Source: Viridothelium virens
Taxonomy: Eukaryota; Ascomycota; Dothideomycetes; Trypetheliales; Trypetheliaceae
Direction of reading: 5' to 3'
Assembly: GCA_010094025.1 (NCBI GenBank)
Contig: ML991841.1
Coordinates: 1-64,000, forward strand
Length of the DNA stretch: 64,000 bases
Positions 1-64,000 of the stretch are shown piece by piece (positions within the stretch are counted from its first letter, which is position 1; each line of letters begins with the position of its first letter). The translations under genes were made by a program, and so were the position numbers. Below the pieces are notes generated by a model. That model did no database searches. It was not told the DNA's origin and was given only the letters and a program-made list of their open reading frames with translations.

Positions 1-851
1 AAGAATTTCTAAAATTTAGCTATTTGTGTGGGGGCTAGCGTATCGTACGATAGTATCGTTATCGTACCGTATCGTACGATAAAAATACCGCCGATACTAT
101 CGGCGATAATCGTACCGTTGCCCAGTCTGTACAGATTCGTGGAGGATCAAGCACGGGCCGCGATGGGTCTCGGTCCGATCCGTGTAGTAAGGATGCTTCA
201 ATCTATAGTACTCTACGTTAGTACCTCCGTACTCCGTACCATGCGCCTTTGTCTCGGTCAGGAGGACGATTAGAACCTGGAAACGCAATCCTGCGCTGAG
301 ATGGAAAGAGATGCATGAAACGTTTGCCTGGAATGCTACCAGCCGTAGAGTTGCATGAGGTGCGGAAAACAAAGCTCAAGCCCACGTTCTGGATGAAGTA
401 GATTGATGTAAGTAGGGCTGTAGGGCTCCCGGCCCGTGCCTATTGATGCATGAGACTTGCATATCTGCTGTGAACCACGTTCTTCAGACGGGAGTGCTGA
501 CTGCATTCACCTAATCCAGCAGTGCATAAGGTACTACAGGCAATGTTGTTCTGATCGTGATGTTGTGTGGCACACTGCCTTGAATGCGGCAAGGGAAGCA
601 ACAGGTGAACACATCACTTTGGAGGCAATAGCGAAGCTCCTAGTGATCACGACCAGCCCCACTTGCCTTCACCAAACACTACCAGAACCCTGTGCTTGGC
701 CCTTGACTACCTAAGTAGCTAGGTAGGTACCTAGTGTGGTGAATGCCTATTAATAAGCAAATCGACAACCGATCCTTTCTGCACTCATTTGACGCTCAGA
801 TCCATCGAAAAGCTTCCTCACCCTTCATATATTCGCCAACGAGCTCTGGCA
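1..851. other. Left-edge intergenic region with palindromic cluster
   Basis: No gene is recognised here. Positions 41-52 and 70-81 carry the 12-base palindrome TATCGTACGATA, and 90-104 form a short hairpin built on CCGATACTATCGG. The cluster looks like the end of a repeat or a small element cut by the window edge. The rest is upstream sequence of the GMC oxidoreductase gene. Confidence 0.5.
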
Positions 852-2987
852 ATGTGGTGGCCATTTGCTCTCAAATATCCTGAGCGACAGCCAGAAGACG
901 TTGATGCCAATGAATATGATTACGTTATAATTGGAGGTATTGAATGCTACCCTAACTTCTTCTGCGGCTCATTTTGCCATTCCTAGACGAGCTAACTACC
1001 TAACGATATAGGCGGCACCGCGGGTTGCGCTCTCGCTTCACGACTGAGCGAGGATCCTAGCGTTTCAATCCTCCTTCTGGAGCGCGGTGTTGCTAACAAT
1101 ACCTGGATCTCCCGCGTTCCCCTAATATCATCCAACATCCTCAATCCAGAGACGGGCGCCGTGAACTGGTACAGTGAGCCTATGAAGGAATGTGATGACC
1201 GGAAAAGCCTTATCTTCCGTGGGGACGTACTCGGTGGTAGCTCTCGAGTCAACGCCATGGTTTATACGCGCGGAAGTGTCGCCGATTATGACATATGGAG
1301 TTCGATGGGACATCCCGAATGGAGCTACGAGAAGGTGCTGCCATACTTCAAGAAGGCCGAAATGGTCCTTGACCAGTCCAAGTCAGATGCTCGTGGCAGA
1401 TCCGGTGCGTACATGCGCCAATGCTCCAACATGCCTCTTGTAATGACATTTGTACAGGTCCATGGATCAACCAGACCATTGAGCCTTCCAATTGGCCATT
1501 TAGAGTAGTTCGCGTGTGAGGGAAGATCCTATACCATAGGTTTCATCCTGTCTCTAATCAATTGCAGGGCTAAGGAATGCGCTGAAGCTTTAGGGTTTCA
1601 TCATATCACCGACACGAACTCGACAGACGCTCTTTGCGATGGATTCGCCACACTCGACTTGACCATCGATCAGAACATGCAGAGAGTGTCAACTTTGGAG
1701 GCATTCCTACCTAGAGAAACCGCTTTGAAGAGGGAGAAGAATTTGAGCATCTGCACAGCATCCATTGTATCTCGCATTGAATTTTCAAGGGAGAAGGCTA
1801 ATTCTCGTGCTAAAAGAGTGCATTTCCAGAGTAGCATCTCAAAATCTAGGAAGACATTCTCGGTCAATGTGAAGAAAGAGGTTATTGTATGTTCGGGAGC
1901 CACTGGCTCACCTCAGGTTCTAATGCTCAGGTAAGGCCAGCTTCCCTGAATTTTCGGGCCATCAAGAGTCGCTCTATGGATATATGCAGCGAGTCTGACT
2001 TCTGTTTATAGTGGTATTGGACCCCGCAAGCACCTAGAAGAACACGACATCGATGTCGTGCGTGACCTGCCAGGGGTTGGATCCGAACTAGTAGGTTTTC
2101 TTTTCATATATCATGCTGCAGAACCTAATCTTCTTCTGTAGTGGGATCATGTATCCGTCCCGGTTACCTGGGAGGTCCCGGTCGTCGAGTCGGTAACGTA
2201 CATAGCGACTTCTCCTTTAAAAGGCGCTTTGGAATTCTTCAAGTACCTTCTCACCCGGACTGGCGTTCTCAGCTTTCCCTTCCAGGTCGCTTCATTGTTC
2301 GTTAGGAGCTCATCTCTCGATGATCAAACCTCGGAATTCACACCTGGTATTCCTTCAAAGCCACCAGACCCGGGTGATGGTGCTTCCGTGCTTCGTAATC
2401 ACGACCACCTTCCTGACATCGAGATCATGCCTTTGGCAACTAGTGCCGTAGATGACTTGGAGGAGCATAAAGCCCGTTTCGCGAAGATCGGCGTTTTCTC
2501 CTTCCTAGCAACTTTGTTGCGGCCAAAGTCCCGTGGCACTGTCCGACTCAGAAGTGTCGACCCTCTCGATCGACCAAAAGTCGAGCTTGGCTTCATGGCC
2601 GACGCTGAGGATATTGCATTGGCAAGAAAGGCCATTCGTCTATCGCTGAGGCTGGGCGATGAAATGAAAGCGCAGGGATTCCCACTCATCCGTGGCATTA
2701 CTGCTCCTGAGTCGACCGCAAACGACGCTGAACTGGACGCATTGATCAAAAGCCGGGCACGGACAACGTATCACTATTCGAGCACATGTCGCATGGCTCC
2801 AGAGATTGATCCACTAGCTCCAGGCGTGGTGGACGACGCCCTGCGCGTTCATGGAATACCAAACCTACGCGTCTGCGACGCCAGCATCTTCCCACACATT
2901 ATATCAACGCACTTGCAGGCGCCGGTGGTCATGGTGGCAGAGAAATGCGCAGATATGATCAAGGAGTCTCATGCAACAAAGATATAA
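852..2987 (+). CDS. GMC family FAD oxidoreductase
   Basis: This is a flavin-dependent alcohol, choline or aryl-alcohol type dehydrogenase/oxidase of the glucose-methanol-choline family. Six exons join in frame (852-936, 1012-1404, 1458-1515, 1568-1930, 2012-2090, 2142-2987), giving 607 residues, a normal family length. The first intron splits the FAD-binding glycine motif, and splicing restores IIGGGTAG near residue 30. The second GMC signature LMLSGIGP spans the exon 4/5 junction. The C-terminal part has HYSSTCRM and ISTHLQAP, where the active-site histidines lie. The start was chosen at the ATG at 852, because reading upstream to 789 offers only TTG. No signal peptide is visible, so the enzyme is probably intracellular. 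The substrate cannot be told from sequence. Confidence 0.9.
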
Positions 2988-3417
2988 CTCCTCGTGAGTA
3001 CTCAGGGTGCCTATGCGTGCGGTGCCCGTCTCAAGTAGTAGAATGTTAGTCATAGGGATATCTCAGAAATTCTGCTAGAGTAGACCACTACACTAGCTTT
3101 GCATGTTCGTCTTCTCTGTACATGCTAACACGATGTCGAAAGCTCCTTCCGGTGCTTGTTCCATAATATAGAGTGCACTGAGAAGTGAAGATTAGTCGTC
3201 CCTTCTATTTTTACCCAGCGTCATTTGCTGCTCAGTTCCCTCGACGATTAGCCGTCTGGATGTTCGAGATGGTGGGGCGCCCGGGCCAGCGCCGGCGCCT
3301 GGCTTCGGAAGGCAACCAACCACTCACCGCCTTTTGCCATGCCTGAATTTTGCCGCATATTTTGGCGACTTGAATCTTGGAAATGCATTGTGCCTTGAAG
3401 TGAGAATCTTACTGAAA
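2988..3417. other. Intergenic region
   Basis: This is the 3' flank of the GMC gene and the promoter of the Drs1 helicase gene. A GC-rich stretch lies at 3270-3300. I see no further gene or repeat. Confidence 0.5.
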
Positions 3418-5960
3418 ATGGGCCCAATACGAAACATTCAAGGTCAAGACGATGATTTTGTGCTCACTTTATCAGACGACGATCAGGCAGTAACAGAGCT
3501 AGACGATGCGTCTACGAACTCCACAACCCCTCCACCACCCACAAATGGAAAGAAGCGAAAGCGAGCAGAGAATAACCGTGAACACGCCAACGGAAAAAAG
3601 CACAAAAGACTACCTGTCAAAATTGACAAAGGGAGCGGTTTGAATGGAGAAAATGGCGGGTATACTCGAGCAGACGGTGACAGGACAAATTCACAACCCA
3701 AAGGCGAAGATGATGGCGCCATGAATTCCGACTTTGAATTCCAGACTGGGGATGCAAACCTTGGCAAGCTTGACGATTTTGATGGCTGGGGTGTTGCAGA
3801 ACCAAGGCTTGAGGAAAGACAGAGAGGTGACAAGAAGCCCGTGGATATCGACGAGATAATTGCCAGACGGCGGCAAAGAGCGGACCCTAGACATCAAATG
3901 GATGAGTCGCAAGCTGAGAGTGAAGAAGACCTGGGTATATCGGGGCATAGCTCGGATAGAGAGGAGTCGTTCACGGCGTTTGATAATGAACAACAAGGCG
4001 ACGAGCTATTGGCTCCAGATGGTTTTGGCATGGGGTTTACCAGGGACGATGAAGAGTCAGAAGAGGGCACAGAAAGTTCGTCAAGCAGAAATAAGTCCCC
4101 AGAGACGAGTGAGGCTGGCGATGATGACGTGGCAGAGCATGTTCCACATCCTAATGACCTTGCAGCTGCTGAAGACGATGATAATGAAGAGAACGGCGAA
4201 AATGACCCCATAGAAGCTGAACGCCGTGCTGCCTTTTTCGCTCCTGATACTGACAACAATGGCCATAAGTCCTCGGTGATTGGTCCATCAAGCTCATTCC
4301 AAGGCATGTCACTCTCACGTCCTGTGCTTCGTGGTGTTGCTGCCGTCGGCTTCTCTGCTGCGACCCCGATTCAGTCCAGGACGATACCTATAGCGCTTCT
4401 TGGTAAAGACGTCGTTGGTGGTGCCGTGACTGGTTCTGGAAAGACAGCCGCATTCATCATACCAATTTTGGAACGACTCTTATATCGACCCAAAAAAGTG
4501 GCTGTCACCCGCGTTGTCATCCTTATGCCCACTCGCGAGCTTGCGGTGCAATGCTTCAATGTCGCGACTAAATTGGCGAGTTTCACAGATATCACATTTG
4601 TACAATTAGTTGGAGGCTACAGTGCGCGTGAGCAAGAACAGCAATTGAAGAAACGACCCGATATAATCATTGCAACCCCAGGCCGATTTATCGATCACAT
4701 GCTTAACACTGCTTCCTTCGCCATTGATACTATCGAAATACTGGTTCTGGATGAAGCGGACCGAATGCTCGAAGACGGTTTTGCTGATGAGCTAGACACG
4801 ATACTCAAGACATTGCCCAAGGGTCGACAAACGATGCTCTTTTCGGCCACAATGACGGACTCTGTGGACAAACTTATCCGATTAGGCCTGAGTCGTCCTG
4901 TACGTTTGATGATAGATCCCAAGCGACAGACTGTGAGTGGATTGGTGCAAGAATTCGTACGATTACGTCCTGGCAAGGAAGACAAACGGCTCGCCTATCT
5001 AATGTATCTCTGCACCGAGGTCTACACGGAACAAGTCATCATATTCTTCCGTCAGAAGAAAGAAGCGCATCGGGTTCGCGTCATCTTTAGCCTCTGCGGC
5101 CTCAAAGCGAGCGAGTTGCATGGCAGCATGAGCCAGGAACAGGTACGCAATATGCAATATCAATTCCAAAGGTCATCATCACCACCGTATCAACATGCTG
5201 ATTATACTCTCTACAGCGCATCCAAGCCGTAGAAGCATTTCGGAACGGCAGCAGCTCCTTCCTCCTCGCGACCGACCTCGCCTCCCGCGGCCTCGATATC
5301 CGCAACATCACCACCGTCCTCAACTACAGTGCCCCACAATCTCATGACATATACCTCCATCGTGTCGGACGAACGGCGCGTGCGGGGCGCACGGGTCGCG
5401 CGTGCACCTTGGCTGCGGAGCCCGACCGCAAAGTTGTCAAGGAGGCTGTCAAAGCGGCGCGGACCCAGGGCGCCAGGATTGCGAGTCGGACAGTGCCAGC
5501 GGAGAAGGCGGAGGAATGGGCGGAGAGGCTGGAAGGGCTGGAAGGAGAAGTCGAAGAGGTGCTAAGGGAGGAGAAGGAAGAAAGAGTGATGGCGCAGGCG
5601 GAGATGCAGGTGAGGAAAGGGGACAATCTGATCAAGTACGAGGACGAGATCATGTCGAGACCGAAGCGGACGTGGTTTGAGAGCGAGAAGGACAAGCGAG
5701 CGGCGAAGGAGAGGGGAAGGGTGGAATTGAATGGGGAAGAGGCAGGGAATAAGAAAAAGGAGAAGAGAAAGTTGAGTGGGAAAGAAAAGAAAGCGTTGAA
5801 TGATCATGATGACAGGCTTGGAGGGGGGAGAATATGGAAGAAGGGTCGAGCGGAGAGGGCCGGGAAGGGCGCATTGGAAAATGTTGGGAAAGGCAAGAAG
5901 GTAAAGGGAAAGAATGTAGCAGATAAAAAAGCCGCTGCGAAGAACAAAAGAAGAGGCTAG
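3418..5960 (+). CDS. drs1: ATP-dependent RNA helicase Drs1 (DEAD box)
   Basis: This nucleolar DEAD-box RNA helicase is needed for 60S ribosomal subunit assembly (DDX27 in animals). Two exons, 3418-5142 and 5217-5960, join across a 74-nt intron to 822 residues; yeast Drs1 is about 750. The first 290 residues are acidic and lysine-rich. The helicase core follows with AVTGSGKT (motif I), PTRELA, ATPGR, DEAD (motif II, near residue 446), SAT, then in exon 2 ATDLASRGLDI and HRVGRTARAG (motifs V and VI). The C-terminal 150 residues are highly basic and probably coiled, typical of Drs1. The ATG at 3418 was preferred over the upstream in-frame ATG at 3334 because the MGPIRN... start leads directly into the acidic region. 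Confidence 0.93.
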
Positions 5961-6052
5961 ATAAGAGCAAATTCAAAGATAATCGATTGAAAAACAGTCA
6001 ATTCCTTGAACAGAGTTCTTCGAAAGGAATATAATAGCTTGTCAACCAAAGA

Positions 6053-7904
6053 TCAGCTATCCTTCTTTCGCGACTTCATCCACTCCTCGACTACATGGCC
6101 ATGGTCCTCCGGCAAGTGTTGTTGAAAGATATCCGCAAACCAACCTCTCTTCCGCCTCTTTTCCAATCCCAAATCACCCATCAGAAGATCAAAGTAGGGT
6201 AGCGAGTCAAACGCAAAATCCGGATGTCGATCTCCAACTCCACTAGGATGTCTCCATCGCCCAAATTGTGTCATCAGCATCGTATCCCACATAATACGGG
6301 AATCCAGTGAGTCACGCTCGAAGCGTCGCCGTGTACCGCAGGAGAAGTGGTCCAAGCAGCGTTCGACGTTTAGTGAACCATCCAGGAAAGATGTTATCCA
6401 GAGCGCTTGCAGTTCCGCGATGGTGGAAGTTCGGACAGTGATCAACATGCCGGCAAAGGCGATTGTGCGCTGCGAGATGAAAGCGGGTGGGGCTATGAAG
6501 CGGAATAGACGCCACGGGTGGGAGGGTCGATCGTTCGATGTATTCTGTTTCCAAGATATTTGCTGAGGTGATGGTGTTGGCTGATTCTTGAGGAAAGGGT
6601 ATCGTTCCAGAATCTCGACATCGGCAAGCTTAGAAAGCTCCACCTCGCTATCACTAAGGCTTTTGCAACCTGGCAATCCAAGGTCGTTCTCGATACCCGA
6701 AGGCAGAAATTTTATGGGGGGCGAATGTGACCACCCGGTCGCAGATACAATGGTATCGGCTTTAAGATCGACACCATTCCGAAGGTGGACTTTGTCTGCT
6801 GATAGCTTCTCTATATCGGAGATATGAACTTCAATCCTGCCAGTACGGACCAGGCTTTGAAAATCATTATCGTAGGTGAGAAGACTGAGGCCGGATCCAT
6901 GCCAAAATGGAGGTGTCCATGGCTTCAGCCTTTTGGTTTCAGCGCTCTTGTTAAAATCCAACGCCTGCTCCACATCTGCGGTCAGGATTGCCCAGAACGA
7001 CGATAAGATAAATCTTCCGAGCAGGGTGCCATTGAGAAATCTACGGACGAAGCCATATCCATCGGCTTCACCCCATACGCAGGGGCTAAACCACGTCAGC
7101 AGGCGCATACCAAGAAGTCGCTCGATCCATATCTTGAAGGGTGTGACCAAAGAAGGCACCATCCAGAGCGGGCCTTTTCCAGACTCCCGAATTATCAAGT
7201 GTACTTTCTTTCCCCGTGAAGCGTACGAATAGGCAGCATCGTACGCCGACTTGCTATTTCCAAGCACCACGATGTCTGACATTGCCATCAACTCCGGGTC
7301 ACGCTGCACGAGATATTTCGTGTGGACAATTGGTCCTTGGAACGCCTTGCTGCCAAGTATCTTGGGCACAAATGGCTCGGAGGTTAGACCGGTGGCAATA
7401 ATCAATTTTCGAGCAAGAACCTGTCTGTTTACCCCGTCTGCAGTGGAGACAATGGACAGAAGCCATCCTTCGCTTCCTTTACATTCAGCAGTCTCGACTT
7501 TAGAATTGTACTGTAGGTGCTCATTTAATCTGAAATGCTTCGCGTAAGCCGCAAGATACTTATGAACGATCTGGCCTGGGATGTGTTTCCCCGGTTCCGC
7601 GCCAAACTGAGCCTTAGTCATTGGGAAGTCGCCAGTCTGGAAAGTTCCAGCTTGATTATTGGTCTTCAAGAAAGGATAGCATCGTGAGGGAGACCAAACG
7701 CCCCCAATTTCCGGGCTGGCCTCAAAAATGGCAAGACGGATCGAGGGATGGACTTGGAGGTAAGTTTTCGCAGCGATAAGTCCTTGCCATCCTGCATATT
7801 CGCTATGAGATCCGAAATTCGAGAGACTACCTTGAGTGGAGAGGCCAATGAGAATTTTGGGTAGACCTACCAGCTCCAACAACAACGACGTCTAATACAT
7901 CCAT
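6053..7904 (-). CDS. Flavin-containing monooxygenase-like protein
   Basis: This is an FAD/NADPH-binding class B monooxygenase (FMO/BVMO-like), 590 residues. A 34-base first exon (7904-7871) encodes MDVLDVVVVGAG. Joining it over a 79-nt intron to 7791-6053 gives the FAD fingerprint GAGWQG, which is missing if the longer unspliced frame is used. Other family marks are FQGPIVHTKYL (the FxGxxxH fingerprint), the NADPH site VVLGNSKSA and LIIATG. Relatives occur in secondary metabolism and detoxification, oxidising soft nucleophiles or ketones, but no biosynthetic genes surround this one and the substrate is unknown. The gene is convergent with Drs1, with only about 90 bp between the stops. Confidence 0.85.
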
Positions 7905-9665
7905 GTTCCGAACCTCGTCTCAAATTTGTGCCAAGGTTGTAAGGATAAGGAACGTAGTTCCAGACTCAAAAACATTAGCAGGACTGAGAGAAATGACGCT
8001 GAAGAAGCGGAGAAAGACGAGTCCAATGGCGATAGAGGGACATCCAAGGCGGCACGGTTGGCGGTTTTTACTTTTGCTACTCGCAGTTACACAGACAGAG
8101 TCGTTAATGCGTCTCGGCGCCCGAACGCAATTATAGATCCTTCACGGCTCATATTTACCTTTAGAATAGTAAAGCAGAGCATATACCGTTTTAATCTATG
8201 GACTCGGACGTCGACTGCCTTCCTCTGCGGCAAGAAAGTGTTGAAAAATGTGTCCGGAACGGTCTCGAACTTTTCAGCTCTTTTGACTGGAGCTTGCTTG
8301 GGCGACGGGATATTCTAGGAGAAGTATCTGATAGGCGGAGTGCAGATGGCAAGGGCTTGAGACAAGCACTCTAATTAGTTGGTGCCCCCAGGAATCTCAG
8401 CCGCTTGAGTCCGGCTCATGTTGTTCTGCAACTATTGTTTTAGCCCCATGCAGATCATTAGGAAAGCAGATTTGTGATAAGACCGCCTAAAATAGTCAAC
8501 ACCGTCCGCTTCCACATCTCGTAATGACGAGTATGACGAAAACATGCTGCAACGCTATTCGCATCGACTACTTAAAAAGAAGGAATTTCGATAATTGATT
8601 CAGTACATTGTATGAATCCATTCACCATAGGCACTTCTAAGCCAGCAGGGGCCAACAGAAGCTCGTTGAGATTCTTATCTTCTCAAGGAAGAACATGGAT
8701 ACAGTCTTCGTAAGAAGGTGCCCGGTGTTCGCTGACTTGGTCTCTTAAGAAATGGCAGTAGAGACTGCAGCATAACTACCCTGGCAGAGCAGTTCCTGCT
8801 CCAAACCTCAAATGTTCAGCCTTCACAGGCGTTATTGTTCAACTCACAGAAACGCCCTTCTCATTGGATGTTACGAAGCTGATTGGAGCCGCGAGTTTCT
8901 AGTGCTCCAACCGATGACGCTTCGGCATGCCCAGAACTCCTAGCAAGAAGCCTAGTATGCGTGCATGAAGTCATGCCAAATATTCAAGAATTGATCAATA
9001 GACGGATAGTTCAGCCAGCATGGATTGAGAAAAGGCCTGGATACAGGCACACAAATCGAGACACTTGCAACTCTAGCACTAAAGGCTCTATTGGCGAAAG
9101 TCGGGACGTTTGACGCAATGCTCGGCAATAAACATGGTATCTTATGATGATTCAACGCAAAAGATGGTATGGTCGACAAATTAGTCGCAGGAGGCTGCGG
9201 TAGCCATATGGAGGTGGATTAATTGCGATGCTCATTGATGAGTGGGGAAGAAGAAGAAACACCTAGCGAGGAATTATCAGGGGACTCAGGACACTTTCGG
9301 AGAATTGTGGAGGTGACAGCGTCACGTTAGAGCCAGTCTTGTTAGTAGAGAAGGGACTTGTAGAACACCATTAGCATTCAGGCTACATTGAGCTCAGTTC
9401 AGAAATGGTCAGGCATACTTTGGCAAGCGTCGAACTCGTTGTGGCGAACCGACCGATTTTCACGATGTCTGCGAGGTTTCCAGTCTGAAATTTACTCGAC
9501 CCTCATCTGTCCTTTCCATGCCTCATCGCATATCGTCCAGCTATTCCCTGATGAATGACGCACCTCTTGGGCTTGTGAGAGGCGGAAGGCTTACAACGAA
9601 GCAGTGCGTAGGACGTCGAACGTGCTCCGAAGGGCAGTTTCTGTGATTGTATGACCGCAGATCCA
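7905..9665. other. Intergenic, no recognised gene
   Basis: This 1.8-kb stretch lies between the 5' end of the monooxygenase gene and the 3' end of Dib1. Reading frames up to about 130 codons exist (for example 7926-8318), but none shows a domain, intron structure or codon pattern that I trust. Confidence 0.45.
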
Positions 9666-10207
9666 TCAGTACCGGTATCTTGTCGAGTAGTCCTTTGGCG
9701 ATACCACCAAACCCCTGCCCTTCTTGGCACCCTTGTAGATGGTTTCGATGATATCAATCAGCTCTTGTTTATCCTCTAACACCCAGTTCTGAACCAAGTT
9801 AGCATGGAGCCTGGCATGACAATCAGTGACTGGAGTGAACTTACAAGCTTGTTATTGTTGCCCGTTCCAAAGTCACACATCATGTGCTTATTTCGGAAGA
9901 AAAACATGACCGTCATTGGATCGTAAAGCTCGTACATCTGATTAAAGTCCGGCACCTTGTCAAGATCGCAGACTATGTAAGTCAGAAGGAGGGAAGTTTT
10001 GGACAAAGTAGGACGAAGTTACGCACGATAAATGACGGCAAAGTTCTTCACTCGATCTGCGATGCGATAGAGGACCTCGTCTTGACGCATGCAGTCAGGA
10101 TTCCAGTCGCGTCCAAAGCGGATGACAACCAGGCGCTCTTCTTCGGAGAGGATGGCCTGGTCGACGTGCCAGCCAGTTTCGAGATGTGGGAGGACGACAG
10201 AACCCAT
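9666..10207 (-). CDS. dib1: U5 snRNP thioredoxin-like protein Dib1
   Basis: Dib1 (TXNL4A/U5-15kD in animals) is an essential thioredoxin-fold subunit of the U4/U6.U5 tri-snRNP and acts before spliceosome activation in the nucleus. Three short exons, 10207-10027, 9972-9845 and 9788-9666, join over introns of 54 and 56 nt to exactly 143 residues, the size of the yeast protein. The near-invariant stretches LPHLETGWHVDQAIL, VIRFGRDW, MYELYDPMTVMFFFRNKH and GTGNNNKL are present, and the C-terminus ends PKDYSTRYRY as expected. It is divergent from Swc5 with 260 bp between start codons. Identification is very secure. Confidence 0.96.
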
Positions 10208-10467
10208 TTTAGTGGTCTGATGAGTTGCTTGCACTTGCAAGAGGTCCAGCAGTCGAAGTTGATGTAAAGTTTAGCGGCGCGTGGGCTTACATCAATTTGC
10301 ACGAAACGGTGAAACTAATCCGACACGCGAAGAGGCTCTACCTGCCATACGGCCCTACCAGCCAGCCCCCACCCACCGCCACGAACCTTCCGCACGGTGA
10401 CACCTTGCTCTGATCCCATCCCCAACCCAAAGACCTGCTTGAGGCAACTCTTAGAAATCGTTTTCCC
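10208..10467. promoter_or_regulatory. Divergent promoter, dib1 / swc5
   Basis: A 260-bp spacer separates the start codons of dib1 (minus) and swc5 (plus), so both promoters must lie within it. No clear TATA box is seen. The part next to swc5 is C/A-rich. Confidence 0.6.
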
Positions 10468-11643
10468 ATGGCTGAAGATATAGTTTTGGAGGATGCTAAC
10501 TACGTCTCGGAAGAGGATGAAGATTTTAATCCCACCGCTGTCGCCGACGGAGCCGGTTCCGAATCATCGGGCGAGGAAGACACCAACCAGCCTGCCACAG
10601 CTTCAAAAAGCGGCAAATCGGCAAGACGCGATGATCAATTAGACTTTGAGAACTCGGGCGATGAAGCTACAATCCAGAGTGCAAAGGCGCGTCGGAGGAA
10701 AAGAAACAAGAAGAAGGGTACGCAACCGGCAGACGATGAAGACGACGCTTCCGGCGTAGACGTCGATCTGCTGGACGAAGATGGTGGTGAAGGAGGTCTG
10801 GTCAAGACACGAGCACAGAGGAAATCTGAAAAAGCAGAGAGAAAGCAATTAGCGGGCACTGAGGGCGCTACAGCAGATGTCGAAGCAATCTGGGCTCGAC
10901 TCATGAGCGCCCCCTTGAAGCCTGCACCCGGAATAGATGAATTCGAGAAGGCTTTCGCCATCGAAGACGACTTATCTATTCCTAAGGATCACAATCAAAC
11001 CAATGGAGCAAGCAAAGATGAACCCAACCACGAGAAGCCCGCAGCAGACCCTGCAAATACTTCCCATCCCTCCGCCGGAACCGCAGACGACGACACCATA
11101 ACCATCCACCGCACCTACGACTTCGCCGGCGAAACCCACACCGAGACCAAACGCGTGCCCAAAGACTCCGCCGAAGCCCGCCTCTACCTCTCCTCTCTCG
11201 ATCCCTCCAAACCCTCCGGCACCCCCAACCCAAGTCCTCCTTCCCCCTACGACCCCTCCGTCCCCCAACTCCGGCGTCCCCTCAAACGCCCCTCCCGCTT
11301 CGAGCCCAACCCCACCTCCGAAATCCGGAATCTCCCCACCACGACGCCGCTCCCGCGCGCGCGGTTCCCGATCCGCAACCTGCGCGCCGACAAGGATGCT
11401 GTGGCGGCAGCGGCGGCTGCGAGGACGACGATGGCGGCGAACAACAAGGCGGCGAAGCTGAATACGGTGACGAAGTCGAAGATGGACTGGGCTGGGTTTG
11501 TGGATCAGGCGGGGATTGCGGAGGAGTTGCGGGAGCATGAGAAGGGGGGCAAGGCGTATTTGGATCGGATGGAGTTTTTGGGGAGGGTGGAATGGAGGAG
11601 GGATGCGGAGGCGAGGGGGGCCAAGAGTACGGTGGTGGGGTAG
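10468..11643 (+). CDS. swc5: SWR1 complex subunit Swc5 (BCNT-C domain)
   Basis: Swc5 is a subunit of the SWR1 chromatin remodeller, which exchanges H2A for H2A.Z. The gene is a single 391-codon exon. The N-terminal half is acidic and disordered (VSEEDEDFNPTA and related clusters), matching the histone-binding tail of the family. The C-terminal 75 residues are the conserved BCNT-C domain, including KSKMDWAGFVDQAGI, EELREHEKGGKAYLDR and MEFLGRVEWRRD. Yeast Swc5 is about 300 residues; the filamentous-fungal form is longer through low-complexity sequence. From about 11080 on, codons are very GC-rich, so this part has a strongly skewed composition. Confidence 0.9.
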   Translation: MAEDIVLEDANYVSEEDEDFNPTAVADGAGSESSGEEDTNQPATASKSGKSARRDDQLDFENSGDEATIQSAKARRRKRNKKKGTQPADDEDDASGVDVDLLDEDGGEGGLVKTRAQRKSEKAERKQLAGTEGATADVEAIWARLMSAPLKPAPGIDEFEKAFAIEDDLSIPKDHNQTNGASKDEPNHEKPAADPANTSHPSAGTADDDTITIHRTYDFAGETHTETKRVPKDSAEARLYLSSLDPSKPSGTPNPSPPSPYDPSVPQLRRPLKRPSRFEPNPTSEIRNLPTTTPLPRARFPIRNLRADKDAVAAAAAARTTMAANNKAAKLNTVTKSKMDWAGFVDQAGIAEELREHEKGGKAYLDRMEFLGRVEWRRDAEARGAKSTVVG

Positions 11644-12103
11644 GACTAAGGTTGGGGGATCTGGATGGGGGAGGTTGCAGTCTGGAAAGGGTTCTAGTGG
11701 GATTATGTCAATTTTCTTCGTTTTCGAGATACCCCATTTTTCGCGATAGCCTTGTATTCTTCACGCACTCTGGAAGAGGAGTACGACCTTGCAAGTCGTA
11801 TTGAGTAGAGCGTTCGCTTGGTGAAAAGTGTTTGACGTCAGACTTAGATAAATAGAGAACTACATCTCCGTTTAACAAACCACCATCTTACACAAGTTCG
11901 ATCCTCTGGTAAGGTTCTTACACAACACATGGCTCAAAAGTACATTTCTTGTAAGACACGGGGCGGAGACAATATCGTGGCATTGCTGACCCCATTGCAC
12001 ATCTATAGGTGGTTAAGCAGGATTCCGAATGCACACTAAATGCAAAGCGGCTGTAGGAAGAGGGTAAGAGGGCTTCCTTTGATACCCAGAGAAGCACAAT
12101 CCA
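11644..12103. other. Intergenic region
   Basis: This is 3' flanking sequence between the convergent swc5 and LRR genes. No gene or repeat is recognised. Confidence 0.5.
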
Positions 12104-14189
12104 TCATCGTATCACTTGAAGTCTTCCTTCCCAAATACAATCCTGGAAAGGATTGTAGGGTCCAGCGCCTGGCTTCTTGAGCTCACGCTGTCCTTGACGA
12201 AGAATCGCCAGAGCCTTGACAACGTCATAATCCTGATGCATGACGAAGTCATCTGCAGATATGAGTCGAGCTTCTATTGGGCTAGTCGTCGAAGCAGTCT
12301 TTTCTTCAGGAAAGAAGGAAAAATCATCTTTGGACAATTCGGCAAACGCGTCACTCTCATTTTGTACTGGTCTCGGGCTTGGCATCTCTGCCATCTCAAG
12401 ACAAAGTTCTTGAATAGCCAAGGGAACCTTTGGCTGTGGCGGAAGGTCAGGAATGTCTTCGTCTGGATGCCTTTGTTGCCAAACATAATCCATTGCAATT
12501 CGTTGCATGTCGCCACACGCTTGCAGAAACTTACGAAGACAGTCCGTAAGTTCACCTTTCGAACTGTGTGCTGGCACGTCGGTAAGGACAAGTTTCTTGA
12601 TTGCTAACAATGCAGGGTCAAATCGAAAGTCCACTGCTTGTTGGTGGGCTGCAGAGTCTTCGGTGTATGGAGGTGGCTCATCTGGTAACCACTGACGTCC
12701 GCGATTCGATTTGTCTCTGGAATTCAGCCAATGGGAACTATCACCCATGTGAGGGATGGTTGCGTCCAGCAACTTTTGTGCTTGAGATATTGCATTGAGT
12801 GCCAGGCCCCGGGCATCTTCACCATCAGAAGCACTTCCCCAGGATAGACGGTCGACGTAGGCTGAAAATCCCGTCACGATCCGGTGATTAATTCGCAGAT
12901 ATCGCAATGGTGACGTACGAGAGAGTGCTACGAGGTGTAGCGCAGCTGCCAGAGCATCGCCGTCACAAACCTGATCAGAGTCGGTGCGTAAAGAAGCCGC
13001 AGAGACTGTCCCACAATCCAGTGCTTGCAGTGTCGTGAGGGAAAAGAGCAACGTCACGCCCTTATATGTCAACTTGTTGCCAGAAATGTACAAGTGCGTG
13101 ATGCCTCGATCCTTGCCTGCCAGCAGGGACGCGCTCAAGCTTGGGCGGGGAGCATTCCGAAGCTCTTCAATCACGCCTCGTTCATCATCTCTAGTCGACA
13201 AGTCTTCGTTTTTTGGTGCTGCGGCAATCCTGGATTCCAAAAATCTCGGCCAGTTTGTCCCTGGTACAATGAATCGACTTGGATGTATCACAGCCTGAGT
13301 GCTTTCATATGGAGGAGGTGGCACTTCCGCGTACGAAGGCAGTCCAGGCAATGCACTCGAGTACTGTCCCAATATACCACCCGAGGCATCAGTGAGGAAG
13401 TTATCTCTCACATCAAGACTCCAGACTCGGAGACCGAGGCCGGGCATACGGCGTTGGCCATCAATAACGCCCCCACAAAGCCATAGAAGATCTTCGTCGG
13501 TCAGACTGATATGCCTTAGCTTTAATATTTGCAAGTGTGGTAGGAGAGATCTTGAGCTAAGGGTTGTTCCGAGATCTCGTTTATTGTCAATCTTGGTAAA
13601 TGATAGATCTAGGTAATGTAGCTGCGGGGTCTTGAACAGGAAGGCCGTAAGGGCTTTGGTCGTGACGTTAGCACACCCACGGATACTCAAGGATCGCAAG
13701 TGAGCTTGACGCTGTATGCCACCGGCGAGGATGGAATCGTGATCGAAGAAAGTGATGCCAGAAACGTTCAAAGCAAGGAGATTCGGCAGTTTAAGCAAAG
13801 TGCGAGAGAGCCAGTCCTTATGAACCCCAACATCGAATTGATGTTGATCAAGTTCTGAGATATCCAAGACTTGGGTATATGCTCCAGGACTATCAGTTCC
13901 AGAGACTTCTTCAAGGGTATCAAGAAAGTGCTTGAATGCGGCTGTCACAGATCTTAGCTTAATGGTAGTCAGTCCACAAAAGACACCTACAGAAAGCATC
14001 AGCTCCTTCCAAAGGCCAGTGTTTCCGTGGCTCTCTCCAGAGATGCCCTTGTACTCTTCCTCTAAGGTCTTTGCAAGCTAAGGCTAACTGCTTCAGCTCA
14101 CTGACATGCAAGTAATCAAGAACATAAGGCCATGGGTCAAGCCTGCGCACGTTTTCGTAGCGCGGTAGGTCGAGCACGTCGTCGTCCAT
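12104..14189 (-). CDS. Leucine-rich-repeat, F-box-like protein
   Basis: This predicted LRR protein has 678 residues in two exons (14189-13991 and 13941-12104) joined over a 49-nt phase-1 intron. The N-terminus (WPYVLDYLHVSELKQLALAC, then WREPRKHW) resembles an F-box helix bundle. It is followed by LRR-like strands: LPNLLALNVSG, LRSLSIRGCANVTTKALTAF, LHYLDLSFTKID and LQILKLRHISLTDEDLLWLC. The C-terminal third is proline-rich with less obvious structure. Proteins of this layout often act as substrate receptors of SCF ubiquitin ligases, but that role is inference here. No transmembrane segment or signal peptide is visible. Confidence 0.75.
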
Positions 14190-16741
14190 CGCAGTCTAGT
14201 AAGTAGGCTCAAGACGCACCCCCACACGTGTCTCTATTGTCATTAACCTACGATATAAGATGATTTGTAGATAGCAAATGACGATGATCAGATAAGGCCG
14301 TCACGTCATAAGGGAGAGGATTTGAGAATGCTGGTCGATAGATGCCGATTTGGCATGGTGAATGCTATCGACAAAGGCATAGACCACCACTTACTGAACG
14401 ATTTGAAGACTCGTAGACATGTGTGATCACGTTTGCAGGTTACTCTTGTGGACGCGAAAGTAGCTCTCAAGACAATGACGTCATTTTGAAGGTATTTCGT
14501 TGTTGTTGTTTTGGTGAGAATGGAAGACACTACTCCGTGCTCCGTAGTGAAGATGTAATACCGGCTTTTGGTCGATTCGCGGATACTGCGGACTAGAATC
14601 TGACTGCAATATGCAGATAGAAACCGACACAGTCGCAGATTCTGGCCGAAGAAGGGAATCATGCAGGCAGACCGGGTGGTGTGACAGAAAGTACGTAAGT
14701 GCTGCATTAAGGCGCCACAGCACGTCGGAGACGGAACCAAAGCCATGACGACCGTGCCATCCTGTCGGGTCTACTGGCCCTTGAGCCACTGGGCACCTGG
14801 GGGCCACTGGGGCCACTGTCACATCCCCACTTGCTCGCCAATCTGTTCGATTAGGTCCCTATGGAAAATTATAAATTGACAGGCGGAGAAGCTGGAATTT
14901 TCCAGGCCACTCAGATCTTGCTGACCCATCATCTCCCGAATCGGTGTGCGGACGGCAAGTCGTGGAAAATGGTAGCTGTTAAGGCCGTCGGAAATGCTTA
15001 CGGTGGCTCACACTGCTTGCTAGAACCGAAAGAAAAAGAACTGAGTCTGCAATGGTATCTGCCGTCGTCCCCTGGCTAGATCCATGGTGATCCCCTTGGA
15101 TCCCCCCATGCCCTTTACCTTCTGCCCTCTCCTCTGCTGGAGCAGTTTTGATCAAACGATACCTTAATGTCTTGGACGTAAGTGAGATGATGGATACAGC
15201 TCGCCCTGCTGCAGGCAAGTAATTGATGCAAGCTATCTTGGTCACAAATTTCCAAACTACAGGGTAGCCGAAAATAAGCTCAACCCGGGATCTGGGGTTG
15301 GATCTGCCGCCAGTTATTGACGCAATGTGGAACCGATACCCCTGAGATCATCTTTGAAGGCCGATTTGACGAGTCACCGAGTGGAAGTGGCTTTTCTGGC
15401 TGGAGATATCGTATTTTCAGCAGGCATCTCCGAGCAAACATAGCTTTCCAGAATTGTAGCCTAGACTTTGTCCATAGGATCTCTGCTATTATTGATGGGC
15501 GGCGCTGGCGCCATATTCTACCCCTCGATGGTAATAAGGCGATGGCGCCTCCGTCCCCTTATTGGCTCAAATCCACGGCTACAGTCGAGGTTTAGCGAGC
15601 AACGATTGGCGCACAAGCTTTTGGAGGAGCTGGTGCGTTGTCATCCAAGCCCACTTTTGGTGGACGGGGGAATCCTAAGTAGTGGGGCTGGGAAAACTTT
15701 GCAAAGGAAATAATGATGAGCAAGGTCTGCATGAGTAGAGGACAGGCAGGCCGAGGGGAAGAAGAAGAAGAAGTAGACCTTGAATAGACAAGGTCGACTG
15801 GTGATTCTGGATCTTCGGTGGAGGGACAGGGGGGATAAGAGGATTGGGAGCAATTGGACACCGAGGTGTGAAGAACATCTGCTTGCCCGGGAATATTAAA
15901 AACACGGGCTGTTCCTGCATCTGCTCTTGCTTGTCTCGTGTGTCTGCACCTAGTAAGCAAAGACCGAGTCGAGCTGGTGGAGCGCGGCCAAGAAATTACC
16001 GCGGGACACACCGTCCAACAACTTGTGTGTATGATGCTCTCGGCCCTGGCCAACGTAGCCTGAATTCCTCTCCCTGCCTTCAGCCTCCCGCCCGCGGTGT
16101 CGGTCAATACTCGTTCAAATTTACCTCGCTACCCTCTTTTCCTATGCTGGCAAGAGCTCGATGTGGGATGGTCGTCGTTCCATTCAGCCCAAGTGTGGTT
16201 ACGCCATTTCAACTCTCTCACCTTGCAGCCATCACCCTTCCTTGCCAATGAAGCCCTTGGTCCGCCCTTTCGGTGGCATTCTTCACTCTTGTACGGTCCT
16301 GCTGGACGCTCCGACCTTTGCCGCTTATTATTGCTTCTCCTGAGAGCAGTTCAGGTCCTTCTCGTGTCATTGTACCTACCCCTCGGCCCGTTGTACCTTT
16401 TCCAGGTACTCCTACCCCCCACGTCTCTCGAGTCTTGTGCCGCAGTCCTGGAGAATCCTAGCCTCTGGAGATAACAGCGTCGCCTGAATGCTCTCTCATA
16501 CTGTTGTAGCATTTTCCTGCTCCATCGGAATAATCCTATATCTTTTGCACCAACCCACAGACGTTCACAATTGGCCATTGGAGAGTACATGAGCCAGCGT
16601 GCAGGGCGTCCTCATTGACCAAGATTCTTACAAATACCTTCGTCGAGCCGTACCCCGATCTATCACACTTGTCCTTTCTCGTCCAGATCCTTTCGAGCCA
16701 ATTGCTGAGGGCAAAGCGAGAGAAGAGAAGCGAAAATTGAC
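14190..16741. other. Long intergenic region, no recognised gene
   Basis: This 2.5-kb stretch separates the divergent LRR and PHD-finger genes. It has several medium reading frames on both strands but none with recognisable domains. The part from about 15900 to 16700 is pyrimidine-rich on the plus strand, as expected for a long promoter and 5' leader of the PHD gene. Confidence 0.5.
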
Positions 16742-19274
16742 ATGAATTCGGAACAACATACACATGGGTATGACACGTCTTGCTCAATACGGCAATAAAG
16801 CATATCATATATCTTCTCGTCACATTGGAGACTCAGTGATTGGGCCCTTGCCTTGTATTCTCACTGGGAAGTGGCAACCTGAGAAGGAGGTCGATTCCTC
16901 ATGTTTGTCGAGAATATCCTGCCTAGTGATATGCATACTATTTAAGTCTTTGCTATTTAGAGAGGCTAACTTGGGGCGTCCGATAGATATACAGATTGGC
17001 GTATACCAAGTCCTTCCCAGACTCCAACGTCGACAACTTTCTCCTCTGGTGTTTTTGTAACGCCGAAGACCAACAGCTTTCCGTCACATTTTCAGGAGGC
17101 ATTCTCAACTCCTCAGCCGAACGGGCATCAGACGCCGTTACAGACTCCTAACAGCTTCGGCAGCCACTTTACATCCACAGCAAGACCAGCTTACTCGTAC
17201 AGCCAAGACAAACCTAGATTCGACGATCCTAGTTTTCACCGCAACCATGCAATAATCGACTCCAGCTTACAGCTACCCCCTGTTGAAGAATCTCGCCGAC
17301 TGTCTTCCTCGCCCAACACGTCACAGCCCCCTAAGAGTACTGAAAGCAGTCAATTCCCTTCTGAGGCTTTTGAAGACTTGGCCATCCACAAGATGAATCC
17401 AACCCAAATGCAAACGCCGCCCCCGACCCGGGACTCTTCGAGGAGGAAAGCCCAGCAAGCTTACGCTGCTGCTTTGAATACTCCAACTATCGCATCCAGA
17501 CGGACCGTAACTGCGAGTCCAGCGCAGGCCAACTATGCCAATCCCGTGCAGACACAGGCGTCTCCCTTTGCACTTACCAACTTGCAATTCTCCCCTGATA
17601 TGTATCAATTCAGCAATACGGGACCCGCCACAGCACCCGTCTATGGACAGCAGAGGGCTGCATGGGCACAGACTGACGGCCTCAGTACAATGAACATAGA
17701 TTGGTCGTCTACATTTGGCCATCCCTTTGCAGCTGCTTCTCAACAATCCGCACAACAAATGGCTTGGCAAGACCTCAGCTCACACCCAAACGTGGGAACA
17801 GCCGTTCAGCACACCGTCACGACTGCTCAAAATTCTCCTGTCTGGACACAAGGGCACGCTAGTCAACCCCCTTACACTCAAATAAACAAAACCGTTCATG
17901 AGAGCCCTGTGACTACCGGTGTCGATCCAAGTCTCCTAATGAGCTTTTCAGACCCCATCGCCGATAACGTTTCCACTGCCTCGAAGGCTGCTTCTAATGC
18001 AGTCTCATCTAGCTTCCCTATCCAAGGAAGGCAGCCATACGAGCAACAGTCTCAAGAACTAAAACGTGACCTTGACGCCGAACAAGCTCGCAAATCTCGG
18101 CAGAATCCCCGAAATAGCACCTCATCAGCTTTAGCCACTTTGAAAGGAACTGTGCGACCAGGTCTTGGCCGAGCTAATACCGTTGGGGGCTTCAAAAGTT
18201 CCGGAAGAGGAGCATTTTCGGCTGGTGAGCAGATTGCTCGAACTTCGTCTCCTCTGAAACGTCAGAGCCAAGGTTCTCTAGCTTCTATACCTGAACGGCG
18301 CAAATCACAACGCCGCTCAGTTGTCCTCACCGTCGATGAGAATGGCCGAGCCAGTACGGAGACCAAGATTATCAGCGACACCAACTTCTCCGAACCAAGA
18401 CAGAAATACCCCAGTCTTTGGGATGACGACAGCTCAGAATCTGATTCGGATGATGATGTTGCTGTCAAAAGCAGCCGTCATTCGTCGTTAACATTTGCCC
18501 CTGCACACGATCGTCCCTTCAAAGCACCAAGGCCTACTAGCAAGGATGTGTCTACTATTCCACGGTCGTCATCGGCTTCTTCCAATTATGCTCTATGGCC
18601 TTCACAGGCTACAAGTCAAGCAAGCTCAAGCCGTATGAGCTGGGGCAGCGGTCACAGCACTCGGCATTCAGGATCAATAAGCAGCTCGATCCATGGTGAC
18701 GCGCTCAACGAAAACGAAAGTAGACCCGAAAGTCTCAGCGGCGATGCGCACGCTGCTTTGCGAGAAGCTATGGAGGGGCGAGCACGAAAGCAGGGTACGT
18801 CGTCACAATCAACCTATCGCCTATGCACTGTAACTAAGCTTTCCCACAGAATCGAACAATCCGCAACGCATGCTGGATGTCCAAAACAAACGCTGGGCCC
18901 GCCTTTCTGCAGACATGAATCTTGGCGTCAACCTGTTCCAGCAACCCAATAACATCTCTCCCACCACCATCCCAGATTCCGATCTCACCCCAAGCACGGA
19001 TCGCCAAAGTACGATGTCGTCTGATATGACCCGATGTATCTGCGGCACTGCAGCGGACGCTGGAGATCAGCTCATGGTGCAATGCGAGTCTTGCTCCTAC
19101 TGGCTTCACGTCCGATGCATTGGAATCAACGAATCCCAACTCCCGCCCGTGTATGTCTGTGTATTCTGCACCGGTCAGACACCAGTTGTGCGGGGAGGTA
19201 GGATACGCGAGCCGGTGCGAACGGCGAATCCATTTGCATCTCCTTTAGCACAAAAAACAGGTCGCAGACTATGA
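16742..19274 (+). CDS. PHD-finger protein
   Basis: This is a 752-residue nuclear-type protein with one C-terminal PHD zinc finger. Three exons join: 16742-16767 (MNSEQHTH), 16987-18794 and 18850-19274. The 219-nt first intron has a CTAAC branch site 13 nt before its TAG, and it restores frame with the long exon, which is open without any ATG up to 16988. The middle 600 residues are Ser/Gln/Pro-rich and disordered. The finger reads RCICG, MVQCESCSYWLHVRCIGI and YVCVFC, giving the C4HC3 ligand pattern near residues 665-710. Such fingers read histone H3 tails; the complex it belongs to cannot be told. Confidence 0.82.
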
Positions 19275-20423
19275 GCACCTGCTTGATACTAAGACATGCA
19301 TACTCCGTAGAGTGGAATATGAACGGCCACACCCACCATACATCTGGTCTTTTTCCTTTGTCGGTTTGATGCCTCCACATCCCAAGACTGTCCACACTTT
19401 TTTCTTCGAGATACCCAGAGCACACAGATGGTCATGCCCAGCCGTCGATATTTGGTCTTGGCCCTTTTCATTTGGTGAAGTTTTCCTGAGTGTAAAAAGA
19501 CTTGGCGGTTGAATCACCTCGCGGTGAATGGCGCTGTCGGTGTTTGTGTCATACTTTGTTGCTTTTTCCTTGGTGAATTCGATACTTGCTGGCATTAATG
19601 ATAAGGAATGGAAAAATCTGGGACAGTCACACAGCTTGGCATTTTTCCTTAATGACTAATTCTTTCCAAGGAGGCCTCATCCTTCAATACACCATAGTTT
19701 TGATAGCGGAGAAGAAAGAGTCTAATAACAAGGACCTGCTCGGTCACATTGCCATCGTAGTTGTCACTTCACCTTGCATTAACGCATGCTGTGAAAATTT
19801 CTTCTAGGTCTTCGCCATGTTCAAAGGCTTGAGGCTATACAACAAACACCCTTCATAACACCTGCTCTTTCGTTACAGCGGCTTCAAGTTATATCCAAGA
19901 GTGTGAACCTCTCAGTCATGAGTGTCTAGCTACAGTTTACTGACTATGCGACAAGGCACTTGTGAGGCTTCGAAAGGCGTTCGTCTCCTTATACACTCCC
20001 TCTCTTTGCGACTTTATCCATATGGTCGAGAGTTCAAGCAGTTTGACAGTGGCGGACTTGCTGATAAGGCGTGGTGCTGTGTTAGCTGCGGTCTTCGTCA
20101 GTGATGGAGAGTGCTCTGAGTCTGTCTTCTCAACCTTCGTCATCCTCGCAGGTCTAATGAGGAAAGGGACCCGTCCTTGTAATAAATCTCAAACTCCGCC
20201 CTGCTATCAATAATTCGGTGCTTTCGTATTTAGGCAGCTGTGTATTTAGTGGGCCAATGCGAAACTGTGTAGGGATCACGCCAATCCTGACCTAGCCATT
20301 GAAGTGCTCGCATGGATTCAAGCTTATAATATATATATTAGAAGGTAAATTCCGACTCCGAGTTGAACGGGTGGTGAGTGTTTCTGACAATCCTATGGCA
20401 TCGCCTCTCTAACCCGCCTATTT
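19275..20423. other. Intergenic region
   Basis: This is 3' flank of the PHD-finger gene with no recognised gene. An AT-rich run lies near 20325-20345. Confidence 0.45.
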
Positions 20424-20587
20424 AAGGTTGGCGCAATGGTAGCGCGTTGGTTTTCGGTTATCGATGATCACCAAAGGTTGAGGGTTCGAGGTATTATACC
20501 CCGCCGCCATGCATTCTCTTCATCTATTGACATTGGTCCAGCCCCTTGCCGCTCGCACACAATCTTACTTTTTTTTTTTTTTTTTTT
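20424..20587 (+). repeat. tRNA-derived SINE-like sequence with oligo-T tail
   Basis: Positions 20432-20452 match a tRNA D-arm and RNA polymerase III A box (TGGCGCAATGG followed by TAGCGC). A possible anticodon arm with short intron follows (TTGGT ... ACCAA). A degenerate B box, GGTTCGAGGTA, lies near 20485. The T stem and acceptor stem do not pair, so this is not a working tRNA gene. About 80 nt of unrelated body leads to a run of 19 T at 20569-20587. Head, body and T-rich tail together suggest a tRNA-derived SINE or a processed tRNA fossil. Target-site duplications were not found by eye. Confidence 0.45.
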
Positions 20588-20844
20588 CTCATAGATGTTT
20601 TTTGCTTTGGCTGGCAATCTTTGTATGCGTATATATGAATCTTTATATTAAAGCTTGATACTCAATATTGCTCGAGTTGTACCTTATTCTATGTTTTTGC
20701 TCGGTAGGCGTGCAATGACGTCGTCGCAGCTCGACAAAGTCGTGGTGAACCCTTTTTGCTGTACTCCGTGGTGCTCCGTATGCCCGACTCAATCACCATC
20801 ATACAGCATATACTCTTGACATTTTTACAGAGCATTGTGCAAGA

Positions 20845-21959
20845 ATGAGTGGAGTCAGAGATAGGGTTAGCAATCGTCTGCATCCAGAGGGGCGGAATGG
20901 TGAGAAAGGGAGTTGGCGAGCAGAATACAAGGGCGTCAACCAAGTGGTACGTAAACTCAGATCGACTGATTCCACTGCCAACTAATCGATTTTCAGGCAG
21001 GCTTGGTAGGAAGAGGAAAAGAAACGTCTGGAGACCGCGAACGTGGTTTATCCCATCAGTCTCAGCCTCTGTCTACGCTGAAAGATCCAACATCATTTGG
21101 GGCACCTCCAAGACACATCGCAACCACTGGAGAATCATCCGTGTCAGACTACAGTCCTCCCTCCCTTCCAGCACCGCAGCATGGAGTTTTGAGCTCCTCG
21201 GACACTCAATCAGACAACACACAACCACCTCCTGTTCCCAAAAGGCTGTCGGAGAGATCACCTGCTGCTCAATCCGCAGTCTCCCAGGCTCCTTTTCGTG
21301 CCGATACTACAGGTCTCAGCACCTCTCAACTCCCTAAACCGCCTGTCCGACGACCAGATAGCTCTGCTCCATCTCTACCCTTGCGATCATCGCCAACCAC
21401 ATCCAGTGCCTCTGGACCTTCTCCACAATCAAGACCGAAGCCTAATCTTCCGCCTCGCCTTCCTCCTCGTCAAAACTCGAACCCTTTGAGCACTGCTGCC
21501 AGTCCACCGCCTACATACGACCAGGCTTTGCAACAGTCACCTAAGCGAACGGAACCTTCATCGGCCACAAATGGAGGACTCAACGAAGGTGCAATCGACC
21601 GCCTCGGACGAGCCGGAGTCGCCGTTCCTGGACTCAACATCGGCGGCCGAGGCACAAATGTCCCGGCTGTTACGTCAAACGATTCAATAGCGTCAGCGCA
21701 GAGTCCTGCAAGCATACCAAGTCCACGAGGTGTTCAAAGCCATGTTGGCGAGTTACAGCAGCGGTTTGGCCGGATGGGTATCAATCAAGAGAGAAATACT
21801 ACCAATTCGCAAAATGCGGGGGGAGGAGCTGTAATAGCAAAGAAGCCACCGCCTCCGCCCCCAAGAAAGAAGCCTACGTTGGGCGATAAGGAAGGGGAAC
21901 AGAGTGGTGATGGAGCGCCGCCACCGATACCACTGGCAAGCAAGCCGAGCATAGGGTGA
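20845..21959 (+). CDS. Proline-rich SH3-ligand-like protein
   Basis: This is a 354-residue hypothetical protein in two exons (20845-20946 and 20997-21959) joined over a 50-nt phase-0 intron. The first 60 residues are the only part that looks folded and conserved (MSGVRDRVSNRLHPEG, EYKGVNQVAGLVGRGKE). The rest is Pro/Ser-rich with repeated SH3-ligand-type motifs such as PPPVPKRL, KPNLPPRLPPR and PPPPPPRKKP near the C-terminus. This layout is seen in actin-patch and endocytic adaptor proteins, so such a role is possible but not shown. No signal peptide or membrane segment is present. Confidence 0.7.
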
Positions 21960-22225
21960 ATTATTGCTTCTCCATACGCTTTGGTCATTCAATATTGTCC
22001 AATTGCATTTACAAGAAGGTTCTCCCGAATCCTGGGATTTTCCCTAGACGCCTGACCCTCGATGCACCTGATAAATAGGTCGTAATCGTATACAAGAGAA
22101 GCAATTCGCCATCACTTCCAATGCTCCAAGTGCTCAAATGATGGAGTATCCTTGACTGTTAGTAACCACACTTTTTCACTTCCACAACGTCGAACCTGAA
22201 TATCTCGCATGACCAAGGCTTCCCC

Positions 22226-23165
22226 TCAAGCAACATCATAACTATTTACAACAGGACCATGCTTCCCAGTGCGATAGTCCATCTCATATGCTGGCATGCC
22301 AGCCATTACCGCCTGCTGCTCTTTGATGGGCGTCATACCCCCCTCTTCGGATCTGTCCTTCTTCGAGCTACAAAGCATAGCGAGAGCACCGATTGCTGAT
22401 GCAAGAAGTAAGAAGAGTTGGAGGATGAAAATGGGAATCAAGCCGTAGAATGCGAATCGCTAGACCAAAGATACACGTCAGCAGAATTCCTCATGACGGA
22501 TAGCCCTCAAAACTTCTCCATTTGGGAGATTGTGGCAGAGATGACTTTTTCAAGCCAGAGAGATAGTCTCGTCTGTTGAGCCATAGCATCAATTGGGGAA
22601 ACAAGAGAGGGTCCTTACACTTTGGGTGCACATGCTTCCGAAATTACTGGGAACGTTATTCTGGGACGAGCCAAGCCCACCGTGGGTCTTGGCATAGTCG
22701 GTCCACCTACACGTCCAGGTCTGGACGGTATCAGTGACGGGCTCGTTGCTTTTGGAAGCTGCGGTCAGGATGATGGTCGCGATCGTTAGGACTGCGGACG
22801 GAAGCGTCGTGGCGAAGACGAGGATACTTGGCATGGAAGAGTTGGTGGAGGCGAACTGCTACGCGATTAGTCGACAAAGATCCGAGATCATGCAGGCTGG
22901 TATTCCATACTCTTGGAAGGAAGGCTAGAATTAGGACAACAAGTCCGAAAAACGTCATAACGGTGGTGGCGCCAACTGTGGCCTTGATGCCTCTCATGTC
23001 AAAATGCTGCGGCCATAGTGGAAGGTACCAGGGGTTTGTCCCGGCATGAGCGTTATAGGTGTGAAGCAAGTGGGCAGAAACGCCAAGGATTGAGATAGCG
23101 AGGGCAAGAATGAGGCCATGGAGGACGAGCTGGACTGTCCATGTGTACTTTGCAAAAGCACCCAT
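22226..23165 (-). CDS. Four-helix membrane protein of unknown function
   Basis: This is a 262-residue membrane protein with four predicted helices: near residues 8-30 (VQLVLHGLILALAISILGV), 60-84 (TVMTFFGLVVLILAFLP), 95-118 (VLTIATIILTAA) and in the last exon (LIPIFILQLFLLLASAIGAL). The tail is short and cytosolic-looking. Four exons are needed: 23165-22911, 22858-22619, a 59-nt exon 22572-22514, and 22460-22226. Without the 59-nt exon the last helix is out of frame; with it the sum is exactly 263 codons. The exon 2 acceptor is TAGCAG, so CAG could be used in place of TAG, dropping one residue. The topology resembles MARVEL-type fungal proteins, but I do not recognise the family. Confidence 0.68.
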
Positions 23166-24816
23166 CTTGATGGATTTGTAAAAGGATGAGGGAATGATTT
23201 CCGGGTTGCGGAACCTCAACAACGGCAGTGAAGCTTCAGAGCTAAGAGCCCTCAACTTTGATCAGCCTGCGAGGAGACTATAGAGAATGTAAGAGAATAG
23301 GGAGGAAGGTAATGAGCGTCTTCCGGCGACAAAGTCTAATGATCCAAAGAAAAATCTACAGACACGTCCTGGTCTGGATTAATGAAACAGAAGTTCAGAG
23401 AGTGAAGAGCGCTTGGATCGAAACAAAGCTGCCGCCCTTCTCGTGCCATCTTTATGTATTTTATCCTCTCGTCCTTACAACGAGACCCAGTCACTCGTCC
23501 ATAGCACCAAGCCAACCACAGCGCCTATCAACACCTACGGGAGCTGGTTGGACTAAGGCAAGGGCCCGCACCCGCATCGGGGCGCTTAGACGTGCATTTA
23601 GCACACTTTGCAGTGGGGGAAATCCACTCATAGGGCAGATCGACTCAGGGATACAGCAAGGTGGGTGAGGGGCAGGACAAGAATAGATCAATAGACCCTT
23701 AATTAGTAGACCTTGCTGTGCCGGAGTTGAGTCGTCCAAAGGACGAATTCATGGAGCAGAGTACCCGGGCGGACACGAAAGGTAAGGACGAATTATCATT
23801 CATAACTTGTCGCTCTATCTGTAAGCTCGAGGTGCCAAGTCCAATTGCTTCTGATGAATGTTCTTCCAGCTCTTCATCCTAATCCGCATACCATCCAAAC
23901 AATGCCCATTTCTTGACCCCTGCATATTCTCAGACGAGGTAGTTTTTTGAAAGACATTCTTCTCCTTCAGAGATGGGCGACACTGAAGGCCGTGCATCCA
24001 GACACTCATGGACTTACTTAGGGGCGCTTGGAGAGTTGCAGATCGTCTGTGGGTGAGGGTGCAGGGTCCCTTATTGGAGGATACTTGTCGCAAGGGTCTG
24101 GCGCTTAATCTAAATCTCTCCAACTCTATTCGCGGAGTCGAGGATTGTCGCCAGTCTTCGGGGAGATTTATTCTGGGAATCCAAAAACATTCGATTCTGA
24201 AGTCTTGAGTTGCGAAGTTTCCTCCCGGAAAAAAAAAAGGTCTTCCTAGCAGCTGTCTCGGCTCGTCGACCATTCAGCAACGAAGACGATCCAGAAGCCG
24301 AGGCCGCGCGAGTGGAATTTGCCAGTTATGGCGGTGAAGTATGACTCGACATACGTACCTAAGGTACCTAGCCATCTAATTCGAATTTCACCTTCAGACT
24401 TCCTTAGCGGTCCATTGGGGTTTTTAAAACCCGATTGTAGCTTCCTAACAGGGTGTATACCGTTTAAAGTATATACCGTTCTTTCTTTTTTAACTCGAAC
24501 GCTTGCGGTATTTTCTCAGATTACCGTGCACGCTCGATAAAATGAAACCCGATTGCGGCGCTTCTGTTCTCATAGGCTGCTATGCACGTATATTTCAGCC
24601 TTGTACAGCCTTATGGCGCACAAATCTCATTTAAAGTTGTGCAGCCTGGCCTTCATCTTCCAGATGACATTTCCTCCGTACAGTCTGCAAAAAGAGTGTC
24701 CGCGCGCTGGTGCGGGAAATTGCTGGGGTTGTACGAACACTTTTTGTTCCTAATATCGTACTGAATCGTACTGTACCCTTCGTAATTTACCATTCTCACA
24801 GCGCTATCTTCGTGTC
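23166..24816. other. Intergenic, no recognised gene
   Basis: This 1.65-kb stretch lies upstream of both the membrane-protein gene and the NLR gene. A minus-strand frame of 152 codons at 23815-24273 begins with ATG but shows no domain. Near 24755-24775 the motif ATCGTACT occurs twice, recalling the ATCGTAC palindromes at the left window edge. Confidence 0.45.
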
Positions 24817-27800
24817 ATGGCAGAAGCCTTAGCGGCAGTCGGCATTGTCGCTAGCATCGTTCAACTTGTCGACTTCGGCACTAAGCTCCTCCGTCGCCTC
24901 GATGAGTTCCATTCCAACTTAGACGATATCCCAACATCTTTTCAACACATCAAGTCACAGCTGCCTTTATTACTTGAGAATCTCAAAAGCACCCAGCAAG
25001 ATGTAGATGCCGGCATTATCAAACCTGAGACCGAGAGAGCGCTACAGCCAACGATTAACGGATGCAGAACACAAATCGGATCACTCAACTCTATCCTCGA
25101 TAAAGAACTACCCTCTCCCTATGATTCTCGAGCGAACAAGACCAAGAAAGCTATTTCAAGTATATTTAGAGACAAAAGAATTGAAAAGATTACTTCGACT
25201 CTTGGAAGCTATATCCAAACCTTGACCTTCTATCATACCGCCGTAAGGTCAACTTTGAATCCTCTAAAGGGTATCAGAACTTCTTCGCGCAATGTTAATA
25301 AGCAAATTAATGTTTTACAGATGAGAAGCTGGTCAAAATCCGTAATTGGCTTTCAGCGCCAGATCCATCACCCAACTTCCACAAAGCACTTAAGCTTAGG
25401 CAGGCCGACACTGGCCTATGGTTTCAAAATAGTGACCAGTTTACGGAATGGCGAATGAGCCCTTCGTCGTTGATCTGGATGCACGGGATTCCAGGTTGTG
25501 GTAAAACTATCCTAAGCTCTACAATTATCGAAACCGTTATACAGCAGTGTGAGAATGATCCTTGCAAAGTCGCTGCGTACTTTTACTTTGACTTTAGCGA
25601 TCCTCAGAAGCAACAATCTGAGCTTATGGTCAAGTCCTTGGTCACTCAGCTCTTGTATCAGTGCATTAAAATACCAATTACACTGGATACGTTTTTTAAT
25701 TCCTGCGGAAGAGGACGGTCGCAGCCCTCAGCCGAGGCTCTTCTAAACTTTTTACGGCAAATATGTGATGAATTACCAGCGACATATATCATTCTCGACG
25801 CTCTCGATGAGTGTAACGATCGAGACACTCATCAGCTGGCGACTGGATGGATTGCATCTTCTTGTAACAAGCCGAAAAGAGCGAGACATTGAACTTTCGC
25901 TCAACCATCTAATCGGCGAAGCCAATATCGTTCCGCTACAAAGCGATATCGTTGATAAGGATATTCAACAATATGTCCGTAACAGATTGTCTGTCGATAC
26001 CAAGCTGGAGAAATGGCGGAAAGATCCCGAAATTTGTACTGAAATCGAGCTCGCGTTGATGAATGGAGCCCATGGAATGTATACACGCAATATCGTCGTT
26101 GCAAAACATCAATGCTAATAATACAAAGGTTCCGATGGGCTGTATGCCAGCTCGATACCCTTGGAAAATGTGTCAATCGAACAAGCCTTCGAAGATCGCT
26201 TAGAGAACTTCCTTCGACTCTAGACAAAACGTACGAACGAATCATTTGCTCTCTCGACGAGGAGACCTCGACTTACGCCCTTAGGATCCTACAGTGGCTA
26301 ACGTTCTCTGCGAGGTCTCTCTCTTTAGAAGAAATCGCTGAGGTAATTGCCATCGACCCTCAGCGTCGTCCTCTTCTTGATAAGGACGAAATTCTTGAAG
26401 ACCCCTTGGATGCACTGAGAATATGTTCTAGCCTTGTTGCTGTTTCTGCAGTAAAAAGCGAAGAATCTCACGTCATATCAAAGAATTCAGGGCCTAGGGA
26501 GGTCTTAGTCCTGGCGCATTACTCGGTCAAAGAATATCTCACCTCAACACGCATCTTGCAAAGTTCTGCGAGAGCTTACGCTCTAGAGGGGATTGATTCA
26601 AACACAATCATCGCAAACTGCTGTGTTGGATATCTGCTCCAATTTCGGCGCGCCGAATCGTTCTGTGAAGAGACAATTAGAACTCACCAGCTTGCTCGAT
26701 ACTCGGCAGAATTTTGGATAAGTCATACTCGGTCGTCCGACAAAGAGGCGACCCAGGAGCTAATTATGGATCTATTTTCGCATCAGGATGGGGCGTATCT
26801 CAATTGGATTCGCATACACGAACCAGAGAAACCATGGGACGGAACTGATGTTAGTAAGCAAACGGCCGACGTTCCCTTGCCCTTGTATTATGCTTCTTTC
26901 GCAGGGCTGACGGAAATCGTCTTTTGGTTGGTTCACGAGGTAGGCGCCGACGTCAACGCGGAGGGCGGAGAGTACGGCAGCGCACTTGGGGTGGCTTCAC
27001 ACGCAGGTTACGAGGAGGTGGTGAAGTTACTGCTGGATAGGGGCGCCGATGTCAACACGCAGGAAGGATCCTACGGCAAAGCACTTAGGGAGGCATCAAT
27101 CGCAGGCCACGAGAGGGTGGTGAAGCTGCTGCTGGATAGGGGCGCCGACATCAACGCGCAGGGTGGATCCTATGGCAGCGCACTCGGGGGGGCTTCATAC
27201 GAAGGCCGGTTGGGGATAGTGGAGCTGCTGCTGGACAGGGGCGCCGACGTCAATGCACAGGCAGAATGGTACGGTGGCAGCGCACTTGGAGCGGCTTCAC
27301 GCAGGTGCCACGACGGGGTGGTGAAGCTGCTGCTGGACAGAGGTGCCGACGTCAATGCACTGGGAGGATGGTACGGCAGCAGTGTACTTGGAGCGGCTTC
27401 ATCTGCAGGCCGGGAGGAGGTGGTGAAGCTGCTGCTGGACAAGGGTGCCGACGTCAACACGCAGGCTGGAGGAGTGTACGGCAGCGCACTCAGGGAAGCT
27501 TCGTCCGCAGGCCGGGAGGAGGTAGTGAAGCTGCTGGTGGACAGGGGCGCCGACGTCAACGCGCAAGGCGGGCGGTGCGGCAGCGCACTCGGGGCGGCTT
27601 TATACGCAGGCTGTGAGGCGGTGGTGAAGCTGCTGCTTGGTAGGGGCGCTAACATTAACGCCCAGGGCGGATGGTACGGCAGCGCACTCGGGGTGGCTTC
27701 ATACACAGGCAGTGAGGCGATGGTAGAGCTGCTGCTTGATAGAGGTGCTGACATTAACACGCAGGGCGGACAGTACGGCAGCGCACTTGGGGCGGCTTCA

Positions 27801-27962
27801 TACGCAGGCAGTGAGGCGGTGGTAAAGCTACTGCTTGATAGAGGTGCTGATATTAACATGCAGGGCGGACGGTACGGCAGCGCACTCGGGGCGGCTTTAC
27901 ACGAACGCCTTGAGGCGGTGGTGAAGCTGCTGGTCGACAGGGGCGCTCAAGGCCAGGCCTAA
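24817..27962 (+). pseudogene. NACHT-ankyrin NLR-type protein, one frameshift
   Basis: This is a fungal NOD-like receptor, about 1,014 residues. The N-terminal alpha-helical domain (MAEALAAVGIVASIVQLVDF...) is the type that precedes fungal NACHT ATPases. The NACHT has Walker A GIPGCGKT and Walker B LDALDEC. Eleven ankyrin repeats of 33-35 residues fill 26890-27962. Exons are 24817-25270, 25321-26078 and 26129-27962, with two clean 50-nt introns. Inside exon 2 the frame shifts by one base between the Walker B segment and the sequence around 25835, with no plausible intron there. The rest of the gene is open, so the break is recent, or it is a sequence error. The family senses non-self or heterologous signals and triggers effectors; that role is known for relatives, not shown here. 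Confidence 0.82.
26889..27950 (+). repeat. Ankyrin-coding tandem array, 11 units
   Basis: Eleven units of about 99-105 bp each encode one ankyrin repeat. The consensus is close to YGSALGAASYAG followed by VVKLLLDRGADINAQGG. The usual ankyrin TPLH is replaced by SALG in almost all units. Units 9 and 10 are nearly identical in DNA, and several others differ at only a few codons, which points to recent duplication or gene conversion. Units 5 and 6 carry one extra residue near their start. Confidence 0.85.
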
Positions 27963-28362
27963 ACCTTCACAATCTACCTCCCCTCCTACCTCCCTATTGT
28001 TTTGTCTTTCTTATATATCCGTGAGACGCAGGTTTACTAGGTCTTACTTCGTAGGGAATGGACGGCACTTTCTAGCATGCGCTGACAGAACTGTGGTGGA
28101 GGACGCGAGGTGAATCATTAACTCGTCCACCAGTGAACATTATAATTTCGAGCATAGTATAAGCCACTCCATACGCATTTCTAGATCCAGCAGGTCAGCC
28201 CTTCCATGTGATGAGTCCATCCCTCGCATCTCTGCGTAGACTTACGCAATAACACCCCAACCAAACGTCCTAATTTTACCATATGTTGTAGCTCTATAGG
28301 CCGTCTCCAAGGGTAACCCAGTCCCACCAAAACCCCCAACACCTCCTAACGAACCGGTCCCT
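27963..28362. other. Intergenic region
   Basis: This is 3' flank of the convergent NLR and mtw1 genes. A C-rich tract lies near its right end. No gene is recognised. Confidence 0.5.
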
Positions 28363-29506
28363 TCACTCCCCCATTTCTTCATTCCCCTCCCCCCTCCTCA
28401 CCATCTCACCCACCACCCCCTCCAATCCCGCCAACTCCTCCCCTCCCACCCGCCGTCCCGTCCTCTCCCCCGCCTGCAAATCCGCGCCCCGCTCCTCCAA
28501 TAGCCGTCGCGTCCTCCCCTCCACATACACCTTCCGCTGCTCCGCCAGACCCAGCGGCTCGCTCGTGTGCGCCGATGACGCAGGGAGGGACGCGAGTTTC
28601 GGCTGGAGCTGTGCGAGGAGGGAGCGCAGAGCGGGGAGTTGGGAGAGGGCGAAGGTCGTGTTCGTTGTGAGGGGGTGGTGGTTGTTGGGCGTGGAGGCGG
28701 GAGCGGAGGTGGTGGTGAGGCCGAGAGTGCGGGCGCTGGGGGTGGTGGAGAGGAAGGCGAAGGGGTGGGGGTTGGTGGTGGTGTCGTTTAGGGGGACGGT
28801 TCCAGAGGGCGAAGATTCGGGTTTGGGGTGGGGATTTTGAGGCGGTGATGGTGTTAGGAGAGCTCGGAGTTGGGATATGATGAGGGTGTTGCGTTGGGAT
28901 TCGGCTGTTAAGGCTGCGTTGAGCTTTTGTGTTTCGTTCAGTTTGCGTCGTAATAGGTAGATTGCCTCTGCTGTGGGTGTATCAGATTGCGCATTGGGAT
29001 CATGACTCTATATTCACTCATCAGTGGTCTTCCAAATTCTTCGGTGCTTCGCGTCGCGAACCTGGTAATGCTCCAGTCGCACCCAAGGAGCAAGCTCGTC
29101 GGGAACCGTCAAGACGTTCCTCAATGCCCAGATCTCTAATTTGTCGAAATTTCTATCCACTGTGGCTTCGAGAAGTGTTTCTAGCTGATGCGCCCCCTCC
29201 TCTATCTCGGCCTTCGCTTCCGGGTACAACTCTGTGCCATCGCTGTCTGCTTCTGGTACCCTATTTTCATCTCTTGCCTTTTGCTGAAAGCCTAAAACTG
29301 CCGGAGGTGCGGAGAGAAGGCCCTCTTCAACTGCATTGACTGCACGGTATATAAGCTCGTTGACTGTGTTGATAATGTCGTCAAGAAGCGTCTGCCGTTC
29401 TGTTAGTAGAGTAAACAAGATGACGCTATCGCGCAATGCTTACAATTGGAGTGTATCGGAAATGCTCAGTCAGTAGAGACGTGGTCATATGCTTTGAGTC
29501 CACCAT
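28363..29506 (-). CDS. mtw1: MIND kinetochore complex subunit Mtw1/Mis12
   Basis: Mtw1 (Mis12) is a core subunit of the MIND/Mis12 complex, linking inner-kinetochore CENP-C to the outer Ndc80 complex. Three exons, 29506-29444, 29391-29062 and 29007-28363, give 345 residues. Exon 1 encodes MTTSLLTEHFRYTPI. Exon 2 carries the family core: TLLDDIINTVNELIYRAVNA, EEGLLSAPPAVLGF, YPEAKAEIEEGAHQLETLLE and NVLTVPDELAPWVRLEHYQ. Exon 3 begins SHDPNAQSDTPTAEAIYLLR, a coiled-coil region, followed by a Pro/Thr-rich and then a charged tail. Intron 1 has a TACTAAC branch site. The last exon lacks an ATG and would be missed by start-to-stop scanning. The identification rests on the strongly conserved Mis12 core. 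Confidence 0.93.
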
Positions 29507-29898
29507 GATCAGACTTTAAAATACTTCAAGGTTGTCATATAACGGTTCCGGCGCATCGCACAGGTTGCAGACTGTGGGGAAGACGCGATTGTTTACGCCC
29601 GCCTCGACAAAACTTACCGCGTCAGCACGTGCGACCCCGAAAAAAGACGTCAAGGCCGACCGGGGCTGGCCACGCGGTCGAAACCTTAAAGCACGACACG
29701 AAACTCAGCATGTCTGAGTCTCCTACCAATTCATCAACACTGTCTGAATCTCACGTTCGGCAAGGGACCACAGCCGTCTAATTTTGAATTTGTCATTTAG
29801 GTCTGCACAGGACGTGTCCAATGCCAGCCTCATTATTATGTACTCTACATCTAACTCCAGCCGATTAAACAGGTATATATGCAAGAAAGGAAATTCGT
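29507..29898. other. Intergenic region
   Basis: This is the promoter side of mtw1 and the 3' flank of the cupredoxin gene. No gene is recognised. Confidence 0.5.
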
Positions 29899-30673
29899 CT
29901 ACAGGAACAAGAACGCTGCGAGCCCAGCCAAACTGGCTCCGTATATGCTCTGCTTTGCTACTCCAGCAAGAGTGCGGCTCGCTGCATTGATAGGAGGAGC
30001 TGAAGACGCCGTAACTGCCGTTGATCCAGATGTGGTAGACGTAGCCATTGTTGTGGCCGTGCTTGATGAATCGGCTGAGGAAACGCTGTTGCTGGTCTGG
30101 CCGGGTGCCATATTTTGCGGCGCGCTCTTTGCCGCCGACGCAAACGCATCAACTGACATGGAGCCACTGGTGGGTCTGGTGGAAGTCGTGTCAGTGCATA
30201 ACATTCTTGCCAGCTCCAAATCGAAAGCTTACGCGTTGATGGCGCCCACCATCCCGCTCTGGCAATGGTTTGACTGCGCACAGTAGAAGTACACCGGATT
30301 TGCATCCTTGACCGGAACGCTGAAGACTGGCATGCTTTGCGGGTTTGCCGGCATGGGCATGAAGCCTGACCACCAGCCGCTTGTCGTAGCTTGGGTCTGG
30401 GCGACTGGCATGCAAGGAGAACTGAAATCTGCCTGAGCGACTGAGTGGTTCTGCAAAATCTTTGGTTAATACGGCTCTGGACAAAGTATGGACAAAATTT
30501 GAACGTACCCCAGGCATGAATTGGAACTGCACTACGTCGCCTGCTTGTGCTTGTGTGTTGTTCGGAGAAAAGGTGAGCGCGCCATTTGATGCTCCCACGG
30601 TGACGACTCGGATGGTAGTTGCTTGAGCCCACGTACCCAAGGCAAGGAAGATAGCTGCGCTAGTGAGATACAT
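29899..30673 (-). CDS. Secreted GPI-anchored cupredoxin-domain protein
   Basis: This is an extracellular single-cupredoxin protein, 219 residues, in three exons (30673-30509, 30450-30233, 30175-29899). The first 18 residues are a signal peptide (MYLTSAAIFLALGTWAQA). The cupredoxin domain follows, and type-1 copper ligands can be placed at the His of NHSVAQ and at Cys, His and Met of YFYCAQSNHCQSGM. The last 85 residues are Ser/Thr/Ala-rich and end in a hydrophobic stretch (GASLAGLAAFLFL), as expected for a GPI-anchored cell-wall protein. Relatives are common in plant-associated and saprotrophic fungi; their redox partners are largely unknown. Confidence 0.85.
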
Positions 30674-32714
30674 GTCGAAAATCTCTGCGTGGCGATTAAA
30701 AGGAGTGACTTGAAGAGAAACGAGAAGGCAGGTATTAGAAGAAGATTAAGCGACTAGCGCTCTGGAAATTGGAAATGGCCCTGCCAGTTGAAGGAAGTGA
30801 AATGACAGAAATTCAACAACAGCACGAACGACGAAAGCAAATGCAGAAGTGGAGAGGAGGAAGACAGATGGAAAAGTGTAGTCGAGGTAGAGTTCGGAAG
30901 ACTCTTAGGCCGTGGGGTTGGTGACCCGGGACATGTGCATTACACGTTCCAGACATGAAGCGTAGCACTGCTGTACCAAGCTTCCCGGTCAACATCCTCA
31001 TATTTTTCCACGGATCCACGACCAGACGCAGTTGCTTCTACTCAAACCTCATTTTGTCGAACGCTGTGTGGCTCCCGAACTCATTGCTCACACATTCGCA
31101 AGAGCATTGATTTTGTTATTGCGCACATCGCCGAAGTTGAGTATGGCATTCGGTGGAGGTAATTGAGAGACGTGCAAGGAGAGCATGGGCCAGAGGAGCG
31201 TGGTGTTTGAGGTTCCGTCTCACCAGTCTCAGGCCTTCGCGATGACGCTGGACCTGAGGACCCCTGTCATCCTTCGAACCTTTTAGTGAACCATCTCGAA
31301 CACGAACATGTGCTCCGTACCCTGTGTTGGCCTTATAATTTTCCGGCAAAGGGCTATTTGAATTAGCAATGCTTCTATTCACAGGGCTAGAGCGCGGCCT
31401 TTTCGCATCCTTCGGTAGTATGGATCTCCGCCTTCCACCATAAGTCAACGATCATCATCTCTTTTGACTTATCGAAGTCAGTGTATTGAATTTTCCAGTT
31501 ATCTTGTTGACCTCGAGCTCAAACGGAAGGGAACAAGATTAGTACATGAAAAAGCAATATCTTCTATTTTTGACAGTTTTCTAGACCTTCTCATTCCTGC
31601 CAGGGCGAATTCCCTGAACCAAGCGTGCAACAGATCAGCCTTTCAGATTCCAGTTCATAACTTAATCATGTTCGGCCTGCACGTAAGTTGCATGAATAGC
31701 TACGTTTGGAAAGAGATTATGACGGCCAGTTCCATGTTACACTAGACTTCCCTCCAAGGGTGTCGCGGATTCACAGTGTTGACATTTATTAGGACGAAGA
31801 AGTAAATGCTTATAGAAGCATACAATTACTGGGTCTGACCACCTGCCAAATTCCGCATGACTTTACGAGAACAGAAATCCACGTTGTGCCAGTCTATCCA
31901 AAAATCGACATTCCTTCCGTTCCCTGAATGTGTGCATCTTGCATTATAGTTGGACGCTTTCCGCAGGTAACGCTCCATTGGATCGGCTGGACACGCGAAT
32001 TTTATCGTGAGATTGTCGTTCAAAGGGAGCCTAGACTTTCAGCAGAGATTATCGCACCGTCTGCAGGCACTTGTAGACCGATGCACCGGCGAAGCGCACA
32101 CCCGGGTTTTGCTATAGAGCTAGATGTTGAATTCGATGGTCATGCAAAGCTTTCATGTCTTACTAGTGAGAGGTTTCGTGGGCGCTTTTCCCTGCGATTC
32201 TTGCCGATTTCATGGGGAAGTTCCAGACGCAAGCCTAGGATGATTTCGAAGTGACAGCCTTCTTCAATAGGAACAGGACGTTTGCAGAATTCGCGTCGCG
32301 AGGATTGGCCCACGAGTACCTGCTGTAAACCATGAGATAATTACTTAACTATCCTCATGAAGGTTGGAAGTGCCTGCGAGTCTAAGAGAAGACCTGACGT
32401 GCTGGTCGCTAATAAATAACGAATCTCCAGACGAGTCGCTCGGCCTTGCACGTAACGTCCTCTCCATCTTCGATCTAATCATTGTAGTGTCACCAACAGA
32501 TATCAATCTCTGCAAAGAAGAGAAGTCGCATACGGGCGAAGTCGTGCTTGATTCCAGCGCCAACAATGCCTGAGTTGTTTTCAACCCATACTTTGTTCAA
32601 GTGCTTGCCCGCTTTGCACTCTGGGTACGCATGCATTTTATATGTCTCGGGTCCTTTTCTCGCTTGGTTTACCCAGACAAGCGTTTGGATAATTGCCAAT
32701 CATCTTTCGATGGT
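30674..32714. other. Intergenic, no secure gene
   Basis: About 2 kb lie between the cupredoxin gene and the mhf2 gene. A minus-strand frame of 110 codons at 31116-31448 has a coding-like, Arg-rich composition but starts with TTG and matches nothing I recognise. No repeat was noticed. Confidence 0.4.
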
Positions 32715-33413
32715 TCAGAAATCGAGCAACAGCTGCGGAGCTAGTTTTTCCAAATCCTCCACCTGTAATCCATGCATTAGTTGTCTTCCTCTAAACAGGA
32801 GATCACCAAGTGACCGAGGCTGCACGCCTGCGAAGCCAACGAACAGACTCACCTCCAAGAACTCATCTCCCAAACCCCCACCACTCTCCCCTTCCCTCTC
32901 CATCGCTGCTCTCGCAATTGCCTCCCGAACAAATATCTCCATATATTTGCCCACGACTGTCATCGCATCCTTACCAATCTTTGTCTTCTTATCCTCAAAC
33001 CCCTCGTACAGCAGTCGAGTCAGCAGTTTCTGAGGTATGGGCGGAGGCGCGTCTTGTGAGGCTTGCGGCGCTGCCGCAGAGGGCGATGCAGAACTCTTTG
33101 CGAGCCGATTTCTTGGAGCAGCTGGTAGACTTGTATCCGAATCGTCATCGTCATTGTGGTCTGCCTCTAGGGTATCCTGTGCATCTTCGAGATCCCCCTC
33201 CTCTTCGTCATCGGAGATTGGTATGGTGCGTGAAGCAGGTTTGAAGCCACTGTTATTCGATCCACTGACGGAGGACCTTGGTTGAGATACCGCTGTACGC
33301 GATGTGTCTGCGGCGTCCTTCCTGCGTGCAGTGTTGATTGTAGATTTACCGGCGGGACGCGGGGGCTTGAAGGCCGGGGGTCTGCGATTACCTGTTGCTC
33401 GAGCTGCTGACAT
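32715..33413 (-). CDS. mhf2: CENP-X homologue Mhf2
   Basis: This histone-fold protein pairs with CENP-S/Mhf1 at centromeres and at stalled forks with the FANCM helicase. Two exons (33413-32853 and 32762-32715), joined over a 90-nt intron, give 202 residues. The first 115 residues are a disordered basic and acidic extension. The CENP-X fold then reads IPQKLLTRLLYEGFED, IGKDAMTVVGKYMEIFVREA and, across the splice, GDEFLEVEDLEKLAPQLLLDF at the C-terminus. Animal CENP-X is about 80 residues, so the N-terminal extension is a filamentous-fungal feature. The start was set at the ATG at 33413; an upstream in-frame extension has no clear support. Confidence 0.88.
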   Translation of the reverse strand: MSAARATGNRRPPAFKPPRPAGKSTINTARRKDAADTSRTAVSQPRSSVSGSNNSGFKPASRTIPISDDEEEGDLEDAQDTLEADHNDDDDSDTSLPAAPRNRLAKSSASPSAAAPQASQDAPPPIPQKLLTRLLYEGFEDKKTKIGKDAMTVVGKYMEIFVREAIARAAMEREGESGGGLGDEFLEVSLFVGFAGVQPRSLGDLLFRGRQLMHGLQVEDLEKLAPQLLLDF

Positions 33414-34519
33414 GGTTCTGAAGCTTTTGCTAAAAGGTCTTGAGGAGGCTGAAATATAGTAGTCCTGAAGGATCGTAGTTGCGATCGCGAGATATTGGGA
33501 AGTTTGGCTGACGCGTCCGACCACGGGTGCGACAAACGAGGGGGGGTCGCGCTATCACGTGAATCAGGACGCAGTGAGAGGTAGGAGGTCTAGGTAGGTC
33601 CTCCCGATTGAACTGAATCTGCTCCGGCATTAATTCCCGGACCTAACGACCTTTTTTCCCGGAGAACCACTTGGATTCTGTCACATGGTAAATGATCTGT
33701 TCAAGAGAGATGTAGGGTTTGATTGAGCTTAATTCGGCTCACCCGTTAGATCTTCGCAGGTAGATTAATCGGATATCTTGTTTCAACATCTCCTAGGTTT
33801 CTCTAGTCTCGCAGATATTTAGCCTAGTACGCTAGCTACGAACTTTATCCATGAATCACACAGTCTTTCTCTTGGAAAAGAGACCTAAAGTGGGAGGACC
33901 TGGACAATATCATCAATTCGGGAGAAGTTAAAGGCGCAGAGCCGGATTAAACAGGGACTAGAAGGCATGTACTTGGAACTACAACCCTAACTGAGTTGAA
34001 ATTTCACTATGAATGGATCGGTCATGTGTGACTGGACAGCCGAATACATCGAGGCCTGGGCAAAGAAGAAATGAAGAGGAATCTGATGGAGAACCCAACC
34101 TATTATTTACGTAGATATGAACGCTATGAAGGGTGGCGCTGGGTTTGGAATCGCCCAAAAATCTATAAGACATTGGATGGGGAGGGCTATTCACGCAGGC
34201 AATCTTATGTGCAGTGCATGAGGTGGAGCGTTGGAGGAATCTTTGAAGTATCTTGGGTTCATGTAGGTTGCGCAGATACCAGGAATGTGTGGCTTCAATT
34301 AAAGAGCGGTTTCAATGACCGGGAGATTCCTCCCTTCTGGACCAGAAAGAGAGGAAGGCTTTTGCAAGCTGATCGAGGAGCTGGCTTATTGCTTCCCAAA
34401 TGGATAAGACCCGGAAACAACGCTTTGTGGAGCAGAGGGAAAGGATACAGATTATATATGTTACGCGCCTGCAGTCCAATGGTAATTGCTGATTAAATAT
34501 AAGGAGCATCTTTCCATTT
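33414..34519. other. Intergenic, no secure gene
   Basis: About 1.1 kb hold one plus-strand ATG frame of 141 codons (34071-34496), Trp/Arg-rich and without recognisable domain. I see no intron or repeat that supports a gene. Confidence 0.4.
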
Positions 34520-36036
34520 TTATTGTAGGTTACCAACATTACCAAAGAACACGACCAAGACGGCGCAATACCTTCGATTTCATCTTAGTGTGCGTACAGG
34601 CTTGTGAGGAGGATACGATATCAGACTTACGCGGCAGCCGCACCAAGAATTTCGTGTCTCTTCGCTCTGGTGAATAGCGAAAGTACTGCAGAAAATGACA
34701 GAGTGAAGATCACAAGAATACCGATACATATGGCATAAGATCTGTCGGTTTTAACGTCGGTAATAAGGTGGAATAAGATGTAGATTGGTACAATTAATAG
34801 AATGAGGATCGCGAGAATAATGATGCCACTTGCTAGATAATTGATCCGCTCTCGGTCGTAATAGACAGAGTCTGGGTCTCGCGACTTCCCCTTTGTCTCG
34901 GCCGAGCAGAACAAATACTGGTTTGGTCAGCTTGATCGCTCCATCTGGGAAGTAGTATCGTATATGGAGACTGGAAGAGCTTCCTTGTCAAGCGAGGGAG
35001 AACTGTCTGAATGGAAACACAAAATCGTGCACTCACTTCTACTAGCTTCTTAGCCTTAAACTTGCATTGAATCCACTTGAGCAAATGCTCAATGCCTGAA
35101 TCAAGCCAAGCGTGCTCTCGGCGATGACGTAGGGTAATCAAATCTTCTCGACGATGAACCCACTCCGCCTCTTCGGCAACAACAGGTTTGATGCCATCCA
35201 TATAGTTGACGACGCTTTGGTAATCACATCGAGCAGGCCGATTAAGAGACATCATCTGCTGAGCTGCAGTCAAAAGAGATGCTGTGACAGGTTAGCTGTG
35301 TGCGGTATCACATGGGTATCGCTGGTTCTGCCTTAGCCGTACCGTATTCGCGAAACTTGACCTCAGTTTCCTTGAGTAGCTCCTTCCGAGGCGCAGCTTC
35401 GACTGCCTTTAAATCCGTCGTTGTCAATCTTTTTGGGTGGTCTCTTGCATCTACAGTATCCAACCGATCTAATTTATTTTCGAGCTTACGCAGTTCGTCC
35501 TGCTTGTCGAGCAGTAGGCGGCTTTGAAGGTAGCCAAATCGGCGATAAATCATGAAGTTTTCGTCACTGTCAAGGAAGGCCGCGGCGTTGGGGTACCCTC
35601 GCGGGCACTCCTCCACTACAAAATCTTGAATTAGCAATGCAGAGGCTTAGCAATTCGGGGAGGGTATCGAACATTGCCTCACAATGGATCTCCCCTTTGG
35701 CCTTGGAGGGTCATGTCGAGACCGGGCTAACCAGAAGGAAAAGAATCCGCCCCATATTTTACCAAGATGATTCTCTGCAGAATGTGAGCTGATATAGGGG
35801 CAAACACAGCCGTCAAGCCAACCTTTTCCATCATGCGGAAGCAAACTACTCTCCGTCTTCTGCGTAGAAGTAGAAGAGTGGGTGGGCGAGTATGCGCCCT
35901 CTTCTGCGATTCGCATCCCGTCATTGGCGTTGGGGCTACCAGCTATAGGACCAATTTTAAACATGGTTCCACACTCTGTTGCACGGGCTGAAATCTTTGT
36001 AAAACACCTGGCATTTATTTCAGTGCACGGTGGCAT
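34520..36036 (-). CDS. DUF6594 family membrane protein
   Basis: This fungal DUF6594 protein has 356 residues. The five-exon model is 36036-35823, 35615-35343, 35281-35037, 34917-34631 and 34571-34520, which sums to whole codons. Family marks are ECPRGYPNAAAFLDSDENF, MIYRRFGYLQSRLLLDKQDE, a charged helical middle, and C-terminal membrane helices: ASGIIILAILILLIVPIYIL, AICIGILVIFTLSFSAVLSL, and in the last exon YCAVLVVFFGNVGNLQ, preceded by RHEILGAAAA. The last four exons are secure. The first exon and its weak GTTGGC donor are less so. The function of the family is unknown; members recur beside HET and NLR-type genes in fungi, which is general impression rather than proof. Confidence 0.75.
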
Positions 36037-36144
36037 CGAGGCCTTGATTTATGCCACCCTTATCTCATGCTCCGGTGTCAGCCTCACAAGATGAGACGGG
36101 ATATATCTCGCGAGCAGTTGCCTTGGGCGATTTACCACCCTTAA

Positions 36145-36795
36145 CTATGTAGCGCTCGAAAAGTTCCTCTCTGGAATCCAGCCGCCACTCTCAAGTGGTT
36201 CTCCCGAACTGTCCTTTGCCTTATACATCCACCCGCCTCCTTGATACTCTCGCTCCGTAATAGTTACATTCGGATGCTTTCCACTCTGATCCTCAAACCA
36301 AACGGTTTCATTCACCTCGAACTTTGCGGGATACTGCCGTATACATCAGCTACTCTAACCAGGCGTGGGGGTTGGAGAATACTTACAGTAGCGGCAGGTA
36401 CCTGGGAAGGCAGGCGATATGCGCGACTATCCGGAGGGTTGTCTGGACACGTGTTTTCCTGCAAACGTCATGTGAATGCCTCAGTACAGATTACCAGTCT
36501 ATGCTTACTGGCTGAGAAGGAGGCATATCGGGCGAGCTTGCGTAAATTTCGTCGAGACGGGTCAAGGAATCAAGGACGGTGCGATTTTCGTTGGGCTGCT
36601 TGACGAACGACGGAAGACTGCCTCACAAGGCTTTCTGTTTGGCAGAGCCCCCTTCTCTGAGGCAGCATCTTACAATTTATACCTTTTCGTGGATTTGTCA
36701 GATGTAGGCAAAATGGCAGCCAGTGCCCCGACCGGCAGGATAATCTGGGAGGGAACCAATGAAGTTATTGCGTAACCATCCTCGATCTCCGCCAT
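36145..36795 (-). CDS. Small hidden four-exon gene, unknown function
   Basis: This is a 160-residue protein found only by splicing: 36795-36683, 36617-36509, 36458-36387 and 36333-36145. All junctions have GT..AG ends, and the total is exactly 161 codons with stop. It begins MAEIEDGYAITSLVPSQIIL, with a short hydrophobic stretch near residues 15-30. A linker follows (VKQPNENRTVLDSLTRLDEI, then CPDNPPDSRAYRL). The C-terminal 60 residues look like a small beta-rich module: KFEVNETVWFED, VTITEREYQGGGWMYKAKDS and ESGGWIPERNF, in the style of SH3/Tudor-like tails of fungal proteins. I do not recognise the family. It is divergent from the caspase-like gene, with 227 bp between starts, so joint regulation is likely. 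Confidence 0.68.
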
Positions 36796-37022
36796 TGCCA
36801 GCCAGAGCCTCATCTAAACTCAGCGTGGTCGTTCAGCCAGCATCCTACCACGACTCAGCCCACGATAGCTGAACCAATGTTGTATCATGGCTCTGCGTGT
36901 GGCCAGTTTAATATGCAAGCATCCATGGAGCACCCCCCACATCGACGAACTGCCGCACTGGTTCGCTACACCAAGTATTCTCCTTGGTGGAAGCATTCAC
37001 GTATTGGGCGCCTTGTACAAGC
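36796..37022. promoter_or_regulatory. Divergent promoter, small gene / caspase-like gene
   Basis: A 227-bp spacer separates the two start codons. Both promoters must lie here or overlap the first exons. No TATA box is evident. Confidence 0.5.
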
Positions 37023-38532
37023 ATGTCTTCACCAATAGCCTCGAGATTTAACTCCACTATCGGTGACGGTAGCCCAGCCCTGTGTCACACGAAATCAGGT
37101 TCACAGGCTGAAGCTACTCGACTGCAAAATCTCTGGGATGACTCGATGAAGCATCAGACGAAATATGTTCATTACAGCAAAGTTGCAGTCTTGATGATTT
37201 CATGGGAGGATGAATGCGATGACCTCAAAACCAAGAACGAGGTAGGTAACTCCCAGTCAGTCCTTGCTTCCCTCCACTCTACTCGGTATTGACCCAGCTT
37301 AGGTGGATCGATTGGCAGATGTTTTCGAGAACATGTATAAGTTCGATGTCAAGTATGCAAAGCTGAACGGCGAACAGCGAGCTCAAGCTCAGTTGTCAGT
37401 CCATCTTTCGAAATTTGTTCTTGAATTTGAGAAGCAAGGCGAAAGCACTTTGTTGATAATCTATTATGCCGGTCATGGTTGGCTCCATTATTCCCAAGAT
37501 GCAAAATCACGACAGAAGTCCTTGGGGCTTGCAGGGTAAGCTTCTGGGCATTCATACATAGCTTTGCACTGATATCCTTCAGGAGTCTGTCCCAGAAAGC
37601 GCAAAAGCAACTACGTCGAAATGGCATTGTGTGGGACCTGGCCGAGGCAAATATTAAAGACGTCGAAGCTGATGTTTTTCTTATATTCGATTGCTGTCAT
37701 GCTGGCGCCTTATGTCGTTCTATGGAGAACCAACGGTTTGGAGCTCTAGCTGCTTGTGCTGCGGACGCGAAGACAAAAATTCCAGGCAAGACCTCGTTCA
37801 CGACAGCCCTAATCTGGGCCCTCGGTCAGTTGGCTAGCCGGTCCAACAAGCCCTTCTTTGAATCATGGGAACTCAGGAAGAAGATTGTAAATTATCCTGA
37901 TTTTCCACAGGATCAGGACCCCCAGTCGTTTGGACCCAATATTTGCCTGGCTCCGTTTTCATTCGACAACAACCATCAAGGAATTCATTTCGGCCAAACC
38001 ATCGAGGCCTCCTACATTGATCTTCGATTCCATTGTGTTCGACTGGATGACAAAGTGATTGCCAGCATCGCGTCTATGTTAAAGGAAATGATGCTCAAGC
38101 AGGAGTTCCCCACACATCACATCAATTTCTTAGGCAAAAATTCAGAGTGGAGGCCACACCAGCAAGGACTAGCAGAGAGATACTGGACCTTGTGGAGTGC
38201 TTTCGTGAAAGGCCAAGGAAGGGGTCATCAAATTTCCCAGACCCGGCCCGTCAACGATGGGGTTGATGTCGCCGCCATACCATTGTCACGGTTCGGCACG
38301 TTCAGATGGGATCTGTTGCGGTTCTGGAACTGGCCATGGATTCTGCCGATGCTTGGTGGTCTTGGGTTGTCGTTCATAGGAACAGCCAGCCTTCTCCAGT
38401 TTGTGCGTGGTGAGTCGATCATCCCTCATCTCAAAGCATCCACTATCTATTTCGAGCCTTATTCTAACACTAGGACAGACCTTTCAGAACTTTTTCTCAA
38501 TTGGTTTTGACACTATGGATCTTGATTCATAG
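37023..38532 (+). CDS. Caspase-like (peptidase C14) protein, membrane-anchored
   Basis: This caspase-fold cysteine protease has about 445 residues. Exons are 37023-37241, 37303-37535, 37583-38409 and 38474-38532. The last intron has a strong CTAAC branch site; unspliced, the frame would end at 38510. The catalytic dyad is visible as His in IIYYAGHGW (exon 2) and Cys in FLIFDCCHAGAL (exon 3), separated by the usual 80-90 residues. Unlike yeast-type metacaspases there is no Pro/Gln-rich prodomain. A probable membrane helix lies near the C-terminus (WPWILPMLGGLGLSFIGTAS). The start was set at the ATG at 37023. Fungal C14 proteins of this kind often occur as NLR-linked effectors; substrate and activity are unknown here. 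Confidence 0.82.
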
Positions 38533-38965
38533 AGTTGTTTTCGAATTTGTTGTGACTTCGTAAAATTTGACGCCTTAGATATGGACGATACGCTGGTATC
38601 TCATGTCGCTTGTACATTGCAATCATTTGGAAGACTAGAGGACCTAGTCAACAGCTATCCAGGTAATCTGTCAACTCATGATTGCGGCAAGAAGCTCTTT
38701 CATTTCCGATGTACAATCACTTCTCTGTACAAGACTCGCTTATGTAACATTAGCCTCCCTTTTTACTTCTAAGATTCTCGCTAACACGCTGAGTCTGAGT
38801 TTTCATTGCAATCCATTGCCGATCGCACAGAAATGAATTAAAGCGTGAAGAAAGGAACCCCAGAAAACTGTTATCTAAGACTCATCGATAGTTTTGGTTG
38901 TCGCCTGCAAGTAGGAAATCTGCCATCGTCGCTGACCCGTTACTCCCGTTCTCTCAATCAGACTG
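38533..38965. other. Intergenic region
   Basis: This short stretch lies between the convergent caspase-like gene and the distal C-terminal segment of the patatin gene. No gene is recognised. Confidence 0.45.
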
Positions 38966-40023
38966 TCAAGCCTCTTCGGCACACTCTTCCAGGAACTCAA
39001 AAGGAACCAGCCCCTTTGCGCCAGGGTCACTGGCGCGTACGACTAGACACATGCCTAGATGGACAGAAATTTAGCGAAGCTTATGTCAACGGATGCAGAT
39101 AAAACGTACCCTCGTCCGAGGCTCTTGCGTTCTTTCCGCTACTTACGATTCGAAATAGCTCGCCGACCACCATAGTGAGTTCTGATTCTGCCTCACCTGG
39201 AAAATAGTATCGCGCTCGATACAGCGGACTAGTCCACTGTGTCTCTATCCTACCTATCTGACTTGACGTATTATGTTCAGAGTAGCGATAGTACTTGAAG
39301 GACCTCTCGGCGTTGACTGGAATAACATTGAGCGGCCATAGGGCCTCCTCTGTGGAGTTTACTCCTCCAAAGTTCGTATTCTGGTGTCACAGCCATAACG
39401 GCATGGAGCCTTCGAGCTCAGTAGAAGGCGCAGGAGAACCTAAGATATCAGAAGTTCCCGCCTCCGAGGCGTCAAGCTCGCTCGGAAAATAAGGAGTGGT
39501 GCTCCTATGCGGGGAATTACAGTGAGCTGGCTCATTCGGCAGTTCAAGAATGGCTTGATCCTCGTTCTGCAAGTGCACGGATGCCATAGCTGGGCTGGAT
39601 ACTTTCCCAGCTGCATAGTACTCTCGCAAGCTCTCGTGCCATTGTCGATGTTGGATGGCCTCAAGTTCCACGGCGCCTGGTGGGTAGGACGTTCGTAAGA
39701 ATGGCTGCGCAAAGTGGTGATGCTCACTCTTTCGCCTATTTCGGCCAATGTTTCGAAAGACATTGCCGATTCTCATGCCATCGTTTGGCGTCGTTGCGGG
39801 AGCGGGCCCCTGAGTTAAGTAAGTCTTCATTCTTTCTATATCCCGCGCAGACGCATGCCCCAGAACGTGACTCGGTTTTGTGAAGGAATCCAGATTCCAG
39901 ACCTGAGAAATGTGTGTTGTATTGGGTGGCTCCCACTGGAGCCGTCGTCTACGTGGACTGGCAGCGTCCGCTAGCCGGCGCTTGTTGGTGTCCGCAAAGT
40001 TCTGGCGCGAATCTGCACGAGTT
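38966..40023 (-). pseudogene. Distal C-terminal segment of the patatin-fusion gene
   Basis: An open segment of about 210 codons begins just past an acceptor at 40024 (RTRADSRQNFADTNKRRLAD, a basic tail). It reaches an in-frame TGA at 39389-39387, then stays open in the same frame to a donor at 39110. It resumes at 39054 and stops at 38966. The second part reads well as protein (EEALWPLNVIPVNAERSFKY, VVGELFRIV, GLVPFEFLEECAEEA). The exon before it, ending at 40067, does not join in frame: the 43-nt intervening stretch is not a multiple of three. This is either the broken end of the patatin-fusion gene or a small separate gene whose start I cannot see. Confidence 0.45.
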
Positions 40024-40066
40024 CTGTCAATCATCAATTAAGTGTAAAGATTTTGGCCAAACATAC

Positions 40067-43000
40067 TGAGTTGGAGGTTTTCGTCTTCTGTTAGGCGTCT
40101 CGGAAAGCCACTAATAGGAAAGCAGTCATTATCCATACAGAGCTTGATCTCTGTAGATACGAGCTTATTGGCTAGCTCGATATCAACTCCACCGAGGTTA
40201 AACTGGTTCAGACGGATCATACTGTCGATCGTCCCTTTCGAGATCGGGATCTTTTGGCAGATCTCGGAGGTCTGGCGTTCCTCCTGGATTATAAAGCAGA
40301 GATCACGTCCTGATTTCAGTCTGTACATTAGAATCCTTCCTAATTGACCTATTTCCTTCGTCCCGTGAGCTAGACGGCATGCTATTCGACCTGATAATCA
40401 TCAGCCTCGCTCAGCAAGAGAGGGGTTTGGCATACCAGAAAAGATGCAGCCCGCAGAATGGTCCGATTGAGGTTCGGTCAATTCGAAGTAGAAGCAAGAC
40501 GATATAAGTCGATTCGCAATCTCCTCAATTCGAGAATCTTGCGACATCTTGTCGCGAACAACACGCCGCAGTTCCAGGACACTTTGGACATCATCAAGCT
40601 TTGGTATTTCCATGCTTAATTTTGGGTTGAGACGCATATAGCGGGACAGACGACTATTGCCAAGACGGCATTGAAAATCGTTCCATGTTCGCTCACAGTC
40701 TAGGGAAGAAGCAATATGATTTTTCACTATTTTGATCTTCGCTTTCAAGTTGGTGTATACGCCCAAGGGAGGTGCGGATGTGCTCTGATTGTCGATATTA
40801 CGTGGCTGTCGTGAAATTCCAGTTCCAATCGAAAGAACTAAATCCGGAGATAACTCAACGAGGTTGCTCCAAATCAGCCGGCGCTCTTTCTCAGCGACCG
40901 CTATGGGATTATTATGGCATATTGCGCCGTCTAGATACGTTCGTTTGGAGGCCTCGTGGTGGAAGGGCTTAAAGTACCCAGTCGCAGCCGTAGTTGCTCT
41001 GGCCCTGTAATCCAATAGTCAGTGTAGCACTACAATATGTTAGCAGAAGAGAGGGACGTACACTTCCCATAATTTAAGCTCGTTTCCGGCTCTTTCAGGA
41101 CGCTGAAACTGGTAGGGCACTTCTTAAGGTTAGAAAAAATACGTTGGGTGCAAAAAGCCGACTTTTTGACGTACAGTGCTCATAGCAAGGCCGATTGTAG
41201 TTGGAAAATATGACTGGGAGACCGCTGGCTTCAGATGTCGATGTGACAGCAACCTTTATAGAGCAACCTGAGGATTCGTTGTACTGCGGACCTCCGAACA
41301 GATTTTGATCTTTCGAAAAGCTTGCCTGAAGCGCCTGCTCAAAGGGTTTTGTTTCGTACTTTGAGCCATTATAGTTCTCAATGAACCAGCCAATTACAGG
41401 CAAACCACTGCCTATTCGCGGCGTAAAAGCTTGTGGACACAATCTCTGAAAGGAATCCGTACAATCTGCAACAGACAGATGTTGTATTCCAAGCCCCAAA
41501 GCAATCAAGCCACCAGTGCTGTAGGGTGAATCAGCGGGTCGAATACAATAGAAAGAGAGCACTCACCTGGTCCCAACTATAAGGTCGAAGAAGTTCCGAA
41601 TTGGGAGATACCCACCCATCGCTTCTTCGATGAGCTGTAGGATCTCTAACTCCACGACCCCTCGGATGCCACCCCTAGCACGCAACGAGTTAGTAACAGC
41701 CATCATGGCCCTTGGGATCATCCCACGTACCCATCAAGCGTGAGCACCCGGATGCCGGCCGACCTTGGCTTGAGATACACGCGAAATTTCCAAGATTGAT
41801 AACGTCGAAGACTCCCAGATTCGATTGGACATTCCTGGATTTCGACTTCCGTGTTGCCGCAGGGCCGACCGTAGTTCCGAATACAGGATGTGCATAAAAT
41901 GTGTCCGCAGGGGAGCACATGTTCTGGGGGCTCAAAGAGGCAGCAGTAACAAGCTGTTTGACTGCTGAAAATTCTCTGTCCACGGGTAGCATGCCGGTAG
42001 AAGTTAGGCATGACAACGTCTCGGTGGATCTCGGAAGCGGCGATGATTTCTCGTTGGCCTTTTTGGATACGCTCCTGCAATGACCCATGGAGATTTTGAA
42101 GACAGAGATAAACATTCGATCGGAAAGACCCGTGGTGGGTTTCGAAGGAAAACTGGGAGTCGTATTCACCAAATGCCAGGACTTGACCATCTTGACGTTG
42201 GTGTCCTTTGCTATGGCCACCTCGAACATTAACACATCTCCCACCCCCTTGCTTACTGAACTCGCAGGGCCAGTGACTTTGAGAGAAATTTTCCAGGGCT
42301 GTATCCAGATGTTCTAAATATTGAGGAAATATCTTGTCTGGTGTTCCAACAATCTTCTTCCGTGCACAATCAAACATAATGCAGGATGCAACCATGTAAC
42401 TAAGTTCCTCAAAAATTGTGTTCGCATCAGCATTATCTTTCCACTCATCCATAATGTTAATAGCTAGTTTTAGAATATTTCCGCCAAAGTCTAAGGGGAT
42501 CGGACTGTTTAAAAAAGATGCTTGCACAAAGTCGAATGGGGCGTCTAAGGTGCATGCAAAATGTGTGAAAGCGTGCTGAAGATATGACTGGAGGTTGTCA
42601 GCATCAAGCAGCATACGCAATTCACGCTTACGCCAGATTGACATCTGACAAGCGCGCTGAATTTGGTTGTAGAGCTTGTCAACCTGCTGCTGCACAACTT
42701 TCGGACGTCCTCCGTCGGGAACACGGATTATCTAACACCATTATTAGCAACAGTAAGTTCCCGTATGTGATAAGCGTTCCGCATGATTCTACCCAGGGAC
42801 GACTTACACGGACTGAGCTATAATAGACTTCCATTAATTGCTCCACAGTCTTGATTTCACGGCCACAACTTTGCCACTTGGCTGCATACTTAGTAAAAGT
42901 TGGGTTATTATACACCGTCTTTGACAGGCTCTCAAAGATTTTTTGAGTTCCAGCTTCGACATCCCACCAGTCGACATCAAAGCTAGATCTAGACGCATTC

Positions 43001-45083
43001 AGGACGATAAGAGCATGGGGAAGCACCGGTTGATTTGATGAAGTTTCTAACGCTGCGTCAGCCCATTCCACCAGCTTGCTAAAGACACCCTCTATGACTC
43101 TAGGCTTATGTTAGCGTTGGTGCAAGAAGGGAGTTCGTATCCAGGGAGAGGCACTTACTTGGGATTGCGAAGAACAAATACAATTACGTCTGAAAATGTG
43201 TAGAGAATGCGGGGATAGAGATTAGTGACCGCGTATTCTCGACTATTAATTTTAGTAGTATCAGCCCACGCGAGCCGTCTCTCTGAGAGCAGTCTAGCAG
43301 CACGGGACTGTCGGACCGAAGCTTCGGTATTGGATAGCCTATTGCCTCTCCGCTTTCTACGAAGTTTCGTGTTAATAGGCTCTCTCTCGCCTCCCTCGAG
43401 TCCTTCACAGTCAGCGAAAAGGATGGGCTCTGCAGAGTATGCCGTTCGAGGTTCACTGTACAAATGGACATCTTCTGAGGTAGGGTCTGCAACATCAGCT
43501 GAATCAGTTGAGCCTACAACTGGTGTACTATACTCTTCGTCTTCTCCTAGACCGAGGTCGATGAGGAGCTTAATCAGTGCACTCTTACCAGCCCCTGTCT
43601 GACCAACGAAGGAGGCAATACTTGGTGTTCGGTTTGTAACTTCAAGGGGAGACAAGTGTCCGGGAGGCTGCCAAGTGCCCTGTCCTTCCTCATTGGTATG
43701 ATCCATCAGATCGCCAAATCTTCCAAAATCTTGAAAGGTCGGCGGGCCAGCATCAGAACGGTCGACACCTGCATGAATTAGCAAAATGCCCGACTATCGA
43801 GATACGTCTTGCATTCATGAATAAATTCACTCCTTCAATTCGTTATACGGACTTCGTAGGCTGGAGGAAAACGAAGAAAGAGAACGTACCAAACCAAGTC
43901 GTCCCTTCATCAGCTTTGCATAGCTTTTGCCGCATAGTCGCGTCAGTTGAAGGTTCAAGAACTTTGCGTACTTTCGCAGCAACGGATGCCTGAGTCTTCT
44001 CATGCGGATCACCTCGAATGGTAAGCTTTTTCCCTATGTGCGCTGGCTGTTTTTCCCAACAGTCGTCGCAGAGTCGGAAGTTGCATCCATTACAAAAACA
44101 TGCAGGAGCAGCAGAGCAATTCAAATTCTCACAGGACTCCTCTGCAGGTCTCTGACTGGTCTGCGAATTATTTCGGCTGCGTGCGAATTTTTGCGAAGAT
44201 GATTGTGAAATATCAAGTGAGATTGGGATACCGCCTTGCGCCTGATTGGATCTCCTTCAAGACGCTTCTTTTTGCTCAATAGAAGTAATCTGAGCTCTGT
44301 GGGATGGATTTCTCCTTTCCGTTGGACCGTTTGGTTCGAGATTTTCATGGCGGGGTTCCATAGTTGGTCGTATCAGATGAGTCCTAGTACTATTTCCTCT
44401 GGTAACTTGTGGAGAGCTACGATCAGGTATAGTGGTTTCATTTTTAGGAACTGAATCTTCACGGGTGGAGGTATGTGGAGCGAGGGGAGAAGTGCTTGGT
44501 AGTGTCGTGTATTTGACTGGAGCTAACCAAAGGTCGGTCTGGTAATCTCGGGAGCTGAGTTGAGAATAGGTCAACGTCTATCTTTTTCTTTAATGGGTGC
44601 ACAAAGACTTACGTGGCCTCTGGACGTTCCGTTGTGTACGTGTGTCGTAAGGACATTGGGTAGCTCACAGGAACTTGCTTATCGTCTACTACTACGTTAA
44701 ACGAGTTCCTCCCGACGAAAAGTGCCCCCTGATAAGCGATAACGCCGTATATCTAGGTGATACACATTCTATTCCACTGAAATGAAGTCAGTGCTCACCT
44801 GGGCAAAAGATAATGTAATTCCTCCGAGAAAACCTGGAGTAAGCCCTGTATTGGGGACGTTCTGGTATTTCCAGAAAGGGCGGATGAATCTCTAGCAGAA
44901 GTATTTGACCGTCCCCGATGTGGGTAGGCTGAATAGGTTCACAATCGCCACGACAGAATCGTCTTTGAGGTAATGGAACTTGGTCGTAGATGTAGGAATG
45001 CAAAGCCGAAGGTACGCTCAATTCTCCAGCGGCAAGTGATTGAAGTGGGATTGATTGCTCAACCCAGAGATATGGAAGAGTAC
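40067..45083 (-). CDS. Zinc finger-GTPase-RING-patatin multidomain protein
   Basis: This is a very large fungal fusion. In order: an N-terminal conserved region (about 45080-44613; LWVEQSIPLQSLAAGELSVP), a linker with SRDYQTDLWLAPVKYTTLPS, a Cys-rich B-box-like finger (CNGCNFRLCDDCW), a GTPase with P-loop GQTGAGKS and DCEG, a RING finger (CYCCLFEPPEHVLPCGHILC), and a patatin lipase with LDGGGIRG, nucleophile serine in GTSTGG and the aspartate in LDGAICHNNP. Secure exons are 44554-43890, 43768-43159, 43099-42808, 42731-41731, 41674-41567, 41518-41175, 41119-41062, 41004-40436 and 40390-40067. In the N-terminal part the frame is not continuous: an in-frame TGA lies at 44259-44257, the 44799/44728 junction is off by one, and no ATG starts the first exon. 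Function is inferred as signal-controlled phospholipase. Confidence 0.75.
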
Positions 45084-46558
45084 GAGTTCATTGATTTGAT
45101 TCTGGTGAACAATAGCAGTAAGAAAAATCAAGGCTTGCCAGATGCTGACTAGGGCAAGGAAATTGAACTGGTAGTAGATGGGTAGAAGGATAAGCAGAAC
45201 TGCAGACCGTCTCTTGGAAGAAGTAGCGAGCCCAAGAATGATCTTGAGGATTGCCCCATACCCTTTAAATAGGGCGATCGCCGCAATGAGGATTCTCTAG
45301 TTGAAAGTCGGATTTTGGTGACACGTTCTGTCCATGATTTATAATAGCTTAAGGCGAAAGAGTCTGGATCAATAAAGAAGGCAAAGAAACTCATCCTGAC
45401 CGGGTTTTGATGGACTGGATACGAGACAGAACGCGTCGTTGTTGGCAAGGCAGACTACCATCAAGAGATAAGCAGCAGTGTCAACCTTGATCAATCTCCC
45501 GATTGGCTTAACAGAAGGTAAAGACAAAGTAGAAAGTTAATCGAGGCAGATTTCAACATCCATCGTTTTCCAGATTAGTGATGATAAACATTCCAGCCTG
45601 GTGGGTACTGCATGCGGGGCGAAATATCAAGTCGCAGAAAGAATGCGCCCATTGAAGCGTGCAGAATCCCTTCACGAGGAGGGATAACCTCTTGAATGGT
45701 TTAGAGTGTGCTAATTCCTTAGCAAATTCGACAAGGGTTGGATCCGATCCAGAGGTCGAATAGAAGAGCGATGACAACGGATTATCAAGTGCCAATACGG
45801 CTCGACTGAGCGATTTTGCTTGTGATTGGTGCCTTGATTACGGTGCTTCCGGGTTATCAGGTGCGGGACAGAATTGTTTCCCCATGATTGCAGAAGGATA
45901 GTCGCGAATAGCGTTCTCGAAGCTACGGCTTCCCTTGCAAAGAACGGAGCTAAGTGTGCAACGCGATGACAGGAAAAGAAAATGCTGAGTTCCTGGAATG
46001 ATCGCTGTGAGTCACGTATGATCCTCGATACCTGGCTCAACTCAAGTGCTTCTCATGCCGAGATCTCGATGAAGAGGAAGTCAAGCGTAAGGCAAGGCTT
46101 TGCAAGGCTTAGGGAGGCTCGCCTTATGGAGTACACTCTCGCCTACTTTTAGCAAGTCTTTTCATCCTTTGCCCACATCCGTGCTCGTAGAGACTAGCTA
46201 TGAGGCTCCTCTGCGATATCATGCAGTGCAGACAGTGGGCCCGCTGTTCAGGAGCATTGACCAAATGTAGTGAGGATGGCGCAACTTTGCCGGGTGCTGC
46301 ACTCTAGCACGACCAAGAAAAGCAATGCGGCAGGATGCCCAAGATCCAGAGGCAAATCAGCGATAGAAGATTGAGGCAGTGAAAGATATAGGGAAAGGGT
46401 GCGTCCAGTCAGACTGGTCGAATAGTCTCCTACCCAAGGTAGCCATGAAGATACTGTAATCTCTTAGAAAAGAGCTTATGTCGGCCGATGGATCGGACGA
46501 GGCGGGCCGGTAACTAGCGCCCGTTCGGCTTTCCCGATCAGCCCTTCTGGCAAGGTTC
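45084..46558. other. Upstream region, no recognised gene
   Basis: This 1.5-kb stretch lies upstream of the patatin-fusion gene. Short frames on the minus strand (for example 45711-46040) show no domain. Near 46080-46120 the element AAGGCTTTGCAAGGCTTAGG holds a short direct repeat. Confidence 0.4.
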
Positions 46559-46862
46559 GCCATAGCCGCAACATCCGCCAAAACCCCCACTAGCGTTAAA
46601 ATTCGCCTCCCTTACTAAATTTATTAATAAGTCTACAATTTTGATGTTTTTTATGTTTTTTACTTTTTTTACTGCCTAATTTAGAGTTTTTAAGGTAATT
46701 TAACTTATTATTATTTTACATTATTATTTAAACCTTATTTTTTTAGGTTTTTAAAGAGTTATTAATACTACTTTACATAGTTACACATATAAAAAAACCT
46801 CAGTAAAATTAGAGATTCTTTATCTAATCTTATCTTATCTAATCTCTGCTCTAATCTCTGGG

Positions 46863-46997
46863 TAGGCCTTACCTTTCTGCGCAGGTCCTACCTCTTTGCG
46901 CAGGTCCTACCTCTCTGTGTAGGCCTTACCTCTCTGCGCAGATCCTACCTCTCTGCGCAGATCCTACCTCTCTGCGCAGGTCCTACCTCTCTGCGCA
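46863..46997 (+). repeat. 19-bp minisatellite
   Basis: About seven copies of a 19-base unit close to GGTCCTACCTCTCTGCGCA run into the assembly gap. Copies differ by a few bases (GATCC or GGCCTT at the start). The array probably continues through the gap, since CCTGCGCAGAT appears on its far side. Confidence 0.85.
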
Positions 46998-47657
46998 NNN
47001 NNNNNNNNNNNNNNNNNNNNNNNNNNNNNNNNNNNNNNNNNNNNNNNNNNNNNNNNNNNNNNNNNNNNNNNNNNNNNNNNNNNNNNNNNNNNNNNNNNNN
47101 NNNNNNNNNNNNNNNNNNNNNNNNNNNNNNNNNNNNNNNNNNNNNNNNNNNNNNNNNNNNNNNNNNNNNNNNNNNNNNNNNNNNNNNNNNNNNNNNNNNN
47201 NNNNNNNNNNNNNNNNNNNNNNNNNNNNNNNNNNNNNNNNNNNNNNNNNNNNNNNNNNNNNNNNNNNNNNNNNNNNNNNNNNNNNNNNNNNNNNNNNNNN
47301 NNNNNNNNNNNNNNNNNNNNNNNNNNNNNNNNNNNNNNNNNNNNNNNNNNNNNNNNNNNNNNNNNNNNNNNNNNNNNNNNNNNNNNNNNNNNNNNNNNNN
47401 NNNNNNNNNNNNNNNNNNNNNNNNNNNNNNNNNNNNNNNNNNNNNNNNNNNNNNNNNNNNNNNNNNNNNNNNNNNNNNNNNNNNNNNNNNNNNNNNNNNN
47501 NNNNNNNNNNNNNNNNNNNNNNNNNNNNNNNNNNNNNNNNNNNNNNNNNNNNNNNNNNNNNNNNNNNNNNNNNNNNNNNNNNNNNNNNNNNNNNNNNNNN
47601 NNNNNNNNNNNNNNNNNNNNNNNNNNNNNNNNNNNNNNNNNNNNNNNNNNNNNNNNN
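46998..47657. other. Assembly gap (660 N)
   Basis: A run of undetermined bases begins inside the minisatellite. Its length may be an estimate. Any reading frame through it is meaningless. Confidence 0.99.
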
Positions 47658-47835
47658 CCTGCGCAGATCTCTAAGAGTAATCCTAACATCAAAACAGCCT
47701 TAAATTTTCCTAATTAAGCAATAAAAAAAGGTAAAAACATGTAAAATAATAAAATTGTATTTTCTTTAGTAAATTTGGTGAGGTGTGTGAATTTTGGTGT
47801 TGTGTAGGGTTTTGGCGGATGTTGTGGCAATGGCG

Positions 47836-48467
47836 CACCGTCTCTGGGCCCTCGTGCCCCTGCCCTACATTACCTGTAGTACATGGGGGTTTCATCGTGC
47901 GGCCCCAATTACTACAACGGAAGGACGGAGTGCTGTGGTCAGGATGCCGGATCGATCATCTTTCACAGACTGCAGCAGTACTCCAGGATCCGATCAGGGA
48001 GCATATGAGCAAGGTGACTGTTCGTTACCATCCGAGAAACCCCATGTACGATGTATGAACGAGTAGCTAGGTGTTCAAGGGAATGGCCAAGACGGATGTA
48101 AAGCCAGGCGTAAGAAAAAAAGAAGGACAGAGACCAATGGAAAGCAGGATACGGCTCTCGAGAGCAAGATTTGGAGTGCTGTTCTTCCTCGCTCCAACGA
48201 GATTATTTATAAAATAACTTGGCTCACCATGCTCGTTGCGATCCTTGTCCTTCCGCAGAGGCACACTCGTCAGAGCTGTTGGCGGAACCCCTTTGTAAAG
48301 TATGTGCTACACAAAATCGATCTCGGGTTAAGAATGCAAACAGAAAGACGAAGTGCGACATAAGATTTTGTACCGTCCACAGGCCGTCTTTCGGGGAGCA
48401 CTGTAGCTAAAGAAATTTCGCTGGTCGCAATAGTGGAGTTGAGAGTCTTCGTGTCGTGACTTTTCAT
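47836..48467. other. Intergenic region
   Basis: This is sequence between the inverted-repeat element and the 3' end of the AMP-forming ligase gene. No gene is recognised. Confidence 0.45.
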
Positions 48468-50263
48468 TTACTTTGTTATATTCTCATGTATAAGCCGAAG
48501 CCTCCTTTGAAGCTCACTCTTCAATATCTTGCCCTGATCATTCTTCGGAAACTCCTCAAACCCCAGCTCCTGGAGAGAGACCACATATTCGAGTGATGAC
48601 TCGTGCCCGAGCTTGTTCACTATAAGTTCCATCAAAGCCGCATCACTAGGAGCATCTACCGAGAGCCTTTGGATAACTGCGACAGGCACCGCACCAAGAA
48701 CTTTGTGTTCCATGCCCACCACTTGTGCCTAGGAATGTGTTAGGAGGGCAACGCTCAGTGCGCAAAAGACGCAAGACCAACCTTGATTCCCGGCTGACTA
48801 TCCAGGTGTCCTTCAACTACAATCGGACTGATCGCATACCCACTTCTCTTTATAATGTCTTTAAATCGTCCCAGCACATAAAGAACGTAATCCTCATCCA
48901 TCACAGCCCGATCACCCGTCTTAAACCACCTCCCCTCCTCATCCTCATAAAAATTCTCCTCAAACCTACCCTCCAAGTACCCCTGAATCACTCCCTGCCC
49001 ACCCAAATGCAACTCCCCAATCTCTCCTCTCCGCAAGACCTCCCGCCCATCCGCCTCACAAATCTTAACCTTCACGCCCCTTCCCGGCCTCCCCACGCCC
49101 GCAAACCCCAAAAACGTCGGCACCTCCCCCTCAACCCCTCCGCCCTCCCACCCCACAAACCCCGTACACTCCGTCATACCCAACCCTGACACCACCCTCG
49201 TGGCGCCCAGCCTCGCCTTCGCCTTGGCCAGAAGCGCCGGCGTCACGACATCGCCACCAAAGCCCACATGCTCGAGCTGTGCAGGCGGCGGACACAGCTC
49301 TTCAAAGCGCGGGTACGACGCGATGGCGGACCAGACGGCGGGAACGAGGGTGAGGTTGGTGGCGCGGTGGGCGCGGATCACTTCGAGCGAGGTGAGGGGG
49401 TGGAGAGTGGGCCCCGCGAGGATGAGGCAGGCGGCGCGGCGCCAGGCGCAGACGGTCCAGGCGTAGAAGATGGCGCGGAAGTTGGGGCTGTGCAGCAGGA
49501 TGCGCGAGGTGGGGTGGATGTGGCGGAAGTCGTGGGCTTCGGATTCGGTGATGCAGTTTTCGATGGTGTGCGGGGTGCCTTTGGGGCGGTTGGTGGTGCC
49601 GGAGGTGAAGAGGATGGTGGTGATGGCGGAGGGGGAGGATGGGGGTGGGGGGAGGGGCTTGGAGGGGATGGAGCGGGCTTTTTGAGTGAGAGTGGAGAGG
49701 GAGGACCAGTCTGAGGAGAGGGGGCGTGTAGTTGAGGCGTTGAGGATGATTTTGGCTTTGCAATTAGGCCGTGTAGGTTGGGATGAATCGTCGAATTGTC
49801 TGGCGGCCTCTTCGTTGATAACGATGACAGCTCCTGGATTGACCGCTTTGAGTACCGAGTCTAATTCGGTGGTATTTGTCAACAGTCGTGGATCCAAAGG
49901 GACATAATGTATGCGTAGCTTGATAGCGGCGAGAAAGAAAATGTGGCATTCGACAGAGTTCCATATGAACGTCAGTAGTCCCGTATTGCTTGGGACGTCA
50001 TGAGCCTGGAAGGCATGGACGACTTGATCAACGGCAGAGAGGAGCTGCCTGTACGTCCATGAGAGGCAGGGAGGCTTGTGGTCCGTCAATCCATCAGAAA
50101 CGAGCCACGCGAGATGATTTGGGAATTGGTGATGTGATATAATAGCGACCCGATCAAGATCATCCTTTAGGCACTCATAGAAGAAATGCCAAAGGTCATT
50201 AGTTATATTGACTGAACCTCCACTGGCCTTCGCTAATTGTGCGCTTTGACTTGTGCGCTCCAT
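48468..50263 (-). CDS. AMP-forming acyl-CoA synthetase-like ligase
   Basis: This stand-alone adenylating enzyme of the ANL superfamily has 580 residues in two exons (50263-48782 and 48728-48468). Core motifs are present: ILFTSGTTNRPKG (phosphate loop, with Asn where Gly is usual), GLGMTECTG, WFKTGDRAVMDEDYVLYVLG, GRFKDIIKRSG, and in exon 2 KNDQGKILKSEL with the catalytic lysine. The protein activates a carboxylic acid as its adenylate and probably transfers it to CoA; the acid is unknown. There is no carrier or reductase domain, so it is not an NRPS-like synthetase. No peroxisomal targeting signal is evident at the C-terminus (ENITK). The 3' half of exon 1 is very G/C-skewed. Confidence 0.86.
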
Positions 50264-50929
50264 TATTGTTGCAGTGTACGTCAGGAAGAAAAAGAGGTAA
50301 TAGAGCTTCCCACTGGATGGGATAAGACATGTGATTGTAAAATTCTTTTCATTTATGTAAGAAATCTCGGGTATACCGGCCTTTTGAGATGGGATAAACT
50401 GTGCCGCTTTTTTAGGACTGACCTTGACTTAGCCCGGTGGCCAGCATTCCTCTATGTTCGAGTGCAGCACATGGTCCAGTCTGCAATGACATAGTACTCT
50501 CTTTGAACTCTAAAGCTTTTTTTACAAAGCCTGCCGGGAGCAAACCTAATACGACTTCACTCTCGCGGAAAGTTCGATGGTACGATAGACGCGGGGATGA
50601 CAAGGATCATACTTGATTCAGCGTTCCCTACCTATGGACCGGCACTGTGGCCCTACTTTACCGATACGTAGTGCGTATGGAGTACTACTGCGGTTTCTCA
50701 AGAGCTAAACTCAAATTATACGTGATCCTTGCTGAGTGAAAAAGTTTGGAAGTAAGCGATGAGTCATCAGAGAGAAAGCTGTCGAGCGGGGTACACGTGA
50801 GAGCTATTGATAACGTGTTCCCTCTGTGATAACGCGCAAGAGCTTCAGTAATTCTAAGACCCTTGGAAGGCGAGACTCACTTATCGCTGCAACCTGTGAC
50901 AAGCTGATCCTCAATTCTTCAATGTCGGG
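50264..50929. other. Divergent intergenic region
   Basis: This stretch lies between the starts of the divergent ligase and map2 genes. No gene is recognised, and it holds both promoters. Confidence 0.5.
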
Positions 50930-52627
<1,698 letters not shown>

Positions 52628-53366
52628 TATGCACCGTCCGGCGCGATAGCATCATCAAGATGTGTAAAGTTTGGAGACGAGCTTGAGATTCTACAAGAAA
52701 TGGGTGCTTTGTTCTGCGCTATCTTTGTTGCACTTTCCATTAATTGTGTAACCTTGTTGTTGACAATTCTGCGGGCTTTGGCCAAGGATCTTTCTTGTTT
52801 TATCCTTTGGTGCTGGTTTTTTCCCCATCGGGGTTGTTTTCCAGTACTGTGACGTGAATGCGAAGGGACCTCGTATATATTAAGTCTGCGGTAGTACAAC
52901 TGGAAGTTTCGGAGACTCGAGTTGATCCAGTAGCCTGGTGAATTCTTATATTTTCAAATGACTTTATGAGTTGCAAAGCAATTGACCTCAGCAGGTATAA
53001 AGCTCAACTTAGTGCCAATATGGATCACTCAGAGCACCGAAGGCGTAATGCCGCGACGCCACGGGGGTGTTACCTGGGGGCCGGAATGACGGAGAGTACG
53101 GGGTTGGCCGGGCGGGAAGGGGGAGGGGCGTGGTTAGATAGCGCTTCTAGAGAGATATAAAAAATTAATTTGCTTGAAGTTGAACTACAGGCTCCACCTT
53201 GCCTAAGCAGTAACTAGAATTGCTTCCGAGTTGCACCTGGAAAATTGCTACTCTCCAAATAGAAGTAACTTCCGCACAAGAACTCCTTAGCCCACCACGC
53301 GCACTTCCCGGACACTTTCGTCAATTTTTGATCGCGATGCGAAACTCCAACCCATTGTTGCTACAT
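52628..53366. other. Intergenic region
   Basis: This is 3' flanking sequence of the convergent map2 and membrane-protein genes. No gene is recognised. Confidence 0.5.
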
Positions 53367-54647
53367 CTACCGGCGAGACCTTACATCATTCATGTTTGGT
53401 AACCCTCTTAGGCTACTTTGATAAGAAAAGTCCGAAACCATGGATACCCTATCCCTTTCTCTCACTTCAGATTCAGATATGTCCGACACTGCATCATCAT
53501 CTTTTGCTGCATGCGCATCGTCGAAGGGTGACTGTTCAGGATGGCCATGGGCTACCCCAGTGGGGTCGGCGAAAGGAGACTCTACGTCTGCCTGTGGTAT
53601 TTCTGGATCTTCAGCCACGGATTGACCTGCTATGCTTCGCCGATTCGCTGCGATTCCTGCAGATGTAGGCACCCTCAGTGTACTAGCCCCTGTACTACCG
53701 GATCTCGCCGACCGCCCCGAACCCATGCTCCTGACATAAGGCGGAGGTGCTTCTCCCATGAAGCTTCCTTCAGCACTGTTACGATACGCCGATAGTCCAT
53801 CATGTATCGACGCTTCAGACGCTGTATCGATCCCGGTGTAGTACGCGCGGTCGACGACCCCGGACCCAAAATTTTGCTGTGGAGCTGAAAGCATTGGCTG
53901 CACAGACTCTGATGTTGCGCGGACGTGCTGCGTAGGGATAACGTAAGCCGGAGATGGGGCTATTGTACTGGTCGTATCATGGCTTTCTGAACGCAATAGC
54001 TTCTCACTGTCTTTCTTTGCGATGGCTGTTTCAGCAACCCCCACCGACTGTGACCCAGAGCCGGGCCGGGAATATCCTTTTTGTCTTCTTTTTTGGAGAA
54101 AAACGAACACAGCTGCTCCAATCAGTGCTATGGCAGCAAGAGGGATAATGACGGCTGCTGCAATGGTGGATGTAGGAAGGGAATGTCGGGATAATGTATA
54201 AAGAGGTGCAGGTGTGCGAGTAGCCCCAGAAGTAAAGGTAGGTGTGACATTGTCTGCGGCAGAGGTGGATGCCAGAGATTCAGATGTGGGTAGCAGGGAT
54301 GGCGTCGACTGTGTTGTAGAGATAATCGTCAAAGGGTCAGGATTTGGTGATATTATGGAGGATGCTTGTGGGAGAACAGAGCTTAGTATTGAGGCACTCG
54401 CCGGTATGACCGGCAGGCTAGTCGGTGGCGAAGTTGGTACCAACTTTGTCGTCGTAGTTGAAGAGAGCAGAGGAAATGGATATGGTGTAGTGTTCGAGAG
54501 CGATGGTAACGAGGGTCTCGTCTGCTCTGTCCGACTCAGATCTAAGCTGGTACTTGGAATCTGAGGATGAAGGCTAGAGTAAATTGATACCACTTCGGAA
54601 GCATCTGATGGGTACCCATGGTCGTCAAAGTATGTGCCATAACCCAT
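53367..54647 (-). CDS. Ser/Thr-rich single-pass membrane protein
   Basis: This is a 426-residue predicted plasma-membrane protein in one exon. The first 165 residues are rich in Ser, Thr and Pro, as in mucin-like stalks. One membrane helix follows near residues 168-195 (TIAAAVIIPLAAIALIGAAV), then a positively charged stop-transfer (QKRRQKG) and a long Ser-rich cytosolic tail ending NDVRSRR. The layout resembles Mid2/WSC-type wall-stress sensors, but no WSC domain or signal peptide is present in this frame. The first exon may be missing upstream, or the protein may insert without a cleaved signal. The start was set at the ATG at 54647. Confidence 0.7.
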   Translation of the reverse strand: MGYGTYFDDHGYPSDASEVVSIYSSLHPQIPSTSLDLSRTEQTRPSLPSLSNTTPYPFPLLSSTTTTKLVPTSPPTSLPVIPASASILSSVLPQASSIISPNPDPLTIISTTQSTPSLLPTSESLASTSAADNVTPTFTSGATRTPAPLYTLSRHSLPTSTIAAAVIIPLAAIALIGAAVFVFLQKRRQKGYSRPGSGSQSVGVAETAIAKKDSEKLLRSESHDTTSTIAPSPAYVIPTQHVRATSESVQPMLSAPQQNFGSGVVDRAYYTGIDTASEASIHDGLSAYRNSAEGSFMGEAPPPYVRSMGSGRSARSGSTGASTLRVPTSAGIAANRRSIAGQSVAEDPEIPQADVESPFADPTGVAHGHPEQSPFDDAHAAKDDDAVSDISESEVRERDRVSMVSDFSYQSSLRGLPNMNDVRSRR

Positions 54648-55850
54648 GGTCAAAGATCTGGGCTAGATGTAAGCTACAGACATACAGATCGCATTGAAGG
54701 TCGGCTTGTCATTAGTGAATAGAGCAGTGCGAAGAGATTGGTTGAGGGTCAAGCCAGCCTGATGAGCTCATGGTGGGGCTGAAATACTCCGTACCTCTTG
54801 GCTCGATGTTACGAATATAACTGCTTTGAGCACGCAGATTCCAAAAGTCAGTGACTCATCTTCCCCTTCAAAAACGAAGAAGAGATAGGAGCATGGTGAA
54901 AAGGGAGAGAGACAGCCAGCGGAGCTGATGTTGTTCAACCACATTCAAGGCTTAGCAACGCATCTCTGGGCCACCGGGCTGTGCAACGCTTGTCTCGCAC
55001 CGATCCGTAGCCAAAAGCTGCAGCACGGAAAGCTGAAACATCAGACGAGCTACTCATTGGATGCGTTTCGAACGCCAATCCGAAAGTGTGGGTTTCCGTG
55101 GAGCAAGATGATTTGATCTCATTCTCGTCCACATCTCTGTACGAATGATGATGCGAGCTTTTTATCGGTCAAGGAACGCCTCCACGTTCTTCGGATAGGC
55201 CCGCGGGCGAGACTACCTACCGTGACGGTGGTGACTACCAACTTGCGAGACGTGCGTCAAGGCACTTTCTGCGGGCCGATGGCCTGGTGACCACCTCTAA
55301 CTTTAGCATACCTATACTTATAGGCAGGTGCAGATCTTTACTGGGATGAAACCGTGACCATGAGCGAGTGTTTGTCGACCGACTCTCTCAAATGGCTCCA
55401 GAAAGCAAGGTTTCTGCAGTAGGTGGCTGTTAAAACTTGAACAAACCCGCCTCAGAGAATCCACTAGCCGAAGCTGACAAGGCTGGGCCTGGCCAACACT
55501 CTCGCTTCCACTTACGGCCGTGGTAGGTGCGGACTTGAACTTCACTCTCAGCAGACCTCCGACCAGCAATCCCCGCGAACCAACTCCAATCCTGGACTGA
55601 CTTGGCCACTCATATTCGAAGACTGATATATGCGGTTGATTGCAATAACATGAGCCCGGGAACACTGGTTTATTTTCGGATTTTCCCATTCAGATCATGT
55701 TATTCTAAAATAAAACATACGAAGTTAATGCTACAAGCTTGAGGGTGAAAGGCATCACTGGCGATGCGGCTGCATCAATGAAACCCCATCCCAGCCCGGG
55801 ACGAAGGTCTGTTGTTCCCTTGGAAAATGAGTTGTTTTGAGCCATTTTCA
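54648..55850. other. Intergenic, no recognised gene
   Basis: This 1.2-kb stretch lies between the single-pass membrane protein gene and the 3' end of the vps3-like gene. Frames such as 55318-55689 (minus) show no domain. Confidence 0.45.
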
Positions 55851-58800
55851 TTATGATATGCCTATTGGGTTCTCGATACCTTCTATCTTCGGACCTCCTT
55901 CGATCTTATCCACCAGTTCGGCGCTAATCTTTAGATTTTCAGACTGGCGCAGATATCTTGCTATTTGCGTTTCGCTCCGATCACGGACAAGACGGCGCAG
56001 AGCATTCACCAGAAAGCCAGATATGATATCAACGGACCAAGAGTCCGGGACAAGGCTCAAGACCTGCTTCTCGATCAGTCGCGGCACAGAAAAAATCAGT
56101 ACTCTGGTGGTCTAGAGCATACCCGAGATATGTCAAACCATCCTCCGAACCTTTCTAACAATTCGGATGTCCGTTCAATCCGATCGCTTAAATCCTCAAT
56201 AAGCAAAAACTCATCAAATAGATTATTGAACAGCACAGCCTGGTCCTCATGACTCGGCAGCACTTCTCCAATCACCTCGCCCGACGCAGGCCGAAAGATA
56301 CTCGATCCGCCAAGCAAGCAGTAGCTGATCGCAGTATCAAAATCGCCAAGTCCATGAGTGAGCAGGCGAATGGCCTCTGTATGCCGACCTTGTCGACCAT
56401 TGAGAATGATCATCTCGGGCACAAGCTCTTGTCCGTAGGGCTCGAGGCGATTGAGGATGGCGAGGACATCGTACTGAGATGCTGCGCCGTGATGCCCTCC
56501 AAGAAGTTGGAGAAGACGGAGGCGATTATCCCACCAGTCGGTGCCTAAAGCATTTTCGGTAATGAACTGGCGGTACGTCGGTTTCGGTGGGCGGAGGGCG
56601 CGGTAAGTTTCGTATGTCTGCAGTAGTATTGAGCGTGATTGTTGTGACTCCCCAAGCTCCTCAACTACTGTGTCGAGGTAGTAAGAGATGAGATCATTGG
56701 CATATTGCGCGAGCTGGCGGACGTTTAGTATGCCGAAACCTTGTTGTAAATTCGAAGGATAGGACTCACATTTTTGTCGAAGACAAGATGTTCGAGAAGG
56801 TATTTTACAGCACCAGGAGCCTTTTGCTTGAGAATCTTAATTGCTTCTGCAGGTTCAAATTTGACTCGACTGCTGTCGTCTGCAAAGACCTTGATACCCA
56901 AAGCGGGATTGCGATTTGCCAACCACGTGCCGTACTCCTCAACCGCACTGACATCTCGGAGGCGACTGAGATAGTTTCGCACTGCTTGTTCGCCATCGAC
57001 GAAATCGCCTCCAGCATCTGGCTGGCCCTCTAGAATGCGTTTCCACGTCGCAAGCACCTTCCAGTGATCCTTGCGACTTTGATAGAGCCGGCTCAACACA
57101 AATAGACGATTGAATTGCTCTAAAAGCTCGACACCGCGATCAAAACAGTCAAGCCCTGAATCGACTACACTGTTTAGCTCTAACCGGACTGAGCCTTTAG
57201 TGCCCGGTCCCCGAGGACTGACACTATCGAGGAGGAGCAGTGTATGGAGCAAGGCCGCATCGACTGTTTTGAATACATGAGTCTCGTCGGGAATGCTACC
57301 GAAACCTTTCTTCCGTCTCCAGTGAAATAAATAGCGCTTCACTAGAGAAAGTAAATTATCGCCATATGGACCTTGAACATCTAGTCGTATACTGGAGACG
57401 TCGTATACTTGGAGAAAGCGTTCCAAACATTGCTTCAGGCCGCCAGAAATCCAGATTCCTTGTATTCCTTGTTCGACTTCATCCCTGAGCTTTGGCAGTA
57501 AGGCTATCACTATACGTGGATCGATTTCTCCGGCAATAAGAGACTGTTCAGCGAGGTGTTTGTCGTGCTCGAACACGATGATGCCTGCGGCCGTTCGACT
57601 CAATAGGTCCGTAAAAAGGAGTAGTGAAGCTTTCTGGCGAATGTAGTTGAGGCTCAAGAATTCAAGTTCGGTGTGAAACTCGTAACCCTCGATGTCCTTG
57701 AGAACAGCCTCTACAGCCTTCCGCATGCCGTCATCCCTGCCGATTTGTTGCGCCTCGCGAGCTAGTTCGAGCCGTGAATCAAGCCGAGTGATGAGCGAAT
57801 TACGAACGGTCCACCAGATCTGGTTGCCGGACCAGGTAACGATTTGACTTTCGGTGCTAGTCAAACGGTCGGCGAAACTAGCCTCTTCTCTCTCACGATC
57901 TGAAACCTGTCGCTTCTGCAGTTCCTGGACTTCGGATTCTCCGGAATTGGTTTGTTTGATGGCAAGAGAAAGGCTGACTTGTTGCAATCTCAGCTTTTCG
58001 CAAATATCTGCGAAATGAAGTTGAGTCTTTGCGATGGTTTTGCGAATTCCCACATGTCCGTGGGAGTTTTTCTGTGATAGAGGTAATGACGTGATTTGCT
58101 TGGAGTCACCAGTTTCACTGGGATCCAAGTCCCATCGTTGAATTTCGATGACGTTCTCAGATGCATCATCTTTTGTGGACCTTACGACGGCAAGAACAAA
58201 GCCTTCCTCTTGGGACTCTCCAGGTTTCAAGGAAGCTGATGGATCTACTCCATGACCATCGATGACTATGGCTTGCGGATATTGGGAGAACTCTATCGTG
58301 CCTCGCACGACGTCGCCATCCAGGTTTACGAATATACCCATGCCTGGGTCAGATGATGACGTGCCTGTCGTAAGAAGGAACTCTGTTGAGGAAGTAGATA
58401 CAACATGTGGTTTGAGCTGTTCTATTTGCTGCAAAGACCGAGATGTGCTCTGTTCGTCTGGTGTAGCTGGCAAAGGTTTGTCCGGGGTCGCGGCTCTTGG
58501 AGCTGGGCTGATCGCGCGCTCCGGAGACAACGCTCCTGATTGCCCTGAAAGAGGCCTGCCTACAGCTTCCGAGGGTTCGAGGGTGTTTCGTAACGGAGTA
58601 GATGGCATCACGGCAGATTGTTGCTGTTGCCCTGACCCGCTGCTAAATGTTCCGAGACTAGTACTACGTTCATGACTGCTCCTGTCTCCACTGCGGCCTA
58701 CTACACGGGGTAGGACACCGACTAGCGAGGAGCTCCGCACTGGTCGCTGCAACGTAGGTGCAGATATGTCTTCCGTAGCGCCACCAACGCGGGCAGAAGC

Positions 58801-59549
58801 ATCTTTGTCAACGGATGAAATTGGGAAGAGGGGGACTTTTTGTTGCTGAACAACATCGAGCAATGAGTACGAATGTGTATCCGCAACACAGGCAAAATTA
58901 TCTCGTCGCGCAGTGGCAAGACATCCTCCAAATTGGATGTCTCGGATTACACGGACTTCCTCTTCGCCAACACGAATGAGCCTGATTCGCGCTTTCAAGC
59001 ACACCATGATGATGGAACCATTCTCAGGCTCGGCAGCTTCCAGGTCAATGTTCTGGTCAACCCCGCCAACCCACGAACAACTCCCTAATCTTCGATTGTT
59101 GAAAGCAGGGCTGAGTTCTGGCAAAGTATAGAATGTTAGGCTGCCGTTGCAAAGAATGCATGCTTTGCTCACAGCAGGCAGCAAGAGAATCTGCTCGATA
59201 CCTGGCCCTGTATTTTGGGAAGTCGCAGGCTGCAGTCTAGAAGCCAAAATGAAGCCTGGCTCTCCAAATGATTCTGACGGGTCAGGCGGAATGCGCACGA
59301 AGTGTAGTAGCTCTCCAGACGAAGTGCCAATGTAGAGATTATCATCTTCGAAAGCATTAATTATAATGAGTGATCTCGAGGAACTAGACTTTACGTACTC
59401 CAGATCTCAACACAGGTAATCCAAACGTCAGTGGTTTCTCCATCCTCTGAGATGGGCACGTCTTGGACTAGCTCTTGAAATATGTAGCTGCCACCTAGGC
59501 GCTCGAGGTCTTCCCGATCCGCATCATGCAGACCGCCGTCTTGGTCCAT
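55851..59549 (-). CDS. vps3: Vps3/TGFBRAP1-like CORVET tethering subunit
   Basis: This is the Vps3-like subunit of the CORVET complex, which tethers endosomes through Rab5. Four exons (59549-59399, 59345-56770, 56713-56123, 56063-55851) give 1,176 residues. The N-terminal part is a CNH-type propeller (WNDNLYIGTSSGELLHFVRI, ILLLPAVSKACILCNGSLTF, RLIRVGEEEVRVI). After a Ser/Pro-rich insert, an alpha-solenoid follows (PKLRDEVEQGIQGIWISGGL, RPPKPTYRQFITENAL, LNRLEPYGQELVPEMIILNG). It ends SLVPDSWSVDIISGFLVNAL and RRLVRDRSETQIARYL, conserved in the family. The start is uncertain: the ATG at 59549 is the first Met, but the frame stays open about 170 nt further upstream, so an earlier exon may exist. 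Confidence 0.85.
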
Positions 59550-59799
59550 GGTATTTCTCGCCACTTCGAAATCATCCTGAGCTGCAGTTCTGTTGAGACC
59601 GTAGATGGTCTGGTACGAAGATGTGGTGGTATTTGCGATGGTGCTCGATGTACCTAGTAGGGCTGGGTTCCGCGCCTCGGGAGACTTGCCCGTCTGGGCT
59701 CCGTATGTGCTATCCCTCGCCCTACTGTGTACCTACATACTAAGTGCGTCCACCTCTCAGGACCAATGAGGAGTTCTGTGAGCATACAGATTGCTCGAA
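59550..59799. promoter_or_regulatory. Divergent promoter, vps3 / coy1
   Basis: A 250-bp spacer lies between the start codons of the vps3-like gene (minus) and the coy1 gene (plus). Part of it may be coding for vps3 if an earlier start is used. Both products act in membrane traffic. Confidence 0.5.
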
Positions 59800-62226
59800 A
59801 TGGCTGAATTAGCATCGCATGGGGCTCAAGAAAGTTCTCAGGAGGCTACGAGGAGTACTGAAACGCCGGCAGACGCTGATACAGATTTGCTGCTGAAGAC
59901 ACCTGTCCCGGAGCAAGAGAACAAATTCCAGAAGGCAATAGCAGCATGGCGAAGTAAGATCTAGACTTCCGGACAGATAGTGGCCTTTACTCACTTGAAG
60001 CAGACGTCGATCTTACGAGTCTCGTGCCAATACTCGATCAAACGGCTTCCGAACTAGTGGATAACCAAAAGGATAGCTTAGTTCAACGAAAAGATCTTGC
60101 GCAGAAAACCAAGGACTTCAGAAAGCTCGATGATGCCGAGAAGCTACAAGAGATTAAGGGCCTTCTCAAAGGTGAGCTAAACTTGAGTGTAGCTAAAGCT
60201 ATTCTAACCCCTAGCAGCATACCAGTCATACATCGATCTTGTTTCGAACCAGTCCAAGGCTACCTCATCAGCATTCTTCCAGGCATATACACCATTGTCA
60301 GAGGCACCTGACCCATACCCGTTGCTCGAAGCTTCTGTCGATTCCCTTGTTACCGCCGAAGAGATTGTACCGAAACTTGAAGATGAGAATAAGCAGTTAC
60401 ATGCTCAGGTTCAGAGGCTCACTATCCAATTGGAGGAGTCGGAAAACCGACTGGATCGGGAGCGTGAGGCACGACAGCAATCCGATGAGAATGTAGAGGA
60501 GAAGCTCAAAGAGGTTGAAGCGTCGTATACGGCCGTTCTGGAAGAGAAGCAAAACAATTGGGAGGCACGAGAACGAAGTCTGGAGGACAGAGTCGAGAAT
60601 CAAGATCGCTTACTCAAGGAATTAAAGGCCAATTACGAAGTCTCTCAGAGGCTAGAACACGGTGACGAGGGAGCTCAAGATGCAAGCAGGAGCAGCGCAA
60701 CCGCAGCTGAGCTTGAGATCGTAAGCTCGGAGCTGGATAGAACGAACCAAAGACTGGCAGAGGTTGAGGCGAGAAATGAACAATTACGGTTAGAGCTCGC
60801 ACAATCAACGTCACAGCAAAGTTCACAACAAAGTGGCCCCATTGAAGATAATCCAGCTTTCCTACGACTTCAATCGGAGAACTCATCGTTACTCCGCAAA
60901 CTTGACTCGGCCAAACTGGAGAAAGAGTCAGACAGAGGAAAATCGGAAACAAACGTGAGGGCTATAGAAAGAGAATTATCTTCCATCAAGACTGAGCGTT
61001 CTACCTTGAAAGAGAAGGTCCAGAAAATGTCTGACTACGAAGAAATCAAGCAGGAGCTTGAAATGCTCAAATCCATCGAATTTGCCACGGGTGATAATGA
61101 TGATGATACCCAAGCTGACGATTCAACCCTGGCTCAGCCTAATGGGACTACGGCAAAATCAAACAACGACAACCTTGAACAATTACTTCATGCACGGAAT
61201 CGAAAACTCAATAACGACCTCACGATTCTTAGAGTATCCCATCAAGATCTCCAATCCCGCCTTTCGACTTTGCAAGAAGAGCTCTCGAACGCAAACATGG
61301 AGCTTGAGCAATCTCGCAGTCTAAATGCAACACTGGAGATGGATCTTCAGAAAGTGCAGCAGGAGGCTTCGAACACCTTTGCATCTGATACGTTGTCTGT
61401 CGCAGGAACATACAAGTCGAAATACCAGGCGTCATCCATGCGTCGTTCTGGGAGCCGTGGCTCGCCCACATCTTCGATCATTTCCGGTTTCGACCCTCGC
61501 GCCGGCGGACCCTCGCCGTCAAGCACCCTGGAGGCGATAAGAGCGGGCGAGCCGGTAGGCGGTGGCTCTGGTATCCTGCCTATGGTTGCCGCTCAACGGG
61601 ATCGCTTTAAGAAACGCAATTCTGAGCTAGAGTCCGAGCTTCAAAAGACCTACCAGACGGTTTCGTCTCTGCGCTCCGAAATTGCGAGCCTGCAAAAGGA
61701 TAATCTAAATTTATATGAGAAGACACGATACGTGTCGACCTACAACAGAAACCAGCCGAGCGCGAGTTCGAGCAGTACGTACACGAGCAACACGAATCCA
61801 AGCACGATACGAGTGGAAGGAGGTACAGGATCTGGATTGGCCCTCGATCGATATCGCAGCCAGTACGAGCATAGTATTTCACCTTTTGCTGCATTTCGAG
61901 GCCGAGAGTCCGCTCGAGCATTCAAGCGGATGACCCTACCAGAAAGAGTGGTGTTCCAGATAACGAGACTGGTCATGGCCACGCGGACAAGCAGGAACCT
62001 GTTTGCAGCTTATTGCCTCGGTCTTCATTTGTTGGTCTTGTTCTGCTTGTACTGGATGGGCACTACCGATATCGAGCAGCATTCGACGAGTCTGAGTGGT
62101 GCTGCTGCGATGGCGGGAGCAGGGGGTGCAGCGGCTGCACATGGAGGGGGAGGTGCAGGAGCCGGATTGAGCGGTGTTGGTGGAAAAGACTGGCAACCTG
62201 AAGGTTTCAATGAACGAGGGAGATAG
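59800..62226 (+). CDS. coy1: Golgi membrane protein Coy1 (CASP family)
   Basis: Coy1 (CASP in animals) is a Golgi golgin anchored by a C-terminal membrane helix and acts in retrograde Golgi traffic. Three exons (59800-59953, 60004-60171, 60218-62226) give 776 residues. The N-terminus has the conserved region FQKAIAAWRNVDLTSLVPIL and QTKDFRKL-type helices. Most of the protein is coiled coil (LEDENKQLHAQVQRLTIQLE and similar heptads, about residues 110-480). Near the C-terminus the family motif LPMVAAQRDRFKKRNSELES is followed by QKDNLNLYEKTRY, and the helix AYCLGLHLLVLFCLYWMG lies about 60 residues from the end. The tail after it is Gly/Ala-rich and unusually long. Confidence 0.93.
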
Positions 62227-63821
62227 GCAGAGATTGCCGTCAGCCAAATTTGGGAACTTTGGTACATCCTAATCAAACTACCTCCTACCTAATACGGACT
62301 TATCCAACCATTGACGACCATGTAGCAAGATAGACTTTCATGACGACTGTAACATTCTTGAAGCGAGAAGGCGAAACACGAGCTTGGAGAGGTCTACGTG
62401 GGATGGGCTATACCCCGACTGTCCATTGGGAAGGCTCCTAGATTCTGTTTCGCTCGGTTTTGGAGTCCGAACCGTCTGGACAGGCGCTGCCGCCTTCTAT
62501 CGAATCGAAGCCTGCCACGCTGGCCCTGGCTTACTGCTGTCCAAAGTTGCAGCTTATACATTGACCAGACTTCGAAAAATGCAAGAGGGTGGCAGGATGG
62601 CAGATTAGCACTCTATTCCGATCGATCATCTGCCACTCTTGCTGAGATGGTTGGCGCGAGAATAATGTCTGCTGTCAATCTGTTGTGATAGCATCCTCTT
62701 CGCGTTTGATTGGTCATTGATGTAGCCTGTTTGCTTAATTCTGCACTTGTGGTAATCTTCGTTGCATCGAATCATTGACAAAACCTGTTTGGCCTGATGG
62801 ATGGTGCGTGACACACACACGCTCACTCGGCCTGCTTAGAATAATTCGCGCTCTTCTGAGCTGATCTGGAGACGCGGGAAAAAGGCAGCATCCTTATTGG
62901 CTTTCCAGCAGGCTGGTCTTTCCTTACCGACGACAGCGGGAGATAGACAGTGCCAAGAAACGGATTCATCGGTTGCGAACCAGACAGGGCCTGCCTCCAA
63001 GCGCTGGGGACCCACTCATTGGCCAAGCGAGCTGCTGCATCTTGGGCGACAAAATTAAGGGTCTATCTTTGGAACGTTCATCAATGTCCCAATTTGGCTC
63101 ATTTATGGCAGTTTTTAAAAATAGCAAGGGTACTAGCCGCTACCAAGTCTCTCCAGTTTCGTCAATCTTGGCATTTCTTTTAGACTCAGGCTGACAACAA
63201 CTTAAGAACATCATTTGAGATAACAATGTTTCTCGAACGCCATTCAACTTGAAGCCTACCTGATCTGGATTTCTAGAAGTCGTCTCGGCTTCCGTGGGCA
63301 GTGCAAAACGGTCGAGGAAGGCACGGAAGGCACGAGGGTCCTTCCCTACCCCGACCAGGCTAACGGAAGGCTGCCGATCTTTGGCGCTTTAGTGTCTTGG
63401 CACGACTGGGGACGCGACGCCACGACCGCTAGCTTCCGTCGCTATCTTTGGAAAAGATATATGATTGGCAGCTGTCATCTCCAACGGCATGACCCTTGTC
63501 CAATCCATTTCTTCTAGTTCCCGGGGAGCGCTTACAGTACCAAAATACTCTGGTCGGCCTGTCCACCAGAGGCTGGAACGGCTGGGGAGCCACTATGTAT
63601 AAAGAAGTCTCCCACGCATGCCTAAGGTGGGCTTTGGTCTCTCTTCATCAGCCTCTTTTCATCCCATCCAATTAGGCATCTTTTGGCTCTGGCTGCTCGG
63701 AGGAGGATACTTAATACATTGTTAATTTTGCTGGATCCGACAGGCTGAGCTTTTCGCGTTTGCTTTTCGCCTGGACTGCTTGCTTTGACCTTTCAATATC
63801 CTCCTCGCGTTCCCAGTCAGC
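62227..63821. other. Intergenic, no recognised gene
   Basis: This is the 3' flank of coy1 and the promoter of the partial gene at the right edge. No gene or repeat is recognised apart from the TATA box listed separately. Confidence 0.5.
63598..63603 (+). promoter_or_regulatory. TATA box candidate
   Basis: TATAAA lies about 220 bp upstream of the start codon of the secreted-protein gene, in a plausible place for a promoter with a 5' leader. Confidence 0.45.
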
Positions 63822-64000
63822 ATGTTTGCCATATTAACTTGCCTCTGGCTGGCTCTTCTCTCCACTACCTTCGCACTGCCTGTGCTTGAGACGCGCAATG
63901 CGGAACCCGAAGAGCCTTCCTCAACCGTCTCCTTCTCGGACTTCTTGGCATCCCTCCATCGAAGAGGAGGCCCCAGCCCACCAAGCCCACCTGGCTTGTC
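63822..64000 (+). CDS. Secreted protein, partial (cut by window edge)
   Basis: The ATG at 63822 opens a frame that runs off the window after 59 codons. The first 19 residues are a clear signal peptide (MFAILTCLWLALLSTTFAL, likely cleaved near ALPV). The visible mature part (ETRNAEPEEPSSTVSFSDFL, then a Pro-rich stretch) has no recognisable domain. It is a secreted or cell-wall protein; the rest cannot be judged. Confidence 0.7.
   Translation, partial: MFAILTCLWLALLSTTFALPVLETRNAEPEEPSSTVSFSDFLASLHRRGGPSPPSPPGL

Follow-up and report, generated by a model that had tools for sequence, protein, structure and literature searches.

The closest described counterparts of the locus considered here are the fungal clusters in which a gasdermin gene lies beside the gene for a protease. 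As far as the accessible portions of two accounts of these systems go, approximately 80% of the gasdermin genes of fungi have a protease gene in the same cluster (63% S8, 19% CHAT), some of the linked proteases are fused to kinase-like domains, and the protease–effector pairs described are those of gasdermins with S8 or CHAT proteases (PMC10197012, PMC12881547). The portion of the review among them adds that clustered cell-death genes may be more frequent in fungi than currently recognized (PMC10197012). Here, we describe a locus of the lichen-forming Viridothelium virens, a Dothideomycete of the Trypetheliaceae (genome of 30.7 Mb in 175 contigs), which parallels the clusters of the HET-Q1/HET-Q2 type, to the extent that those excerpts portray them, in placing a protease gene beside a membrane-protein gene and in being multi-copy. 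However, its protease matches the Pfam C14 family rather than S8 or CHAT, its membrane protein is a DUF6594 protein with two predicted helices and no Pfam gasdermin match, and a third, small gene usually accompanies them. Among the best matches of an open-literature search, we found no paper on a fungal caspase/DUF6594 cluster. To our preferred reading we would give an even chance: the locus is one of several copies of a cassette of three genes, in which a caspase gene diverges from a tandem of the small gene and the DUF6594 gene, and it encodes a protease-gated membrane module.

The window, i.e. the whole stretch of 64,000 nucleotides analyzed, carries from left to right the DUF6594 gene (- strand), the small gene (-), the caspase gene (+) and a gene for a GTPase-RING-patatin fusion (-); the splice sites of our gene models in it were set by eye. 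All elements in the gene inventory of a preliminary description of this DNA are present in the sequence. The caspase-fold protease (37023-38533, + strand), which that description had credited with a His/Cys dyad and a C-terminal helix, indeed scores above the curated cut-off of Pfam PF00656 (30.6 bits against 21.4), displays the motifs YYAGHG and DCCHAG and ends in a hydrophobic helix. The public protein P0001 (EV356DRAFT_536373) is 98% identical to our model over 98% coverage, with a different last splice that places its end at 38510 rather than at 38533. The Pfam score and the dyad ally the cassette caspase with peptidase family C14, which comprises caspases, metacaspases and paracaspases; within it, the protein represents a subfamily in fungi for which a profile search of PDB sequences found no relative of solved structure (0 matches at E <= 0.01). 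The dyad is invariant across 24 aligned caspase sequences. A C-terminal hydrophobic helix is predicted in the caspases of both the window locus (C71) and another cassette locus, C57b, and a membrane helix is lacking in those of C16 (P0007) and C57a (P0008). Searches for relatives further afield found, in bacterial and archaeal genomes, 22 loci, all of them bacterial and distant (23-37% identity); in viral contigs, none of 46 pattern matches was confirmed. As a side observation, the caspase at C81 (C81:57461-58870, +) is followed by a kinase-like stretch with matches below cut-off to Pkinase (E 0.007) and DUF7580 (E 0.0025), a weak parallel to the kinase-like fusions of gasdermin-linked proteases as the excerpts describe them; a kinase-like region was likewise noticed by eye after the C50 caspase (C50:133079-134896, -), where a Pfam match is absent.

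The DUF6594 gene (34627-35964, - strand), whose first exon and its splice site are uncertain, encodes an N-terminal region followed by two C-terminal membrane helices. Its spliced model matches PF20237 with E 1e-55 (189.7 bits; cut-off 30), and the two strongly predicted helices have hydropathy maxima of 3.18 and 2.53, in agreement with its earlier designation as a DUF6594 membrane protein. DUF6594 is the sole Pfam family above cut-off, with no gasdermin match in that search. The genome holds 24 DUF6594 loci in its 30.7 Mb by our grouping of 42 match rows. The open-literature search found no paper mentioning DUF6594 or PF20237, and the cassette provides a first genomic context for this family. 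A string, NDGMRI, seen by eye both in the first exon of this gene and at the C-terminus of the patatin fusion was set aside; two homologs inspected by eye, P0052 and P0053, lack it.

The small gene (36145-36795, - strand) is modeled with four exons (36795-36683, 36617-36509, 36458-36387 and 36333-36145), those before the last being model-based and uncertain, which together yield 160 codons. The protein has no match at E <= 1 in Pfam and none at E <= 1e-3 in a set of 5.8 billion proteins; since even a self-match is missing from the latter, the gene is hidden in the public annotation. Paralogous exons at other sites in the genome support it, and thus the hidden 160-residue gene proposed from the sequence alone is upheld. 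Its C-terminal 62-residue domain shows the features of a small SH3-like barrel fold, and its alignment contains conserved aromatics. This domain resembles the Tudor/chromo-barrel domains of MRG15, PHF20 and PHF1, at approximately 15% identity and with no chromatin-protein context seen. The stretch of 227 bp between the small gene and the head-to-head caspase gene (36796-37022, by the gene models) might possibly serve as their shared promoter.

The evidence for the cassette comes from a single genome, that of V. virens. A genome search with P0001 recovered six caspase loci, including the window locus: C71, C57, C16, C34, C4 and C50. At all six (C71, C57 at 137170, C16, C34 at 5734, C4 and C50) a DUF6594 gene lies within about 3 kb, measured from gene edge to gene edge. 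Under random placement the binomial probability of this linkage is 6e-14 (~1e-11 for the five of five left when the index locus is set aside), a value that speaks to non-random linkage rather than to the number of origins, as related copies are not independent. Three further caspase-fold loci in the genome, C140, C34:107042 and C113, are distinct from the cassette subfamily, and no DUF6594 match lies near them; from score alone, we take the first two to be putative metacaspases.

The linkage was then tested prospectively from the DUF6594 side, at 15 further loci without a known caspase (C12, C18:143756 and C6 being left out). Two of them (C57b, at 195 kb, and C81) proved to carry a caspase gene, again arranged head-to-head. 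Both had been missed by the P0001 search, and caspases lacking a DUF6594 gene may therefore have been missed by it too. Another two, C26 and C76, have the small gene, and no caspase lies in the 3.3 kb that follow this gene; they are possible losses or may have another partner. The remaining 11 (C1, C75, C28a, C8, C15, C107, C5, C3, C46, C112 and C28b) lack both partners in the sequence retrieved, which extends only about 2.5 kb upstream for C1, C75, C28a, C8, C15 and C107. In all, a protease gene adjoins the gene of a predicted membrane protein at eight loci. At C50 the caspase and DUF6594 genes are in tandem rather than divergent, with a candidate small ORF on the opposite strand.

A genome-wide search with the small gene identified three non-self loci, two of which lie beside a caspase and a DUF6594 gene (P 4e-6). 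In a profile of six members run against 5,271 ORF segments, the next-ranked segments were those of C4 (E 5e-4), C57b (E 0.35) and C76 (E 0.43), and all three lie at the predicted place. The small gene is situated between the caspase and DUF6594 genes clearly at five of the eight loci, probably at one and as a candidate at two. Its match is weak at C57b and at C76; at C81 and C50 it was seen by eye only, the profile having given E 11 for C50 and not having placed C81 among its best 30. The earlier proposal of one unit in this region is supported in part: for the caspase, the small gene and DUF6594, which recur together at several loci, and not for the GTPase-RING-patatin gene.

The small gene's distribution bears on a toxin–antitoxin-like arrangement, in which the caspase would kill, the small protein would inhibit it directly and the DUF6594 protein would be a membrane anchor or accessory. 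The head-to-head placement of the small gene and the caspase, 227 bp apart in our models, and the barrel-like domain of the small protein would suit such an arrangement. However, the small gene stays with DUF6594 at C26 and C76, where no caspase is seen (C26:31084-32928 and C76:24318-26006, each comprising DUF6594 and the small gene in the stretch fetched), and a copy of its domain at C18 forms part of a longer open frame, near which neither a caspase nor DUF6594 is seen. We accordingly consider a toxin–antitoxin pair quite unlikely. The C18 copy (C18:227201-227698) occupies part of an open frame of 166 residues for which Pfam gives no match; there is no caspase in the stretch fetched, and the closest DUF6594 match on the contig is approximately 83 kb away. 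A string in a nearby frame, AVSYTWG, which we presume to be a HET-domain motif, was not used as evidence of such a domain, for which Pfam gave nothing.

The genes of the cassette thus recur together; in addition, similarity between the copies ends at the cassette edges, and the caspase and DUF6594 share the same branching order. A comparison of ten loci at the protein level gave 169 matches between loci, every one of them within the cassette bounds, which we set with a tolerance of 100 bases, and none in the 46.9 kb of flank. Trees computed for the eight caspase loci from hand-cut segments, namely the caspase core and the DUF6594 N-terminus, are identical when unrooted: ((C34,(C71,(C57a,C16))),(C81,C50),(C4,C57b)), with local supports from 0.65 to 0.98. 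The two sets of distances correlate (Mantel r 0.857), a value matched by 11 of 40,320 relabellings. These results support co-divergence of the caspase and DUF6594. In a 21-gene DUF6594 tree, C26 and C76 are placed among the cassette genes, although the branch of C76 is long. Near C50 and C81 lie C15, C112 and C3, where no caspase was seen; loss of partner genes is one reading.

Genes inherited together through block duplication need not function together, and those of the cassette might have been duplicated as a block and have stayed linked by inertia, sharing a common ancestry while serving separate pathways. Block duplication alone would yield the matching caspase and DUF6594 trees, and the 11 DUF6594 loci without a partner in the stretches fetched likewise agree with it. 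Against this, the copies have diverged (25-56% identity for the caspase core, 28-72% for the DUF6594 N-termini), are dispersed over seven contigs and have kept no match in their flanks, which makes it improbable that just these genes were retained by chance; moreover, the catalytic His and Cys (GH, DCC) are retained in all eight cassette caspases. On balance, linkage by inertia appears unlikely to us, and we infer that the cassette products act in one pathway.

By analogy with the protease-linked membrane effectors, we propose that the caspase would gate the membrane protein encoded by the DUF6594 gene and that the small protein would act as a regulator. The caspase would most likely be the switch and the DUF6594 protein a membrane effector or substrate released by it, the small protein coupling them as an adaptor or inhibitor. 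The response, to non-self or to stress, would end in local cell death or in disruption of membranes. Here too, we infer both the order in which the components act and death as the outcome. More tentatively, and with confidence well short of even, we suggest that the DUF6594 proteins of this clade could represent a new class of fungal death effectors, membrane proteins gated by a caspase, with approximately eight copies in this genome. They would act in a pyroptosis-like manner without a gasdermin and under a dedicated small regulator with a Tudor/chromo-barrel-like domain. The cassette could instead belong to ordinary physiology and, for example, regulate a membrane protein by proteolysis during development or stress rather than in immunity. 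This would fit with there being no recognized sensor domain in the cassette and with DUF6594 being unstudied, as judged by the literature search. By analogy only, the multi-copy clusters of proteases and membrane effectors in fungal cell death, as depicted in the part of the review at hand (PMC10197012), point the other way, and a purely physiological role seems to us distinctly improbable. With its C14-type caspase, unstudied membrane family and hidden small gene, this repeated and co-diverging cassette makes a concrete candidate for a fungal pathway run by a caspase. As its copies diverge as sets, specificity within sets as against cross-reaction between them is directly testable.

The next gene encodes a single protein with a zinc finger, a P-loop GTPase-like domain, a RING-like domain and a patatin domain (39387-44256, extending to about 44.3 kb, - strand), and is a neighbour rather than a member of the cassette. 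It matches Pfam PF01734 with E 1.4e-17 and has a P-loop and RING-like cysteines, the Pfam RING match being below cut-off (E 0.047). Patatin-like phospholipases are characterized by the motifs GXSXG, DGA/G and DGGGXR, and all three expected motifs are present, as GTSTGG, DGA and DGGGIRG. The public protein P0050 (EV356DRAFT_536374) is 100% identical to our model over 91% coverage. The fusion reported in the preliminary description is therefore real, with a reservation as to its N-terminus: the frame that includes the zinc finger is interrupted by a TGA at 44257-44259, upstream of the conserved finger, and the public model starts at about 43935, 107 codons past it. This TGA could represent a missed intron, an assembly error or a shortened gene.

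The fusion belongs to a large family (763 homologs at E <= 1e-3), and the named homologs among the matches listed (species names being drawn from the best 120 of the 763) we take to be filamentous ascomycetes. The patatin part resembles the phospholipase CapV by profile, by fold and by the PADLOC model ‘Effector, Phospholipase’ (E 1e-38); the profile also finds CapV (E 8e-29) and iPLA2beta by sequence. A fold model of a 995-residue relative, P0103, built from a 40-sequence alignment (mean pLDDT 81), has CapV as its best fold match (E 2.5e-12). The same model also matches 7e59, an ‘interferon-inducible anti-viral protein’ (E 2.6e-6) that we believe to be GBP5. It further resembles human GBP2, GBP1 and the atlastins in fold at E 1e-5 to 1e-3, although the rmsd is large and the output does not specify which range was aligned; we take these GBP/atlastin matches to reflect, in the model, the P-loop part of the fusion. 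Compared with CapV, iPLA2beta and the GBP/atlastin GTPases, this neighbour is one fused protein, and it is not linked to the caspase in the species compared below. No paper on a GBP-like patatin fusion was found among the best matches of the literature search.

The preliminary description had counted the fusion into the unit, with its GTPase as the switch controlling the effectors. Adjacency, with approximately 0.85 kb between the ends of the caspase and patatin genes, and the immune-flavoured folds of both the CapV-type phospholipases and the GBP/atlastin GTPases lend this some appeal. However, among the patatin matches listed, the caspase and patatin homologs are on different contigs in all seven comparable species: Bogoriella megaspora, Bathelium mastoideum, Lepidopterella palustris, Aulographum hederae, Endocarpon pusillum, Apiospora rasikravindrae and Apiospora sp. 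TS-2023a. The species compared are those named in both the caspase and the patatin match lists, V. virens excluded; Apiospora arundinis was dropped because its two matches bear different assembly tags. In this comparison, the caspases are homologs of 29-52% identity rather than proven orthologs, and contigs were told apart by the size of each cluster's longest contig, such that neighbouring contigs of one chromosome would go unnoticed. In V. virens itself, strong matches to the fusion are confined to the window locus, with weaker partial ones on other contigs and none at any other caspase locus. We therefore reject the patatin gene as part of the unit: the scattering in relatives that the preliminary description had itself named as refuting its proposal is what we observe for this gene in the species compared, and the GTPase switch falls with it. 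A unit of this composition strikes us as highly improbable.

The NLR that the same description had tied to the locus is present to the left of the cassette (24754-27959, + strand) as a SesA-NACHT-ankyrin protein, with the N-terminal SesA domain, the NPHP3_N/NACHT domain and the ankyrin repeats on three open frames. The tie itself is one of distance only, with a CENP-X gene (within 32718-33551) intervening, and we treat the NLR as a neighbour rather than as an established member of the cassette. Its ankyrin part (26943-27946) contains about ten tandem repeats of 99 bases with a 79% match. To the right, a run of 660 Ns (46998-47657), i.e. an assembly gap, lies beside a 19-base tandem repeat and accounts for a dip in GC content and for spurious open frames in all six reading frames at this position.
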